Made by a program: the position numbers and the translations under genes
In this document: one piece after another, positions 1 to 45,662 of the stretch
How positions within the stretch are numbered: the stretch's first letter is position 1
Layout: each line of letters begins with the position of its first letter
Assembly: GCA_020832445.1 (NCBI GenBank)
Contig: JAFIEO010000061.1
Span: 1 to 45,662, forward strand
DNA from: Paracoccaceae bacterium
GTDB lineage: Bacteria; Pseudomonadota; Alphaproteobacteria; Rhodobacterales; Rhodobacteraceae
Length of the DNA: 45,662 nucleotides
Direction of reading: 5' to 3'
Notes under the pieces: model-generated
What the model was told of the DNA's origin: nothing
The model's input: the letters and a program-made list of their open reading frames with translations, nothing else
The model's database searches: none

Positions 1-90
1 AAAAATCCCCCCCGCCCCGGGGTTCGCCCGGGGGCCCGGCCCCGGTTTTGGGTGGGGGGTTGGGGGCCCCCCCCCCCCCCAAGCCACCCC
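1..90. other. Low-complexity contig edge
   Basis: The first 90 bases are almost entirely runs of C and G with a few A/T blocks, including about 16 consecutive C at 66-81 and several 4-7 base homopolymers. No reading frame or structure makes sense here, and normal codon-structured sequence starts only at about 85-110. I infer a sequencing or assembly-edge artefact rather than biology. The sequence downstream of the carbonic anhydrase stop should not be trusted. Confidence 0.7.
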
Positions 91-112
91 CAAGGACGAC
101 ATCCCGGCGAAA

Positions 113-640
113 TCAGATCGCACGCAACCCCGCGCGGAACCGCGCCATATTCGCGCGGTACCCCGCCGCGGATTGCACCAACCGCGCGCGCGCGGCCTCA
201 TCCAGCTGCCGCACGACGCGCCCCGGTGCACCCATCACCAGCGACGCGTCCGGGATTTCCTTGCCTTCAGTCACCAGCGCCCCTGCCCCGATCAGGCAGC
301 CTTTGCCAATCACCGCACCATTCAGGACCGTTGCGCCCATGCCAATCAAAGACCCGTCGCCAATCGTGCAGCCGTGCAGGATCGCCTTATGCCCGATCGT
401 GCACTGCGCCCCGATGCTCAGCGGATAGCCCATATCGGTATGCAGGATGCAGTTTTCCTGAACATTCGTCCCCGCGCCCAGAACAATCGGTTCATTATCG
501 CCGCGCAAGGTGCATCCGAACCAAATGGATACCCCCTGCCCCAAAACGACATTGCCAATGACATGCGCCCCCGGTGCCACCCAGAAATCCCCATCCTCGG
601 GCACGTCTGGCCGCTGCCCGTCCAGTTCATACAGCATCAT
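113..640 (-). CDS. Gamma carbonic anhydrase family protein
   Basis: This 175-aa protein consists of left-handed beta-helix hexapeptide repeats (repeated [IVL]-G-x-x-x patterns from about residue 20 to 140), the fold of gamma-class carbonic anhydrase-like (YrdA/PaaY) proteins. The family binds a metal, usually zinc, at trimer interfaces through histidines; candidates here are in NCILHTD, TIGHKAILHGC and nearby repeats. Some members hydrate CO2 and others have no shown activity, so the reaction is not certain. The length is normal for the family. The ATG overlaps the stop of the upstream dehydrogenase gene as ATGA, and a GGGGGGAA Shine-Dalgarno-like stretch lies just ahead, so the pair is probably translationally coupled. 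The 3' flank is the unreliable window edge. Confidence 0.85.
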   Translation of the reverse strand: MMLYELDGQRPDVPEDGDFWVAPGAHVIGNVVLGQGVSIWFGCTLRGDNEPIVLGAGTNVQENCILHTDMGYPLSIGAQCTIGHKAILHGCTIGDGSLIGMGATVLNGAVIGKGCLIGAGALVTEGKEIPDASLVMGAPGRVVRQLDEAARARLVQSAAGYRANMARFRAGLRAI

Positions 641-1521
641 TTCCCCCCGTAGGATGGCGCGCGCAACCGCTCGATCAGGCTTGATGTGTCCCAGCGCCCG
701 CCCCCCATGCGCTGGATATCCTTGTAGAACTGGTCAACCAGCGCGGTCACCGGCAGGGACGCGCCCACATCCTCTGCCGCGGCCAGACAGATGGCCAGAT
801 CCTTGCGCATCCAGTCCACCGCAAAGCCGTGGTTGAACTCACCATCCAGCATGGGCACATGCCGGTTGGCCATTTGCCACGATCCCGCCGCACCCTGGCT
901 GATCACCTCGACCACGGCGCGGCCATCCATGCCCGCCTTCTCGCCAAAATGCAGCGCCTCGGCCAAACCCTGCACCAGCCCCGCGATGCAGATCTGGTTC
1001 ATCATCTTGGCAATCTGTCCCGCGCCGCTGTCGCCCATGCGTTTGCACACGCGCGCATAGGCGGCCATGACCGGTTCTGCGCGCTCAAACGCCGCACCGT
1101 CGCCGCCGCACATGATCGACAACACGCCGTTTTCCGCGCCCGCCTGCCCGCCGGATACCGGCGCATCCACAAACCCCACACCTTCTGCGCCGGCAATGCC
1201 ATGCAATTCGCGCGTCACCTGTGCCGACACTGTGGTGTGGTCTACAAAAACGGACCCTGTTGCCATACCGGCAAAGGCACCATCCTCGCCCAGACAAACG
1301 CTGCGCAGGTCATCATCATTGCCGACGCAGGCCATGACAAATTCCGCGCCATGGGCGGCGGCGCGCGGGGTTTTCGCCCAATCACCACCATGTGCGGCGC
1401 CCCAGGCTTTCGCCTTGGCGGTTGTGCGGTTATAGACTGTCACTTCATGGCCTGCACGGGCCAGATGCCCTGCCATTGGCCCGCCCATAACCCCCAGCCC
1501 AAGAAACGCGATTTTCGCCAT
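637..1521 (-). CDS. 3-hydroxyisobutyrate dehydrogenase-family oxidoreductase
   Basis: A 294-aa NAD(P)-dependent beta-hydroxyacid dehydrogenase. The N-terminus reads FLGLGVMGGPMAGHL, a Rossmann GxGxxG motif. The substrate signature DAPVSGGQAGAENG lies near residue 120 and the catalytic-lysine segment GAGQIAKMMNQ near residue 170. Family members oxidise 3-hydroxyisobutyrate (valine breakdown) or reduce tartronate semialdehyde or succinic semialdehyde, and the sequence alone does not choose among these. The open frame extends upstream, but the start at 1521 is preceded by GGAGAGGG and puts the Rossmann strand at residues 3-8 as usual. It overlaps the downstream carbonic anhydrase gene by 4 bp and is divergent from the acylase gene across 97 bp. 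Confidence 0.85.
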   Translation of the reverse strand: MAKIAFLGLGVMGGPMAGHLARAGHEVTVYNRTTAKAKAWGAAHGGDWAKTPRAAAHGAEFVMACVGNDDDLRSVCLGEDGAFAGMATGSVFVDHTTVSAQVTRELHGIAGAEGVGFVDAPVSGGQAGAENGVLSIMCGGDGAAFERAEPVMAAYARVCKRMGDSGAGQIAKMMNQICIAGLVQGLAEALHFGEKAGMDGRAVVEVISQGAAGSWQMANRHVPMLDGEFNHGFAVDWMRKDLAICLAAAEDVGASLPVTALVDQFYKDIQRMGGGRWDTSSLIERLRAPSYGGK

Positions 1522-1618
1522 AGCCCTGCCCTCTCCAATACTTGTGATTGCGCTTGATCTGCCCAGATAATAGGTATCATGGCCACAATGACCGTCAACC
1601 GAAAGCCGTTTTGCGCCC

Positions 1619-4075
1619 ATGTTCACATTGTTTCGCTGGCTCGTATATATCCTGTCCGGTCTGTTGGCCCTGACAGCGCTGGCGGCACTGGCCTTCTATT
1701 TCTTCCTGTCACGGTCTTTGCCCGACTATAATGAAGATTTCATGCTGGACGGGCTGAACGCCCCGGTCGAGATCCTGCGCAATACCCATAACGTGCCGCA
1801 TATCTTTGGCGAGCATGACGACGATGTGTTTTTCGGCCTTGGGTTTGCACATGCGCAGGACAGATTGTGGCAAATGCAGGTCTTGCGCCGCACCGCACAA
1901 GGGCGCTTGTCCGAAATGTTCGGCCGCCGCACCCTGCGCACGGATGAACTGATGCGCAGGCTGGATATTTACGGTCTGGCGCGCGCGTCCTTCGATGTGC
2001 AGGATGCCGCCACGCAAGACGCATTGCGCGCCTATGCCAACGGGGTGAATGCGTGGCTGCGGCTGACATCGGACCGCGCGCGCGGTCGCGGTGCACCGGA
2101 ACTGTTCATGTTCAGGGCCGAGACGCCCCTGTGGCAACCGGCAGATTCACTGGCCATCCTGAAACTGCTGTCAGTGCAGCTTAATTCACAGATTTCAACA
2201 GAGGTGCTGCGCGCCCGGGCCTCTGCATTGCTGGACAATGACCGCCTGCGTGATCTGATGCCAGATGCGCCCGGCGCGGGCATGGCCGAAGTGCCGGAAT
2301 ATTCCAGCCTGTTTCCCGATCTGCCTGCATCGACGCAGGTTGCGGCCTTTGACGACCCGCTGTCGCCTGTGCGGCCCTATTCGCTGGCGGGCGCGTCCAA
2401 CAGTTTCGCGGCTGCGCCCGCGCGGGCTGCGGGCGACGGGGCGCTGTTGGCAAATGATCCCCATCTGGAACTGACCGCACCGGCAATGATGTATCTGGCC
2501 CGTTTGGAATTGTCCTCTGGCGGGGTGATCGGGGCCACAATTCCGGGCATTCCGGCCATCCTGTCGGGCCGCTCAAACGCATTGGGCTGGGGCATTACAT
2601 CGGCCTATGTGGATGATTCCGATGTCTTCATCGAAGAACTGAACCCTGAGAATTCGGGGCAATACCGCACCCCGGACGGCTGGGCCGAATTTGAAACCCG
2701 CGGCTCCATCATCCGCGTCAAGGACGAAGATCCCCTGACCCTGACCCTGCGCTGGTCCCAGAACGGGCCGGTGCTGTCGGGGGCGTTGTATGATCTGGGC
2801 ACCGTCACACCACCGGGGCATGTTGCAACCATCGGCTGGACCGCCCTGACCAGTGACGACACCACCATGAGTGCCGCCATCCGCCTGATGCAATCGCAAA
2901 CGATTGAACAGGCGATTGATGCAGGCGAATTATTCGTGGCCCCCGCACAAAACCTGATGCTGGCCACCCGTGACCGCATCGCCATGCAGACCGTGGGCCA
3001 CCTGCCGCGCCGCGATGCCGACCACCAGACCCAGGGCCGCATGCCCGCACCGGGGTGGCGTGCTGAAAACCGCTGGCTGGGCACCTTGCCCTATTCGGCC
3101 AATCCGCGTTTTGTGGACCCCGAAAGCGGAATTCTGGGCAATACCAACAACAAGATCCTTGATCGCCCCTTTCCGCTGCATGTCAGTCATGACTGGGGCG
3201 ACACGCAGCGCATCACGCGGTTTTTGCACCTGATGCGCGCGCGCAGCGTTCACACCCGCGACAGTTTCATCGAGGCGCAGCTGGACACGGTCAGCCCCGC
3301 CGCGCGCCTGCTGCTGCCGCTGGTGGCCGCCGATCTGTGGTTCTCGGGCGAGGCCGCACCAGAAGGCACCCGCGCCCATCTGCGCCAGCGCGCCCTCAGC
3401 CTGCTGGCCGACTGGAACGGCGAAATGAACGAGCATCTGCCCGAACCCCTGATCTATTCGGCATGGATGCGCGCCCTTCAGACCCGCCTGATCCGCGATG
3501 AGCTTGGCCCGCTGGAAGATGCCTTCATTCACGTCAATCCCGATTTCATTGAACGGGTGTTCCGCGACACGGACGGGGCGGCGGAATGGTGCAACGTGGT
3601 TCAGTCATCCGTACGCGAAAGCTGCACCGACATGGCCCTTCTGGCGCTGGACGAGGCGCTGCTGCGCCTGACCGAACGCTATGGCACATCGGTTGAAAGC
3701 TGGCGTTGGGGGGACGCACATACCGCCACCCACCGCCATGCCGCATTGGGCGATGCGCCCGGCCTGCGTGCCTTCGTCAACATCCGGCAATCCACATCTG
3801 GTGGCGACCACACCCTGATGCGCGCGCGCACATCAGGGCGCGACCCCGACCCGTTTGCCAATGTTCATGCGGCGGTTTACCGCGCGGTATATGATTTCGC
3901 CGATCCTGAAAGTTCGGTGTTTATCCTGTCCACCGGCCAGTCAGGGCACCCGCTGTCGCGCCATTATGACGATCTTGGCGAATTGTGGCGCCGGGGCGAA
4001 TATATTCCCATGACACTGGACCCTGATCTGGCCCGCGGCGGCGCAGTGGGGCTAACGCGGCTGCGCCCGAATTAA
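1619..4075 (+). CDS. Penicillin acylase family protein
   Basis: An 818-aa N-terminal-nucleophile amidase precursor. Residues about 5-30 form a hydrophobic signal or signal-anchor (LVYILSGLLALTALAALAF), so the enzyme is periplasmic or membrane-tethered. The alpha-chain motif around residue 75-85 (FGLGFAHAQDRLWQM) is typical of the family. The autocatalytic cleavage site is at GA-SNSFA, which makes Ser260 the expected nucleophile and new N-terminus of the beta chain, with a spacer of tens of residues removed. LLANDPHLEL and NTNNKI are further family signatures. The family includes penicillin G acylase, cephalosporin acylase and acyl-homoserine-lactone acylases. The physiological substrate here is unknown; N-acyl amides or quorum signals are possibilities only. 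It appears monocistronic. Confidence 0.88.
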   Translation: MFTLFRWLVYILSGLLALTALAALAFYFFLSRSLPDYNEDFMLDGLNAPVEILRNTHNVPHIFGEHDDDVFFGLGFAHAQDRLWQMQVLRRTAQGRLSEMFGRRTLRTDELMRRLDIYGLARASFDVQDAATQDALRAYANGVNAWLRLTSDRARGRGAPELFMFRAETPLWQPADSLAILKLLSVQLNSQISTEVLRARASALLDNDRLRDLMPDAPGAGMAEVPEYSSLFPDLPASTQVAAFDDPLSPVRPYSLAGASNSFAAAPARAAGDGALLANDPHLELTAPAMMYLARLELSSGGVIGATIPGIPAILSGRSNALGWGITSAYVDDSDVFIEELNPENSGQYRTPDGWAEFETRGSIIRVKDEDPLTLTLRWSQNGPVLSGALYDLGTVTPPGHVATIGWTALTSDDTTMSAAIRLMQSQTIEQAIDAGELFVAPAQNLMLATRDRIAMQTVGHLPRRDADHQTQGRMPAPGWRAENRWLGTLPYSANPRFVDPESGILGNTNNKILDRPFPLHVSHDWGDTQRITRFLHLMRARSVHTRDSFIEAQLDTVSPAARLLLPLVAADLWFSGEAAPEGTRAHLRQRALSLLADWNGEMNEHLPEPLIYSAWMRALQTRLIRDELGPLEDAFIHVNPDFIERVFRDTDGAAEWCNVVQSSVRESCTDMALLALDEALLRLTERYGTSVESWRWGDAHTATHRHAALGDAPGLRAFVNIRQSTSGGDHTLMRARTSGRDPDPFANVHAAVYRAVYDFADPESSVFILSTGQSGHPLSRHYDDLGELWRRGEYIPMTLDPDLARGGAVGLTRLRPN

Positions 4076-4165
4076 CCACACATTTACCTCGGCGTTGTAT
4101 TGTGGCCACAATGTCGCAGATCACGCCCAACTTGACGCAAAGTCAGATGTGACAGGTTGGTGAAT

Positions 4166-4206
4166 AGGGTGCTTACTAACTCTCAGCGGGTGAGAGGAGC
4201 CACCCT
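4166..4206 (+). promoter_or_regulatory. Nested stem-loop in the leader of the FadL-like gene
   Basis: The leader contains two nested stems: AGGGTG (4166-4171) pairs with CACCCT (4201-4206), and CTCTCA (4180-4185) pairs perfectly with TGAGAG (4191-4196) around a 5-nt loop. The structure ends about 10 bases before the AAGGAGGAG ribosome binding site (about 4215-4223), so folding could alter access to it. A TTGACG hexamer at 4132-4137 is a possible -35 element, but I see no convincing -10. I know of no riboswitch class that matches. The structure is seen; a regulatory role is inferred. Confidence 0.45.
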
Positions 4207-4230
4207 ATCGGAATGAAGGAGGAGATTTCC

Positions 4231-5322
4231 GTGCGCAGTTACATCACAATTGGCCTTTTGGCCCTGGGTGCAAGCCCCGCATTTGCAGGCGGCATTGAAC
4301 GCAACCCGCAATCCATGAACATCTTGTTTCAGGAAGGCAACTATCTGGAAGTTGGCGCAACCTATGGTGCTCCGCGTGTCAGCGGCAACGCACCGGGTGC
4401 GACAGGCAATATTGCGCGTAACTTTTTCACCGGATCAATTGCGTTCAAGGGCGATATCAACGACCAACTGTCCTATGCCCTTATCCTGGACCAGCCTTTT
4501 GGCGCAGATGTGCGCTATCCGACCGGCACAAACGCAACGCTGACAGGCGCAACGGGGAAGGTCAAAAACACCACTCTGACCGGCGTGTTGCGCTATAAGT
4601 TCGGCAACGGTTTCAGCGCACATGCGGGGCTTCGGTCGTCATGGACCAGCGGGGCTGTCGATCTGCCCGCGCTGCAATACACAATGTCCACCAATACGGA
4701 TCAGGCATGGGGCTATCTGGTCGGCGTGGCGTATGAGCAGCCTGAAATCGCCTTGCGTGTGGCACTGACCTATCAGTCTTCTATCAAGCATACATTCAAT
4801 GCGACGGAATCGGGGCCTGCTGCTATCCCGCCTCTTGATCCTGGCAGAAACCAGACGCGTTTCTCAACCAAGATCCCCGAATCCCTGAACCTGGAATTCC
4901 AGACCGGCATCGCCGAAGATACGCTTTTGTTCGGGTCTGTCCGCTGGGTCAAGTGGAAAGACTTTGAGATTGCACCAGAGCAATTCATGGCCTCCCCCCT
5001 GTCTGCAGCGCCATTGGTCGGATATCAAAAGAACTCTGTGGCGTATACATTGGGTGTGGGCCGGCGCTTCAACGAAAACTGGTCCGGTTCTGTTTCGCTG
5101 TCGCATGACACCGGAAATGGCAGCCCGACCAGCAACCTTGGGCCAACTGGCAAGCGCAATTCCATCGGGATTGGCGCGTCCTACACGATGGACAACATGA
5201 CCATCAGTGGCGGCGTGCAATATACCAAACTGGGTAGTGCAACCACTGTGCCAACCATTAATGGCCAGTTCGGCAGCAATTCCGCCATTGGTGCAGGGAT
5301 CCGCGTGGGCTTCAGCTTCTGA
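4231..5322 (+). CDS. Outer membrane protein transport protein (OmpP1/FadL/TodX-like)
   Basis: A 363-aa predicted outer-membrane beta-barrel. A signal peptide at the N-terminus ends SPAFA-G. After it come alternating amphipathic strands (YLEVGATYGAPRV, FSAHAGLRSSW, DTLLFGSVRWVKW, WSGSVSLSHD) and a C-terminal aromatic (RVGFSF), the usual barrel-assembly signal. FadL-family porins carry long-chain fatty acids or other hydrophobic molecules across the outer membrane; the ligand here is unknown. I chose the GTG at 4231 rather than the in-frame ATG at 4213, because AAGGAGGAG lies between them and would be destroyed as a ribosome binding site by the earlier start. At 363 aa it is shorter than E. coli FadL. 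A strong terminator follows. Confidence 0.8.
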   Translation: MRSYITIGLLALGASPAFAGGIERNPQSMNILFQEGNYLEVGATYGAPRVSGNAPGATGNIARNFFTGSIAFKGDINDQLSYALILDQPFGADVRYPTGTNATLTGATGKVKNTTLTGVLRYKFGNGFSAHAGLRSSWTSGAVDLPALQYTMSTNTDQAWGYLVGVAYEQPEIALRVALTYQSSIKHTFNATESGPAAIPPLDPGRNQTRFSTKIPESLNLEFQTGIAEDTLLFGSVRWVKWKDFEIAPEQFMASPLSAAPLVGYQKNSVAYTLGVGRRFNENWSGSVSLSHDTGNGSPTSNLGPTGKRNSIGIGASYTMDNMTISGGVQYTKLGSATTVPTINGQFGSNSAIGAGIRVGFSF

Positions 5323-5349
5323 TCAAGCGCCCCCCTTTATGACCACACC

Positions 5350-5379
5350 AAGGCCCTGCCCCCGCGGCGGGGCCTTTTC
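5350..5379 (+). terminator. Rho-independent terminator of the FadL-like gene
   Basis: AAGGCCC-T-GCC, a 5-base loop, then GGC-G-GGGCCTT followed by TT form an 11-bp stem with one T-G wobble and a short U tract. It lies 28 bp after the stop codon and separates the porin gene from the ATPase-metAA group. Confidence 0.8.
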
Positions 5380-5450
5380 ATGCGGCATTGACCCCGCGCG
5401 CGCCTGTGGCTAGGCAGTGTCACCACCTTGCGACCAAGGACCGCGCGCCC

Positions 5451-6308
5451 ATGTTATACCCCAATGCCGATACCTGGCGAGATGCTACCGCAAAGCGTGT
5501 CATGCTGTTTGGCATGTCCGGCCTTGGCAAAACGCATCTGTCAAAACTGCTGCGCGATGCGGGCGACTGGTTCCACTATTCCGTCGATTACCGGATCGGC
5601 ACGCGCTATATGGGCGAATTCATCGCCGATAATTTCAAGCGCGAAGCGATGAAAGTGCCGCTTCTGCGTGAATTGCTGTTGTCAGATTCGGTCTATATCA
5701 GCTCCAACATCACCTTTGACAATCTGGCGCCACTCTCCACCTATCTGGGCAAACCGGGCAACCCCGATCAAGGCGGGTTGCCGTTTCATGAATACATGAC
5801 CCGTCAGGAACAACACCGCGCCGCTGAAATTGCAGCCCTGTCAGACACCGCCCATTTCATTGCCCGCGCGGGCGATCTGTATGGATACGCAAATTTCATC
5901 TGCGACACTGGCGGATCAATCTGCGAGGTGATCAACCCCAACGACCCGCAAGACCCGCTGATGACGCGTTTGACAAAACATGTGCTGCCGGTCTGGATAA
6001 AGGGGTCCGATGCGCATACATCCGAACTGATCCGCCGCTTTGACCGCGCCCCCAAGCCCATGTATTACCAGCCTGATTTCTTGCAAGATGCATGGGCCGC
6101 CTATCAGCATGAGACCGACCTGCCCGCCGCGCGTATCAACCCGGACGCCTTTGTGCGCTGGACCTATGCGCGCGCTTTGGCCCATCGCGCGCCCCGTTAC
6201 GCTGCAATGGCCGAAAACTGGGGGCTTACCGTCACCGCAGAGGAGGTGGCAAATATACGCACCGCATCTGATTTCACGGATTTGATTGCCGGAAAACTGC
6301 CCGACTGA
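5451..6308 (+). CDS. P-loop NTPase of unknown function beside metAA
   Basis: A 285-aa protein with a Walker A motif GMSGLGKTH at residues 21-29 near its N-terminus, followed by a kinase-like layout. It has DYRIGTRYMGEF after the first helix, SNITFDNLAPLSTYLG in the middle and a largely helical C-terminal half with many aromatic and charged residues. I recognise no named family beyond P-loop NTPase and find no unambiguous Walker B aspartate. The ATG at 5451 was chosen over upstream in-frame starts because AAGGA lies about 11 bases before it and the preceding residues look like untranslated sequence. The metAA gene begins 28 bp after its stop, so the two are probably co-transcribed. A link to methionine or homoserine metabolism is only a guess from position. 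Confidence 0.7.
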   Translation: MLYPNADTWRDATAKRVMLFGMSGLGKTHLSKLLRDAGDWFHYSVDYRIGTRYMGEFIADNFKREAMKVPLLRELLLSDSVYISSNITFDNLAPLSTYLGKPGNPDQGGLPFHEYMTRQEQHRAAEIAALSDTAHFIARAGDLYGYANFICDTGGSICEVINPNDPQDPLMTRLTKHVLPVWIKGSDAHTSELIRRFDRAPKPMYYQPDFLQDAWAAYQHETDLPAARINPDAFVRWTYARALAHRAPRYAAMAENWGLTVTAEEVANIRTASDFTDLIAGKLPD

Positions 6309-6336
6309 CGATTGACTGACCAAGGAAACGCCGCCC

Positions 6337-7254
6337 ATGCCAATCAAGCTGCCTGCCACGCTGCCCGCCTTTGACGTGTTGTCGCGCGAAGGGGTCATGG
6401 TCATGTCGGACACGGACGCCGCGCGGCAGGACATCCGGCCCCTGCGCATCGGGTTGTTGAACCTGATGCCCAAGAAAATCCAGACCGAAACCCAGTTCGC
6501 GCGGCTGATCGGGTCCACCCCCCTACAGATCGAACTGTCGCTGATCCGCATGTCGGAACATGAAACCAAGAACACCGCCGCCGAACATATGGCCGAATTC
6601 TACCGCCCCTTTCAGGACGTCAAGGATGAACGCTTTGACGGGCTGATCATCACTGGCGCCCCGATCGAGCATCTGCCTTATGAAGACGTGACCTATTGGG
6701 ATGAACTGACGCAGATTATGGACTGGACGCAAACCCATGTGCACAACACATTCGGCGTGTGCTGGGGGGGCATGGCCATGCTGTGGCATTTCCACGCGAT
6801 CAACAAGCACATGCTGGACGCCAAGGCGTTCGGCTGTTTCCGGCACCGCAATCTGGCGCCGGCCTCGCCCTATTTGCGGGGGTTTTCGGATGATCTGCTG
6901 ATTCCCGTCAGCCGCTGGACCGAATTGCGCCAGTCCGATATTGACGCAGTGGACGGGTTGAACACGCTTATCGCGTCGGATCAGGCAGGCCCTTGTCTGG
7001 TCGAGGATCCGAAGCACCGCGCGCTGATGATCTTCAACCATTTCGAATATGACAGCACCACGCTGAAGGATGAATATGACCGCGACGTGGCCGCCGCAAA
7101 GCCCATAAATGTGCCCCAAAACTACTATCCTGATGACAATCCCGCGAAAATGCCACTCAATCGCTGGCGAAGCCACGCGCATCTTCTATATGGCAACTGG
7201 ATAAACCAGATTTACCAGACAACACCCTATGACCTTGAAAATATCGGCCAGTAG
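6337..7254 (+). CDS. metAA: Homoserine O-acetyltransferase (MetA family)
   Basis: A 305-aa MetA-fold enzyme that activates homoserine for methionine synthesis in the cytoplasm. The catalytic cysteine is Cys142 in [11 protein letters not shown], and the His235/Glu237 pair is in FNHFEYD. The acyl-donor position is Glu111 ([12 protein letters not shown]); in this family Glu111 has been linked to acetyl-CoA and Gly111 to succinyl-CoA, so I call it an acetyltransferase despite the many databases that label MetA as succinyltransferase. The ATG follows AAGGAAACG. The start is 28 bp after the P-loop ATPase gene, and the end overlaps the hydrolase gene by 26 bp. I see no SAM riboswitch in the 28-bp gap, although metA is a frequent target of SAM-II riboswitches in alphaproteobacteria. 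Confidence 0.95.
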
Positions 7255-8185
7255 ATTTGCAGCACTTGCCCTTGGCGCGGGCATTGTGACCGCATGCGTG
7301 GGCGTGGTGGAGGACCGGATGGCCCATGCCCAGACCCAGCCTGAGGGCGCGTTTGTCACCCTGCCGGACGGGCGCATTCATGCGGTGATCCGTGGTCAAG
7401 GGCCGGATCTGGTGATGATCCATGGTGCAAACGGGAATGCGCGCGATTTCAGTTTTGACCTGATTGAGCGGATGGCCGCTGATTTTCGTGTCATTGCACT
7501 GGACCGGCCCGGTTTTGGGTTTTCCGATGATTTTGGCGGGCCGGACGGTCCGGTGGAACAGGCCGATATTCTGCGCGCTGCTGTCGCCGAACTGGATGTG
7601 ACCCGCCCCGTTGTGCTGGGCCATTCCTACGGGGGCGCTGTTGCGCTGGCATGGGCGTTGCGCGGTGGCGATGATGTGGCGGGGCTGACATTGCTGGCGC
7701 CTGCATCCCATCCGTGGCCTGGTGATCTGGGGTTGTGGTATCGCATCAGCGCATCTGCCTTGGGCCGGAATGTCGTGCTGCCACTGGTGGCGCGGTTTGC
7801 ACCTGCATCGGCGGTGGACTCGACACTGGACGGGGTATTTGCGCCCAATCCGGTGCCCGACGGGTATCTGGACCATCTGGGCCGCGATCTGACCCTGCGC
7901 GCCGAGCAATTGTCACTGAATGCACGGCAGGTGAACAGCCTGAAACACCATGTCGAGGCGATGGCGCCGGGCTATCCCGCGCTGAACATCCCGATTGAAG
8001 TGGTGCATGGCACCGCAGATGAAACTGTGGGCATGTCCATACATTCCGAACGGCTGGAACAAGATGTCAGTTCGGTGAACCTGACGCGGCTGGACGGGGT
8101 TGGCCATATGCCACACCACGCCCACCCCGATGCCGTTGCAGATGCCATATTGCGCACCGCACAGCGCGCCGGGCTTATCCGATAA
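7229..8185 (+). CDS. Alpha/beta-hydrolase, probable lipoprotein
   Basis: A 318-aa alpha/beta-hydrolase. The N-terminus is a signal sequence with a lipobox-like VTAC ending at Cys23, so it is probably exported and lipid-anchored. The oxyanion segment is HGANGNARD. The nucleophile elbow is GHSYGG (Ser133), the acid Asp263 is in HGTADETV, and the base His292 is in GVGHMPHH, a complete triad. This pattern fits esterases, epoxide hydrolases and haloperoxidase-like hydrolases; I cannot name the substrate. Its start lies inside the end of metAA (26-bp overlap), which suggests coupling, although the ribosome binding site is weak. It converges with the TauE/SafE gene and the two coding ends overlap by 11 bp. 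Confidence 0.82.
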
Positions 8186-8957
8186 GCAGCGCTGACACCC
8201 CGTCCCAGACAAGTTTCAGGCCCACCAGCGTGATCATCACATACATCAGCGGATAGAACACTTCGGCACGCAAGCGCTTGACAACCGCAGCGCCCATCAA
8301 TGTCGCAATAGCGGCCAGCGGCAGCATTACAGCGGCCGAAACCAGCGTCACGCGGTCAAACTGGCCCAATGCTGCATAGGGAACCACCTTGATCGCATTG
8401 ACCACGGCAAAGAAAATCACGCTTGTGCCGGTAAACACTTTCGGGTCCAGCCGCAGGGGCAGCACATAAACCTGAAATGGCGGGCCGCCTGCATGGGCCA
8501 CGAAACTGGTAAACCCCGCAACCGTGCCCCAGAACCCGCCACGCACATGCCCTTGCCCTTGGGCCGCGCCACCGGATCGCGCCAGCGCCATGCGCGCCAC
8601 AAAGCCCAATGCGACCACCCCCACGATCAGCCGCACCAGTGCTTCGGATGTGAAGGCCGCAGCCAACCCGCCAATGGCAATTCCCAGCAAGGCCCCCGGA
8701 AACAGATGCACCAGCGTGGCCCGGTCGAACCAGCCGCGCCACGCCCACAGGCTGATGCCGTCCATCATCAGCAGGATGGGCAACAACAGCGCTGCCGCCT
8801 GAACCGGCGACATGACAAGCGCCAGAATCGGCACCCCCAACAACGCAAATGCGCCCCCAAGCCCGCCTTTGGACAGCCCCACAAGAAAGACGGCGACAAT
8901 CGCCGCCGCCAATGTAGGCCAGTCCCCGAACAGGGTGGTCTGTTCCAGAAGGGTCAT
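8175..8957 (-). CDS. TauE/SafE (TSUP) family membrane transporter
   Basis: A 260-aa inner-membrane protein with about eight hydrophobic segments and the family's N-terminal repeat (VFLVGLSKGGLGGAFALLGVPIL) matched by a similar second half (GGFWGTVAGFTSFVAHAGGPPFQVYVL). TSUP proteins carry sulfite, sulfoacetate or other small organosulfur anions outward, but substrates are rarely proven. It starts 6 bp after the guaB stop and so probably shares its transcript; its own ribosome binding site is weak. The 3' end overlaps the convergent hydrolase gene by 11 bp, which leaves no room for a separate terminator. Confidence 0.85.
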   Translation of the reverse strand: MTLLEQTTLFGDWPTLAAAIVAVFLVGLSKGGLGGAFALLGVPILALVMSPVQAAALLLPILLMMDGISLWAWRGWFDRATLVHLFPGALLGIAIGGLAAAFTSEALVRLIVGVVALGFVARMALARSGGAAQGQGHVRGGFWGTVAGFTSFVAHAGGPPFQVYVLPLRLDPKVFTGTSVIFFAVVNAIKVVPYAALGQFDRVTLVSAAVMLPLAAIATLMGAAVVKRLRAEVFYPLMYVMITLVGLKLVWDGVSALLIG

Positions 8958-8963
8958 GCGCGC

Positions 8964-10454
<1,491 letters not shown>

Positions 10455-10472
10455 TCACGTCTTGGCGGAAAT

Positions 10473-10493
10473 GAAAACCCCTGTATGGGGCTT
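10473..10493 (-). terminator. Putative terminator of the TehA/SLAC1-type gene
   Basis: On the minus strand AGCCCC, a 5-base loop ATACA and GGGGTTTTC form a short GC stem with a U run, 5 bases after the transporter stop codon. The stem is only 5-6 bp, so efficiency is uncertain. Confidence 0.5.
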
Positions 10494-10497
10494 CGTC

Positions 10498-11490
10498 TCA
10501 GGCTTCGGCGGCGTTGGTCTTGGCCGCCAGAGTGCCGCCCGGCCACATTTTCAGAACCTTGTAGACGATGACAGGCACAACACATGTGGCCAGCGCCAGA
10601 ACCACGCCCGCCCCCAGCCCCAAAACGCCCGATCCGTCCGAAACCAGCATCAGCGCACTCGCGAAGGCCGCCAAAGGAAAGGTGAACGCCCCCCAAAGGG
10701 GTGAAAACCCGGATTCGGTCAACCACCGCAGCGACACAAGCAGCGCTATGAAAATCAGCCCTGCAAGCACGGCAAAACCCTGGGCCGCCGCCGGCATGCC
10801 GGCCCCATGGAACACAATCGTGAACAGGCTGGCAGGGGCAAGATGTATGGCCAGCAGCGGGCGCAGCGGTGCAGGCGGGACACGCGTGATGATCTGGCGC
10901 AGACTTATTCCCCAGATTGTCCCCGCGGGCACGAGCATGGCCCAGATGATCCAGCGTGCGATATCATGATGGCCCAGCGCATTGGCCGCGACCCCCCCGA
11001 TGATAAAGCCCACGAAACTCAGATGAAAGACAGGGGTTACCACGCGCCCTTCAGGTGGGCTTGTGCGCAGCACATAGACCAGCAACGCAACCAGCCCCAG
11101 ATGGGCGACAAATGCGCATAGCGCCAGCACAGTTGCAACACGCGGGGCCAGTGGCGCAAGGCTGGCCGCCAGCAACATCAGTGACAGGCTGGCAGCAGCA
11201 AGCCCCGCCCGCCCCGGCAACACGCGCATATCCTCAACCAGCACCGCGACACGCCGCACCGGTTTTGCCACATACGCCACCAGCGCAAAGACAAACACCA
11301 CCGACACCGCCCCAAGGATCATATCGCCAATCGCGGGCGACATGCCAAATACCGCCGCCCCTTCGCGCCAGCCCAGCCCCAGCCCGAACAGCCCCATGAT
11401 GGGTGCAAATACCGCAGGCGGGGTGCGCCGCCCGAAACCGGGCTTGGGCACATACAAGGGCGGCGGCATCGGGCGGCGGGGTTGGGTCAT
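10498..11490 (-). CDS. TDT family transporter (TehA/SLAC1-like anion channel)
   Basis: A 330-aa inner-membrane protein with about ten hydrophobic helices after a proline-rich cytoplasmic N-terminus (MTQPRRPMPPP). FAPIMGLFGLGLGWREGA near residue 30 and the helix-rich body resemble TehA and plant SLAC1 anion channels of the tellurite-resistance/dicarboxylate transporter family. Transport of tellurite, malate or small anions is known for the family; the substrate here is unknown. The open frame extends 60 codons further upstream into gph, but the start at 11490 leaves 10 bp between the genes and gives a family-like N-terminus. It is probably the last gene of the rpe-gph unit. Confidence 0.8.
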   Translation of the reverse strand: MTQPRRPMPPPLYVPKPGFGRRTPPAVFAPIMGLFGLGLGWREGAAVFGMSPAIGDMILGAVSVVFVFALVAYVAKPVRRVAVLVEDMRVLPGRAGLAAASLSLMLLAASLAPLAPRVATVLALCAFVAHLGLVALLVYVLRTSPPEGRVVTPVFHLSFVGFIIGGVAANALGHHDIARWIIWAMLVPAGTIWGISLRQIITRVPPAPLRPLLAIHLAPASLFTIVFHGAGMPAAAQGFAVLAGLIFIALLVSLRWLTESGFSPLWGAFTFPLAAFASALMLVSDGSGVLGLGAGVVLALATCVVPVIVYKVLKMWPGGTLAAKTNAAEA

Positions 11491-11500
11491 GTGCGGGCTT

Positions 11501-12160
11501 TCAGCTTGGCTGGAATAACTGACCGGACATCTGCCGGTAATCATCAAACCGGAAATGGTGGTACATCTGCTCAACCGGGGTCTTGCGATAGCCTTGCGTA
11601 TAAAGGCCGAACCTTGCGCCCGCCCGTTCGGCGGTTTCCGCATCAGTTTCACTGTCACCGATATAGACAATATCGGGCAGCGTCAGCCCCAACCCTGTCA
11701 CAACAGCCAGCAGCGGCGCGGGGTCAGGTTTGGCAACATCCAGACTGTCGCCCCCGATGACCACATCAAACACCCCGTCCCAGCCCAGATGCGCCAGAAC
11801 AGCCAGCGTGGGCCGCATGGGTTTGTTGGTGCACAGGCCCAGCGCCAGCCCCTTGGCGCGCAATTCTGCCAGCATTTCAGGCACATGCGGATAGATTTTC
11901 GTGTGTTCATGCGCGCGTTCATAGAAATACAGAAACCGCGCATGCAAATGCGCAGTGCGCGCGGGTTCATTGCCCCCCATGACTGCATGTTCCATGCGTT
12001 CCACAAACACCCGCGCGCCGCGCCCGACAAAACCGCGCGCCTGATCGGGGCTGATGCGTGGCAACCCCTCGCCTTGCAGCACCATATTTGCTGCGGCATG
12101 AATATCAGGGGCGCTGTCAATCAGCGTGCCGTCCAGATCAAATATAACAGCGCGCCTCAC
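11501..12160 (-). CDS. gph: Phosphoglycolate phosphatase (HAD family)
   Basis: A 219-aa HAD-superfamily phosphatase. The nucleophile motif FDLDGTLIDSAPD is at residues 7-19, CTNKP is the second motif, and VIGGDSLDVAKPDPAPL followed by YIGDSETD gives the lysine and metal-binding acid motifs. Phosphoglycolate phosphatases remove 2-phosphoglycolate formed by Rubisco oxygenation or DNA repair. The start is GTG and overlaps the rpe stop as GTGA, a coupling arrangement often seen for rpe-gph pairs. Confidence 0.9.
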   Translation of the reverse strand: MRRAVIFDLDGTLIDSAPDIHAAANMVLQGEGLPRISPDQARGFVGRGARVFVERMEHAVMGGNEPARTAHLHARFLYFYERAHEHTKIYPHVPEMLAELRAKGLALGLCTNKPMRPTLAVLAHLGWDGVFDVVIGGDSLDVAKPDPAPLLAVVTGLGLTLPDIVYIGDSETDAETAERAGARFGLYTQGYRKTPVEQMYHHFRFDDYRQMSGQLFQPS

Positions 12161-12855
12161 ACCGCGACCCCGATGGCATTTTCAGCAGCAGCGCGGATAG
12201 CACGGATATTGTCGCCGTAAGGCGCGGGGTTATCGACCGATCCGCCCTTGAACACCGCAGATCCCGCAACCAACACATCCGCGCCCGCACGCGCCATCAC
12301 GGGTGCCGTGTCGGGTGTGATTCCGCCGTCAATTTCAATATGGATGGGCCGCGCCCCGAACATGGCGCGCAGCCGCTGCACCTTGTCGGTCATGTCGATG
12401 AATTTCTGCCCGCCAAAACCGGGGTTTACCGTCATCACACACACCAGATCAATCATGTCCAGCAGGTTTTCCACCCCGTCCAGCCCTGTGCCGGGGTTCA
12501 GGGCCAGCCCCGCTTTCGCGCCACTGGCACGGATGGCTTGCAAGGTGCGGTGAATATGCGGCCCGGCTTCCATATGGGCGGTGATGAAATCCGCGCCCGC
12601 CTTGGCGAAGCCGTCAATATACGGGTCCACCGGCGCGATCATCAAATGCACATCCATGACACCACGAATATGGGGGCGGATGGCCGCGCAGGTGGCAGGG
12701 CCAAAGGTGATATTAGGCACAAAATGCCCGTCCATCACATCAACATGCACCCAATCCGCGCCCTGATCTTCAACCGCGCGGCATTCGGCCCCGAAATTGG
12801 CGAAATCAGCGGCCAGAATGGATGGCGCAATCTTGATGGCGCGTGAAAATGTCAT
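12157..12855 (-). CDS. rpe: Ribulose-phosphate 3-epimerase
   Basis: A 232-aa TIM barrel that interconverts ribulose-5-phosphate and xylulose-5-phosphate in the pentose phosphate and Calvin cycles. Signatures are IAPSILAADFANFG at the start, HVDVMDGHFVPNITFGP (metal-binding His and Asp), VMTVNPGFGGQKF and IEIDGGITPDT. A CAGGAG ribosome binding site precedes the ATG. It heads a three-gene unit with gph (4-bp overlap) and the TehA/SLAC1-type gene. The 163 bp upstream, before the lipA stop, show no clear terminator or motif. Confidence 0.96.
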   Translation of the reverse strand: MTFSRAIKIAPSILAADFANFGAECRAVEDQGADWVHVDVMDGHFVPNITFGPATCAAIRPHIRGVMDVHLMIAPVDPYIDGFAKAGADFITAHMEAGPHIHRTLQAIRASGAKAGLALNPGTGLDGVENLLDMIDLVCVMTVNPGFGGQKFIDMTDKVQRLRAMFGARPIHIEIDGGITPDTAPVMARAGADVLVAGSAVFKGGSVDNPAPYGDNIRAIRAAAENAIGVAV

Positions 12856-13018
12856 GATGCAGCACTCCTGAGTCGGCTTGTTGACCCGTTCATAGCGCCC
12901 GATCCGGACAAATGCACGCCTTCACATCAGGTCATAAAGCCGCGCCTATCGGGGTTTCATCTTGCCACAAATACTCTCTGCCGAAGGCATAGAACATAAC
13001 GGTCCTGCGCCACCGCAG

Positions 13019-13969
13019 CTACGCGCCCGCCAGCTTTGCCAGCCGCGCATCGCGCAGACGCGCGAAATCATCACCTGCATGGTAGCTGGACCGCGTCAGC
13101 GGCGTGGCCGACACCATCAGGAACCCCTTGCCGAATGCGGCCTTTTCATAGGATTTGAATTCATCCGGTGTCACAAAGCGGTCGACACGGTGATGGCGCG
13201 GGGTGGGTTGCAGATATTGGCCAATGGTAATAAAATCGACATCTGCCGCGCGCATGTCATCCATGACCTGCAACACACCCTGCCGCTCTTCGCCCAGCCC
13301 CACCATGATGCCCGATTTGGTGAACATCGACGGGTCCAGTTCCTTGACCCGCTGCAACAGGCGCAGGCTGTGGAAATAGCGCGCGCCGGGGCGCACTTCG
13401 GGGTACAGGCCGGGCACGGTTTCCAGATTGTGGTTAAACACATCAGGGCGCGCTGCCACCACGGTTTCCAGCACCGATGGCGCGCATTTCAGGAAATCCG
13501 GCGTCAGAATTTCAATCGTGGTCGCGGGGCTGCGGTGGCGCACGGCGCGGATGGTCTGGGCGAAATGTTCCGCCCCGCCATCGTCCAGATCATCGCGGTC
13601 CACCGACGTGATGACCACATGTTTCAGACCCAGCTTTTCGACAGCATGGGCCACGCGCCCCGGTTCGAACGCATCCAGCGTATCGGGGCGGCCGGTGGCC
13701 ACGTTGCAAAACGTGCACCCGCGCGTGCAGATTTCACCCATGATCATCATGGTGGCATGACCCTGCGACCAGCATTCGCCCACATTGGGACAACCGGCTT
13801 CTTCACACACGGTAGTCAGCTTGTGTTCGCGCATGATCTTATGCGTTTCGGCATAGCCCTTGCCGCCGGGGGCCTTCACGCGAATCCAGTCGGGCTTCTT
13901 GGGTTGGGCCTGCACCGCGCGGTGGGCTTTTTCCGGGTGGCGCTGGTCAGGCAATTTCAAGTCGCGCAA
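13019..13969 (-). CDS. lipA: Lipoyl synthase
   Basis: A 316-aa radical-SAM enzyme that inserts two sulfurs into octanoyl groups on 2-oxoacid dehydrogenase E2 subunits and GcvH. The auxiliary-cluster motif [12 protein letters not shown] and the radical-SAM motif CTRGCTFC are intact. The C-terminal RSSYHA supplies the serine ligand of the auxiliary cluster. The start is TTG at 13969 with GAGGGG five bases before it; no ATG gives the expected N-terminus [18 protein letters not shown]. It stands alone between rpe and oxyR. Confidence 0.97.
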
Positions 13970-14072
13970 GGCTTCCCCTCCTCTGGACGCTGCCAGCTTT
14001 CATCTAGCCCTAATTCATGGGAAAAACAACGGCAACAGTTCAAGCCTGCCATGCGCTGGCTGCATGGCCGCT

Positions 14073-15008
14073 TCACACGGGCGCGCAACGGACACGGGCG
14101 GCGGCAATCAGATCCTGCCCTGCAACGCACAGATGCGCGCCCAGATCGTCAAACCATGTCCCCCCATCCGATGATGCACGGCGCAACAGCGCGATTTGGC
14201 GGAAGGGTTCGGGCTGGCCAAAGCGTTGCAGCACAATGCCCTGCCCGCCCGTCGCCTCGGCGCGCACCGCAAGCTCGGGCAGCAATGTCAGCCCGAACCC
14301 CTGCGCCACCAGCCCGCAAAGCGTGGACAGCGTGGATGCGCCCAGATCAAGCCGCGTCTGGCGCCGGTCAATGGCACAAAAGGCAAGCGCCTGATCGGCC
14401 AGACAATGGCCATCATCCAGCAGTAACAGATGATCGGGGTTCAGCGCGGTCGGGTCCAGCGCATGGTGTCCCTTATCCAGCGCCCCAAGGCGCCCTTCGG
14501 ACCCCGCCAGCACGAACCGGTCCTGAAACAGGGGCGCTATGACCAGATCGGGCGCAGGCACAGGATCGGCCAGCACGACCGCATCCAGCCGCCCCGCGCG
14601 CAGCCCCGACAGCAGGTCGCTGGTCTGCGCCTCGCGCAGGCGCAGGTCGCGCGTAATGTCACCCGCACGCAGCCGCGCAAGGGTTCCGGGCAACAGATAT
14701 GGCGCGATCGTGGGGATCATGCCCAGCGTCAGCGTAGCCTGCAACCCCTGCCGCCGCGCCGAGGTTTCCAGTTCCATCGTTTCGGACAGAATACGTTCTG
14801 CACGCGCCAGAACATCACGCCCCGCCCGCGTCAGGCGCACATCACGCGGCAACCGTTCCACCAGCGCCACGCCAAGAATGCCCTCCAGTTCCTTGATCTG
14901 CATCGACAGGGCCGGCTGCGTGACATTCACAAGCTCCGCCGCGCGCCCGAAATTATGCGCCTGCGCAAGGGCACGGAAATAGGCAAGCTGTTTCAAGGTA
15001 ACTTTCAT
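14073..15008 (-). CDS. oxyR: LysR-family peroxide sensor OxyR
   Basis: A 311-aa LysR regulator with an N-terminal winged helix-turn-helix (LKQLAYFRALAQAHNFGRAAE, then TQPALSMQIKELE). The effector domain contains DDGHCLADQALAFC, so Cys202 and Cys211 are nine residues apart exactly as in E. coli OxyR Cys199 and Cys208, which form the peroxide-sensing disulfide. I therefore call OxyR rather than a generic LysR protein. OxyR activates catalase, peroxidase and iron-control genes. None of these is adjacent: the upstream 350 bp hold only the palindromic repeat element, and the next gene is mfd. Confidence 0.9.
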   Translation of the reverse strand: MKVTLKQLAYFRALAQAHNFGRAAELVNVTQPALSMQIKELEGILGVALVERLPRDVRLTRAGRDVLARAERILSETMELETSARRQGLQATLTLGMIPTIAPYLLPGTLARLRAGDITRDLRLREAQTSDLLSGLRAGRLDAVVLADPVPAPDLVIAPLFQDRFVLAGSEGRLGALDKGHHALDPTALNPDHLLLLDDGHCLADQALAFCAIDRRQTRLDLGASTLSTLCGLVAQGFGLTLLPELAVRAEATGGQGIVLQRFGQPEPFRQIALLRRASSDGGTWFDDLGAHLCVAGQDLIAAARVRCAPV

Positions 15009-15110
15009 AAGGCAGTCTTATCAAAAATGCCCAAAGATTGCCAAGTGTTCTGATTGCCGCACCACACTTTTCCTTATGGTGGTGTCATGCCAGATGGGAT
15101 CGTAGGGCGG

Positions 15111-15345
15111 GTTAATTCCGGCCTGCAGCAGTCGCCCAAGGCGCGGAGCAAAGGGCGCAGCCCGCCGCGCCATCGGCGGGCCGTCCCGCGGCCTGCCGAT
15201 GACCTGATGTCAGTTCAAGCATTTGAACGCAGAAGTATGCAGCCTGCATAAAGTGCATCCCTTGAACGCCGGATCGGCAGACCCCGGCCCGCCGATAGCG
15301 CGGGCTTTATCCAAGCGCGCACATCCCCGACAGGCCCCCCCTGAT
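15111..15345. repeat. Copy A of a large palindromic MITE-like element
   Basis: This copy fills most of the 351-bp gap between oxyR and mfd. It starts with GTTAATTCCGGCCTGCAGC (15111-15129), then CAAGGCGCGGAGCAAAGGG (15137-15155). Next come a left arm (15159-15200), a 72-base loop and a right arm (15273-15307) that pairs imperfectly with the left one: GCCCGC, TCGGCGGGCC and CTGCCGAT are mirrored. Inside the loop are GTTCAA-gcat-TTGAAC (about 15212-15227) and TATGC-agcct-GCATA (15236-15250). The arms, the inner hairpin and the flanking word recur in inverted orientation at 24391-24602. No coding frame fits. I read it as a non-autonomous mobile element or structured-RNA repeat. Confidence 0.8.
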
Positions 15346-15359
15346 GCGCCAAACAAATT

Positions 15360-18300
15360 CTAGCGCTTCGCATCCGCCTTCACCGCCAGATCACGCGCAA
15401 TGGCAAAGGCACCGCGCACGCGCTCTTTTTCAGTGCTCCAGTCGCGGCGCACGACAATCTTGTTGTCGCGCACCTTTGCCAGTCCCTGCTGGTCGTTCAC
15501 GAATTCCACCAACCCTGCCGGATTGGCGAATTTGTCGTTGTGGAACTGGATTGTCGCGCCCTTTGGCCCTGCGTCCAGTTTGGCGATGCCTGCGCGTTTG
15601 CATTCGGCCTTGATCCGCATGACCACCAGAAGCGTGTTCACTTCGCGCGGCAGCTTGCCAAAGCGGTCAATCAGTTCGGCAGCGAACCCTTCCAGATCGA
15701 CCTTGTTGGTCAGCCCCGACAAGCGCCGATACAGCCCCAAGCGCACATCCAGATCGGGCACATAGTCATCGGGTATCAGCACCGGCACGCCCAGATTGAT
15801 TTGCGGCGCCCATTGCCCGTCCAGATCGGATACATCCGCAATCTCGCCCGAGCGTATCTTGGCAATCGTGTCTTCCAGCATCTGCTGGTACAACTCATAG
15901 CCCACTTCGTTGATATGGCCGGATTGTTCTTCGCCCAGAATGTTGCCCGCGCCGCGCAAATCCATGTCATGGCTGGCAAGGTTGAACCCCGCCCCAAGGC
16001 TATCCAGACTTGCCAGCAGGCGCAAACGTTTCTGGGCCTGCGGGGTCAGCGGCGCGCGGGGTTTCGTGGTCAGGAAACAATAGGCCCGCGTTTTGGCCCG
16101 CCCGACGCGCCCGCGTATCTGATACAGCTGCGACAACCCGAACATATCGGCACGGTGCACAATCATCGTATTGGCGCGCGGAATATCAAGGCCGGATTCA
16201 ACAATGCTGGTGGCGACCAGAACATCATATTTGCCATCATAAAACGCATTCATCCGCTCATCCAGATCGCCCGCCGCCATCTGGCCATTGGCGGTGACAT
16301 AGGTGATTTCAGGCACCTGATTGCGCAGGAAATCCTCAACCTCGGGCAGGTCGGAAATCCGCGGCACCACAAAGAACGACTGCCCGCCGCGATAATGTTC
16401 GCGCAACAGCGCCTCGCGCAGGGTGACAGTGTCGAATTCGCTGACATAGGTGCGGATGGCCAGCCGGTCCACAGGTGGGGTCTGGATGATGGACAGATCG
16501 CGCACCCCTGTCAGTGACAGTTGCAAGGTGCGCGGGATGGGCGTTGCGGTCAGTGTCAGCACATGAATATCGCTGCGCAATTCCTTCAGGCGTTCCTTAT
16601 GGCTGACACCGAAATGCTGTTCTTCGTCAATGACCAACAGGCCCAGATTGGCGAATTTCACACCCTTGGCCAGCAGCGCATGGGTGCCTATGCAAATATC
16701 GACTGTGCCCTTGGCCAGCCCGTCGCGGGTGGCGTTGGCATCCTTGACGGATACGAAACGCGACAGCGGCCTGACCACGACCGGCAGACCACGGAAGCGG
16801 TCCGAAAATGTCTTGAAATGCTGGCGCGCCAGCAGCGTGGTCGGTGCGATGACAGCCACCTGCACCCCTGACATGGCCGCGATAAAGGCCGCGCGCATGG
16901 CGACTTCGGTTTTGCCGAACCCCACATCGCCCACCACCAGCCGGTCCATGGGGCGGCCGCTTTCAAAATCATCCAGCACATCTTCGATGGCGCGCAACTG
17001 GTCATCGGTTTCGGCATAGGGGAAGCGGGCCAGAAATTCGTCCCACATGCCTTCGGGCGGGCTGAACTGTGGCGCGCTGCGCAACTGGCGTTCGGCCGCA
17101 ATGCGGATCAGCTTGTCTGCAATCTCGCGGATGCGCTGTTTCAGTCGCGCTTTCTTGGCCTGCCATGCGCCACCGCCCAGCTTGTCCAGCAACCCTTCTT
17201 CATGGCCATAGCGCGACAGAAGTTCGATATTTTCCACCGGCAGGAACAACCGGTCCCCGCCTGCATACTCCAGCGCAATGCATTCATGCGGCGCGCCCAT
17301 CGCCGTGATCGTCTCTAACCCCGTATAGCGGCCCACCCCATGATCGACATGCACGATCAGGTCACCGGGCGACAGGCTTTGCGCTTCGGTCAGAAAGTTT
17401 TCTGCCCGCTTGCGCCGCTTTGCGCGCCCGACCAGCCGTTCGCCCAACACATCCTGTTCGGAAATCACGGTCAGGTCCGGCGTCTGAAAGCCCTGATCCA
17501 ACGGCCAGACAGTCAGGAACAAGCGCCCCTTCGGGCCTGTGCCCATGTCGCGCGCCGTGGTGATATTCTGCGCGCCCTTGGCACCGTGATCGTCCAGCAA
17601 GCCCGACAGCCGTTCGCGCGCGCCTTCTGAATGGCTGGCAATCACCACATCGCCATGCGCGCGCCGGTCATTGACATGCGCGGCCAGCGCATCGAACACA
17701 TTGGCTTCGGCCTGCCGTTCGGGGGCAAAGCTGCGCCCCATGCGCCCGCCTGCATCCAGAACCCCCGGCCCCGGTGCGGTTTTTGTCGGCTGCAACTGGA
17801 TCACCCGCCGGCCGGACAGCGCCTGCATCCATGCCGCTTCATTCAGATACAGCTGTTCAGGGGGGCAAGGCTTATAGATTGTGTCCAAACGCTTGCGGTC
17901 TGCCATTGCCTCGCGTCGGGCATCATATTGGTCGGCGATCCCGTCCCAGCGCGAAATGCGCGCGGCCACAATCTGGTCGTCCAGCATGATGGACGCGTCT
18001 GGCAGGTAGTCAAACAGCGTTTCCATGCGGGCATGGAAGAAGGGCAGCCAATGTTCCATCCCCTGATGTTTGCGCCCTGCGCTGACGGCTTCATACAGCG
18101 GGTCGTCACTGCCGGCTGCGCCAAATTCGATACGGTAATTCTGCCGGAACCGCGTGATCGCGGCGTCATCCAGAATGATCTCGGACACGGGCGCAAATTC
18201 CACCACATCCAGCTTTTCCAGACTGCGCTGGGTGGCCGGATCAAAACGGCGCGCGGCGTCCAGCACATCACCAAACATGTCCAGCCGCACTGGTCCCAGA

Positions 18301-18830
18301 TCACCGGGCGGGTAAATGTCGATAATGCCGCCACGAATGGCGTAATCCCCCGGTTCGGTAACCGTGGGGGCCTGCGTGAAGCCCATGCGCACCAGCCAGC
18401 CGCGCAACGCCCCCTCGTCAATGCGCCGCCCGACCTGCGCGACAAAGGATGCGCCCGCCACAACATCGCGCGCGGGCACGGCCTGCATGGCCGCAGATAG
18501 CGTGGCCAACACCACAAACGGCCCCGGCACACCATGGGCCAGCGCCGCCAGCGTGGCCATACGCGCGCTGGACACATCAGCATTGGGGGACACACGGTCA
18601 AAGGGCAGACAATCCCATGCGGGGAATCGCAGAACCGTGATTTCAGGCGCAAAGAATGTCAGCGCGCGGGCCATCGCCTCGGCGCGTTTGTCGTCGCGTG
18701 CGACATGCAGCAGCGGCGCGCCGGATTTGTCCAGCTCGCGTGCCAGCAGTGCTGCATCAAAACCTTCGGGCGCACCGCCCAGAGTGATCCGGGAATGGGC
18801 CAGCGGAATTTGAGAATTAGACTGTGTCAT
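15360..18830 (-). CDS. mfd: Transcription-repair coupling factor
   Basis: An 1156-aa Mfd, an ATP-driven translocase that displaces stalled RNA polymerase and recruits UvrA. The N-terminal UvrB-like region covers about residues 1-470. The RNA-polymerase-interaction domain follows around 490-560 (SPGDLIVHVDHGVGRYTG). The helicase core has Walker A GDVGFGKTEVA near residue 633 and the DEEQ box near 735, then the RecG-like motor and the C-terminal TRCF domain. Length and order are canonical. I chose the ATG at 18830, seven codons inside the longest frame, because its N-terminus fits better; neither site has a strong Shine-Dalgarno. The 58 bp upstream separate it from the same-strand membrane-protein gene. 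Confidence 0.96.
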   Translation of the reverse strand: MTQSNSQIPLAHSRITLGGAPEGFDAALLARELDKSGAPLLHVARDDKRAEAMARALTFFAPEITVLRFPAWDCLPFDRVSPNADVSSARMATLAALAHGVPGPFVVLATLSAAMQAVPARDVVAGASFVAQVGRRIDEGALRGWLVRMGFTQAPTVTEPGDYAIRGGIIDIYPPGDLGPVRLDMFGDVLDAARRFDPATQRSLEKLDVVEFAPVSEIILDDAAITRFRQNYRIEFGAAGSDDPLYEAVSAGRKHQGMEHWLPFFHARMETLFDYLPDASIMLDDQIVAARISRWDGIADQYDARREAMADRKRLDTIYKPCPPEQLYLNEAAWMQALSGRRVIQLQPTKTAPGPGVLDAGGRMGRSFAPERQAEANVFDALAAHVNDRRAHGDVVIASHSEGARERLSGLLDDHGAKGAQNITTARDMGTGPKGRLFLTVWPLDQGFQTPDLTVISEQDVLGERLVGRAKRRKRAENFLTEAQSLSPGDLIVHVDHGVGRYTGLETITAMGAPHECIALEYAGGDRLFLPVENIELLSRYGHEEGLLDKLGGGAWQAKKARLKQRIREIADKLIRIAAERQLRSAPQFSPPEGMWDEFLARFPYAETDDQLRAIEDVLDDFESGRPMDRLVVGDVGFGKTEVAMRAAFIAAMSGVQVAVIAPTTLLARQHFKTFSDRFRGLPVVVRPLSRFVSVKDANATRDGLAKGTVDICIGTHALLAKGVKFANLGLLVIDEEQHFGVSHKERLKELRSDIHVLTLTATPIPRTLQLSLTGVRDLSIIQTPPVDRLAIRTYVSEFDTVTLREALLREHYRGGQSFFVVPRISDLPEVEDFLRNQVPEITYVTANGQMAAGDLDERMNAFYDGKYDVLVATSIVESGLDIPRANTMIVHRADMFGLSQLYQIRGRVGRAKTRAYCFLTTKPRAPLTPQAQKRLRLLASLDSLGAGFNLASHDMDLRGAGNILGEEQSGHINEVGYELYQQMLEDTIAKIRSGEIADVSDLDGQWAPQINLGVPVLIPDDYVPDLDVRLGLYRRLSGLTNKVDLEGFAAELIDRFGKLPREVNTLLVVMRIKAECKRAGIAKLDAGPKGATIQFHNDKFANPAGLVEFVNDQQGLAKVRDNKIVVRRDWSTEKERVRGAFAIARDLAVKADAKR

Positions 18831-18888
18831 CGCGCCTGACCTACCCCGCAATGATCCGGTGTCAATGCCTGAAATCCGTCCAATGCCG

Positions 18889-19452
18889 CTAGAACGACAG
18901 GACCGATGCCGTCATGACCCGCAACATACCCCAAACTGCTGTCAGAAATATAATGACGACCCCCAGAAGTTGCATCCACAGCCGGTGGCGCAACAATACC
19001 CGCAACAACCGGTCATCTGCCAACCCTTCGCGTTCGACACGAAAGGCAAGCCGCAATGCCATCACCCGTGTAATCGTCAGCGGCATCAGCAACAAAAACA
19101 CGGCCTGCGCCAGTTCCAGCCCGTAGACAAACGCCAGCACGAAGATCAGCGACATCACCGCAGCAACAAACCCGAAAATCCAATGTCCGATATTGCGCAT
19201 CATGGCCAGCATGCGCCGCACATGGATTTCCACCAGCGTCCGCACATCCGCCAGCGGCTGCCCGCCCTTTTTGCGCGCCTGCACAATCATGTCATAGGAC
19301 ACACCCAGCACATTATGTGTCACCGCAGACCAGAACAGGGCCACCACAATCCAGAACCAGACAGAGGAAAAGGACCGCATATCGATCAGGCTTAGGATAT
19401 TGTCGAAAAGGGCCAAACCGGTCTGCTCCTGCATAGTCGGGAAATGTTTCAC
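18889..19452 (-). CDS. Conserved small membrane protein (possible SufBCD-associated)
   Basis: A 187-aa protein with about four hydrophobic segments: SSVWFWIVVALFWSAV near 30, GHWIFGFVAAVMSLIFVL near 95, AVFLLLMPLT near 115 and LLGVVIIFLTAVWGML near 165. Between the first two lies a basic, probably cytoplasmic stretch. From memory, similar Rhodobacterales proteins are sometimes labelled component of SufBCD complex, but nothing in the sequence shows an iron-sulfur role and no suf gene is near. The first start is GTG; an ATG six codons later (19434) is equally possible, as neither has a clear ribosome binding site. It is divergent from the first GAPDH gene across about 205 bp. Confidence 0.65.
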   Translation of the reverse strand: MKHFPTMQEQTGLALFDNILSLIDMRSFSSVWFWIVVALFWSAVTHNVLGVSYDMIVQARKKGGQPLADVRTLVEIHVRRMLAMMRNIGHWIFGFVAAVMSLIFVLAFVYGLELAQAVFLLLMPLTITRVMALRLAFRVEREGLADDRLLRVLLRHRLWMQLLGVVIIFLTAVWGMLRVMTASVLSF

Positions 19453-19557
19453 GGGCGCGCCCGCCCTACTTCTTGCAACGGCAGGGCACGCGGCGCAAGG
19501 GGCGCGCGAATGAACGCAGCGCCTATTTGCGCAGCAGCGTTAGCCCTACCATTCCAA

Positions 19558-19569
19558 GATTGCGCTAAC
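19558..19569 (-). promoter_or_regulatory. Operator-like word upstream of the first GAPDH gene
   Basis: Read on the minus strand this is GTTAGCGCAATC, an imperfect palindrome with a GC centre. The identical 12-mer occurs on the plus strand at 21281-21292, upstream of the second GAPDH gene. A further GCGTTAGC lies about 20 bp away at 19538-19545. The centre and TTAGC arms resemble operators of LacI-family sugar and carbon regulators; CceR of Rhodobacter sphaeroides is a candidate by family knowledge only. The site lies 89 bp before the GAPDH start and also faces the divergent membrane-protein gene. Confidence 0.45.
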
Positions 19570-19657
19570 GTATTCGATCTGAACAGGATTTGACCCTTTT
19601 TTCGCCCTGATCGGCTGTCTATACCCAGCGCAGGTAGCACAGCGCGGAGAATGGGAC

Positions 19658-20662
19658 ATGACAATCACCATCGGGATCAACGGATTCGGGCGCATCGGGC
19701 GCTGCACGCTGGCGCATATTGCCGAAAGTGCGCGCAACGATGTGGAAGTGGTCAAGATCAACGCCACCGGCCCCATTGAAACCAACGCCCATTTGCTGAA
19801 ATACGATTCCGTCCATGGCCGTTTCCCCGGCACTGTCAGGATTGATGGCGACACGCTGGATCTGGGGCGCGGTCCGATCAAGGTGATGTCCACCTACAAC
19901 CCCGAAGAACTGGACTGGGAAGGTGTCGATGTCGTGCTGGAATGCACCGGCAAATTCAACGAACGCGATAAGGCTGCGGTACATCTGGGGCGCGGCGCGT
20001 CGCGCGTGCTGGTATCGGCACCTGCCAAGAACGCGGATGCAACCATTGTTTACGGCGTCAACCATCGCAGCCTGCGCGCAGACCAGCTTGTGGTATCCAA
20101 CGGGTCGTGCACGACGAATTGTCTGGCCCCACTGGCCAAGGTTCTGAATGACGCGATCGGCATTGAATCCGGTGTCATGACAACTGTGCACAGCTATACG
20201 GGCGACCAGCCCACACTGGACCGCCGCCACAAGGATCTGTATCGCGCGCGCGCCGCCGCCATGGCCATGATCCCCACATCAACAGGCGCGGCCAAGGCTT
20301 TGGGCGAAGTGCTGCCCGAACTGGCGGGCAAACTGGACGGCACCGCCCTGCGCGTGCCCACGCCGAATGTCAGCGCGGTCGATCTGACATTCTATGCCGC
20401 GCGGAACGTAACCGTAGACGAAGTAAACGACATCATGCGCGCTGCCGCAAATGGCCCCATGGGGGCCGTGCTGGCCTATGATCCCGAACCAAAAGTTTCC
20501 ATCGATTTCAATCACACGCCGCATTCGTCCATCTTTGCACCGGACCAGACCAAGGTTGTGGGCGGCCGCATGGTGCGTGTGCTTGCGTGGTATGACAATG
20601 AATGGGGCTTTTCATGCCGCATGGCCGATGTTGCAGCCGCAATGGGCCGCCTGATAAACTGA
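19658..20662 (+). CDS. gap: Glyceraldehyde-3-phosphate dehydrogenase, paralogue 1
   Basis: A 334-aa type I GAPDH. The Rossmann motif INGFGRIGR is at residues 7-15, the catalytic cysteine is Cys151 in SNGSCTTNC, the catalytic histidine is His178 in TVHSYTGD, and the C-terminal WYDNEWGFS is intact. The position normally held by the NAD-selective aspartate (IND) is alanine here (INA, Ala36), and the usual Leu-Pro after TLD is Arg-Arg (LDRRHKDL). Loss of the aspartate relaxes NAD preference in studied GAPDHs, so NADP or dual use is plausible. GGAGAA precedes the ATG and a strong terminator follows. A second GAPDH that keeps the aspartate lies 670 bp downstream. Confidence 0.95.
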   Translation: MTITIGINGFGRIGRCTLAHIAESARNDVEVVKINATGPIETNAHLLKYDSVHGRFPGTVRIDGDTLDLGRGPIKVMSTYNPEELDWEGVDVVLECTGKFNERDKAAVHLGRGASRVLVSAPAKNADATIVYGVNHRSLRADQLVVSNGSCTTNCLAPLAKVLNDAIGIESGVMTTVHSYTGDQPTLDRRHKDLYRARAAAMAMIPTSTGAAKALGEVLPELAGKLDGTALRVPTPNVSAVDLTFYAARNVTVDEVNDIMRAAANGPMGAVLAYDPEPKVSIDFNHTPHSSIFAPDQTKVVGGRMVRVLAWYDNEWGFSCRMADVAAAMGRLIN

Positions 20663-20689
20663 CCAATGCCTTTGTGAAATCACACCCAC

Positions 20690-20716
20690 GGCCCGCCCCA
20701 GAAGGCGGGCCTTTTT
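20690..20716 (+). terminator. Rho-independent terminator after GAPDH paralogue 1
   Basis: GGCCCGCC (20690-20697), a 6-base loop, GGCGGGCC (20704-20711) and TTTTT form a perfect 8-bp GC stem with a five-U tail, 28 bp after the stop. It isolates this gene from the rhodanese gene. Confidence 0.9.
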
Positions 20717-20790
20717 CATGCGACGCTCTGTCCCCTTTTGGGCGTGACGCCCCCCTGATACATAATCGAAAACCATAAAGGTGTCCTTGA

Positions 20791-21204
20791 ATGCGCTGTC
20801 TTGCCCCGATCCTGTTTGCCCTGACATGCCTTGCCGCGCCCGCAATTGCTGGTCAGGTCTTCACAGCCCAGCCATCCGCGCAGCAGTTGCAGGACGCGCC
20901 GGTTCTGCTGGTTGATATTCGCCAGCCGCATGAATGGGTTGAAACCGGGGTTCTGCCCAACGCGGTTTTGCTGCCATTTGACAGCCCCGACGCCTTTGTG
21001 GCCGCGTTGCGCCCGCATTTGCAACCCGGCCAGCCTGTTGCGCTGATATGCCGGACCGGCAACCGCACAAGCCGCGCTGCGCGCATTCTGGCACAACGGC
21101 TGGATGTCCCTGTCATCGATGTGCAGGGTGGCATGTTCGCGCTGATGGATGCAGGCTATGCGCCCGAACGCCCGACGCGCGCGCAGGGCTGCACCATCTG
21201 CTGA
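20791..21204 (+). CDS. Periplasmic rhodanese-like protein
   Basis: A 137-aa single rhodanese domain behind a signal peptide (LFALTCLAAPAIA-G). The active-site loop is CRTGNRTSRAA with Cys88, so sulfur or another thiophile could be carried as a persulfide. The protein ends in CTIC (Cys134 and Cys137), a CxxC that could be a second redox or metal site and is not part of the core rhodanese fold. Export to the periplasm is predicted from the leader. AAAGGTG lies upstream of the ATG. It sits between the two GAPDH genes with no obvious metabolic link. Confidence 0.82.
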   Translation: MRCLAPILFALTCLAAPAIAGQVFTAQPSAQQLQDAPVLLVDIRQPHEWVETGVLPNAVLLPFDSPDAFVAALRPHLQPGQPVALICRTGNRTSRAARILAQRLDVPVIDVQGGMFALMDAGYAPERPTRAQGCTIC

Positions 21205-21280
21205 AAAACCAGCCCGGATAAAGCCCCCGACACCGCGCCATGTTTTCCCGCTTGCCGCTTGATTTTCGTGTGCTGATCAT

Positions 21281-21292
21281 GTTAGCGCAATC
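21281..21292 (+). promoter_or_regulatory. Operator-like word upstream of the second GAPDH gene
   Basis: GTTAGCGCAATC lies 42 bp before the ATG of the second GAPDH gene, a position that could overlap the promoter. It is identical, in the other orientation, to the 12-mer at 19558-19569. A shared regulator is inferred; no regulator gene is in the window. Confidence 0.5.
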
Positions 21293-21334
21293 ACAGACTT
21301 TCAAACCACGCTTCAAACATGGGGAATAAGGCTG

Positions 21335-22336
21335 ATGACCACACGTCTTGCCATTAACGGGTTTGGCCGTATCGGGCGGCTGGTGCTGCGCGCCCTGGTC
21401 GAGCAGAACCGCGATGATCTGGAAATCGTCGCCATCAACGACCTTGGCCCGGTTGAAAACAGCGCGCATCTGCTGCGTTTCGATTCCGTTCATGGCCGGT
21501 TCCCCGCGGAAGTGACAGTTGACGGCGACAGCATCAATGTCGGGCGCGGACCGATCAAGGTGACCGCCGAACGCGATCCCGCAAACCTGCCATGGGACGA
21601 TATTGATATCGTGCTGGAATGCACCGGCATTTTCACCGATGCCGACAAGGCCAAGGTGCATCTGGGGCGCGCGGGCAAGGTTCTGGTGTCGGCCCCGTCA
21701 GGTGGTGCTGACAAGACGATTGTGTTTGGCGTGAACCATGAGCAACTGACCGCAGCGGACCGCATTGTGTCCAACGGGTCGTGCACCACCAACTGCCTTA
21801 GCCCTGTGGTCAAGGTATTGCATGACACAGTGGGCATTTCACGCGGGTTCATGACCACCATCCACAGCTACACGGGCGACCAGCCCACGCTGGATACGAT
21901 GCACAAGGACATGTATCGCGCCCGCGCCGCCGCCATGAGCATGATCCCGACATCCACCGGCGCTGCGCGCGCTGTGGGTCTGGTGCTGCCCGAACTGAAC
22001 GGCAAGCTGGACGGTGTGGCCATCCGCGTGCCCACGCCCAATGTATCAGTCGTGGACCTGACATTTGAAGCATTGCGCGATGTCACCGTCGATGAGATCA
22101 ACGCCGCAATGATCGCCGCCGCCGGTGATGGCCCGCTGAAAGGCATTCTGGGCGTCACCGACCAGCCGAATGTCAGCATGGATTTCAACCATGACCCGCG
22201 TTCATCGATTTTCCATCTGGACCAGACCAAGGTTCTGGAAGGGCGCATGGTGCGCGTCCTTAGCTGGTATGACAACGAATGGGGCTTTTCAAACCGCATG
22301 CTCGACACGGCCGCCGCCATGGCGCGCGCGGGCTGA
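21335..22336 (+). CDS. gap: Glyceraldehyde-3-phosphate dehydrogenase, paralogue 2
   Basis: A 333-aa type I GAPDH with INGFGRIGR at 7-15, Cys150 in SNGSCTTNC and His177 in TIHSYTGD. Unlike paralogue 1 it keeps the aspartate of the NAD-binding turn (INDLG, Asp36), so NAD use is expected. LDTMHKDM replaces the usual LDLPHKDL. Both paralogues carry NGS rather than the common NAS before the catalytic cysteine. The start follows GGGGAATAAGG. The gene is followed by a long perfect hairpin and then a strong terminator. It may serve glycolysis while paralogue 1 serves biosynthesis or the Calvin cycle, but that division is a hypothesis. Confidence 0.96.
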
Positions 22337-22351
22337 AGCCCGGGAACATAC

Positions 22352-22393
22352 CGCATGTTGCGCAAAAGCGAGGGCCGCTTCATGCAACATGCG
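22352..22393 (+). ncRNA. Long stem-loop in the 3' UTR of GAPDH paralogue 2
   Basis: CGCATGTTGC (22352-22361) pairs perfectly with GCAACATGCG (22384-22393), and inside it AAGCG pairs with CGCTT around a 5-base loop. The stem begins 15 bp after the stop codon. A terminator ends at 22479, so stem-loop plus terminator would form a roughly 128-nt RNA if processed from the transcript. It may instead be an mRNA-stabilising stem. The structure is seen; the RNA product is inferred. Confidence 0.4.
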
Positions 22394-22448
22394 TTCCAGA
22401 AGGGTTCAAGTGCGGCACGAGAACGCGGGCACGCTTTGGAAGCTGTCG

Positions 22449-22479
22449 AAAGCCGCAGCCTAACAGGTGCGGCTTTTTT
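22449..22479 (+). terminator. Rho-independent terminator after GAPDH paralogue 2
   Basis: AAAGCCGCA (22449-22457), a 10-base loop, TGCGGCTTT (22468-22476) and further T make a perfect 9-bp stem with a six-U run. The following 174 bp to the glycosyltransferase stop hold no gene I can support. Confidence 0.92.
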
Positions 22480-22653
22480 GTCCGGGCAGGCTATGCACCC
22501 TCATAGCCCACAGGGGTCGACGAAATGGGTACGGGCCAGGTGACGCTTTGGGTCAGGGGACTGTGATCACCGGCCAGTGCCCATGGCTTGTCTGCGGCTG
22601 CCCCCGTCCTGACGAGCACAGTTATCAGAAACCATGCCGCAAGCAGGGCTGCA

Positions 22654-23937
22654 TTATTGTCGGGCTTTCTGCCCGCGCCGCGTGCCACCAGCCGCGTAAT
22701 GTGCAGCCCAGCTTGCCGCGACATGTTCCCAGCTGAAAGCACCCCGCGCACGCGCCCTTGCTGCAACCCCGATGCGGGTTGCAAGGGCGGGATCACCAGC
22801 CAGACGGTTCATTGCATCCGCCAATCTGGCAACCACCGCATCCTCATCATCAGGCTCGATGAATACGGCGCTGTCGTCATCGGCCAGCATCGCAGGCCCG
22901 CCCCAGCGCAGTGTCACCACCGGCAAGCCCAGCATCATCGCCTCTTGCATGACGATACCATTCGCTTCTGCAAGGGTGGGGAACACGAAACCGCGGTAGC
23001 GTCGCAAATCGGGCAGGTCATCATGCGCAAGCCAACCGGGAAAACTCACACGGTCGGCCACCCCCAGCGCGTGGGCGAGTTCCTGCAAGGGCGCACGCAT
23101 ATAGCCATCACCAAAGATCGTAACGCTGATGTCGGTATCCGCCGCCGCAACGGCGCGGATCGTCAGATCATAGGCTTTATAGGCGTCAAAGCGGCCCATT
23201 GCGACGAAATGCGGGTTGCGCCCCTGATGCGCAGCGGGGTCCAGCCCGGCCAGCGCCATCGACACGCCTGCGTCCAGCACGTCAATCATACGCTCTTCTT
23301 TGACGCCAGCCAGCCGCAATGCCGCGCGCGTCCGCTCGCCGCCCGAAACCAGCACAGTCTCGGCCCGGCGTTTGTCGCCGAATACTGCGCCCCATACCCG
23401 CTGCGTGATGCCATACAGTGCCTCCTCCAGCCGTTGTTTGCGTCCGGCACGGTGCCGGAAGGCAGGCGGATAGCCCAGATTGCCATTCAGCGGCCCCATG
23501 ACCACGCGGTAATTCCGGGGCGGAAAGCGCAGCGTGACAGGCGAAATCGGGCAGATGTAATGCACAAGGGTCGTGGCGGCGTCAAAACCGCGCACCAGCC
23601 GCGCTGCGGCACAATGGAAGTACACGCTTATCAACGGGCTAAGAACACGGCTGCGCCACAGCAAGGCCTGCAACGCTGTTTCCTTAATCCATAGCACCCG
23701 TTCAGCGGGCAGGCGCGGTTCCAGTTCCTGCCGGTTGCGTTCATGGGTGACAAGCACCGCATCGATCCCATGCTCCAGCAGCCACCGGAAGTACTGGTAG
23801 GCCTTGATCGCCTCGCCCCCCATATGGGTGCCGGCATTCGGCGCGATCAGTACGATCTTGACTGGATCGCACTGTGGTGCCGATTGTTGTGTCGCAGTTC
23901 CGGCTGTTGTCATAGTCGTCTTGTCCATGTCTACCAC
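22654..23937 (-). CDS. Glycosyltransferase, GT4 type
   Basis: A 427-aa GT-B fold retaining glycosyltransferase. The N-terminal domain opens with IVLIAPNAGTHMGGEAIKAY (glycine-rich acceptor loop). The C-terminal donor domain has FVAMGRFDAYKAYDL and the E-x7-E motif in EANGIVMQEAMMLGLP. Such enzymes add sugars to lipopolysaccharide, capsule or exopolysaccharide; donor and acceptor are unknown. No membrane segment is evident. The start is GTG at 23937 with GGAG five bases before it; the ATG three codons later is an alternative. It is a lone polysaccharide gene here, divergent from the DUF1127-like gene. A 15-bp palindrome GCAAGCC-G-GGCTTGC at 24019-24033 lies in the divergent gap. Confidence 0.85.
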   Translation of the reverse strand: MVDMDKTTMTTAGTATQQSAPQCDPVKIVLIAPNAGTHMGGEAIKAYQYFRWLLEHGIDAVLVTHERNRQELEPRLPAERVLWIKETALQALLWRSRVLSPLISVYFHCAAARLVRGFDAATTLVHYICPISPVTLRFPPRNYRVVMGPLNGNLGYPPAFRHRAGRKQRLEEALYGITQRVWGAVFGDKRRAETVLVSGGERTRAALRLAGVKEERMIDVLDAGVSMALAGLDPAAHQGRNPHFVAMGRFDAYKAYDLTIRAVAAADTDISVTIFGDGYMRAPLQELAHALGVADRVSFPGWLAHDDLPDLRRYRGFVFPTLAEANGIVMQEAMMLGLPVVTLRWGGPAMLADDDSAVFIEPDDEDAVVARLADAMNRLAGDPALATRIGVAARARARGAFSWEHVAASWAAHYAAGGTRRGQKARQ

Positions 23938-24116
23938 ACTCTCTCCAAGCTGCGGTCAGAAGGCAAGCACATGACCGAACGCGGGCATTCCCCCCGCGCT
24001 GCTACATATGCACCATGCGCAAGCCGGGCTTGCAAGCATGACGGGTTGTTCTGCGCTGCAGCATGCCCCATCTTCGGATCAATAGATATTCATGACCCGC
24101 ACAAAAGGAGCATATC

Positions 24117-24281
24117 ATGAGCACGCTTCTAACCCGCATCCAGACCCGCCTGCGCCAGCGCGCAGCCTATGCCCGCACCGTGACCGAAATCCGCAATATG
24201 CCGCTGGATGTCGCCATCGATCTGGACATCCACAAACCCGACGCGCGCAAGATTGCCGCGCAAGCCGTTTACGGACAATAA
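24117..24281 (+). CDS. Small DUF1127-like protein
   Basis: A 54-aa basic protein: an Arg-rich N-terminal helix (RIQTRLRQRAAYARTVTEIR), a central NMPLDVAIDLDIHK and a C-terminal ARKIAAQAVYG. The layout matches DUF1127 small proteins of alphaproteobacteria, whose consensus is an Arg-rich helix, then LS-x-x-x-L-x-DLGI, then IA-x-x-A-x-YG. Some DUF1127 proteins bind RNA and affect sRNA processing or turnover and stress or phosphate responses. A strong AAAAGGAG lies 6 bases before the ATG. A hairpin (CAGCGTTT 24306-24313 with AAACGCTG 24335-24342) follows 25 bp after the stop, and copy B of the palindromic repeat 110 bp after it. Confidence 0.75.
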   Translation: MSTLLTRIQTRLRQRAAYARTVTEIRNMPLDVAIDLDIHKPDARKIAAQAVYGQ

Positions 24282-24390
24282 GCGCCCCTTCCCGCACGCA
24301 AGCTCCAGCGTTTCGATCTGTCGTTCAGTCGGAAAAACGCTGTAGCTTATGGGTTTTCGCAATCTCAAACCCAAAAAGTAAGCAAGGCTT

Positions 24391-24602
24391 GTTAATTCTG
24401 GCCTGAAGCTGCCCCTCACACCTGGATGAAGCCCGCGCCAGCGGTGGGCCGGGGTCTGCCGATCCGACATTATAAGAATGCAGTTTATGCGGGCTGCATA
24501 CCCCTTACTTCTATGGCTTGGCATGTCGCTGGCCAAATCGGCAGGCCGCGGGACGGCCAGACCTATGGCGCGGCGGGCTTCGCCCTTTGCTCCGCGCCTT
24601 GG
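24391..24602. repeat. Copy B of the large palindromic MITE-like element, inverted
   Basis: This copy lies in the 383-bp gap between the DUF1127-like gene and coaD, in opposite orientation to copy A. The left arm (24428-24463) and right arm (24537-24582) mirror each other imperfectly. Words shared with copy A after reversing include GGATCGGCAGACCCCGGCCC, GTCCCGCGGCCTGCCGAT and CAAGGCGCGGAGCAAAGGG (24583-24601). The inner hairpin TATGC-agccc-GCATA is kept. The 19-bp end word GTTAATTCTGGCCTGAAGC (24391-24409) sits at the end opposite to that in copy A when cores are aligned, as expected if the intact element has terminal inverted repeats. Confidence 0.8.
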
Positions 24603-24664
24603 TAATCTCCAACGTCCCCGTTGCCCCTCTCAACCGGACGTTTTCACCTGATCTGACCCATGCC

Positions 24665-25159
24665 CTAGCGCGGATATTTCGCACCCAGCGCTTCGGTAAT
24701 GGCGGGGGATACGAAATTCGACACGTCGCCGCCCAGCCGCGCTATTTCCTTGACCAGTTTGGATGCAATCGCCTGATGGCGGGCCTCTGCCATAAGAAAT
24801 ACGGTTTCGATACTGGCATCCATGGCGCGGTTCATGCCGACCATCTGGAATTCATACTCAAAATCCGTCACCGCGCGCAATCCGCGTATGATGATCTGTG
24901 CGCCCACATCACGCGCGCAGTCAATCAGCAGGTTCTCGAACGGGTGGGCGATAATCTCGACCCCGGTGTGCACACTCAGCGTCTGCACCTCGGCCTCGAT
25001 CATGGCGACACGTTCTTCCAGCGTGAATAGCGGGCCTTTGTCGCGGTTTATCGCAACACCTATCACCAAACGGTCCACAAGCTGCGTCGCGCGGGTGATA
25101 ATATCGATATGACCCTTGGTCAAAGGGTCAAAAGTTCCTGGATAAAGACCGATCCGCAT
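24665..25159 (-). CDS. coaD: Phosphopantetheine adenylyltransferase
   Basis: A 164-aa nucleotidyltransferase that makes dephospho-CoA from 4'-phosphopantetheine and ATP. LYPGTFDPLTKGHIDII holds the TxGH motif near residue 15-18. RGLRAVTDFEYEFQM and the C-terminal VSNFVSPAIT are family signatures. Length is canonical and AAGGGGG precedes the ATG. A same-strand CBS-domain gene ends 80 bp upstream. Confidence 0.97.
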   Translation of the reverse strand: MRIGLYPGTFDPLTKGHIDIITRATQLVDRLVIGVAINRDKGPLFTLEERVAMIEAEVQTLSVHTGVEIIAHPFENLLIDCARDVGAQIIIRGLRAVTDFEYEFQMVGMNRAMDASIETVFLMAEARHQAIASKLVKEIARLGGDVSNFVSPAITEALGAKYPR

Positions 25160-25238
25160 TGCGCGCCCCCTTCACATCTTCACGGGCACGCAACAATATT
25201 GCGCAGGGATATGCAACCCTTCAGGGCGCGAAAACACC

Positions 25239-25673
25239 CTAGTAGCCCATGATCATGCCAGTCAGGGCGTCTTTTTCCAGTTCCAGCTCTGACATACGCG
25301 CTGCGACCACGTCACCGATGGAAATCAGGCCAAGCATCTGGTCCCCCTCCATTACCGGAATATGGCGAAACCGCTTCATGGTCATCGTTTGCAACACCAG
25401 ATCGGCGCTGTCATCGGGCTTGCAGCCATAAACATTGCGGGTCATCACATCATCAACCGTGTCGGACAAACAGCCTGCACCGCGCCTGCCAAGTTCACGC
25501 ACGATATCGCGCTCTGACAGGATGCCCGCCACTTTTTTACCGTCGGATGAGACGACAAGCGCACCGATACGGTTCTCGCTCAGGACCTTCACGACTTCGG
25601 ACAGGGGGGTGCCCGGCGCGACAGTCACGACCGACTGCGTTTCCTTGTTTCTCAGAATTTGGCTCACCAGCAT
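25239..25673 (-). CDS. CBS-domain pair protein
   Basis: A 144-aa protein made of two CBS motifs (about 10-65 and 75-130): APGTPLSEVVKVLSENRIGALVV, then GILSERDIVR, and MTMKRFRHIPVMEG, then GLISIGDVV. Stand-alone CBS pairs bind adenine nucleotides such as AMP, ATP or NADH and regulate partner proteins; the partner is unknown. The open frame continues 30 codons upstream, but the ATG at 25673 has GAGGAGGG about seven bases before it and gives the usual MLVSQILRNK start. Confidence 0.88.
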   Translation of the reverse strand: MLVSQILRNKETQSVVTVAPGTPLSEVVKVLSENRIGALVVSSDGKKVAGILSERDIVRELGRRGAGCLSDTVDDVMTRNVYGCKPDDSADLVLQTMTMKRFRHIPVMEGDQMLGLISIGDVVAARMSELELEKDALTGMIMGY

Positions 25674-25871
25674 GCGCACGCCCTCCTCTTGGCTGAAGCA
25701 GAGTTGCCGCATCACGCCCGGCCCTCTGGGGGAAGGGTCCGACATTGCAGGGCCATCTGTCAAGTCGCCAGATCAATGCAGTGCAGCAAAAGCGCGCGCG
25801 ACCACATTTGCGAGCACAGCCCGCCTATGCGGCAGGGACCGGGCAACCGGCAGGTCTGCCCCGCCATGAGT

Positions 25872-25888
25872 GCCCCCTCGATGGGGGC
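25872..25888 (-). terminator. Possible terminator hairpin after the dNTPase gene
   Basis: GCCCCC, loop TCGAT, GGGGGC form a perfect 6-bp stem 17 bp beyond the dgt stop codon on the minus strand. There is no U tract, so it may only stabilise the 3' end. The rest of the 232-bp gap between dgt and the CBS gene shows nothing else. Confidence 0.3.
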
Positions 25889-25905
25889 CGAATGGCGCCC
25901 CCCCC

Positions 25906-27099
25906 TCAAAGATACCGCATCGGGCTGACGTCCTCGCCGCGCACCAGCCGCGCGTGTTCCTGAATTGCAAACCGGTCGGTCATGCCAGACACATAATCAG
26001 CCACAATCCGTGCAAGCTCGGTCTCTGAGTCTGCCGTATCCACATCGCGGCGCCACTCAGTAGGCAGGTGTCGGGGCTGCTCCATGAACAACGGAAACAG
26101 GTCACGTACAATTCCTGTGACCTGCGCGCGCATTTCCACCACCGACGGCGCGCGATACATCCGCGTGAACAGGAATTGCCGGATCACCTTCAGTTCCCGA
26201 AACAGCCGGTCCGAAAAGCGAATGATCGTCAGGTTCAGATCACGAATATCCTGCGCCGAATTCAAATCTGCCGGACCCAGCCGCGTGCCCGCCACCAGCA
26301 GCACATCTTCGACCATGATACCAAACACACGGCGCAGCGCCTCATGCCTGCGGCGCATCCCCTCCAGCCCGGGATACAGCCTGTCCACTTCGGCGAATGC
26401 AGGGCCGGTGATCGGCAGGTCCATCAGGTCGCTTTCCGAAAACAGCCCCGATCGCAACCCGTCATGCAAATCATGGTGGTTATAGGCAATGTCATCCGCA
26501 ATCGCGGCCACCTGCGCCTCGGCACTGGCAAAGCCGTGCAATTCCAGATCAAACCCCGCATTGCATTCAACCAGCGCGTAGGGCAGCGCATCCCCCTTCA
26601 AGGGCGCGCCCTGCGCATCGGCCACAGGGCCGTTATGCTTGGCAATCCCTTCCAGCGTTTCCCATGTCAGGTTCAGCCCGTCAAAATCTGCGTAATGGCG
26701 CTCCAGCCGCGTGACAATGCGCAAGGCCTGGGCGTTGTGGTCAAACCCGCCATAGGGGGCCATCAGATCGCATAGCGCATCTTCGCCGGTGTGGCCAAAG
26801 GGCGGGTGGCCCAGATCATGGGCCAGCGCAATCGCTTCGGCCAGTTCGGTGTTCAGCCCCAAGGCCCCGGCCAACGTGCGCGCGACTTGCGCCACCTCGA
26901 TGGAATGGGTCAGCCGGGTGCGGTAATAATCGCCCTCATGCTCGATGAACACCTGTGTCTTGTGCTTCAGCCGCCGGAATGCGCTGGAATGGATAATCCG
27001 GTCACGGTCGCGCTGAAAGGGCGATCGGAAGGTGCTCATCGCTTCTGTGAAGCGGCGCCCCCGCGACTGGTCCGGTTGTGTCGCATATGGTTTCAGCAT
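25906..27099 (-). CDS. dgt: Deoxyguanosinetriphosphate triphosphohydrolase-like protein
   Basis: A 397-aa HD-domain dNTPase that splits dNTPs into deoxynucleoside and tripolyphosphate. The metal-binding HD motif is visible as TRLTHSIEVAQ followed by LAHDLGHPPFGHTGE, and IADDIAYNHHDL supplies the later aspartate. RGRRFTEAMSTFRSPFQRDRDRI is the conserved N-terminal segment of the type-2 family. GGGAG precedes the ATG. It is divergent from erpA across 89 bp. Confidence 0.93.
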   Translation of the reverse strand: MLKPYATQPDQSRGRRFTEAMSTFRSPFQRDRDRIIHSSAFRRLKHKTQVFIEHEGDYYRTRLTHSIEVAQVARTLAGALGLNTELAEAIALAHDLGHPPFGHTGEDALCDLMAPYGGFDHNAQALRIVTRLERHYADFDGLNLTWETLEGIAKHNGPVADAQGAPLKGDALPYALVECNAGFDLELHGFASAEAQVAAIADDIAYNHHDLHDGLRSGLFSESDLMDLPITGPAFAEVDRLYPGLEGMRRRHEALRRVFGIMVEDVLLVAGTRLGPADLNSAQDIRDLNLTIIRFSDRLFRELKVIRQFLFTRMYRAPSVVEMRAQVTGIVRDLFPLFMEQPRHLPTEWRRDVDTADSETELARIVADYVSGMTDRFAIQEHARLVRGEDVSPMRYL

Positions 27100-27188
27100 C
27101 TGTTACTCCCATCACCTTGTCGGGCTTGCTGTCAGTGTCTATATCAAACTAAAGTCATCGGAAATATGACATCGCCCAAAGGAAGCCC

Positions 27189-27521
27189 ATGACCCTGACC
27201 CTGCCCCCCCGCGTAAGCGACCGCGCCTTTGCCCGTCTGGCCGAAATCGCCGAAGACACAGGCGAGGTCAAGGCCCTGCGTGTTGCCGTTGACGGGGGCG
27301 GTTGCTCAGGGTTTCAGTATGACATCCGCTTTGATGACCCTGCAGAGGGTGACTTGGAACTAGAAAAAAACGGGCACAAAGTGCTGATCGACCCTGTGTC
27401 ACTGCCATTTCTGGAAAACGCGGTCATTGATTTCTCCGAAGAGTTGATCGGGGCGCGGTTTGTTGTCAACAATCCGAATGCATCCTCCAGCTGCGGCTGC
27501 GGTATCAGCTTTTCGATGTAG
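27189..27521 (+). CDS. erpA: Iron-sulfur cluster insertion protein (A-type carrier)
   Basis: A 110-aa A-type carrier that passes Fe-S clusters to target enzymes. The three cysteine ligands are present: Cys39 in GGGCSGFQY, and Cys102 and Cys104 in SSCGCGISF near the C-terminus. ErpA and IscA are hard to separate by sequence; ErpA fits the length and the SSSCGCG ending. AAAGGAAG precedes the ATG. LipA, an Fe-S client of such carriers, is elsewhere in the window. Confidence 0.9.
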   Translation: MTLTLPPRVSDRAFARLAEIAEDTGEVKALRVAVDGGGCSGFQYDIRFDDPAEGDLELEKNGHKVLIDPVSLPFLENAVIDFSEELIGARFVVNNPNASSSCGCGISFSM

Positions 27522-27663
27522 TGGCACCCTGAAAAGGCGTTTCATATTTGCCCACCCCTGCGGCATAACACGAAGTTTAACACCACCAATGACGACCAAC
27601 GGTTGACCATACGCCCCCACTGCCCCAAAGCTTCGTCAAACAAGTTATGCGTGGGAGGCATTT

Positions 27664-28281
27664 TTGAAACCTGAAGCCATTACTGCCAGCTACCGCCGCT
27701 GGGCACCGATTTACGACATGACTTTCGGGCGCATCACCAATACAGGCCGCAGACATGCCACCAAGGTTGCCAACAGCACGGGCGGCAAGGTGTTGGAAGT
27801 CGGGGTCGGCACCGGGCTTGCCCTGCCGTTCTACGACCCCTCGCTGGATGTCACGGGTATTGATTTCTCCGAAGATATGCTGACCCGCGCCCGCACCAAG
27901 GTTGCGGATGAAAAGCTGGTGCATGTGCGCGAGCTGCGTCAGATGGACGCACGAAAGCTGGATTTCCCGGACGCCAGCTTCGACACGATCGTCGCCATGC
28001 ACCTGATTTCCGTGGTCCCTGACCCCGAACAGGTCATGGCCGAAATGGCGCGTGTGTGCAAACCGGGCGGGCAAATCCTGCTGGTCAACCATTTCGCCCG
28101 CGAAGAAGGCTGGCTGGCATGGCTGGAACGCAAATTTGCCCCGTTCGCCGATTATATGGGCTGGCATTCCAATTTCCCGAAGGATCGGGTGCTGGGCGAA
28201 CAAGCCCTTCGGCTGGTCGAAGAAACCCCCCTGACAAAGCTGGGCGTCTTCACCTTTCTGCGCATGGAAAAAACCGCCTGA
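27664..28281 (+). CDS. pmtA: Phosphatidylethanolamine N-methyltransferase (PmtA type)
   Basis: A 205-aa class I SAM methyltransferase with motif I VLEVGVGTGLALPFY and the downstream GIDFSEDML. The N-terminal ITASYRRWAPIYDMTFG and overall length match Rhodobacter-type PmtA, which methylates phosphatidylethanolamine three times to phosphatidylcholine at the membrane. The start is TTG at 27664, five bases after GGGAGG; the frame contains no nearby ATG or GTG. The gene is monocistronic or first in a unit with the ABC exporter 160 bp away, though the palindromic block between them argues against read-through. Confidence 0.87.
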   Translation: MKPEAITASYRRWAPIYDMTFGRITNTGRRHATKVANSTGGKVLEVGVGTGLALPFYDPSLDVTGIDFSEDMLTRARTKVADEKLVHVRELRQMDARKLDFPDASFDTIVAMHLISVVPDPEQVMAEMARVCKPGGQILLVNHFAREEGWLAWLERKFAPFADYMGWHSNFPKDRVLGEQALRLVEETPLTKLGVFTFLRMEKTA

Positions 28282-28344
28282 ATGCGGACATATGGGCCGA
28301 TTCCAGCTTTCGCCGGCCATCTGCGGGTGCCGCGCGGTCCGCAT
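28282..28344. repeat. Palindromic intergenic block
   Basis: ATGCGGAC (28282-28289) and GTCCGCAT (28337-28344) form a perfect 8-bp outer stem. Inside it GGCCG and CGGCC form a second stem around 28295-28318. The following bases to about 28380 are also rich in short GC palindromes. The block starts directly at the pmtA stop and has no U tract. It could be a REP-like element or an attenuating structure. I see only one copy in the window. Confidence 0.45.
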
Positions 28345-28440
28345 GAGGGGTGCGCCAATGGTCGCGCGGGCCGCTTGCGGGCTTGCCCCACCCCCCTGTT
28401 CTGACCTAAACCCATGCCCAACACAAAGGGCCGGAACAGC

Positions 28441-30228
28441 ATGAGCGACATTACACAATCCAGCGACACACGCGCCAAGTCCAGGAATCTGGGGGCGTTG
28501 CATGGGTTGTGGCCGTTCATGCGCCCCTATCGCGGGTTGCTTGCAGCCGCAATTCTGGCGCTGGTGGCGACCGCGACCATCATGCTGATGCTGCCGCTGG
28601 CCGTGCGACGGGTCGTGGACGGCTTTGAAGCCCGCGAAATGGAATTGCTGAACCAGTATTTCGGTGGCGCATTGGGGCTGGCAGTGCTTCTGGCCATAGG
28701 AACAGGGCTGCGATACTATCTGGTCACACGACTGGGCGAACGCATTGTCGTGGACATCCGCAAAGCGCTGTTCGCCCGCGTGATCGACCGCAGCCCGGCA
28801 TTTTACGAACGCATCATGACCGGAGAGGTGCTGTCGCGCCTGACCACAGATACCACACTTATTCAATCGGTCATCGGGTCTTCGGTGTCCATTGCCCTGC
28901 GCAATGCGCTGATGCTTGTGGGCGGGCTGGTGCTGCTGGGGCTGACATCGGCCAAACTGACGGGATTCGTGCTGTTGATGGTGCCCGCCATCATCATCCC
29001 CATCGTCATCATGGGCCGCAAGCTGCGCAAACTCAGCCGCGAGAATCAGGACTGGATTGCCGCCAGTTCGGGCAATGCGTCCGAAGCGCTTTTGTCAGTG
29101 CAGACCGTTCAGGCCAACACCCATGAAGCCGCCAGCCGCGCCGCCTTCGACCGGGTCAGTGAAATCAGTTTCGACGTGGCGCGCAAACGCATCCTGACCC
29201 GCGCAGTGCTGACTGTCATTGTTATATTTCTGGTCTTTGCCGGCATTCTGGGCACGCTTTGGGTCGGCGCGCGCGATGTGTCTGCCGGCGTCATGACACC
29301 GGGCGAGCTGGCGCAATTCGTGATCTACGCAGTGATTGTCGCAGGGTCCGTCGGGGCCTTGTCGGAAATCTGGTCCGAATTGCAGCGCGCAGCTGGTGCG
29401 ACCGAACGCCTTGTCGAATTGATGACCGCGATTGACAGCATCCAGGACCCTGCCGCCCCCGTGCCCCTGCCCCGCCCGACCCGTGGCGAGGTGCGTTTTG
29501 AAAACGTGCGCTTCCACTACCCCACACGCCCCGGCCAACAGGCGCTTGATGATGTCTCGCTGACAATTGCAGCCGGTGAAACCGTGGCACTTGTCGGCCC
29601 CTCGGGCGCAGGCAAAACCACGATCCTGCAACTGTTGATGCGGTTTTACGACCCCCTTGGCGGGCATATCCGCATTGACGGTCAGGACTTGCGCGATATG
29701 GCGCGAACGGACTTCCGGCGCGCCCTCGCACTGGTACCACAAGATCCGGTCATCTTTGCAACCTCGGCCATGGACAATATCCGCTTCGGGCGTCCCGGCG
29801 CCTCCGACAGCGAAGTGATCGCCGCGGCCAAAGCTGCCAATGCCGATATGTTTCTGAACCGCCTGCCCGACGGATACATGACCGAACTGGGCGAACGCGG
29901 TGTCATGCTGTCGGGCGGCCAGAAACAGCGCGTCGCCATCGCGCGGGCCATCCTGCGCGACGCCCCCATCCTGCTGCTCGATGAAGCCACCAGCGCGCTT
30001 GACGCCGAATCTGAAGCCGCCGTGCAGCGCGCTGTGGATCACCTCTCACGCGACCGCACCACAATTGTCATCGCCCACCGGCTGGCCACTGTCAAACAGG
30101 CCGACCGCATCATCGTCTTTGACGAAGGGCGCATCACTGCCACCGGCACACATGACGAACTGGTGGCACAAGGCGGGCTTTATGCGCGCTTGGCACGCTT
30201 GCAGTTCACGTCCGAACGCGCCGCCTGA
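28441..30228 (+). CDS. ABC exporter, fused permease and ATPase
   Basis: A 595-aa half-transporter of the MsbA/multidrug type, expected to dimerise in the inner membrane. Six hydrophobic segments fill about residues 20-300. The nucleotide-binding domain has Walker A GPSGAGKTT near 386, signature LSGGQKQR near 490 and Walker B ILLLDEATSALD near 510, all intact. Substrates may be lipids, peptides or drugs. The frame opens at 28414, but the ATG at 28441 is preferred because AAAGGG lies upstream of it and the first ATG has no ribosome binding site. A terminator follows. Confidence 0.9.
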   Translation: MSDITQSSDTRAKSRNLGALHGLWPFMRPYRGLLAAAILALVATATIMLMLPLAVRRVVDGFEAREMELLNQYFGGALGLAVLLAIGTGLRYYLVTRLGERIVVDIRKALFARVIDRSPAFYERIMTGEVLSRLTTDTTLIQSVIGSSVSIALRNALMLVGGLVLLGLTSAKLTGFVLLMVPAIIIPIVIMGRKLRKLSRENQDWIAASSGNASEALLSVQTVQANTHEAASRAAFDRVSEISFDVARKRILTRAVLTVIVIFLVFAGILGTLWVGARDVSAGVMTPGELAQFVIYAVIVAGSVGALSEIWSELQRAAGATERLVELMTAIDSIQDPAAPVPLPRPTRGEVRFENVRFHYPTRPGQQALDDVSLTIAAGETVALVGPSGAGKTTILQLLMRFYDPLGGHIRIDGQDLRDMARTDFRRALALVPQDPVIFATSAMDNIRFGRPGASDSEVIAAAKAANADMFLNRLPDGYMTELGERGVMLSGGQKQRVAIARAILRDAPILLLDEATSALDAESEAAVQRAVDHLSRDRTTIVIAHRLATVKQADRIIVFDEGRITATGTHDELVAQGGLYARLARLQFTSERAA

Positions 30229-30242
30229 ACATTCTGAGGCTT

Positions 30243-30270
30243 AGGGGCTAAGACAGCCCCTTTCCCCTTT
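30243..30270 (+). terminator. Terminator after the ABC exporter gene
   Basis: AGGGGCT (30243-30249), loop AAGAC, AGCCCCT (30255-30261) and a T-rich but interrupted tail (TTTCCCCTTT) form a 7-bp stem 14 bp after the stop. It may also serve the convergent DUF3422 gene. Confidence 0.7.
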
Positions 30271-30321
30271 CATTCTGGTCCAAATATCCAAAAATCACCC
30301 GCTCACGCTGGCGCGCGCGGC

Positions 30322-31605
30322 TTACTCAAACTTCCGCCTGATCCCGCGCACCATGGCCCAAACCCCCAGAACCACCACAGGCACCAGAACTGCCATTGTC
30401 ACAGGCTTTGACAGGCCCAAAGGCTCTGTCACCGGCAGCACCAGATAGGCCACCAGATTGATCGCGTAATAGCTGATCGCCACCACTGACAACCCTTCAA
30501 CTGTGTGTTGCAGCCGCAATTGCATATCCGCCCGCCGGTCCATGCTTTCCAGCAGCCGCTGGTTCTGGGCGGACCGTTCCACATCCACGCGCGAGCGCAG
30601 CAACTGCCCTGCGCGCATGGCCCGTTCGGCCAGCCGTGTCAGCCGCGCCTCAGTCGATTTGACCGTGCGCATCGCAGGGTCATAGCGGCGGGTCATGAAT
30701 TCGCGCAAGGACTGACGCCCCTCAAAGCGGTCTTCGCGCAAAACTTCGATCCGCTGGTGCACCAAAGCCTCGTAAGCCCCTGTTGCGGCGAAGCGAAACG
30801 CGCTTTCCACCATCATGTTTTCCAACTCGCTGGAGATGCGCAACAACGCCTCCAGCGTTTCATCGGACCCTGTGCCGGGCGTGTTCATCGCGCGTGACAG
30901 CTGCGTCAACTGGTCATCCAGCACCCCCATTTGTGACGACAGCGCCCGCGCCCGCAGCAAGCCCAGCATTGATATGGTCTTATAGGTCTCAATCTCGCAC
31001 AGGCGTTGCAGAATGCGCCCCACACGCCGCCCGCCCGTGCCGGGTTTGACAAACACCGCCATGCGGATATGGCCTGCACGGTCAATGCGGAAATCACTGG
31101 CAATCACGGCCGTTCCATCCAGAACACAGGCCGCAGCAAGGCTTTCGGGAACGAACCAGTCTTGCAGTTTTGCGGTAATCTCGGCGGGGTCTTCGGGCAT
31201 GGTTTCTATCTGGAACAGGATTGATGTCAGGCGCGCCCCGGGCGCCTGTTCCAGCCAGTCGTCGGCGAACACATCAAAACTGTCGGGGTCGAAGGGGCGT
31301 TTGGGCACCCCTTGTTCAAAGGCCGTGTAGGTCACGAATTCCGTGTGGCTTTCCCATTTCAGATGATGGCGGCCAATATCGGCGGAATGATGCGTGGCCT
31401 CCGGTGCGGGATGGCCCGCACCGTGGCGGTCCAGCAGCGCCAGCAAATGCGCGCGATCCTTGTCGCGGTCGCGCTTGGCCGCGCCGGAGTCGGGCTTGAC
31501 CGCCAGAAACACCGCCACACCGGGCGGCACAACCTTGGTTGCAGGGCGCGCATGCAGTTCATTGACAAGCGCATAGCGGTGCAGATGGTCGGCAATGGGG
31601 GGCAT
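30322..31605 (-). CDS. DUF3422 family membrane protein
   Basis: A 427-aa protein of the DUF3422 family, common in alphaproteobacteria and without known function. It starts with the typical ALVNELHARP, and WESHTEFVTYT lies near residue 85. A long helical, Arg-rich middle (about 230-365, probable coiled coil) is followed by two C-terminal hydrophobic segments near 370-395 and 400-420. The bulk is presumably cytoplasmic and anchored by its C-terminus, which makes it similar in layout to DUF155-type proteins. GAGG precedes the ATG. It converges with the ABC exporter gene. The 448 bp upstream contain no gene. Confidence 0.85.
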   Translation of the reverse strand: MPPIADHLHRYALVNELHARPATKVVPPGVAVFLAVKPDSGAAKRDRDKDRAHLLALLDRHGAGHPAPEATHHSADIGRHHLKWESHTEFVTYTAFEQGVPKRPFDPDSFDVFADDWLEQAPGARLTSILFQIETMPEDPAEITAKLQDWFVPESLAAACVLDGTAVIASDFRIDRAGHIRMAVFVKPGTGGRRVGRILQRLCEIETYKTISMLGLLRARALSSQMGVLDDQLTQLSRAMNTPGTGSDETLEALLRISSELENMMVESAFRFAATGAYEALVHQRIEVLREDRFEGRQSLREFMTRRYDPAMRTVKSTEARLTRLAERAMRAGQLLRSRVDVERSAQNQRLLESMDRRADMQLRLQHTVEGLSVVAISYYAINLVAYLVLPVTEPLGLSKPVTMAVLVPVVVLGVWAMVRGIRRKFE

Positions 31606-31921
31606 GGGGGCCTCGGGCGCGCATTGGATTGGTTCGAGGGGTAAGGATAAGCCATTGGCACAAAATGAAAACGCCCCAATTCAGCACACCATTGCACACT
31701 TGTATTTTCGCCACAAACGCACGCACGGGGATTTTGCTGCTACGCTGGGTAAATGGCGCTGTGGGGCTGAGGGTTCGGTCTGAGGAAGGGAAGGCCGATT
31801 CGCGCGGCATTTCTGCCGTTCTCTGCACCTGCGCTGACATCGGTAGCTGTTGCGGCATCACCGAACATGAAGGTAGCTTAGGTCAAACAAGCGATCGGCC
31901 GCTCAAATTGCGGTCACCGGC

Positions 31922-31976
31922 CCTGAGGCGCGCGCCGCAATCAACACAAAATGCTTGATCGGCGCGGAGGATCAGG
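31922..31976. other. Hairpin in the 448-bp gap before the AT-rich gene
   Basis: CGCGCCG-ca-ATCAA pairs with TTGAT-CGGCGCG around a 10-base loop (12 bp with a 2-base bulge), and CCTGA (31922-31926) can pair with TCAGG (31972-31976) outside it. The rest of the gap 31606-32002 has no open frame with coding character and no tRNA or rRNA. The hairpin may be a leader structure, a transcription stop or a remnant of inserted DNA. Confidence 0.4.
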
Positions 31977-32002
31977 TGACAGTTGATAACTGGCGGCGCG
32001 CC

Positions 32003-32040
32003 ATTTTTAACATTTCGCTTTATTTTTAATATTCCGCTTT
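32003..32040 (+). repeat. 19-bp tandem duplication in an AT-rich promoter region
   Basis: ATTTTTAACATTTCGCTTT (32003-32021) is followed at once by ATTTTTAATATTCCGCTTT (32022-32040), with two differences in 19. The AAAGGA ribosome binding site of the small secreted protein begins at the next base. The stretch is far more AT-rich than its neighbours. It could be a doubled operator or a duplicated -10 region. Confidence 0.75.
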
Positions 32041-32053
32041 AAAGGAATTAAAT

Positions 32054-32437
32054 ATGAATAGTGTAAATTTCAAAATCATCATAATTACGGCAGGTACCAT
32101 GATGCTTGCGACATCGGTACAGGCGGCCTGCACAGGAAGCAATGGGCGGGGTTGGGCCAGCGGATCTGGTGATGGAAAATTCGAAATGCTGGCATCTGAC
32201 AGGGCGTGCAGCATCCCTTTTCCAAACTTCATCGTGGGTGAAAGACGCACCCCGGCAACCGAAGTCGCGTTGACCACCGCACCCAGAAACGGCACGGTTG
32301 GGATCGCTGCGGGGCAGGGGCTGGTCTACACCCCAAACGCCGGCTTCAAGGGGAACGACAGGTTCTGCACGCGTAACACAACACCAGCTTTTGCAGGTCA
32401 GTCGCTGTCTGGTTGCATCACCGTTACGGTAAAATAG
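32054..32437 (+). CDS. Small secreted protein with an Ig/cadherin-like domain
   Basis: A 127-aa protein with a signal peptide (IIIITAGTMMLATSVQA-A). The mature part is about 100 residues with paired cysteines (ACTGSNG, RACSIPF, RFCTRN, SGCITV). It contains NGTVGIAAGQGLVYTPNAGFKGNDRF, the pattern of bacterial Ig-like or cadherin-like repeats normally found in tandem in large adhesins. A single exported copy is unusual. AAAGGA sits 7 bases before the ATG. The upstream region and first codons are AT-rich (AAT AGT GTA AAT TTC AAA), unlike the flanking genes, which suggests recent acquisition. No function can be assigned; disulfide-stabilised surface or periplasmic protein is the best guess. Confidence 0.7.
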   Translation: MNSVNFKIIIITAGTMMLATSVQAACTGSNGRGWASGSGDGKFEMLASDRACSIPFPNFIVGERRTPATEVALTTAPRNGTVGIAAGQGLVYTPNAGFKGNDRFCTRNTTPAFAGQSLSGCITVTVK

Positions 32438-32685
32438 CCGGTCTGTTTTTGTGCCGTTGTGATGATGCGTTTGCTTTGCCCTGATCTCGGGAAAACCACG
32501 GGTCAACCGCGCGGACCTTGCGTCGCGATATGAGCAAGCGGCTGTTTGATCCAAGCGGCATCGCAGCATGCAAACGACGCAGACCAACGGTTAATGGACC
32601 GGTATATCCTGCGTATGAGCGCATATGTTCGTCGCTACACGACGTATGAATGACCGCTGCGGACTCTCTTGCTCCCCCATCCATG
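32438..32685. other. Non-coding stretch between the secreted protein and pntB
   Basis: About 250 bp with no supported gene. A 39-codon open frame starts at 32530 (MSKRLFDPSG) and stops at 32649, but it has no ribosome binding site or recognisable family. Base composition is closer to average than the patch before it. No inverted terminal repeats of a known insertion sequence are visible. Confidence 0.5.
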
Positions 32686-32715
32686 AAAAAACCCCGGCCT
32701 TGCAGCCGGGGTTTT
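32686..32715 (-). terminator. Terminator after pntB
   Basis: AAAAAACCCCGGC, a 6-base loop and GCCGGGGTTTT form a 7-bp GC stem extended by A-T pairs, with U runs on both strands. It lies 22 bp after the pntB stop on the minus strand and could also stop transcripts from the small secreted-protein gene. Confidence 0.9.
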
Positions 32716-32737
32716 CCATGCCGCAGCACGCCATAGA

Positions 32738-34240
32738 TCAGTCGATCATCGGCAGCAAGCTGTCGACAGATGCTTTCGCATCGCCATAGAACATGCGTGT
32801 GTTGTCCTTGTAGAATAACGGGTTTTCGATCCCCGAATACCCTGTGCCCTGCCCGCGCTTGGACACGAAGACCTGTTTGGCCTTCCACACTTCCAGAACC
32901 GGCATACCGGCAATGGGGCTGTTGGGGTCGTCCTGTGCGGCGGGGTTCACGATGTCATTGGATCCGATGACAATCACCACATCCGTGGACGGGAAGTCGT
33001 CATTGATCTCATCCATCTCGAGCACGATGTCATAGGGCACCTTGGCCTCGGCCAGCAGCACATTCATATGCCCTGGCAGACGCCCCGCGACCGGGTGGAT
33101 CGCGAAGCGCACGCTCTTGCCCCTGGCGCGCAGCTTGCGGGTCAGCTCGCTGACCGACTGCTGCGCCTGTGCCACCGCCATCCCGTAACCCGGTACGATC
33201 ACCACGCTGTCAGCATCGTTCAGCGCCGTGGCCACGCCAGAGGCGTCGATGGCGATCTGCTCACCCTCGATCTCTGCCGCGGGGCCAGTGCTGCCACCAA
33301 AGCCCCCAAGGATCACGCTGATAAAGCTGCGGTTCATCGCCTTGCACATGATATAGGACAGGATCGCCCCCGATGCGCCCACCAGCGCACCGACCACGAT
33401 CAGCAACTCATTGCCAAGGCTGAAGCCGATGGCCGCCGCCGCCCAGCCCGAATAGCTGTTCAGCATCGACACGACGACAGGCATGTCCGCGCCGCCGATC
33501 CCCATGATCAGGTGATAGCCGATGAACAGCGCAAGCGCCGTCAGCACCAGGAGCGACAGGATCGCAAGCGCACCGCTATCGGCCGCGCCCAGGTAGATGC
33601 CCGCAAAGACCACCGACAGGATCGCCGCGCCCGCGTTCAGCATATGCCCGCCCGGCAGTTTCTTGGCCGCCGAATCCACCCGGCCAGCCAGCTTGCCATA
33701 GGCGACGATCGAGCCGGTAAAGGTGACCGCCCCGATCCAGATGCCGATCATCAGCTCGACCCGCAGGATCGTGATCTCGACCGCAGTTTTCTGGCCGATG
33801 ATCATGGCGAAATTGGTCAGGCCCTGCCACAGGTCATAGGCCGCGACCGACATCAGCCCTTCCGGCTGCGGGAAGGGCAACCCTTCGGCGGCAAAGGCAT
33901 CGGCCACGCGCCCGATTTCCAGATGCGCGTTGAAGCCCACCAGCACCGCTGCCAGCCCCACGAGGCTGTGCATGAAGGCCACCAGTTCGGGCATCTGCGT
34001 CATCTGCACGCGGGTGGCCAGTTGCCAGCCCACGACCCCGCCAATGGCGATCAGCACCAACGTCAGCGCCCAGAGCCCAGAGCCCGGCCCCACCAGCATT
34101 GCCAGCACGGCGACGGTCATGCCCGCAATGCCATACCAGATCGCGCGCTTGGCGCTTTCCTGCCCCGAAAGCCCGCCCAGCGAGAGGACGAAGAGAACTG
34201 TTGCGACTGCATAAGCCGCGACTGTGAAACCGAAATCCAT
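32738..34240 (-). CDS. pntB: NAD(P) transhydrogenase subunit beta
   Basis: A 500-aa inner-membrane subunit that couples proton entry to NADPH formation. The first roughly 310 residues are hydrophobic helices of domain II (for example [25 protein letters not shown]). The C-terminal domain III binds NADP through [15 protein letters not shown], and [15 protein letters not shown] is near the end. It is somewhat longer than E. coli PntB (462 aa) because of its N-terminal membrane part. GGGAGGTAACGAG precedes the ATG. It follows pntA by 19 bp on the same strand. Confidence 0.97.
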
Positions 34241-34259
34241 CTCTCGTTACCTCCCTCGG

Positions 34260-35831
34260 TCAGGATTTCTGGAACATGGCGAGCATCCGCCGTGTCACCA
34301 GGAAACCACCGAAAATATTCACTGCCGCCATCAACAGCGCGAGTGCGGCCAGAAGCGTGATCAGCACCGAGCTTGATCCGATCTGCAACAGCGCGCCCAC
34401 GATGATGATCGAGGAAATCGCATTGGTGACTGCCATCAGGGGGGTGTGCAGCGAATGGCTGACCTTCCAGATGACCTGAAAGCCCACAAAGACCGCCAGC
34501 ACGAAGATGATGAAGTTACGCATGAAGCTTTCGGGCGCAACCAGACCCACCGCCAGCACAAAGGCCGCGCCCGCGCCCAGAAGCGCCACTTGCGTTTTCG
34601 TCTGCGCCTTGAAGGCCGCGATTTCCGCCGCGCGCTTTTCTTCTGCCGTGGGTTCCTTGACCTTTTCCCTGGGCTTGGCGGCAATCGCCTTGACCTTGGG
34701 CGGCGGCGGCGGGAATGTGACAGCCCCTTCATGCGTGACCGTCGCGCCGCGGATCACGTCATCTTCCATGTTGTGGTTGATGACCCCATCCTTGTCGGGC
34801 GTCAGATCGGTCAGCATGTGGCGGATATTGGTGGCATAAAGGGTCGAGGACTGCGCCGCCATCCGGCTGGGGAAATCCGTGTAACCCACGATCACCACGC
34901 CGTTTTCCGTGACCAGACGCTCATCGGCCACAGTCAGGTCGCAATTGCCGCCCTTCTCGGCGGCAAGGTCCACGATCACCGAGCCGGGCTTCATCATCTG
35001 GACCATGTCCTCGGTCCAGAGCTTGGGCGCGGGGCGACCGGGGATCAGGGCCGTGGTTATGACGATATCGACATCCGGGGCCAGTTCGCGGAATTTCTCA
35101 AGCTGCTTTTCGCGGAATTCCGGGCTGGACGGGGCCGCATAGCCCCCCGTTTCGGCACCGTCAGCCGTGTCCTCCTCGAACTCGAGAAAGACGAACTCGG
35201 CCCCCATCGACTCGATCTGTTCGGAAACTTCGGGGCGCACATCGAAGGCCAGCGTGATCGCGCCCAGGCTGGTCGAGGTGCCGATCGCCGCCAGACCTGC
35301 CACGCCCGCGCCCACGACCAGCACGCGTGCCGGCGGGATCTTGCCCGCCGCCGTCACCTGCCCGGTAAAGAAGCGGCCGAAATTGTTGCCTGCCTCGATC
35401 ACCGCGCGGTAGCCTGCGATATTGGCCATGGAAGACAGGGCATCCATCTTCTGCGCGCGGGAAATCCGGGGCACCATGTCCATCGCGATCACGGTCGCGC
35501 CACGGGTCTTGGCGGCCTCGAGCATCGCCTCGTTCTGCGCGGGCCAGAAGAAGGAAATCAGCGTCTGCCCCTCGCGCAGGCGTTCGATCTCGGGCAGTTC
35601 GGGCTCGCGCACCTTGATCACGACATCCGTGGCCGCGCACAGCGCATCGGCATCCGCAACGACCGTCACGCCTGCCGCCTCATACAGCGTATCGCTGAAC
35701 CCGGCCGCCAGCCCGGCGCCGGACTCGACGAAACATTCATGTCCCAGCTTGGCGATCTGCGTGGCACTGTCCGGTGTCAGCGCGACCCGCGCCTCACCGG
35801 GCTTGATTTCCTTCAACGCCCCGATTTTCAA
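34260..35831 (-). CDS. pntA: NAD(P) transhydrogenase subunit alpha (fused)
   Basis: A 523-aa fused alpha subunit. Domain I (about 1-380) is the NAD(H)-binding alanine-dehydrogenase-like part: IGALKEIKPGEARVALTP, VLVVGAGVAGLAAIGTSTSLGA and VDLAAEKGGNCDLT. A proline and lysine-rich linker (PPPPPKVKAIAAKPREKVKEP) leads into the C-terminal membrane helices (domain II). In Rhodospirillum these parts are separate genes; here they are one, as in E. coli. The start is TTG at 35831 with AAGGGGGG about seven bases before it. The 192 bp upstream hold a possible operator at about 35971. Confidence 0.97.
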   Translation of the reverse strand: MKIGALKEIKPGEARVALTPDSATQIAKLGHECFVESGAGLAAGFSDTLYEAAGVTVVADADALCAATDVVIKVREPELPEIERLREGQTLISFFWPAQNEAMLEAAKTRGATVIAMDMVPRISRAQKMDALSSMANIAGYRAVIEAGNNFGRFFTGQVTAAGKIPPARVLVVGAGVAGLAAIGTSTSLGAITLAFDVRPEVSEQIESMGAEFVFLEFEEDTADGAETGGYAAPSSPEFREKQLEKFRELAPDVDIVITTALIPGRPAPKLWTEDMVQMMKPGSVIVDLAAEKGGNCDLTVADERLVTENGVVIVGYTDFPSRMAAQSSTLYATNIRHMLTDLTPDKDGVINHNMEDDVIRGATVTHEGAVTFPPPPPKVKAIAAKPREKVKEPTAEEKRAAEIAAFKAQTKTQVALLGAGAAFVLAVGLVAPESFMRNFIIFVLAVFVGFQVIWKVSHSLHTPLMAVTNAISSIIIVGALLQIGSSSVLITLLAALALLMAAVNIFGGFLVTRRMLAMFQKS

Positions 35832-35969
35832 GTGCAGCCCCCTTCTTGTTCAGGTTGCGTTCGGCCCTGCGCAGGCGCACGGGCTTGTGAATGCCGGGCT
35901 TCATAACCCGCGCCCGCCCGATCCACAAGCGGCCAAAGGGACCATGGATGCGGCCAGGTGACCTTGTTT

Positions 35970-35983
35970 CATTAGCGCTGACG
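35970..35983 (-). promoter_or_regulatory. TTAGCGCTGA palindrome upstream of pntA
   Basis: The sequence ATTAGCGCTGAC (35971-35982) has TTAGCGCTGA at its centre, reading TCAGCGCTAA on the other strand, a near-perfect 10-bp palindrome. Its TTAGCGC core is shared with the two GAPDH sites. It lies about 140 bp before the pntA start and 54 bp inside the gap before the methyltransferase gene. Chance occurrence is quite possible. Confidence 0.25.
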
Positions 35984-36023
35984 CATTTGGCAGGCGCGCG
36001 CAACCGTGTCGCAGCGGTCCGGG

Positions 36024-36470
36024 CTACAGCCAGCGGCGGGTGCGCGCGAAATAGGCATCCGCCTGCGGGCCGAATGCCGCGCGCAGCCGTGCCTCTTCCG
36101 GTTCGATGAAGCGCCGCGTCAGCACCCATGCCAGTACCGGCACCAGAACCAGCCCCGAAAACGACCCCCAGGACAGCGCCAGCCCCGCAAGGATCAGCAC
36201 ATCGCCCAGGTAGATCGGGTTGCGCGAAAACCGGTAAAGCCCCGTGGTGATCAGCGCGCTGGGGTTCTGATGCGGCACGATGGTCGAGCGTGCGCGCAGA
36301 AAGGACAGCGCGGACACGCCCAGAATCGCCAGTCCAAGCCAGAACAGCAGATCGCCTGACATGGTCAGCGCGGGAACGTCATGCACCCGGCCCAAGACCC
36401 ATGTTTCCGTCCGCGCGATCCCCAGCGCGGCCAGCAGCCAGACAGGTGGATAATCAAGGTGTTTCAACAT
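36024..36470 (-). CDS. PEMT/isoprenylcysteine methyltransferase-family membrane protein
   Basis: A 148-aa membrane protein with about four hydrophobic segments and the C-terminal signature TGLYRFSRNPIYLG followed by EPEEARLRAAFG and YFARTRRWL, the SAM-binding part of the ICMT/PEMT superfamily. Bacterial members methylate small or membrane-bound acceptors, mostly unknown. The frame runs 32 codons further upstream; the ATG at 36470 is preferred because GGAG lies eight bases before it. It follows no operon partner and is divergent from kynU across 110 bp. Confidence 0.8.
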   Translation of the reverse strand: MLKHLDYPPVWLLAALGIARTETWVLGRVHDVPALTMSGDLLFWLGLAILGVSALSFLRARSTIVPHQNPSALITTGLYRFSRNPIYLGDVLILAGLALSWGSFSGLVLVPVLAWVLTRRFIEPEEARLRAAFGPQADAYFARTRRWL

Positions 36471-36580
36471 GCGCATATCTCCATCCCACGCCCCTGCCCG
36501 CTTGTGCCGCGCTGCGCAAGCCCTCTTGACCTTTGCGTGGCCGCGCGGCACCGATGCCCGACCCACAGCCAGAGGTTCCC

Positions 36581-37774
36581 ATGACCGATTTCACCGCCAC
36601 CCGCGCCATGTTCGATCTGCCCAGGGGCGTGATCTATCTGGACGGCAATTCACTTGGGCCGCTGCCCCGCAATGTGGCCGCGCGCGTGGCACAGACAGTC
36701 ACGGATGAATGGGGCCAGATGGTGATTACCGGCTGGAACCGCGCGGGCTGGATGGACCTGCCTGCGCGCGTGGGCGACCGGGTGGGCCGCCTGATCGGGG
36801 CCGCGCCCGGCACGGTGACCATGGGCGACACGCTCTCGATCAAGGTCTATCAGGCGCTGGCCTCGGCGCTGGAAATGGTGCCCGACCGCCGCGTTATCCT
36901 CTCTGACACCGGCAATTTCCCGTCCGATCTGTATATGGCCGAAGGGCTGTGCCGCACCCTGGGGCCGGAGTATCGTCTGGAAACCGTCGCGCCAGAGGCG
37001 GTCGGGGACGCCATTGATACGCGCGTCGCTGTCCTGATGCTGACCGAGGTCGATTACCGCACCGGCCGCAAGCATGACATGGCCCGCCTGATCGCCCGCG
37101 CGCATGAGGCCGGTGCACTTGTGGTCTGGGATCTGGCGCATTCGGCAGGGGCGATCCCGGTCGATGTGACGGGCGCGCAGGCCGATTTCGCCGTCGGGTG
37201 CAGCTACAAATACCTCAATTCCGGGCCCGGGGGTCCGGCCTTTATCTATGTTGCGCCCCATCTGGTGGACCGCGCACGCCCCGCGCTTTCGGGCTGGCTG
37301 GGGCATGAGGCGCCCTTTGCCTTTGACCTGGACTACCGTCCCGGACGCGGGGTGGAACGCATGCGCGTGGGCACGCCCCCCATCCTGCAGCTTGCCGCGC
37401 TCGATGCCGCGCTTGATGTCTGGGAAGGGGTGGATATGGACGACCTGCGCGCGCGTTCCATCGCGCTGCAAGACGCGTTCATCGCACAGGTCGAGGCCGG
37501 ATGCCCCGAACTGACGCTCGCCTCGCCGCGCGAGGCGGCACATCGCGGCAGTCAGGTCAGCTTTCGCCACCCCCATGGCTATGCGATCATTCAGGCCCTG
37601 ATCGCCGAGGGGGTCATCGGCGATTTCCGCGCCCCCGACATCCTGCGCTTCGGATTCACCCCGCTCTATCTGTCGCCCAAGGATGTCGCGCAGGCGGCGG
37701 ACACGCTGTGCCGCATCATGCAAAGTGGCGCGTGGGACCGGCCTGAATACCATACCCGCGCCAGAGTGACCTGA
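36581..37774 (+). CDS. kynU: Kynureninase
   Basis: A 397-aa PLP enzyme that cleaves kynurenine or 3-hydroxykynurenine to anthranilate or 3-hydroxyanthranilate plus alanine. The PLP lysine is Lys210 in GCSYKYLNSGPGGPAF, a hallmark of the family. YLDGNSLGPLPR is at residues 19-30 and WDLAHSAGA holds the cofactor-binding aspartate. The frame opens 16 codons earlier, but AGAGG precedes the ATG at 36581 and gives the family start. No kynA or kynB gene is in the window. The adjacent transglycosylase gene starts 73 bp after its stop. Confidence 0.96.
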   Translation: MTDFTATRAMFDLPRGVIYLDGNSLGPLPRNVAARVAQTVTDEWGQMVITGWNRAGWMDLPARVGDRVGRLIGAAPGTVTMGDTLSIKVYQALASALEMVPDRRVILSDTGNFPSDLYMAEGLCRTLGPEYRLETVAPEAVGDAIDTRVAVLMLTEVDYRTGRKHDMARLIARAHEAGALVVWDLAHSAGAIPVDVTGAQADFAVGCSYKYLNSGPGGPAFIYVAPHLVDRARPALSGWLGHEAPFAFDLDYRPGRGVERMRVGTPPILQLAALDAALDVWEGVDMDDLRARSIALQDAFIAQVEAGCPELTLASPREAAHRGSQVSFRHPHGYAIIQALIAEGVIGDFRAPDILRFGFTPLYLSPKDVAQAADTLCRIMQSGAWDRPEYHTRARVT

Positions 37775-37847
37775 CCCCGCTGCCGGGTTACGGAATATCA
37801 ACCAGAATCGGTCCAGTGTGGCGCAACACGCCGTATGCGAGGACCCG

Positions 37848-38570
37848 ATGCCTGACCGCACCCGCGCGAGAACGCGCAAATTGCTGCCCTGGGGCTGTAT
37901 CACCGCCGGGCTGGCACTGATCGCCACAATCCTGCTCTGGCCCGCACTGGCACGCGCATCCGGCCCCGCGCAACTCTGCGAGGCCGCCGCGCAACGCGCC
38001 GCACGCGCGCATGATGTGCCGCTTGACGTGATGCGCGCCATTGCATTGGTGGAAACCGGGCGCAACCGCGACGGGCAGATGACGCCCTGGCCCTGGGCGA
38101 TCCATGCGCAAGGGCGGGGCCATTGGCTGCCCACGCGCGATGCTGCATTGGAACTGGTGCGCGAGACGTTGGCCACGGGTCGGCGCAATATCGATCTGGG
38201 GTGTTTTCAGGTCAACTGGCATTGGCACGGGCATGAGTTCACCACGCTGGAGGATATGATCGACCCTGCGCAGAATGCCGATTATGCCGCCCGCCTGCTG
38301 CGCGGCCACAAGGCGCGGTTGGGGCGCTGGGATCTGGCCGCAGGCGCCTATCACTCTGCCACGCCCGAGCATGCCAGCCGCTACATCGCGCGCTTCTCTC
38401 AGGCGCGCAAAACGCTTGGACCCACTGCGCCTGCTGTTCTCAGCGCGCCCGCTGAAAACCGTTTTGCGCTTTTGCAGCCCGGTGGCCAGGGGGCGCGCGG
38501 CTCACTGGTGCCGCACGCGATGATGACCGGCGGCGCACGCCTGATCGACATGGAGCGCGTGGCACGATGA
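37848..38570 (+). CDS. Lytic transglycosylase (SLT fold) of the flagellar cluster
   Basis: A 240-aa exported protein. A signal or anchor segment (CITAGLALIATILLWPALARA) is followed by an SLT/lysozyme-like domain. The catalytic glutamate is probably in AIALVETGRNRDG, followed by WPWAIHAQG, GCFQVNWHWHG and AAGAYHSATPEHASRY, which are typical SLT core blocks. Such enzymes open peptidoglycan for the flagellar rod; SltF does this in Rhodobacter sphaeroides, but I cannot assign that name. The ATG at 37848 has GAGGA five bases before it. The stop overlaps the flhA ATG by 4 bp, which ties it to flagellar export. The C-terminal 40 residues have no known domain. Confidence 0.82.
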   Translation: MPDRTRARTRKLLPWGCITAGLALIATILLWPALARASGPAQLCEAAAQRAARAHDVPLDVMRAIALVETGRNRDGQMTPWPWAIHAQGRGHWLPTRDAALELVRETLATGRRNIDLGCFQVNWHWHGHEFTTLEDMIDPAQNADYAARLLRGHKARLGRWDLAAGAYHSATPEHASRYIARFSQARKTLGPTAPAVLSAPAENRFALLQPGGQGARGSLVPHAMMTGGARLIDMERVAR

Positions 38571-40651
38571 TGGCCCTGTCGCCCAAGGCGCTGTTCAGCC
38601 CCACGATCCTGCTCGCACTCGCACTGATGGCCGTGATCGTGATGATGATCCTGCCCATCCCCGCCTGGATGCTGGATCTGGGCCTCGCGGCCAGTTTCGC
38701 GCTGGCCATCCTGATGTTCACGGTCACGCTTTTCATTCAGCGTCCGCTGGATTTCTCCATCTTTCCAACGGTTTTGCTGGCGTCCTTGATGTTGCGTCTG
38801 TCGCTCAACGTGTCCTCCACCAAGCTCATCATCGGCGAGGGGCATACAGGCACCCATGCCGCAGGCGGGGTGATCCAGGGCTTTGCCAGCTTCGTGATGT
38901 CCGGGTCGGTATTTCTGGGCGTGGTGATCTTTCTGGTCCTGCTGATCGTCAATTTCATTGTCATCACCAAGGGCGCGGGCCGGATGGCCGAAGTGGGCGC
39001 GCGATTTGCGCTTGACGGGATGCCGGGCAAGCAACTGGCTATCGACAGCGACATGTCCGCCGGTGCCATCGACCATCAGGAAGCCAAGCGCCGCCGCGAA
39101 ACCGAACAGGCGGAAACGAATTTCTACGGCTCGCTTGATGGCGCGTCGAAATTCGTCAAGGGCGATGCCGTGGCCGGGCTGCTGATCACGCTGCTGAATA
39201 TCGTGATGGGGCTGATCAACGGCACCATGATGCATGGCATGACGCTGGCCGCCGCGTTTGAAACCTATGCCATCCTGACTGTGGGCGATGGTCTGGTCAG
39301 TCAGATCCCGGCGGTCATCATCTCGATCGCGGCCGCCCTTCTGCTGGCACGCGGCGGGGCCAATGGCGCGACCGACATGCAGCTTTTCGAACAGCTTGGC
39401 CGCTATCCGGCGGCACTGGCGACCGTGGGCCTGTTGCTCGCGCTCTTTGCCTTTGTGCCGGGCCTGCCCTTTGTCCCCTTCGTGATCGGTGCCGCTGTGC
39501 TGATCGGGCTGGCGGTGCTGGCCGTCACGGCGCAGAAACGCGCCACGGAGGCGGCGGCCGCCCCTGATACCCCCCTTGAGGATGCGCCGGGCGAGAGCAT
39601 GGGCGACGTGCTGGATCTGGACGAGATTCATGTCCAGTTCGCCGCCGATCTGGTGCCGATGGTGCTGGATCCGGGGCTGGGACTGGACGGGCGCATCTCG
39701 AATATCCGCGCCCATGTCGCACGCGAATTCGGCCTGATCCTGCCCGAGATCCGGCTGACCGATGACAGCCGCCTGCCCGAGGGCTGCTATGCCATCCTGA
39801 TCCACGGCGTCGAACAGGCCCGCGACCGGCTGCGCCCCGACCATGTGCTGGCCCTGGTGCAGGAGGACACGGACCTGAATTTCGAGGGTGAGGATGTGAA
39901 GGAACCCGTCTATCACGCCCCCGCCCGCTGGATCGCCCCGCGCCATCAGGAGGATGCCGCGCTCGCCGGCAGCACTGTCGTCAGCCCGATCGAGGTTCTG
40001 GCCACCCATCTGCTGGAAGTGCTCAAGGCCAATTTCGGGCGCCTGCTGACGCATAAATCCCTGCACCGCCTGCTTGATGAACTGACCGGCCTGTCCGACA
40101 GCACGCGCGCCGAGGCCAATCGCCGCCTGATCTCCGAGATGATCCCCGACAAGGTGCAGCCCGACCTGCTGCTTGCGGTGCTGCGCCTGCTGCTGGAGGA
40201 ACGCGTCTCGATCCGCAACCTGCCCCTCATCCTCGAAGCGATGGCAGAGGTCCGCACCCTGCTGCAAGGACCCGAGGCCGTGTGCGAACATGTCCGCCAG
40301 CGGCTGGGCTTTCAGCTTGTCGCGCCGCTCAAACGCGAGGACGGGACCTTGCCGCTGGTCCAGCTTGCCCCCGACTGGGAAGAGGTGTTCGGCACCTATC
40401 AGATGACCGGCGATCATGGCAGCGATGTCGCCCTGCCGCCCGAGGATTTCGGCCGCCTGGGCACACATATCGCGCAGACCCTCGGCGATCTGGGCAAATC
40501 CGGCATCAGCCCGGCGCTGGTGACCTCGGCGCGCCGGCGGCGCTTTCTGCGCACGGTGCTGGCCGCGCGGGGTCTGGGCGCTGCCGTCCTGTCCTATGAG
40601 GAAATCGGGGTGGATGCGCGTCCCGCCCTGGTGGGCACTGTCGCGGCATGA
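38567..40651 (+). CDS. flhA: Flagellar biosynthesis protein FlhA
   Basis: A 694-aa export-gate component. The first roughly 330 residues contain eight membrane segments and the conserved cytoplasmic loop (GAGRMAEVGARFALDGMPGKQLAIDSDMSAGAID). The rest is the large cytoplasmic ring domain that receives substrate-chaperone complexes. Length matches the family. It overlaps the transglycosylase gene and fliR by 4 bp each, so translational coupling across the unit is likely. Confidence 0.97.
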   Translation: MMALSPKALFSPTILLALALMAVIVMMILPIPAWMLDLGLAASFALAILMFTVTLFIQRPLDFSIFPTVLLASLMLRLSLNVSSTKLIIGEGHTGTHAAGGVIQGFASFVMSGSVFLGVVIFLVLLIVNFIVITKGAGRMAEVGARFALDGMPGKQLAIDSDMSAGAIDHQEAKRRRETEQAETNFYGSLDGASKFVKGDAVAGLLITLLNIVMGLINGTMMHGMTLAAAFETYAILTVGDGLVSQIPAVIISIAAALLLARGGANGATDMQLFEQLGRYPAALATVGLLLALFAFVPGLPFVPFVIGAAVLIGLAVLAVTAQKRATEAAAAPDTPLEDAPGESMGDVLDLDEIHVQFAADLVPMVLDPGLGLDGRISNIRAHVAREFGLILPEIRLTDDSRLPEGCYAILIHGVEQARDRLRPDHVLALVQEDTDLNFEGEDVKEPVYHAPARWIAPRHQEDAALAGSTVVSPIEVLATHLLEVLKANFGRLLTHKSLHRLLDELTGLSDSTRAEANRRLISEMIPDKVQPDLLLAVLRLLLEERVSIRNLPLILEAMAEVRTLLQGPEAVCEHVRQRLGFQLVAPLKREDGTLPLVQLAPDWEEVFGTYQMTGDHGSDVALPPEDFGRLGTHIAQTLGDLGKSGISPALVTSARRRRFLRTVLAARGLGAAVLSYEEIGVDARPALVGTVAA

Positions 40652-41442
40652 CCCTGATCGCGCTGATCGACATGCTCGAAGCGCTGGCGCTGGATCTGGC
40701 TGCGGGGGCGCAGGGCAGCATCGGCGTGTTCATCCGCGTGGGCGCGATGATGGCGCTGATGCCCGCGCTGGGCGAACAGGTCGTCCCGGTCCGCGTGCGG
40801 CTGGGGGTCGCGTTGGCCTTTACCGCCGTCACGGCCCCGGCCATCGCCCCGCAAATGCCCCCTTTCAGCCTGGCCCCCGGCCCGCTGATCCTGCTGATCG
40901 CGACGGAAACACTCGCCGGGCTCGTGCTGGGCGCGGCGCTGCGAATTCTGGTCATGGCGCTGCAGATCGCGGGCACCATGGCCGCGCAGGCCACCTCGCT
41001 GTCACAATTCTTCGGCGGCGCGGGCGCGGACCCGCAACCGGCCATGTCGCAGGTGCTGGTCATGGCGGGGCTGGCGCTGGCGCTGATGAACGGGCTGCAT
41101 ATCCGGTTGGCCGAACTGATCGTCATGTCCTACACGCTGTTCCCGCCCGGCGCGTTCCCCGATGGCGCGAGCCTTGCGCAATGGGGGCTGGCGCATTCGG
41201 CGCGCGCCTTCACGCTGGCCTTCACGCTGGCGATGCCCTTCTTGATCCTGTCGCTTCTGTATTACATCGCGCTTGGCGCGATCAACAAGGCGATGCCGCA
41301 ACTGATGGTCGCCTTTGTCGGCGCGCCCGCCATCACCTTTGGCGGGCTTGCCGTGCTGATGCTGACTGCACCGCTCGCGCTGCCGCTATGGTATCAGGCA
41401 TTTGATCTGCTGCTGGCCGATCCGGGGGCCATGCCACCATGA
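40648..41442 (+). CDS. fliR: Flagellar biosynthetic protein FliR
   Basis: A 264-aa protein with about six hydrophobic segments, forming part of the FliPQR export gate. GVFIRVGAMMALMPALGEQVVPVRVRLGVAL near residue 27, ETLAGLVLGAALRILVMALQIAGTMAAQ near 87 and PLWYQAF near the C-terminus match the family. It overlaps flhA and flhB as ATGA. fliP and fliQ are not in the window. Confidence 0.96.
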   Translation: MTLIALIDMLEALALDLAAGAQGSIGVFIRVGAMMALMPALGEQVVPVRVRLGVALAFTAVTAPAIAPQMPPFSLAPGPLILLIATETLAGLVLGAALRILVMALQIAGTMAAQATSLSQFFGGAGADPQPAMSQVLVMAGLALALMNGLHIRLAELIVMSYTLFPPGAFPDGASLAQWGLAHSARAFTLAFTLAMPFLILSLLYYIALGAINKAMPQLMVAFVGAPAITFGGLAVLMLTAPLALPLWYQAFDLLLADPGAMPP

Positions 41443-42527
41443 GCGCGGACGACCAGAGCGGCGAGAAGGAATTCGAGGCCAGCCAGAAAAAGCTCGATCA
41501 GCAGCGGCGCAAGGGCGAGGTCCCCCGCTCGACCGATCTGAACACGGCGGCGGCCTTTCTGGGCCTGCTGACCGGGGCGCTGACCACAGGCCAGGTCGCC
41601 CTGACCCGGATCGGAGAGACCGGAACCGTGCTTCTGGAGCACTCCGACCGGCTGTCGGTCCTGTTCAGCGAGCGGGGCACCCCGCTGGTAGGCGGGCTGA
41701 TCGGTCAGGTCGGGCTGGCAATGCTACCGCTTTTCGCCTTTCCGTTCCTGGCGGTCTGGGCCAGTCTGTTCGCGCAGCGCGTGGTCATCTTCGCCCCGGA
41801 AAAGCTCAAGCCGAAACTCTCGCGCATATCGGTGATCGCGAATGCCAAGAACAAGTTCGGGCGCAAGGGCCTGTTCGAATTCGCAAAAAGCGCAGTCAAG
41901 CTGACAGTGATCTCGGTCGCGCTATGGGTATTCCTGATGCGGCAATTGCCGGTCATCCTGCACAGCATGCATCTGAGCCCGGCACTCGCGGCGCGGGCAT
42001 TGCTGGATCTGGTGCTGCAATTCCTGCTGCTGGTCTTCATCGTCAAGCTGGCGGTCGGCGCGATCGATTTCTTCTGGCAGCGCGCCGAGCATCTGCGCCG
42101 CAACCGCATGACCCACAAGGAAATGCGCGATGAGCACAAACAATCCGAGGGCGATCCCCATGCCAAGGGTGAGCGCCGCCGCCGGGGCCGCGAGATCGCG
42201 TCAAACCGCATGCTCGATGCCGTGCCCGATGCCACGGTTGTTGTCGTGAACCCCACGCATTATGCAGTTGCGCTGAAATGGGCGCCCAGCGATCCGGGGG
42301 CGCCGGTCTGTGTGGCCAAGGGCGTCGGTGAGATTGCCGCGCGCATCCGCGAACGGGCCGAGGCTGCGGGCGTGCCCATCCATTCCGACCCGCCCACGGC
42401 CCGCGCGCTGCATGCCACGGTCGATCTGGATCAGGAAATCGACACGCAGCATTTTGCCGCTGTGGCCGCCGCGATCCGCTTTGCCGAAGCGATGCGCCGC
42501 AAGGCCGTACGGCAAGGACGGTCATGA
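41439..42527 (+). CDS. flhB: Flagellar biosynthesis protein FlhB
   Basis: A 362-aa export switch protein. Four hydrophobic segments occupy about 30-215. The cytoplasmic domain has the self-cleaving motif Asn271-Pro272-Thr273-His274 (VVVNPTHYAVAL), so cleavage between Asn271 and Pro272 is expected and would switch export from rod-hook to filament proteins. The basic linker HKQSEGDPHAKGERRRRGREI precedes it. It overlaps fliR upstream and the FliJ-like gene downstream by 4 bp. Confidence 0.97.
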   Translation: MSADDQSGEKEFEASQKKLDQQRRKGEVPRSTDLNTAAAFLGLLTGALTTGQVALTRIGETGTVLLEHSDRLSVLFSERGTPLVGGLIGQVGLAMLPLFAFPFLAVWASLFAQRVVIFAPEKLKPKLSRISVIANAKNKFGRKGLFEFAKSAVKLTVISVALWVFLMRQLPVILHSMHLSPALAARALLDLVLQFLLLVFIVKLAVGAIDFFWQRAEHLRRNRMTHKEMRDEHKQSEGDPHAKGERRRRGREIASNRMLDAVPDATVVVVNPTHYAVALKWAPSDPGAPVCVAKGVGEIAARIRERAEAAGVPIHSDPPTARALHATVDLDQEIDTQHFAAVAAAIRFAEAMRRKAVRQGRS

Positions 42528-42856
42528 GGACCCGCCGCCTGCAGGCGCTTGGCGATCTGGCGCAGCTTGTGCATGATCATGAACTCGCCCGCACGGCACG
42601 AATGGCCCGCGCGCGTGATGCGACCACCGACCAGATAGCGCGGCTGTCCGCGCCCCGTCCCGCGCCCGATGATCCGGCGATGTTCCAGGTCAGGCAGGCC
42701 CATCTGGCCTGGGCCAGCGGGCAGCGTATGCGGCTGAACCAGATACTTGCGCGTCAGACCGCCGATCTGATCGAACAGCGCCGCCGCACGGCGCGCAGTC
42801 TGGGCCGCGTCGAGGCGCTGTCACGCTTGCGCGAGACGCAGAGAAAACGCGGCTAG
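42524..42856 (+). CDS. Small helical basic protein, possibly FliJ-like
   Basis: A 110-aa, Arg- and Gln-rich, almost wholly helical protein (for example RLQALGDLAQLVHDHELARTARM and LIEQRRRTARSLGRVEALSRLRE), probably a coiled coil. Its place as the last gene of a flagellar export unit, starting 4 bp inside flhB, and its size and charge suggest a FliJ-type escort or chaperone, but no signature proves it. The stop overlaps the convergent aminopeptidase gene by 4 bp. Conserved domain searches would be needed to choose between FliJ and an uncharacterised protein. Confidence 0.6.
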   Translation: MRTRRLQALGDLAQLVHDHELARTARMARARDATTDQIARLSAPRPAPDDPAMFQVRQAHLAWASGQRMRLNQILARQTADLIEQRRRTARSLGRVEALSRLRETQRKRG

Positions 42857-44100
42857 ACCCATTCGCCACCGCGCATGAGCGGGTGTTCCTGACCATCCGC
42901 ATCCAGCCCGTCCACATCCATCTGCCCCGATCCGATCATCCAGTCCACATGGATCAGGCTTTCATTGCCGCCGCGCGCCGCAATCTCGTCTTTGGTCAGC
43001 CGGTCCCCACCTTCCAGGCAGGACGCATAGCACTGCCCCATCGCAATATGCGAAGCGGCGTTTTCATCGAACAACGTATTGAAATACAACAACCCGCTTT
43101 GCGACACGGGCGAGGAATGCGGCACCAGCGCCACCTCGCCCAGCCGTGCGGCGCCGGTGTCCGTGGCCAGCATCTCGCGCAGGACATCCTGCCCGCGTGC
43201 CGCACGGGCCGCGACCGCGCGCCCGCCCTCGAACTGCATCTCGATCTCCTCGATCAGGCTGCCCTGATGCGAGAGCGGCTTGGTGGCGCGCACATGCCCG
43301 TCCACCCGCGCGGCGTCGGGGGTGGTAAAGACCTCTTCGGTGGGGATATTCGGGTTGCAGGTCACACCATTCTTCGCTTGTGCCGCGCCGCCCTGCCACA
43401 GATGCCCCTGTGCCAGCCCCACGCGCAGATCGGTGCCCGGCCCGCGAAAGCGCAGCGCGTCAAAGCGCGCGGCATTCAACATTGCGCAGCGCTCGGCCAG
43501 ATTGCGGTTATGCGCCGCCCAGGCCGCGACGGGGTCGGCATGGTCCAACCGCGCGGTCATCCGGATCGCTGCGGCCAGCTTTGCCAGCGCGTCATCGGGC
43601 GCGAGATCGGGAAAAATGCGCGCAGCCCACGCGGCACTCGGGCAGGCGATGATCGACCAGTTGATCGCAAAGCCGGAAATCGCCGCCAGCGCCGGGCGAT
43701 AGGCAGTCGCATTGGCCCGGTTGGCGCGCGCGACCAGCGCAGCATCCTGCCCGGCCAGCAGCATCGGATCATCGCCTACCAGCGCCAGCCGCGCGGCCCC
43801 GTCATCAAATGCCTGCGCGATCCCGTCATACAGCCATCCGGGCGCGCGGTCGAAGCTCTCGTTACGCGCATTCTCGTAGCGCGCAAGCGTCATCGCCGGG
43901 TCATTGATCAGCGGCGTGACCAGCCCGGCCCCCGCGCGATAGGCCGCTGCCGTGATGGCACGCGCCAGCGGCAGTGCGCCCAGCGGTGTGGTCATCACCA
44001 GGTCCTGCCCCGGCTGCAGGTTCAGCCCGACATGGACGCCCAGATCGGCCAGTCCGGTCATCAGATCATCGGGCAGTTCGGAGGTCGGGTCATGATGCAT
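42853..44100 (-). CDS. M29-family aminopeptidase
   Basis: A 415-aa metallopeptidase of the AmpS/PepS (M29) type. Ligand and active-site segments are visible: NIPTEEVFTTPDA, SLIEEIEMQFEGG, VPHSSPVSQSGLLYFNTLFDENAASHIAMGQCY and HVDWMIGSG. M29 enzymes use two metal ions (Co or Zn) and remove N-terminal residues from peptides in the cytoplasm. The ATG at 44100 is 22 codons inside the longest frame and gives the usual length. It lies between flagellar genes on both sides, with no known flagellar role. Confidence 0.92.
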   Translation of the reverse strand: MHHDPTSELPDDLMTGLADLGVHVGLNLQPGQDLVMTTPLGALPLARAITAAAYRAGAGLVTPLINDPAMTLARYENARNESFDRAPGWLYDGIAQAFDDGAARLALVGDDPMLLAGQDAALVARANRANATAYRPALAAISGFAINWSIIACPSAAWAARIFPDLAPDDALAKLAAAIRMTARLDHADPVAAWAAHNRNLAERCAMLNAARFDALRFRGPGTDLRVGLAQGHLWQGGAAQAKNGVTCNPNIPTEEVFTTPDAARVDGHVRATKPLSHQGSLIEEIEMQFEGGRAVAARAARGQDVLREMLATDTGAARLGEVALVPHSSPVSQSGLLYFNTLFDENAASHIAMGQCYASCLEGGDRLTKDEIAARGGNESLIHVDWMIGSGQMDVDGLDADGQEHPLMRGGEWV

Positions 44101-44177
44101 GCGTTGGGTCCTGCGCGCTGTTTGGGTCGCGCGCAGGCTGCGCCAGCCATGCCGGACAGTCAACACCCGCCGATCCG

Positions 44178-44636
44178 TCAGGCATTGGTGCGCAGGATAT
44201 CCGTGATCAGCACATCCTGCACGACGCCCGCGCCCAGCCGGTGCTGCGCCGCCTCGCGCAGGGCACGGCGCAGGCGGGACAGATTGTCCTGCGTGGTAAA
44301 GGCGCCCTGAAACCCGCCGTTATTGGCATGATCGAACAGCACCTGCAGGAAACTGTCGCGCAGACGTGCCGCGCTTGCGTGAACGGCCTCGCGCGTTGCG
44401 TCATCGATTTCCAGCGCGAGCTTGATCACGACCAGTTGCGCGACCTGATCGTCAGTGACCAATGGCACCACGAACTGGCTGTCGAACTCATAGCTGCCCA
44501 GCGTGATTTCCGACTGTGGGGATTCTGGCGGTGGCTCTGCCGCATCCACCTCTGGCACGGGGCGCAGATACAGCCCCGCCCCCAGCCCTGCGCCAACGCC
44601 CAGCACGACCAGCACCAATGCAATCAGCTTGCCCAT
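44178..44636 (-). CDS. fliL: Flagellar basal-body protein FliL
   Basis: A 152-aa protein with one N-terminal membrane segment (IALVLVVLGVGAGLGAGLYL), a proline-rich linker and a periplasmic domain (EFDSQFVVPLVTDDQVAQLVVIKLALEID). FliL rings sit next to the stators and support torque. GAGGG precedes the ATG. It follows flgH by 15 bp, so the order is flgA, flgH, fliL on one transcript, an arrangement also found in other alphaproteobacterial flagellar clusters. Confidence 0.9.
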   Translation of the reverse strand: MGKLIALVLVVLGVGAGLGAGLYLRPVPEVDAAEPPPESPQSEITLGSYEFDSQFVVPLVTDDQVAQLVVIKLALEIDDATREAVHASAARLRDSFLQVLFDHANNGGFQGAFTTQDNLSRLRRALREAAQHRLGAGVVQDVLITDILRTNA

Positions 44637-44651
44637 GCCCTCAAGCCCTCT

Positions 44652-45383
44652 CTAGAACGGTGCCAGAATATCGGTGATCTGCTGGCCGTAACGCGGCTGC
44701 TGCACATTCGAGATGATGCCCCGCCCGCCATAGGAAATCCGTGCGCCTGCGATCTTGTCATAGGTGATCTCGTTCTGGCGCGAGATATCTTCGGGCCGGA
44801 CATGGCCAGTGACCAGCAACTGGCGCAATTCGTGATTGACGCGCACTTCCTGCTGCCCCTCGATGCGCAGCACGCCGTTGGGCAGGCGTTCAACCACGGT
44901 CGAGGCAACGCGCAGCGTCAGGCTCTCGTTCCGGCGCACCGATCCGCTGCCCGAGAAATCGCTCGATCCGCTGGTGTCGATCCCGTCCGCGATGCTCAGC
45001 CCGCCTGGCAGGCGCCGGTCGATGGCCTGCGGCACGCCCAGAAAGTTCGGAACACCCATGGTGCTGGACCCGGAGCGCCCGCGCGCGGTGTTGTTCGAAA
45101 TTTCGGCGCGGTCATCGATCTCGATCACCACGGTCAGGATGTCACCGGGCCGCCCCGCGCGCCGGTCGCCCAGAAGCGAGCGCTGGCTGGCCGACCAGAG
45201 CGAGGCCTGATCGACATCGCGTGCCCGCGTCGTCGTCTCGGGCATGGGGATGCGATAGAGCGCGGCATGCTCCACGCTCTGTTCGGGCGGGCTGAATTCG
45301 GGGGCGCGGCCCACCTCGCTCAGCGGCTCGCAGGCGGGCAGCAGCAAACCCGCAGCACAGACAATGGCCAGGCGGTTCAACAT
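44652..45383 (-). CDS. flgH: Flagellar L-ring protein FlgH
   Basis: A 243-aa outer-membrane lipoprotein. The lipobox LPAC ends at Cys18 after a hydrophobic leader. The mature protein has the L-ring motifs GDRRAGRPGDILTVVIEIDD, GSGSVRRNESLTLRVASTV and VRPEDISRQNEI. It forms the ring that passes the rod through the outer membrane. AAGGAA lies before the ATG. flgA ends 26 bp upstream. Confidence 0.95.
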   Translation of the reverse strand: MLNRLAIVCAAGLLLPACEPLSEVGRAPEFSPPEQSVEHAALYRIPMPETTTRARDVDQASLWSASQRSLLGDRRAGRPGDILTVVIEIDDRAEISNNTARGRSGSSTMGVPNFLGVPQAIDRRLPGGLSIADGIDTSGSSDFSGSGSVRRNESLTLRVASTVVERLPNGVLRIEGQQEVRVNHELRQLLVTGHVRPEDISRQNEITYDKIAGARISYGGRGIISNVQQPRYGQQITDILAPF

Positions 45384-45409
45384 GGTATCATTCCTTGCAT
45401 GGCGCGCCC

Positions 45410-45662
45410 CTACTCCATCGCCCCGGAGGACCCCGTGACCTCAACCAGACCCGCGGTCGTGACCACGCCCTGAACCGACTGGCGCGAGCCCAGATTCATG
45501 ACGGTGATCGTGTCGCCCAGACCCGCGCGCGCCCGCGCGCGGGCCGCGGGCAGGCTTACCCGCCCACCCCGCCGATAGGCCATGCGCACCGGGTCATTGA
45601 GCTGCACCACCGCGGCGGGGGCCCGATCGGCCAGCTGGTTCGGGCGGCCGGGTAACAGCGCG
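45410..45662 (-). CDS. flgA: FlgA, C-terminal part (truncated by window end)
   Basis: The frame is open from the window end to the stop at 45410, which gives about 83 residues. The segment VQLNDPVRMAYRRGGRVSL and LGDTITVMNLGSRQSVQGVV match the SAF/FlgA C-terminal domain of the periplasmic chaperone for P-ring assembly (FlgI). The leader and N-terminal part lie beyond base 45662. No internal start is needed; the apparent GTG at 45610 is inside the gene. Confidence 0.8.
   Translation of the reverse strand, partial: ALLPGRPNQLADRAPAAVVQLNDPVRMAYRRGGRVSLPAARARARAGLGDTITVMNLGSRQSVQGVVTTAGLVEVTGSSGAME

Follow-up and report, generated by a model that had tools for sequence, protein, structure and literature searches.

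A structured intergenic repeat of Rhodobacteraceae with differing occupants, in either orientation, at sites shared between species

Two copies of a dispersed repeat in the window

The window analysed here is a 45,662-nucleotide contig of a Paracoccaceae bacterium (the host genome) and contains two copies of a dispersed repeat. Copy A (conserved unit ~15120-15336, + strand) is flanked by a LysR-type regulator gene (14073-15008, -), whose 5' end faces it, and by mfd (15360-18851, -), which turns its 3' end towards it. Copy B (conserved unit ~24400-24623, -) lies between a 54-aa ORF (24117-24281, +), which from its look we take to be DUF1127-like, and the 3' end of coaD (24665-25159, -); in both copies the outer arms are additional to the unit. 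A sequence-only reading of this DNA had placed two blocks here that share a series of words in opposite orientation, and both the positions and the shared words are as it described.

Outer arm alpha of copy A, GTGTCATG..GGTTAATTCC (15082-15119, +), fits the alpha consensus of other copies. The adjoining cassette (15120-15336, +, including the GGCC that bounds it on both sides) contains a small side hairpin, P1/P2, of the form GCGCGG..GGGC GCA GCCC..CCGCGC (15141-15170, +), which covaries among copies (e.g., GGGC/GCCC to GGCC/GGCC). The left strand of the main hairpin (15172-15200, +) comprises helix P3, a conserved internal loop and helix P4, and holds a 22-base core (15179-15200, +). It is followed by a variable loop with a conserved GCATAAA (15201-15272, +), which together with part of the right arm lacks a counterpart at the same site in Roseinatronobacter sp. 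S2 (S2), and by the right strand, ATCGGCA GACCC CGGCCCGCCGAT (15273-15296, +), beyond which the inverted repeat extends to 15303. The outer arm beta position (15337-15359, +) is decayed in copy A and recognisable in S2, where it reads GGCCAGCACCACCCAACCGGATGC. Copy B has a shortened outer arm alpha, GCAAGGCTTGTTAATTCT (24382-24399, +), a cassette turned relative to alpha and beta (24400-24623, -, with GGCC at 24400-24403 and a degenerate far end) whose 22-base core is at 24537-24558 (-), and an outer arm beta (24630-24659, -) that reads GGGTCAGATCAGGTGAAAACGTCCGGTTGA as the reverse complement.

Both sites read alpha-cassette-beta on the + strand with no half missing, which contradicts the earlier proposal that each copy had lost one end. 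The end word on which that proposal was built does exist and flanks the two cores on opposite sides, because the cassette is in + orientation in A and in - orientation in B between arms of the same order; as we read the sequence, the word is outer arm alpha plus the terminal repeat. The blocks had also been said to have no open frame. This holds for copy A in that no ORF of ≥100 aa overlaps its cassette, but mechanical ORFs of 57-170 aa overlap copy B; judged by their pattern, the indels and substitutions among copies do not look like those of coding sequence.

That the blocks belong to a dispersed family was borne out by the test proposed for it: the 22-base core common to both, GGCCGTCCCGCGGCCTGCCGAT, has 116 matches (65 + 51) in the host genome at ≤3 mismatches, and the reversed core, used as a control, has none. 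A BLAST search of the same genome scored 40 places. Within the genus the core is unevenly represented, with 116 matches in the host genome, 117 in the HJB301 draft, 115 in S2, 13 in Roseibaca sp. Y0-43, nine and six in two further genomes (G018 and G014) and 0-3 in each of the other 30; among the matches listed, copies are borne by Roseinatronobacter, Roseibaca and two MAGs. A covariance model was run on 149 Rhodobacteraceae genomes, the host among them and each genus represented once, with 18 candidates scored per genome under strict filters; 60 of these genomes have the family. One of these, G069, the single genome of its genus, had 31 matches under fuller scoring. Versions of the unit with different sequence occur in other Rhodobacteraceae and on Pseudosulfitobacter and Salipiger plasmids; in low-copy genomes, the neighbours of 12 copies (10 genomes) were read as unnamed ORFs only. 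Rfam gave no match at gathering score on the window (the best of seven loci had an E value of 0.77, below gathering), and exact matching to IMG/VR returned nothing, so a viral origin was set aside. At least 11 contigs of the host draft have a copy at one end (C4, C5, C6, C25, C50, C74, C89, C91, C92, C95 and C96); the family evidently breaks this 99-contig draft assembly.

The terminal repeats are of two types, GGCCTTTTGC and GGCCTGAAG, either of which can stand at either end, so that the cassette carries terminal inverted repeats (GGCCTTTTGC.. or GGCCTGAAG.. at its ends), as had been suspected. Outside them, 37% of 330 flanks bear remnants of either alpha or beta, two dissimilar arms; the thresholds are each passed by ~2% of shuffles, and the arm consensus was built from the same copies. 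Where both arms were recognised in the host genome and S2, they lay on opposite sides in 27 cases, with no alpha-alpha and one beta-beta case, and the orientation of the cassette between opposite-side arms was 16:11. At 57 alpha/beta sites, in loci mostly selected for bearing copies, a core lay ≤420 bases on in 56 and a deleted "solo" copy in one.

The long form, with 106-117 bases from core to right arm, accounts for 97 of 103 host copies and 91 of 100 S2 copies; a short form without ~97 bp is represented by one and three copies, respectively, and our script left five and six unclassed. In a "solo" copy of HJB301 (L049, ~4737-4950), the outer parts are joined at a single GGCGCGG and the inside is gone. 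Pseudosulfitobacter plasmids, of which there are many records of nearly equal length, have at one RepB-side site (~2490-2680) a full copy or a copy without most of the loop (L310 and L314). From their sequences, the short and solo forms are read as deletions between direct repeats of CCGAT or GGCGCGG. A second repeat family of ~105 bp, TAGAGCATATCACGTTCATTCGCATTCACGAG..AACCGGTTCCCACTTTTGAGCAACATGCTCTA, is inserted in or next to some copies (L226, L138, L013 and L181), and at the first three of these loci one of the two species has it and the other does not.

A conserved hairpin and its gene context

Covariation shows a predicted hairpin of nearly fixed length that is kept by compensatory changes across genera. 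The family unit, ~180 bases long, folds mainly into helices of 12 and 7 bp, with a conserved asymmetric internal loop between them and a variable loop with ATAAA, plus the small side hairpin. The distance from the start of the core to the end of the right arm is 111-113 bases in 51 copies from other Rhodobacteraceae and plasmids, leaving aside two short forms that were not found. The inner motif GTATGCAGCC..GCATAAA, earlier described as conserved, is so within Roseinatronobacter, but across genera the invariant part shrinks to ATAAA. In a 45-sequence alignment, 98.5% of 1170 cells were paired and double changes occurred at 9 of 26 pairs; covariation reached 48 cells against a shuffle mean of 10.3, a value attained by none of 500 shuffles, and the number of further pair types was attained by 3 of 500. 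In 25 more diverse sequences, 94.1% of 708 cells were paired and 16 of 29 pairs covaried (61 cells against 17.3 in shuffles, attained by 0 of 500). The structures were drawn from the sequences scored, and are favoured for that reason in slid controls.

Mismatches hint at which strand is read as RNA. In the scored helices, the + strand had 147 A-C against 23 G-T mismatches (184 copies from two genomes, which are not independent), and in 52 sequences from other genomes the ratio was 33:6, with 18 of the 33 A-C in two doubtful pairs; side helix P1 ran opposite to the other helices, at 1:9. The A-C excess over G-T hints, without proving it, that the functional RNA may come from the strand opposite to +. 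The consensus behind the hairpin has no T run.

Copies lie mostly behind genes. A simple ORF rule scored 190 of the 203 copies, which come from two related, non-independent genomes: 126 were in convergent, 47 in codirectional and 9 in divergent gaps, and 8 were incomplete. The convergent share was thus 126 of 182, against 37 of 161 element-free gaps in 16 S2 stretches, where codirectional (81) and divergent (43) gaps made up the rest. A gene end was faced by 307 of 372 sides, at a median distance of 37 bp, and 6 of 190 copies were flagged as lying inside a long ORF. On annotated plasmid records, copies were convergent at L248, L249, L250, L310 (the same site as L314), L313 and L315, and codirectional at L247, L311 and L312. 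In the wide sense, the family is therefore REP-like, a high-copy extragenic palindrome at gene 3' ends.

Occupants of shared sites in two species

Comparing the same address in two species shows directly whether the occupant has changed, in which orientation, and where the change begins and ends. Host copies were matched to S2 by their flanks, which are ~95% identical at shared sites; both flanks found a counterpart at 64 sites, and a single flank did at 23. Identity between occupants was two-humped: 26 pairs were at ≥0.891, all in the same orientation and none inverted, and 38 were at ≤0.871, of which 14 had the same orientation and 24 were inverted. Orientation was strongly associated with identity class (Fisher p 4e-8), and among the 38 low pairs it was consistent with an even split (p 0.14). 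A plain in-place inversion was rejected, because no inverted pair exceeded 0.871 while 26 same-orientation pairs reached at least 0.891. Inverted pairs (22 of 61 measured) had a mean identity of 0.82, against 0.806 for random host/S2 pairs (n 1455). Three of the 38 low pairs are not clean replacements, since at copy A and L180 one form is long and the other short, and the copy at L158 is truncated. Copy A in S2 has kept its outer parts, lost the loop between the CCGAT repeats and differs in three adjacent side-hairpin bases; copy B in S2 is inverted and different (element identity 0.832). That occupants at shared sites may be kept, replaced or flipped argues that the addresses are old and that their contents have been replaced without regard to orientation.

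Recombination between strains, bringing in alleles with different occupants and involving no exchange inside one genome, would explain why donors are missing (see below). It would equally shift the origin of the different occupants elsewhere, and flank identity is alike at kept, same-orientation low and inverted sites (95.7, 95.9 and 95.4%); we regard it as improbable. For the host copies L022 and L012 (against L200 and L228), the left and right flanks correspond to separate places in S2, a pattern that either a rearrangement between copies or a wrong join would leave.

Wrong or flipped repeats in the 99-contig draft are a concern given the contigs that end at copies. Third-species orientations argue against such an artefact: the HJB301 draft shares the host orientation against S2 at three sites, Y0-43 shares that of S2 against the host at one, and at two sites both are inverted relative to HJB301. 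In a tally from 26 third-species matches, S2 itself was inverted at 7 of 11 distinct sites and the host at 3 of 8. The inverted occupants are, moreover, different sequences rather than S2 copies turned round, and assembly error is very improbable as the explanation.

The end points of change bear on how occupants are replaced. At L144, a same-orientation low pair, the change begins at GGCC on both sides; at L138/L209, both outer parts are kept and the difference lies inside only, a partial exchange. Beyond GGCC, site-specific identity was slightly above that of permuted pairs (20 of 30 sides usable), and retention of the terminal repeat was weak (p 0.24 for same-orientation pairs, 14 sides; p 0.03 for inverted pairs, 6 sides).

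A MITE-like element moved in trans by a transposase, excised and re-entering the same GGCC-bounded place in either orientation, would fit the terminal inverted repeats, the GGCC at both ends, the use of both orientations and, where the two repeats are of unlike type, a change that starts at GGCC. It would also fit three sites at which more distant species have no element. Two of these are in HJB301, facing L098 and one L198 copy; the third, in Y0-43, corresponds to copy B and has 21 bases between its matched flanks. From these three we conclude that, over a longer time span, sites arise or disappear; flank identity there (72-87%) is too low for a target duplication to be read. Against such movement, none of the 64 shared sites is cleanly empty, a count biased because the S2 stretches were first chosen for holding copies. 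When 20 partnerless host copies were compared with 16 syntenic S2 stretches, ten sites were scorable and ten were not; the scorable ones held eight elements (five long in the same orientation, two long and inverted, one short with an unreliable orientation call) and two deleted remnants, and none was empty. A pattern for the empty alpha-beta junction gave eight matches in six genomes, all at 3 mismatches, and no gene lay between the arms in any of 192 classed copies, as an autonomous form would have. Y1_Tnp (PF01797, RAYT) had no match in the host genome, against matches in 5 of 14 genomes as a control. An odd terminal repeat, GGCGTATTGC, persists at its site through replacement (L131/L221). 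We consider this explanation rather unlikely.

Exchange between copies and comparison with known repeats

The copies are mosaic. Linkage between variable columns is lost within ~20 bp: mean r2 is 0.197 at 0-9 bp, 0.036 at 10-19 bp and 0.007-0.010 beyond 60 bp (185 copies, 59 variable columns), a decay to which repeated mutation could contribute. Clear donors are rare, with 8 of 8466 within-genome pairs at ≥0.95 identity. The nearest neighbours of replaced copies are no more similar to them (medians 0.896 and 0.884) than those of kept copies (0.885). The longest exact within-genome matches of replaced copies are barely longer: they measure 88-120 bp in 6 of 37, but reach 94 in kept ones (medians 63 and 64). 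Recent conversion from a single donor is supported neither by these identities nor by the match lengths. Exchange between copies appears to be the best reading of the mosaic, with a replacing sequence that is usually not traceable.

A dedicated recombinase exchanging cassettes blindly to orientation at fixed addresses, via their palindromic GGCC ends, would account together for the flips and for the change of content that always accompanies them. No reciprocal exchange was seen, however: the best match elsewhere in S2 had a median of 0.89 for replaced copies versus 0.958 for kept ones (long-form copies among 100 S2 copies), and swapping between sites was rejected because none of the S2 copies compared was a close relative standing at a different address. 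The candidate-enzyme searches covered Y1_Tnp and SbcD only, and we hold such an enzyme to be unlikely. SbcD had no match above the curated cut-off in three of three genomes, the matches below it being mainly to an N-terminal piece; the only one in the host genome is of this kind (C65:52951-53247). An SbcCD hairpin-cutting trigger is therefore not supported, and the reduced SbcD match might be linked to tolerance of hairpins.

The account to which we give somewhat better than even credence is that of a structured intergenic repeat of Rhodobacteraceae whose copies are exchanged, blind to orientation, at long-lived addresses and which has a role at the RNA level at 3' ends; the exchange step and the function are what we infer in it. 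Copies would exchange sequence non-reciprocally, either in a manner like gene conversion or through template switching at the hairpin. With inverted repeats on both sides of the cassette, exchange would be blind to left and right and would often flip it, refreshing the inner cassette while the outer arms and flanks remain with the site and decay. Ending in inverted repeats of 4-18 bp is not expected of a RecA-type exchange, a point against that route. By analogy with REP and BIME, the hairpin may act in the 3' part of transcripts, protecting mRNA 3' ends or insulating convergent genes. We read the family as a REP-like structured repeat, with a probable action as RNA behind genes. A bolder version, in which a trans-acting, orientation-blind system replaces and remixes a structured-RNA cassette at more than 100 fixed addresses, the contents forming one shuffled pool while the sites stay static, seems to us doubtful. 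A working covariance model for a structured Rhodobacteraceae repeat absent from Rfam should be useful for annotation, and also for enquiring into the role of a hairpin placed between convergent genes.

The literature searched contained no description of the family, in keeping with the initial view of it as undescribed, which does not prove its absence from print. The available portions of PMC12306157, PMC4666352, PMC8049555, PMC3116915 and PMC3733652 describe neither the family nor orientation-blind replacement at fixed sites, and the term Rhodobac- does not occur in the available portion of the first.

Closest in kind are REP, REPIN and MITE elements. Among alphaproteobacterial palindromic mosaics are the RIME and ABC intergenic mosaic elements of Rhizobiales, to which we liken the family by description only. 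Like REP/BIME and REPIN-RAYT elements, it consists of high-copy extragenic palindromes between convergent genes; GTAG and CGTC REPs, as far as the available text describes them, lie mainly between unidirectional and convergent genes (PMC3733652). Unlike the two inverted 20-40 bp REPs of a REPIN, the family has a structured core of ~180 bases, one long hairpin with an internal loop and a side hairpin, and its host genome is without a Y1/RAYT transposase. With bacterial MITEs it shares short length, dispersal, terminal inverted repeats and the lack of an internal gene (PMC10969869). It differs from them in that neither a target duplication nor a partner transposase was found, and in that its compensatory base changes between genera indicate selection on a structure. 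Where it departs from REP and REPIN elements is that its cassette is replaced in either orientation at fixed sites. The evolution of REP by gene conversion was reportedly already posed as a question in the title of a 1988 review by Higgins; with conversion of palindromes a question since then, what is new here is the replacement of occupants at fixed sites in either orientation.
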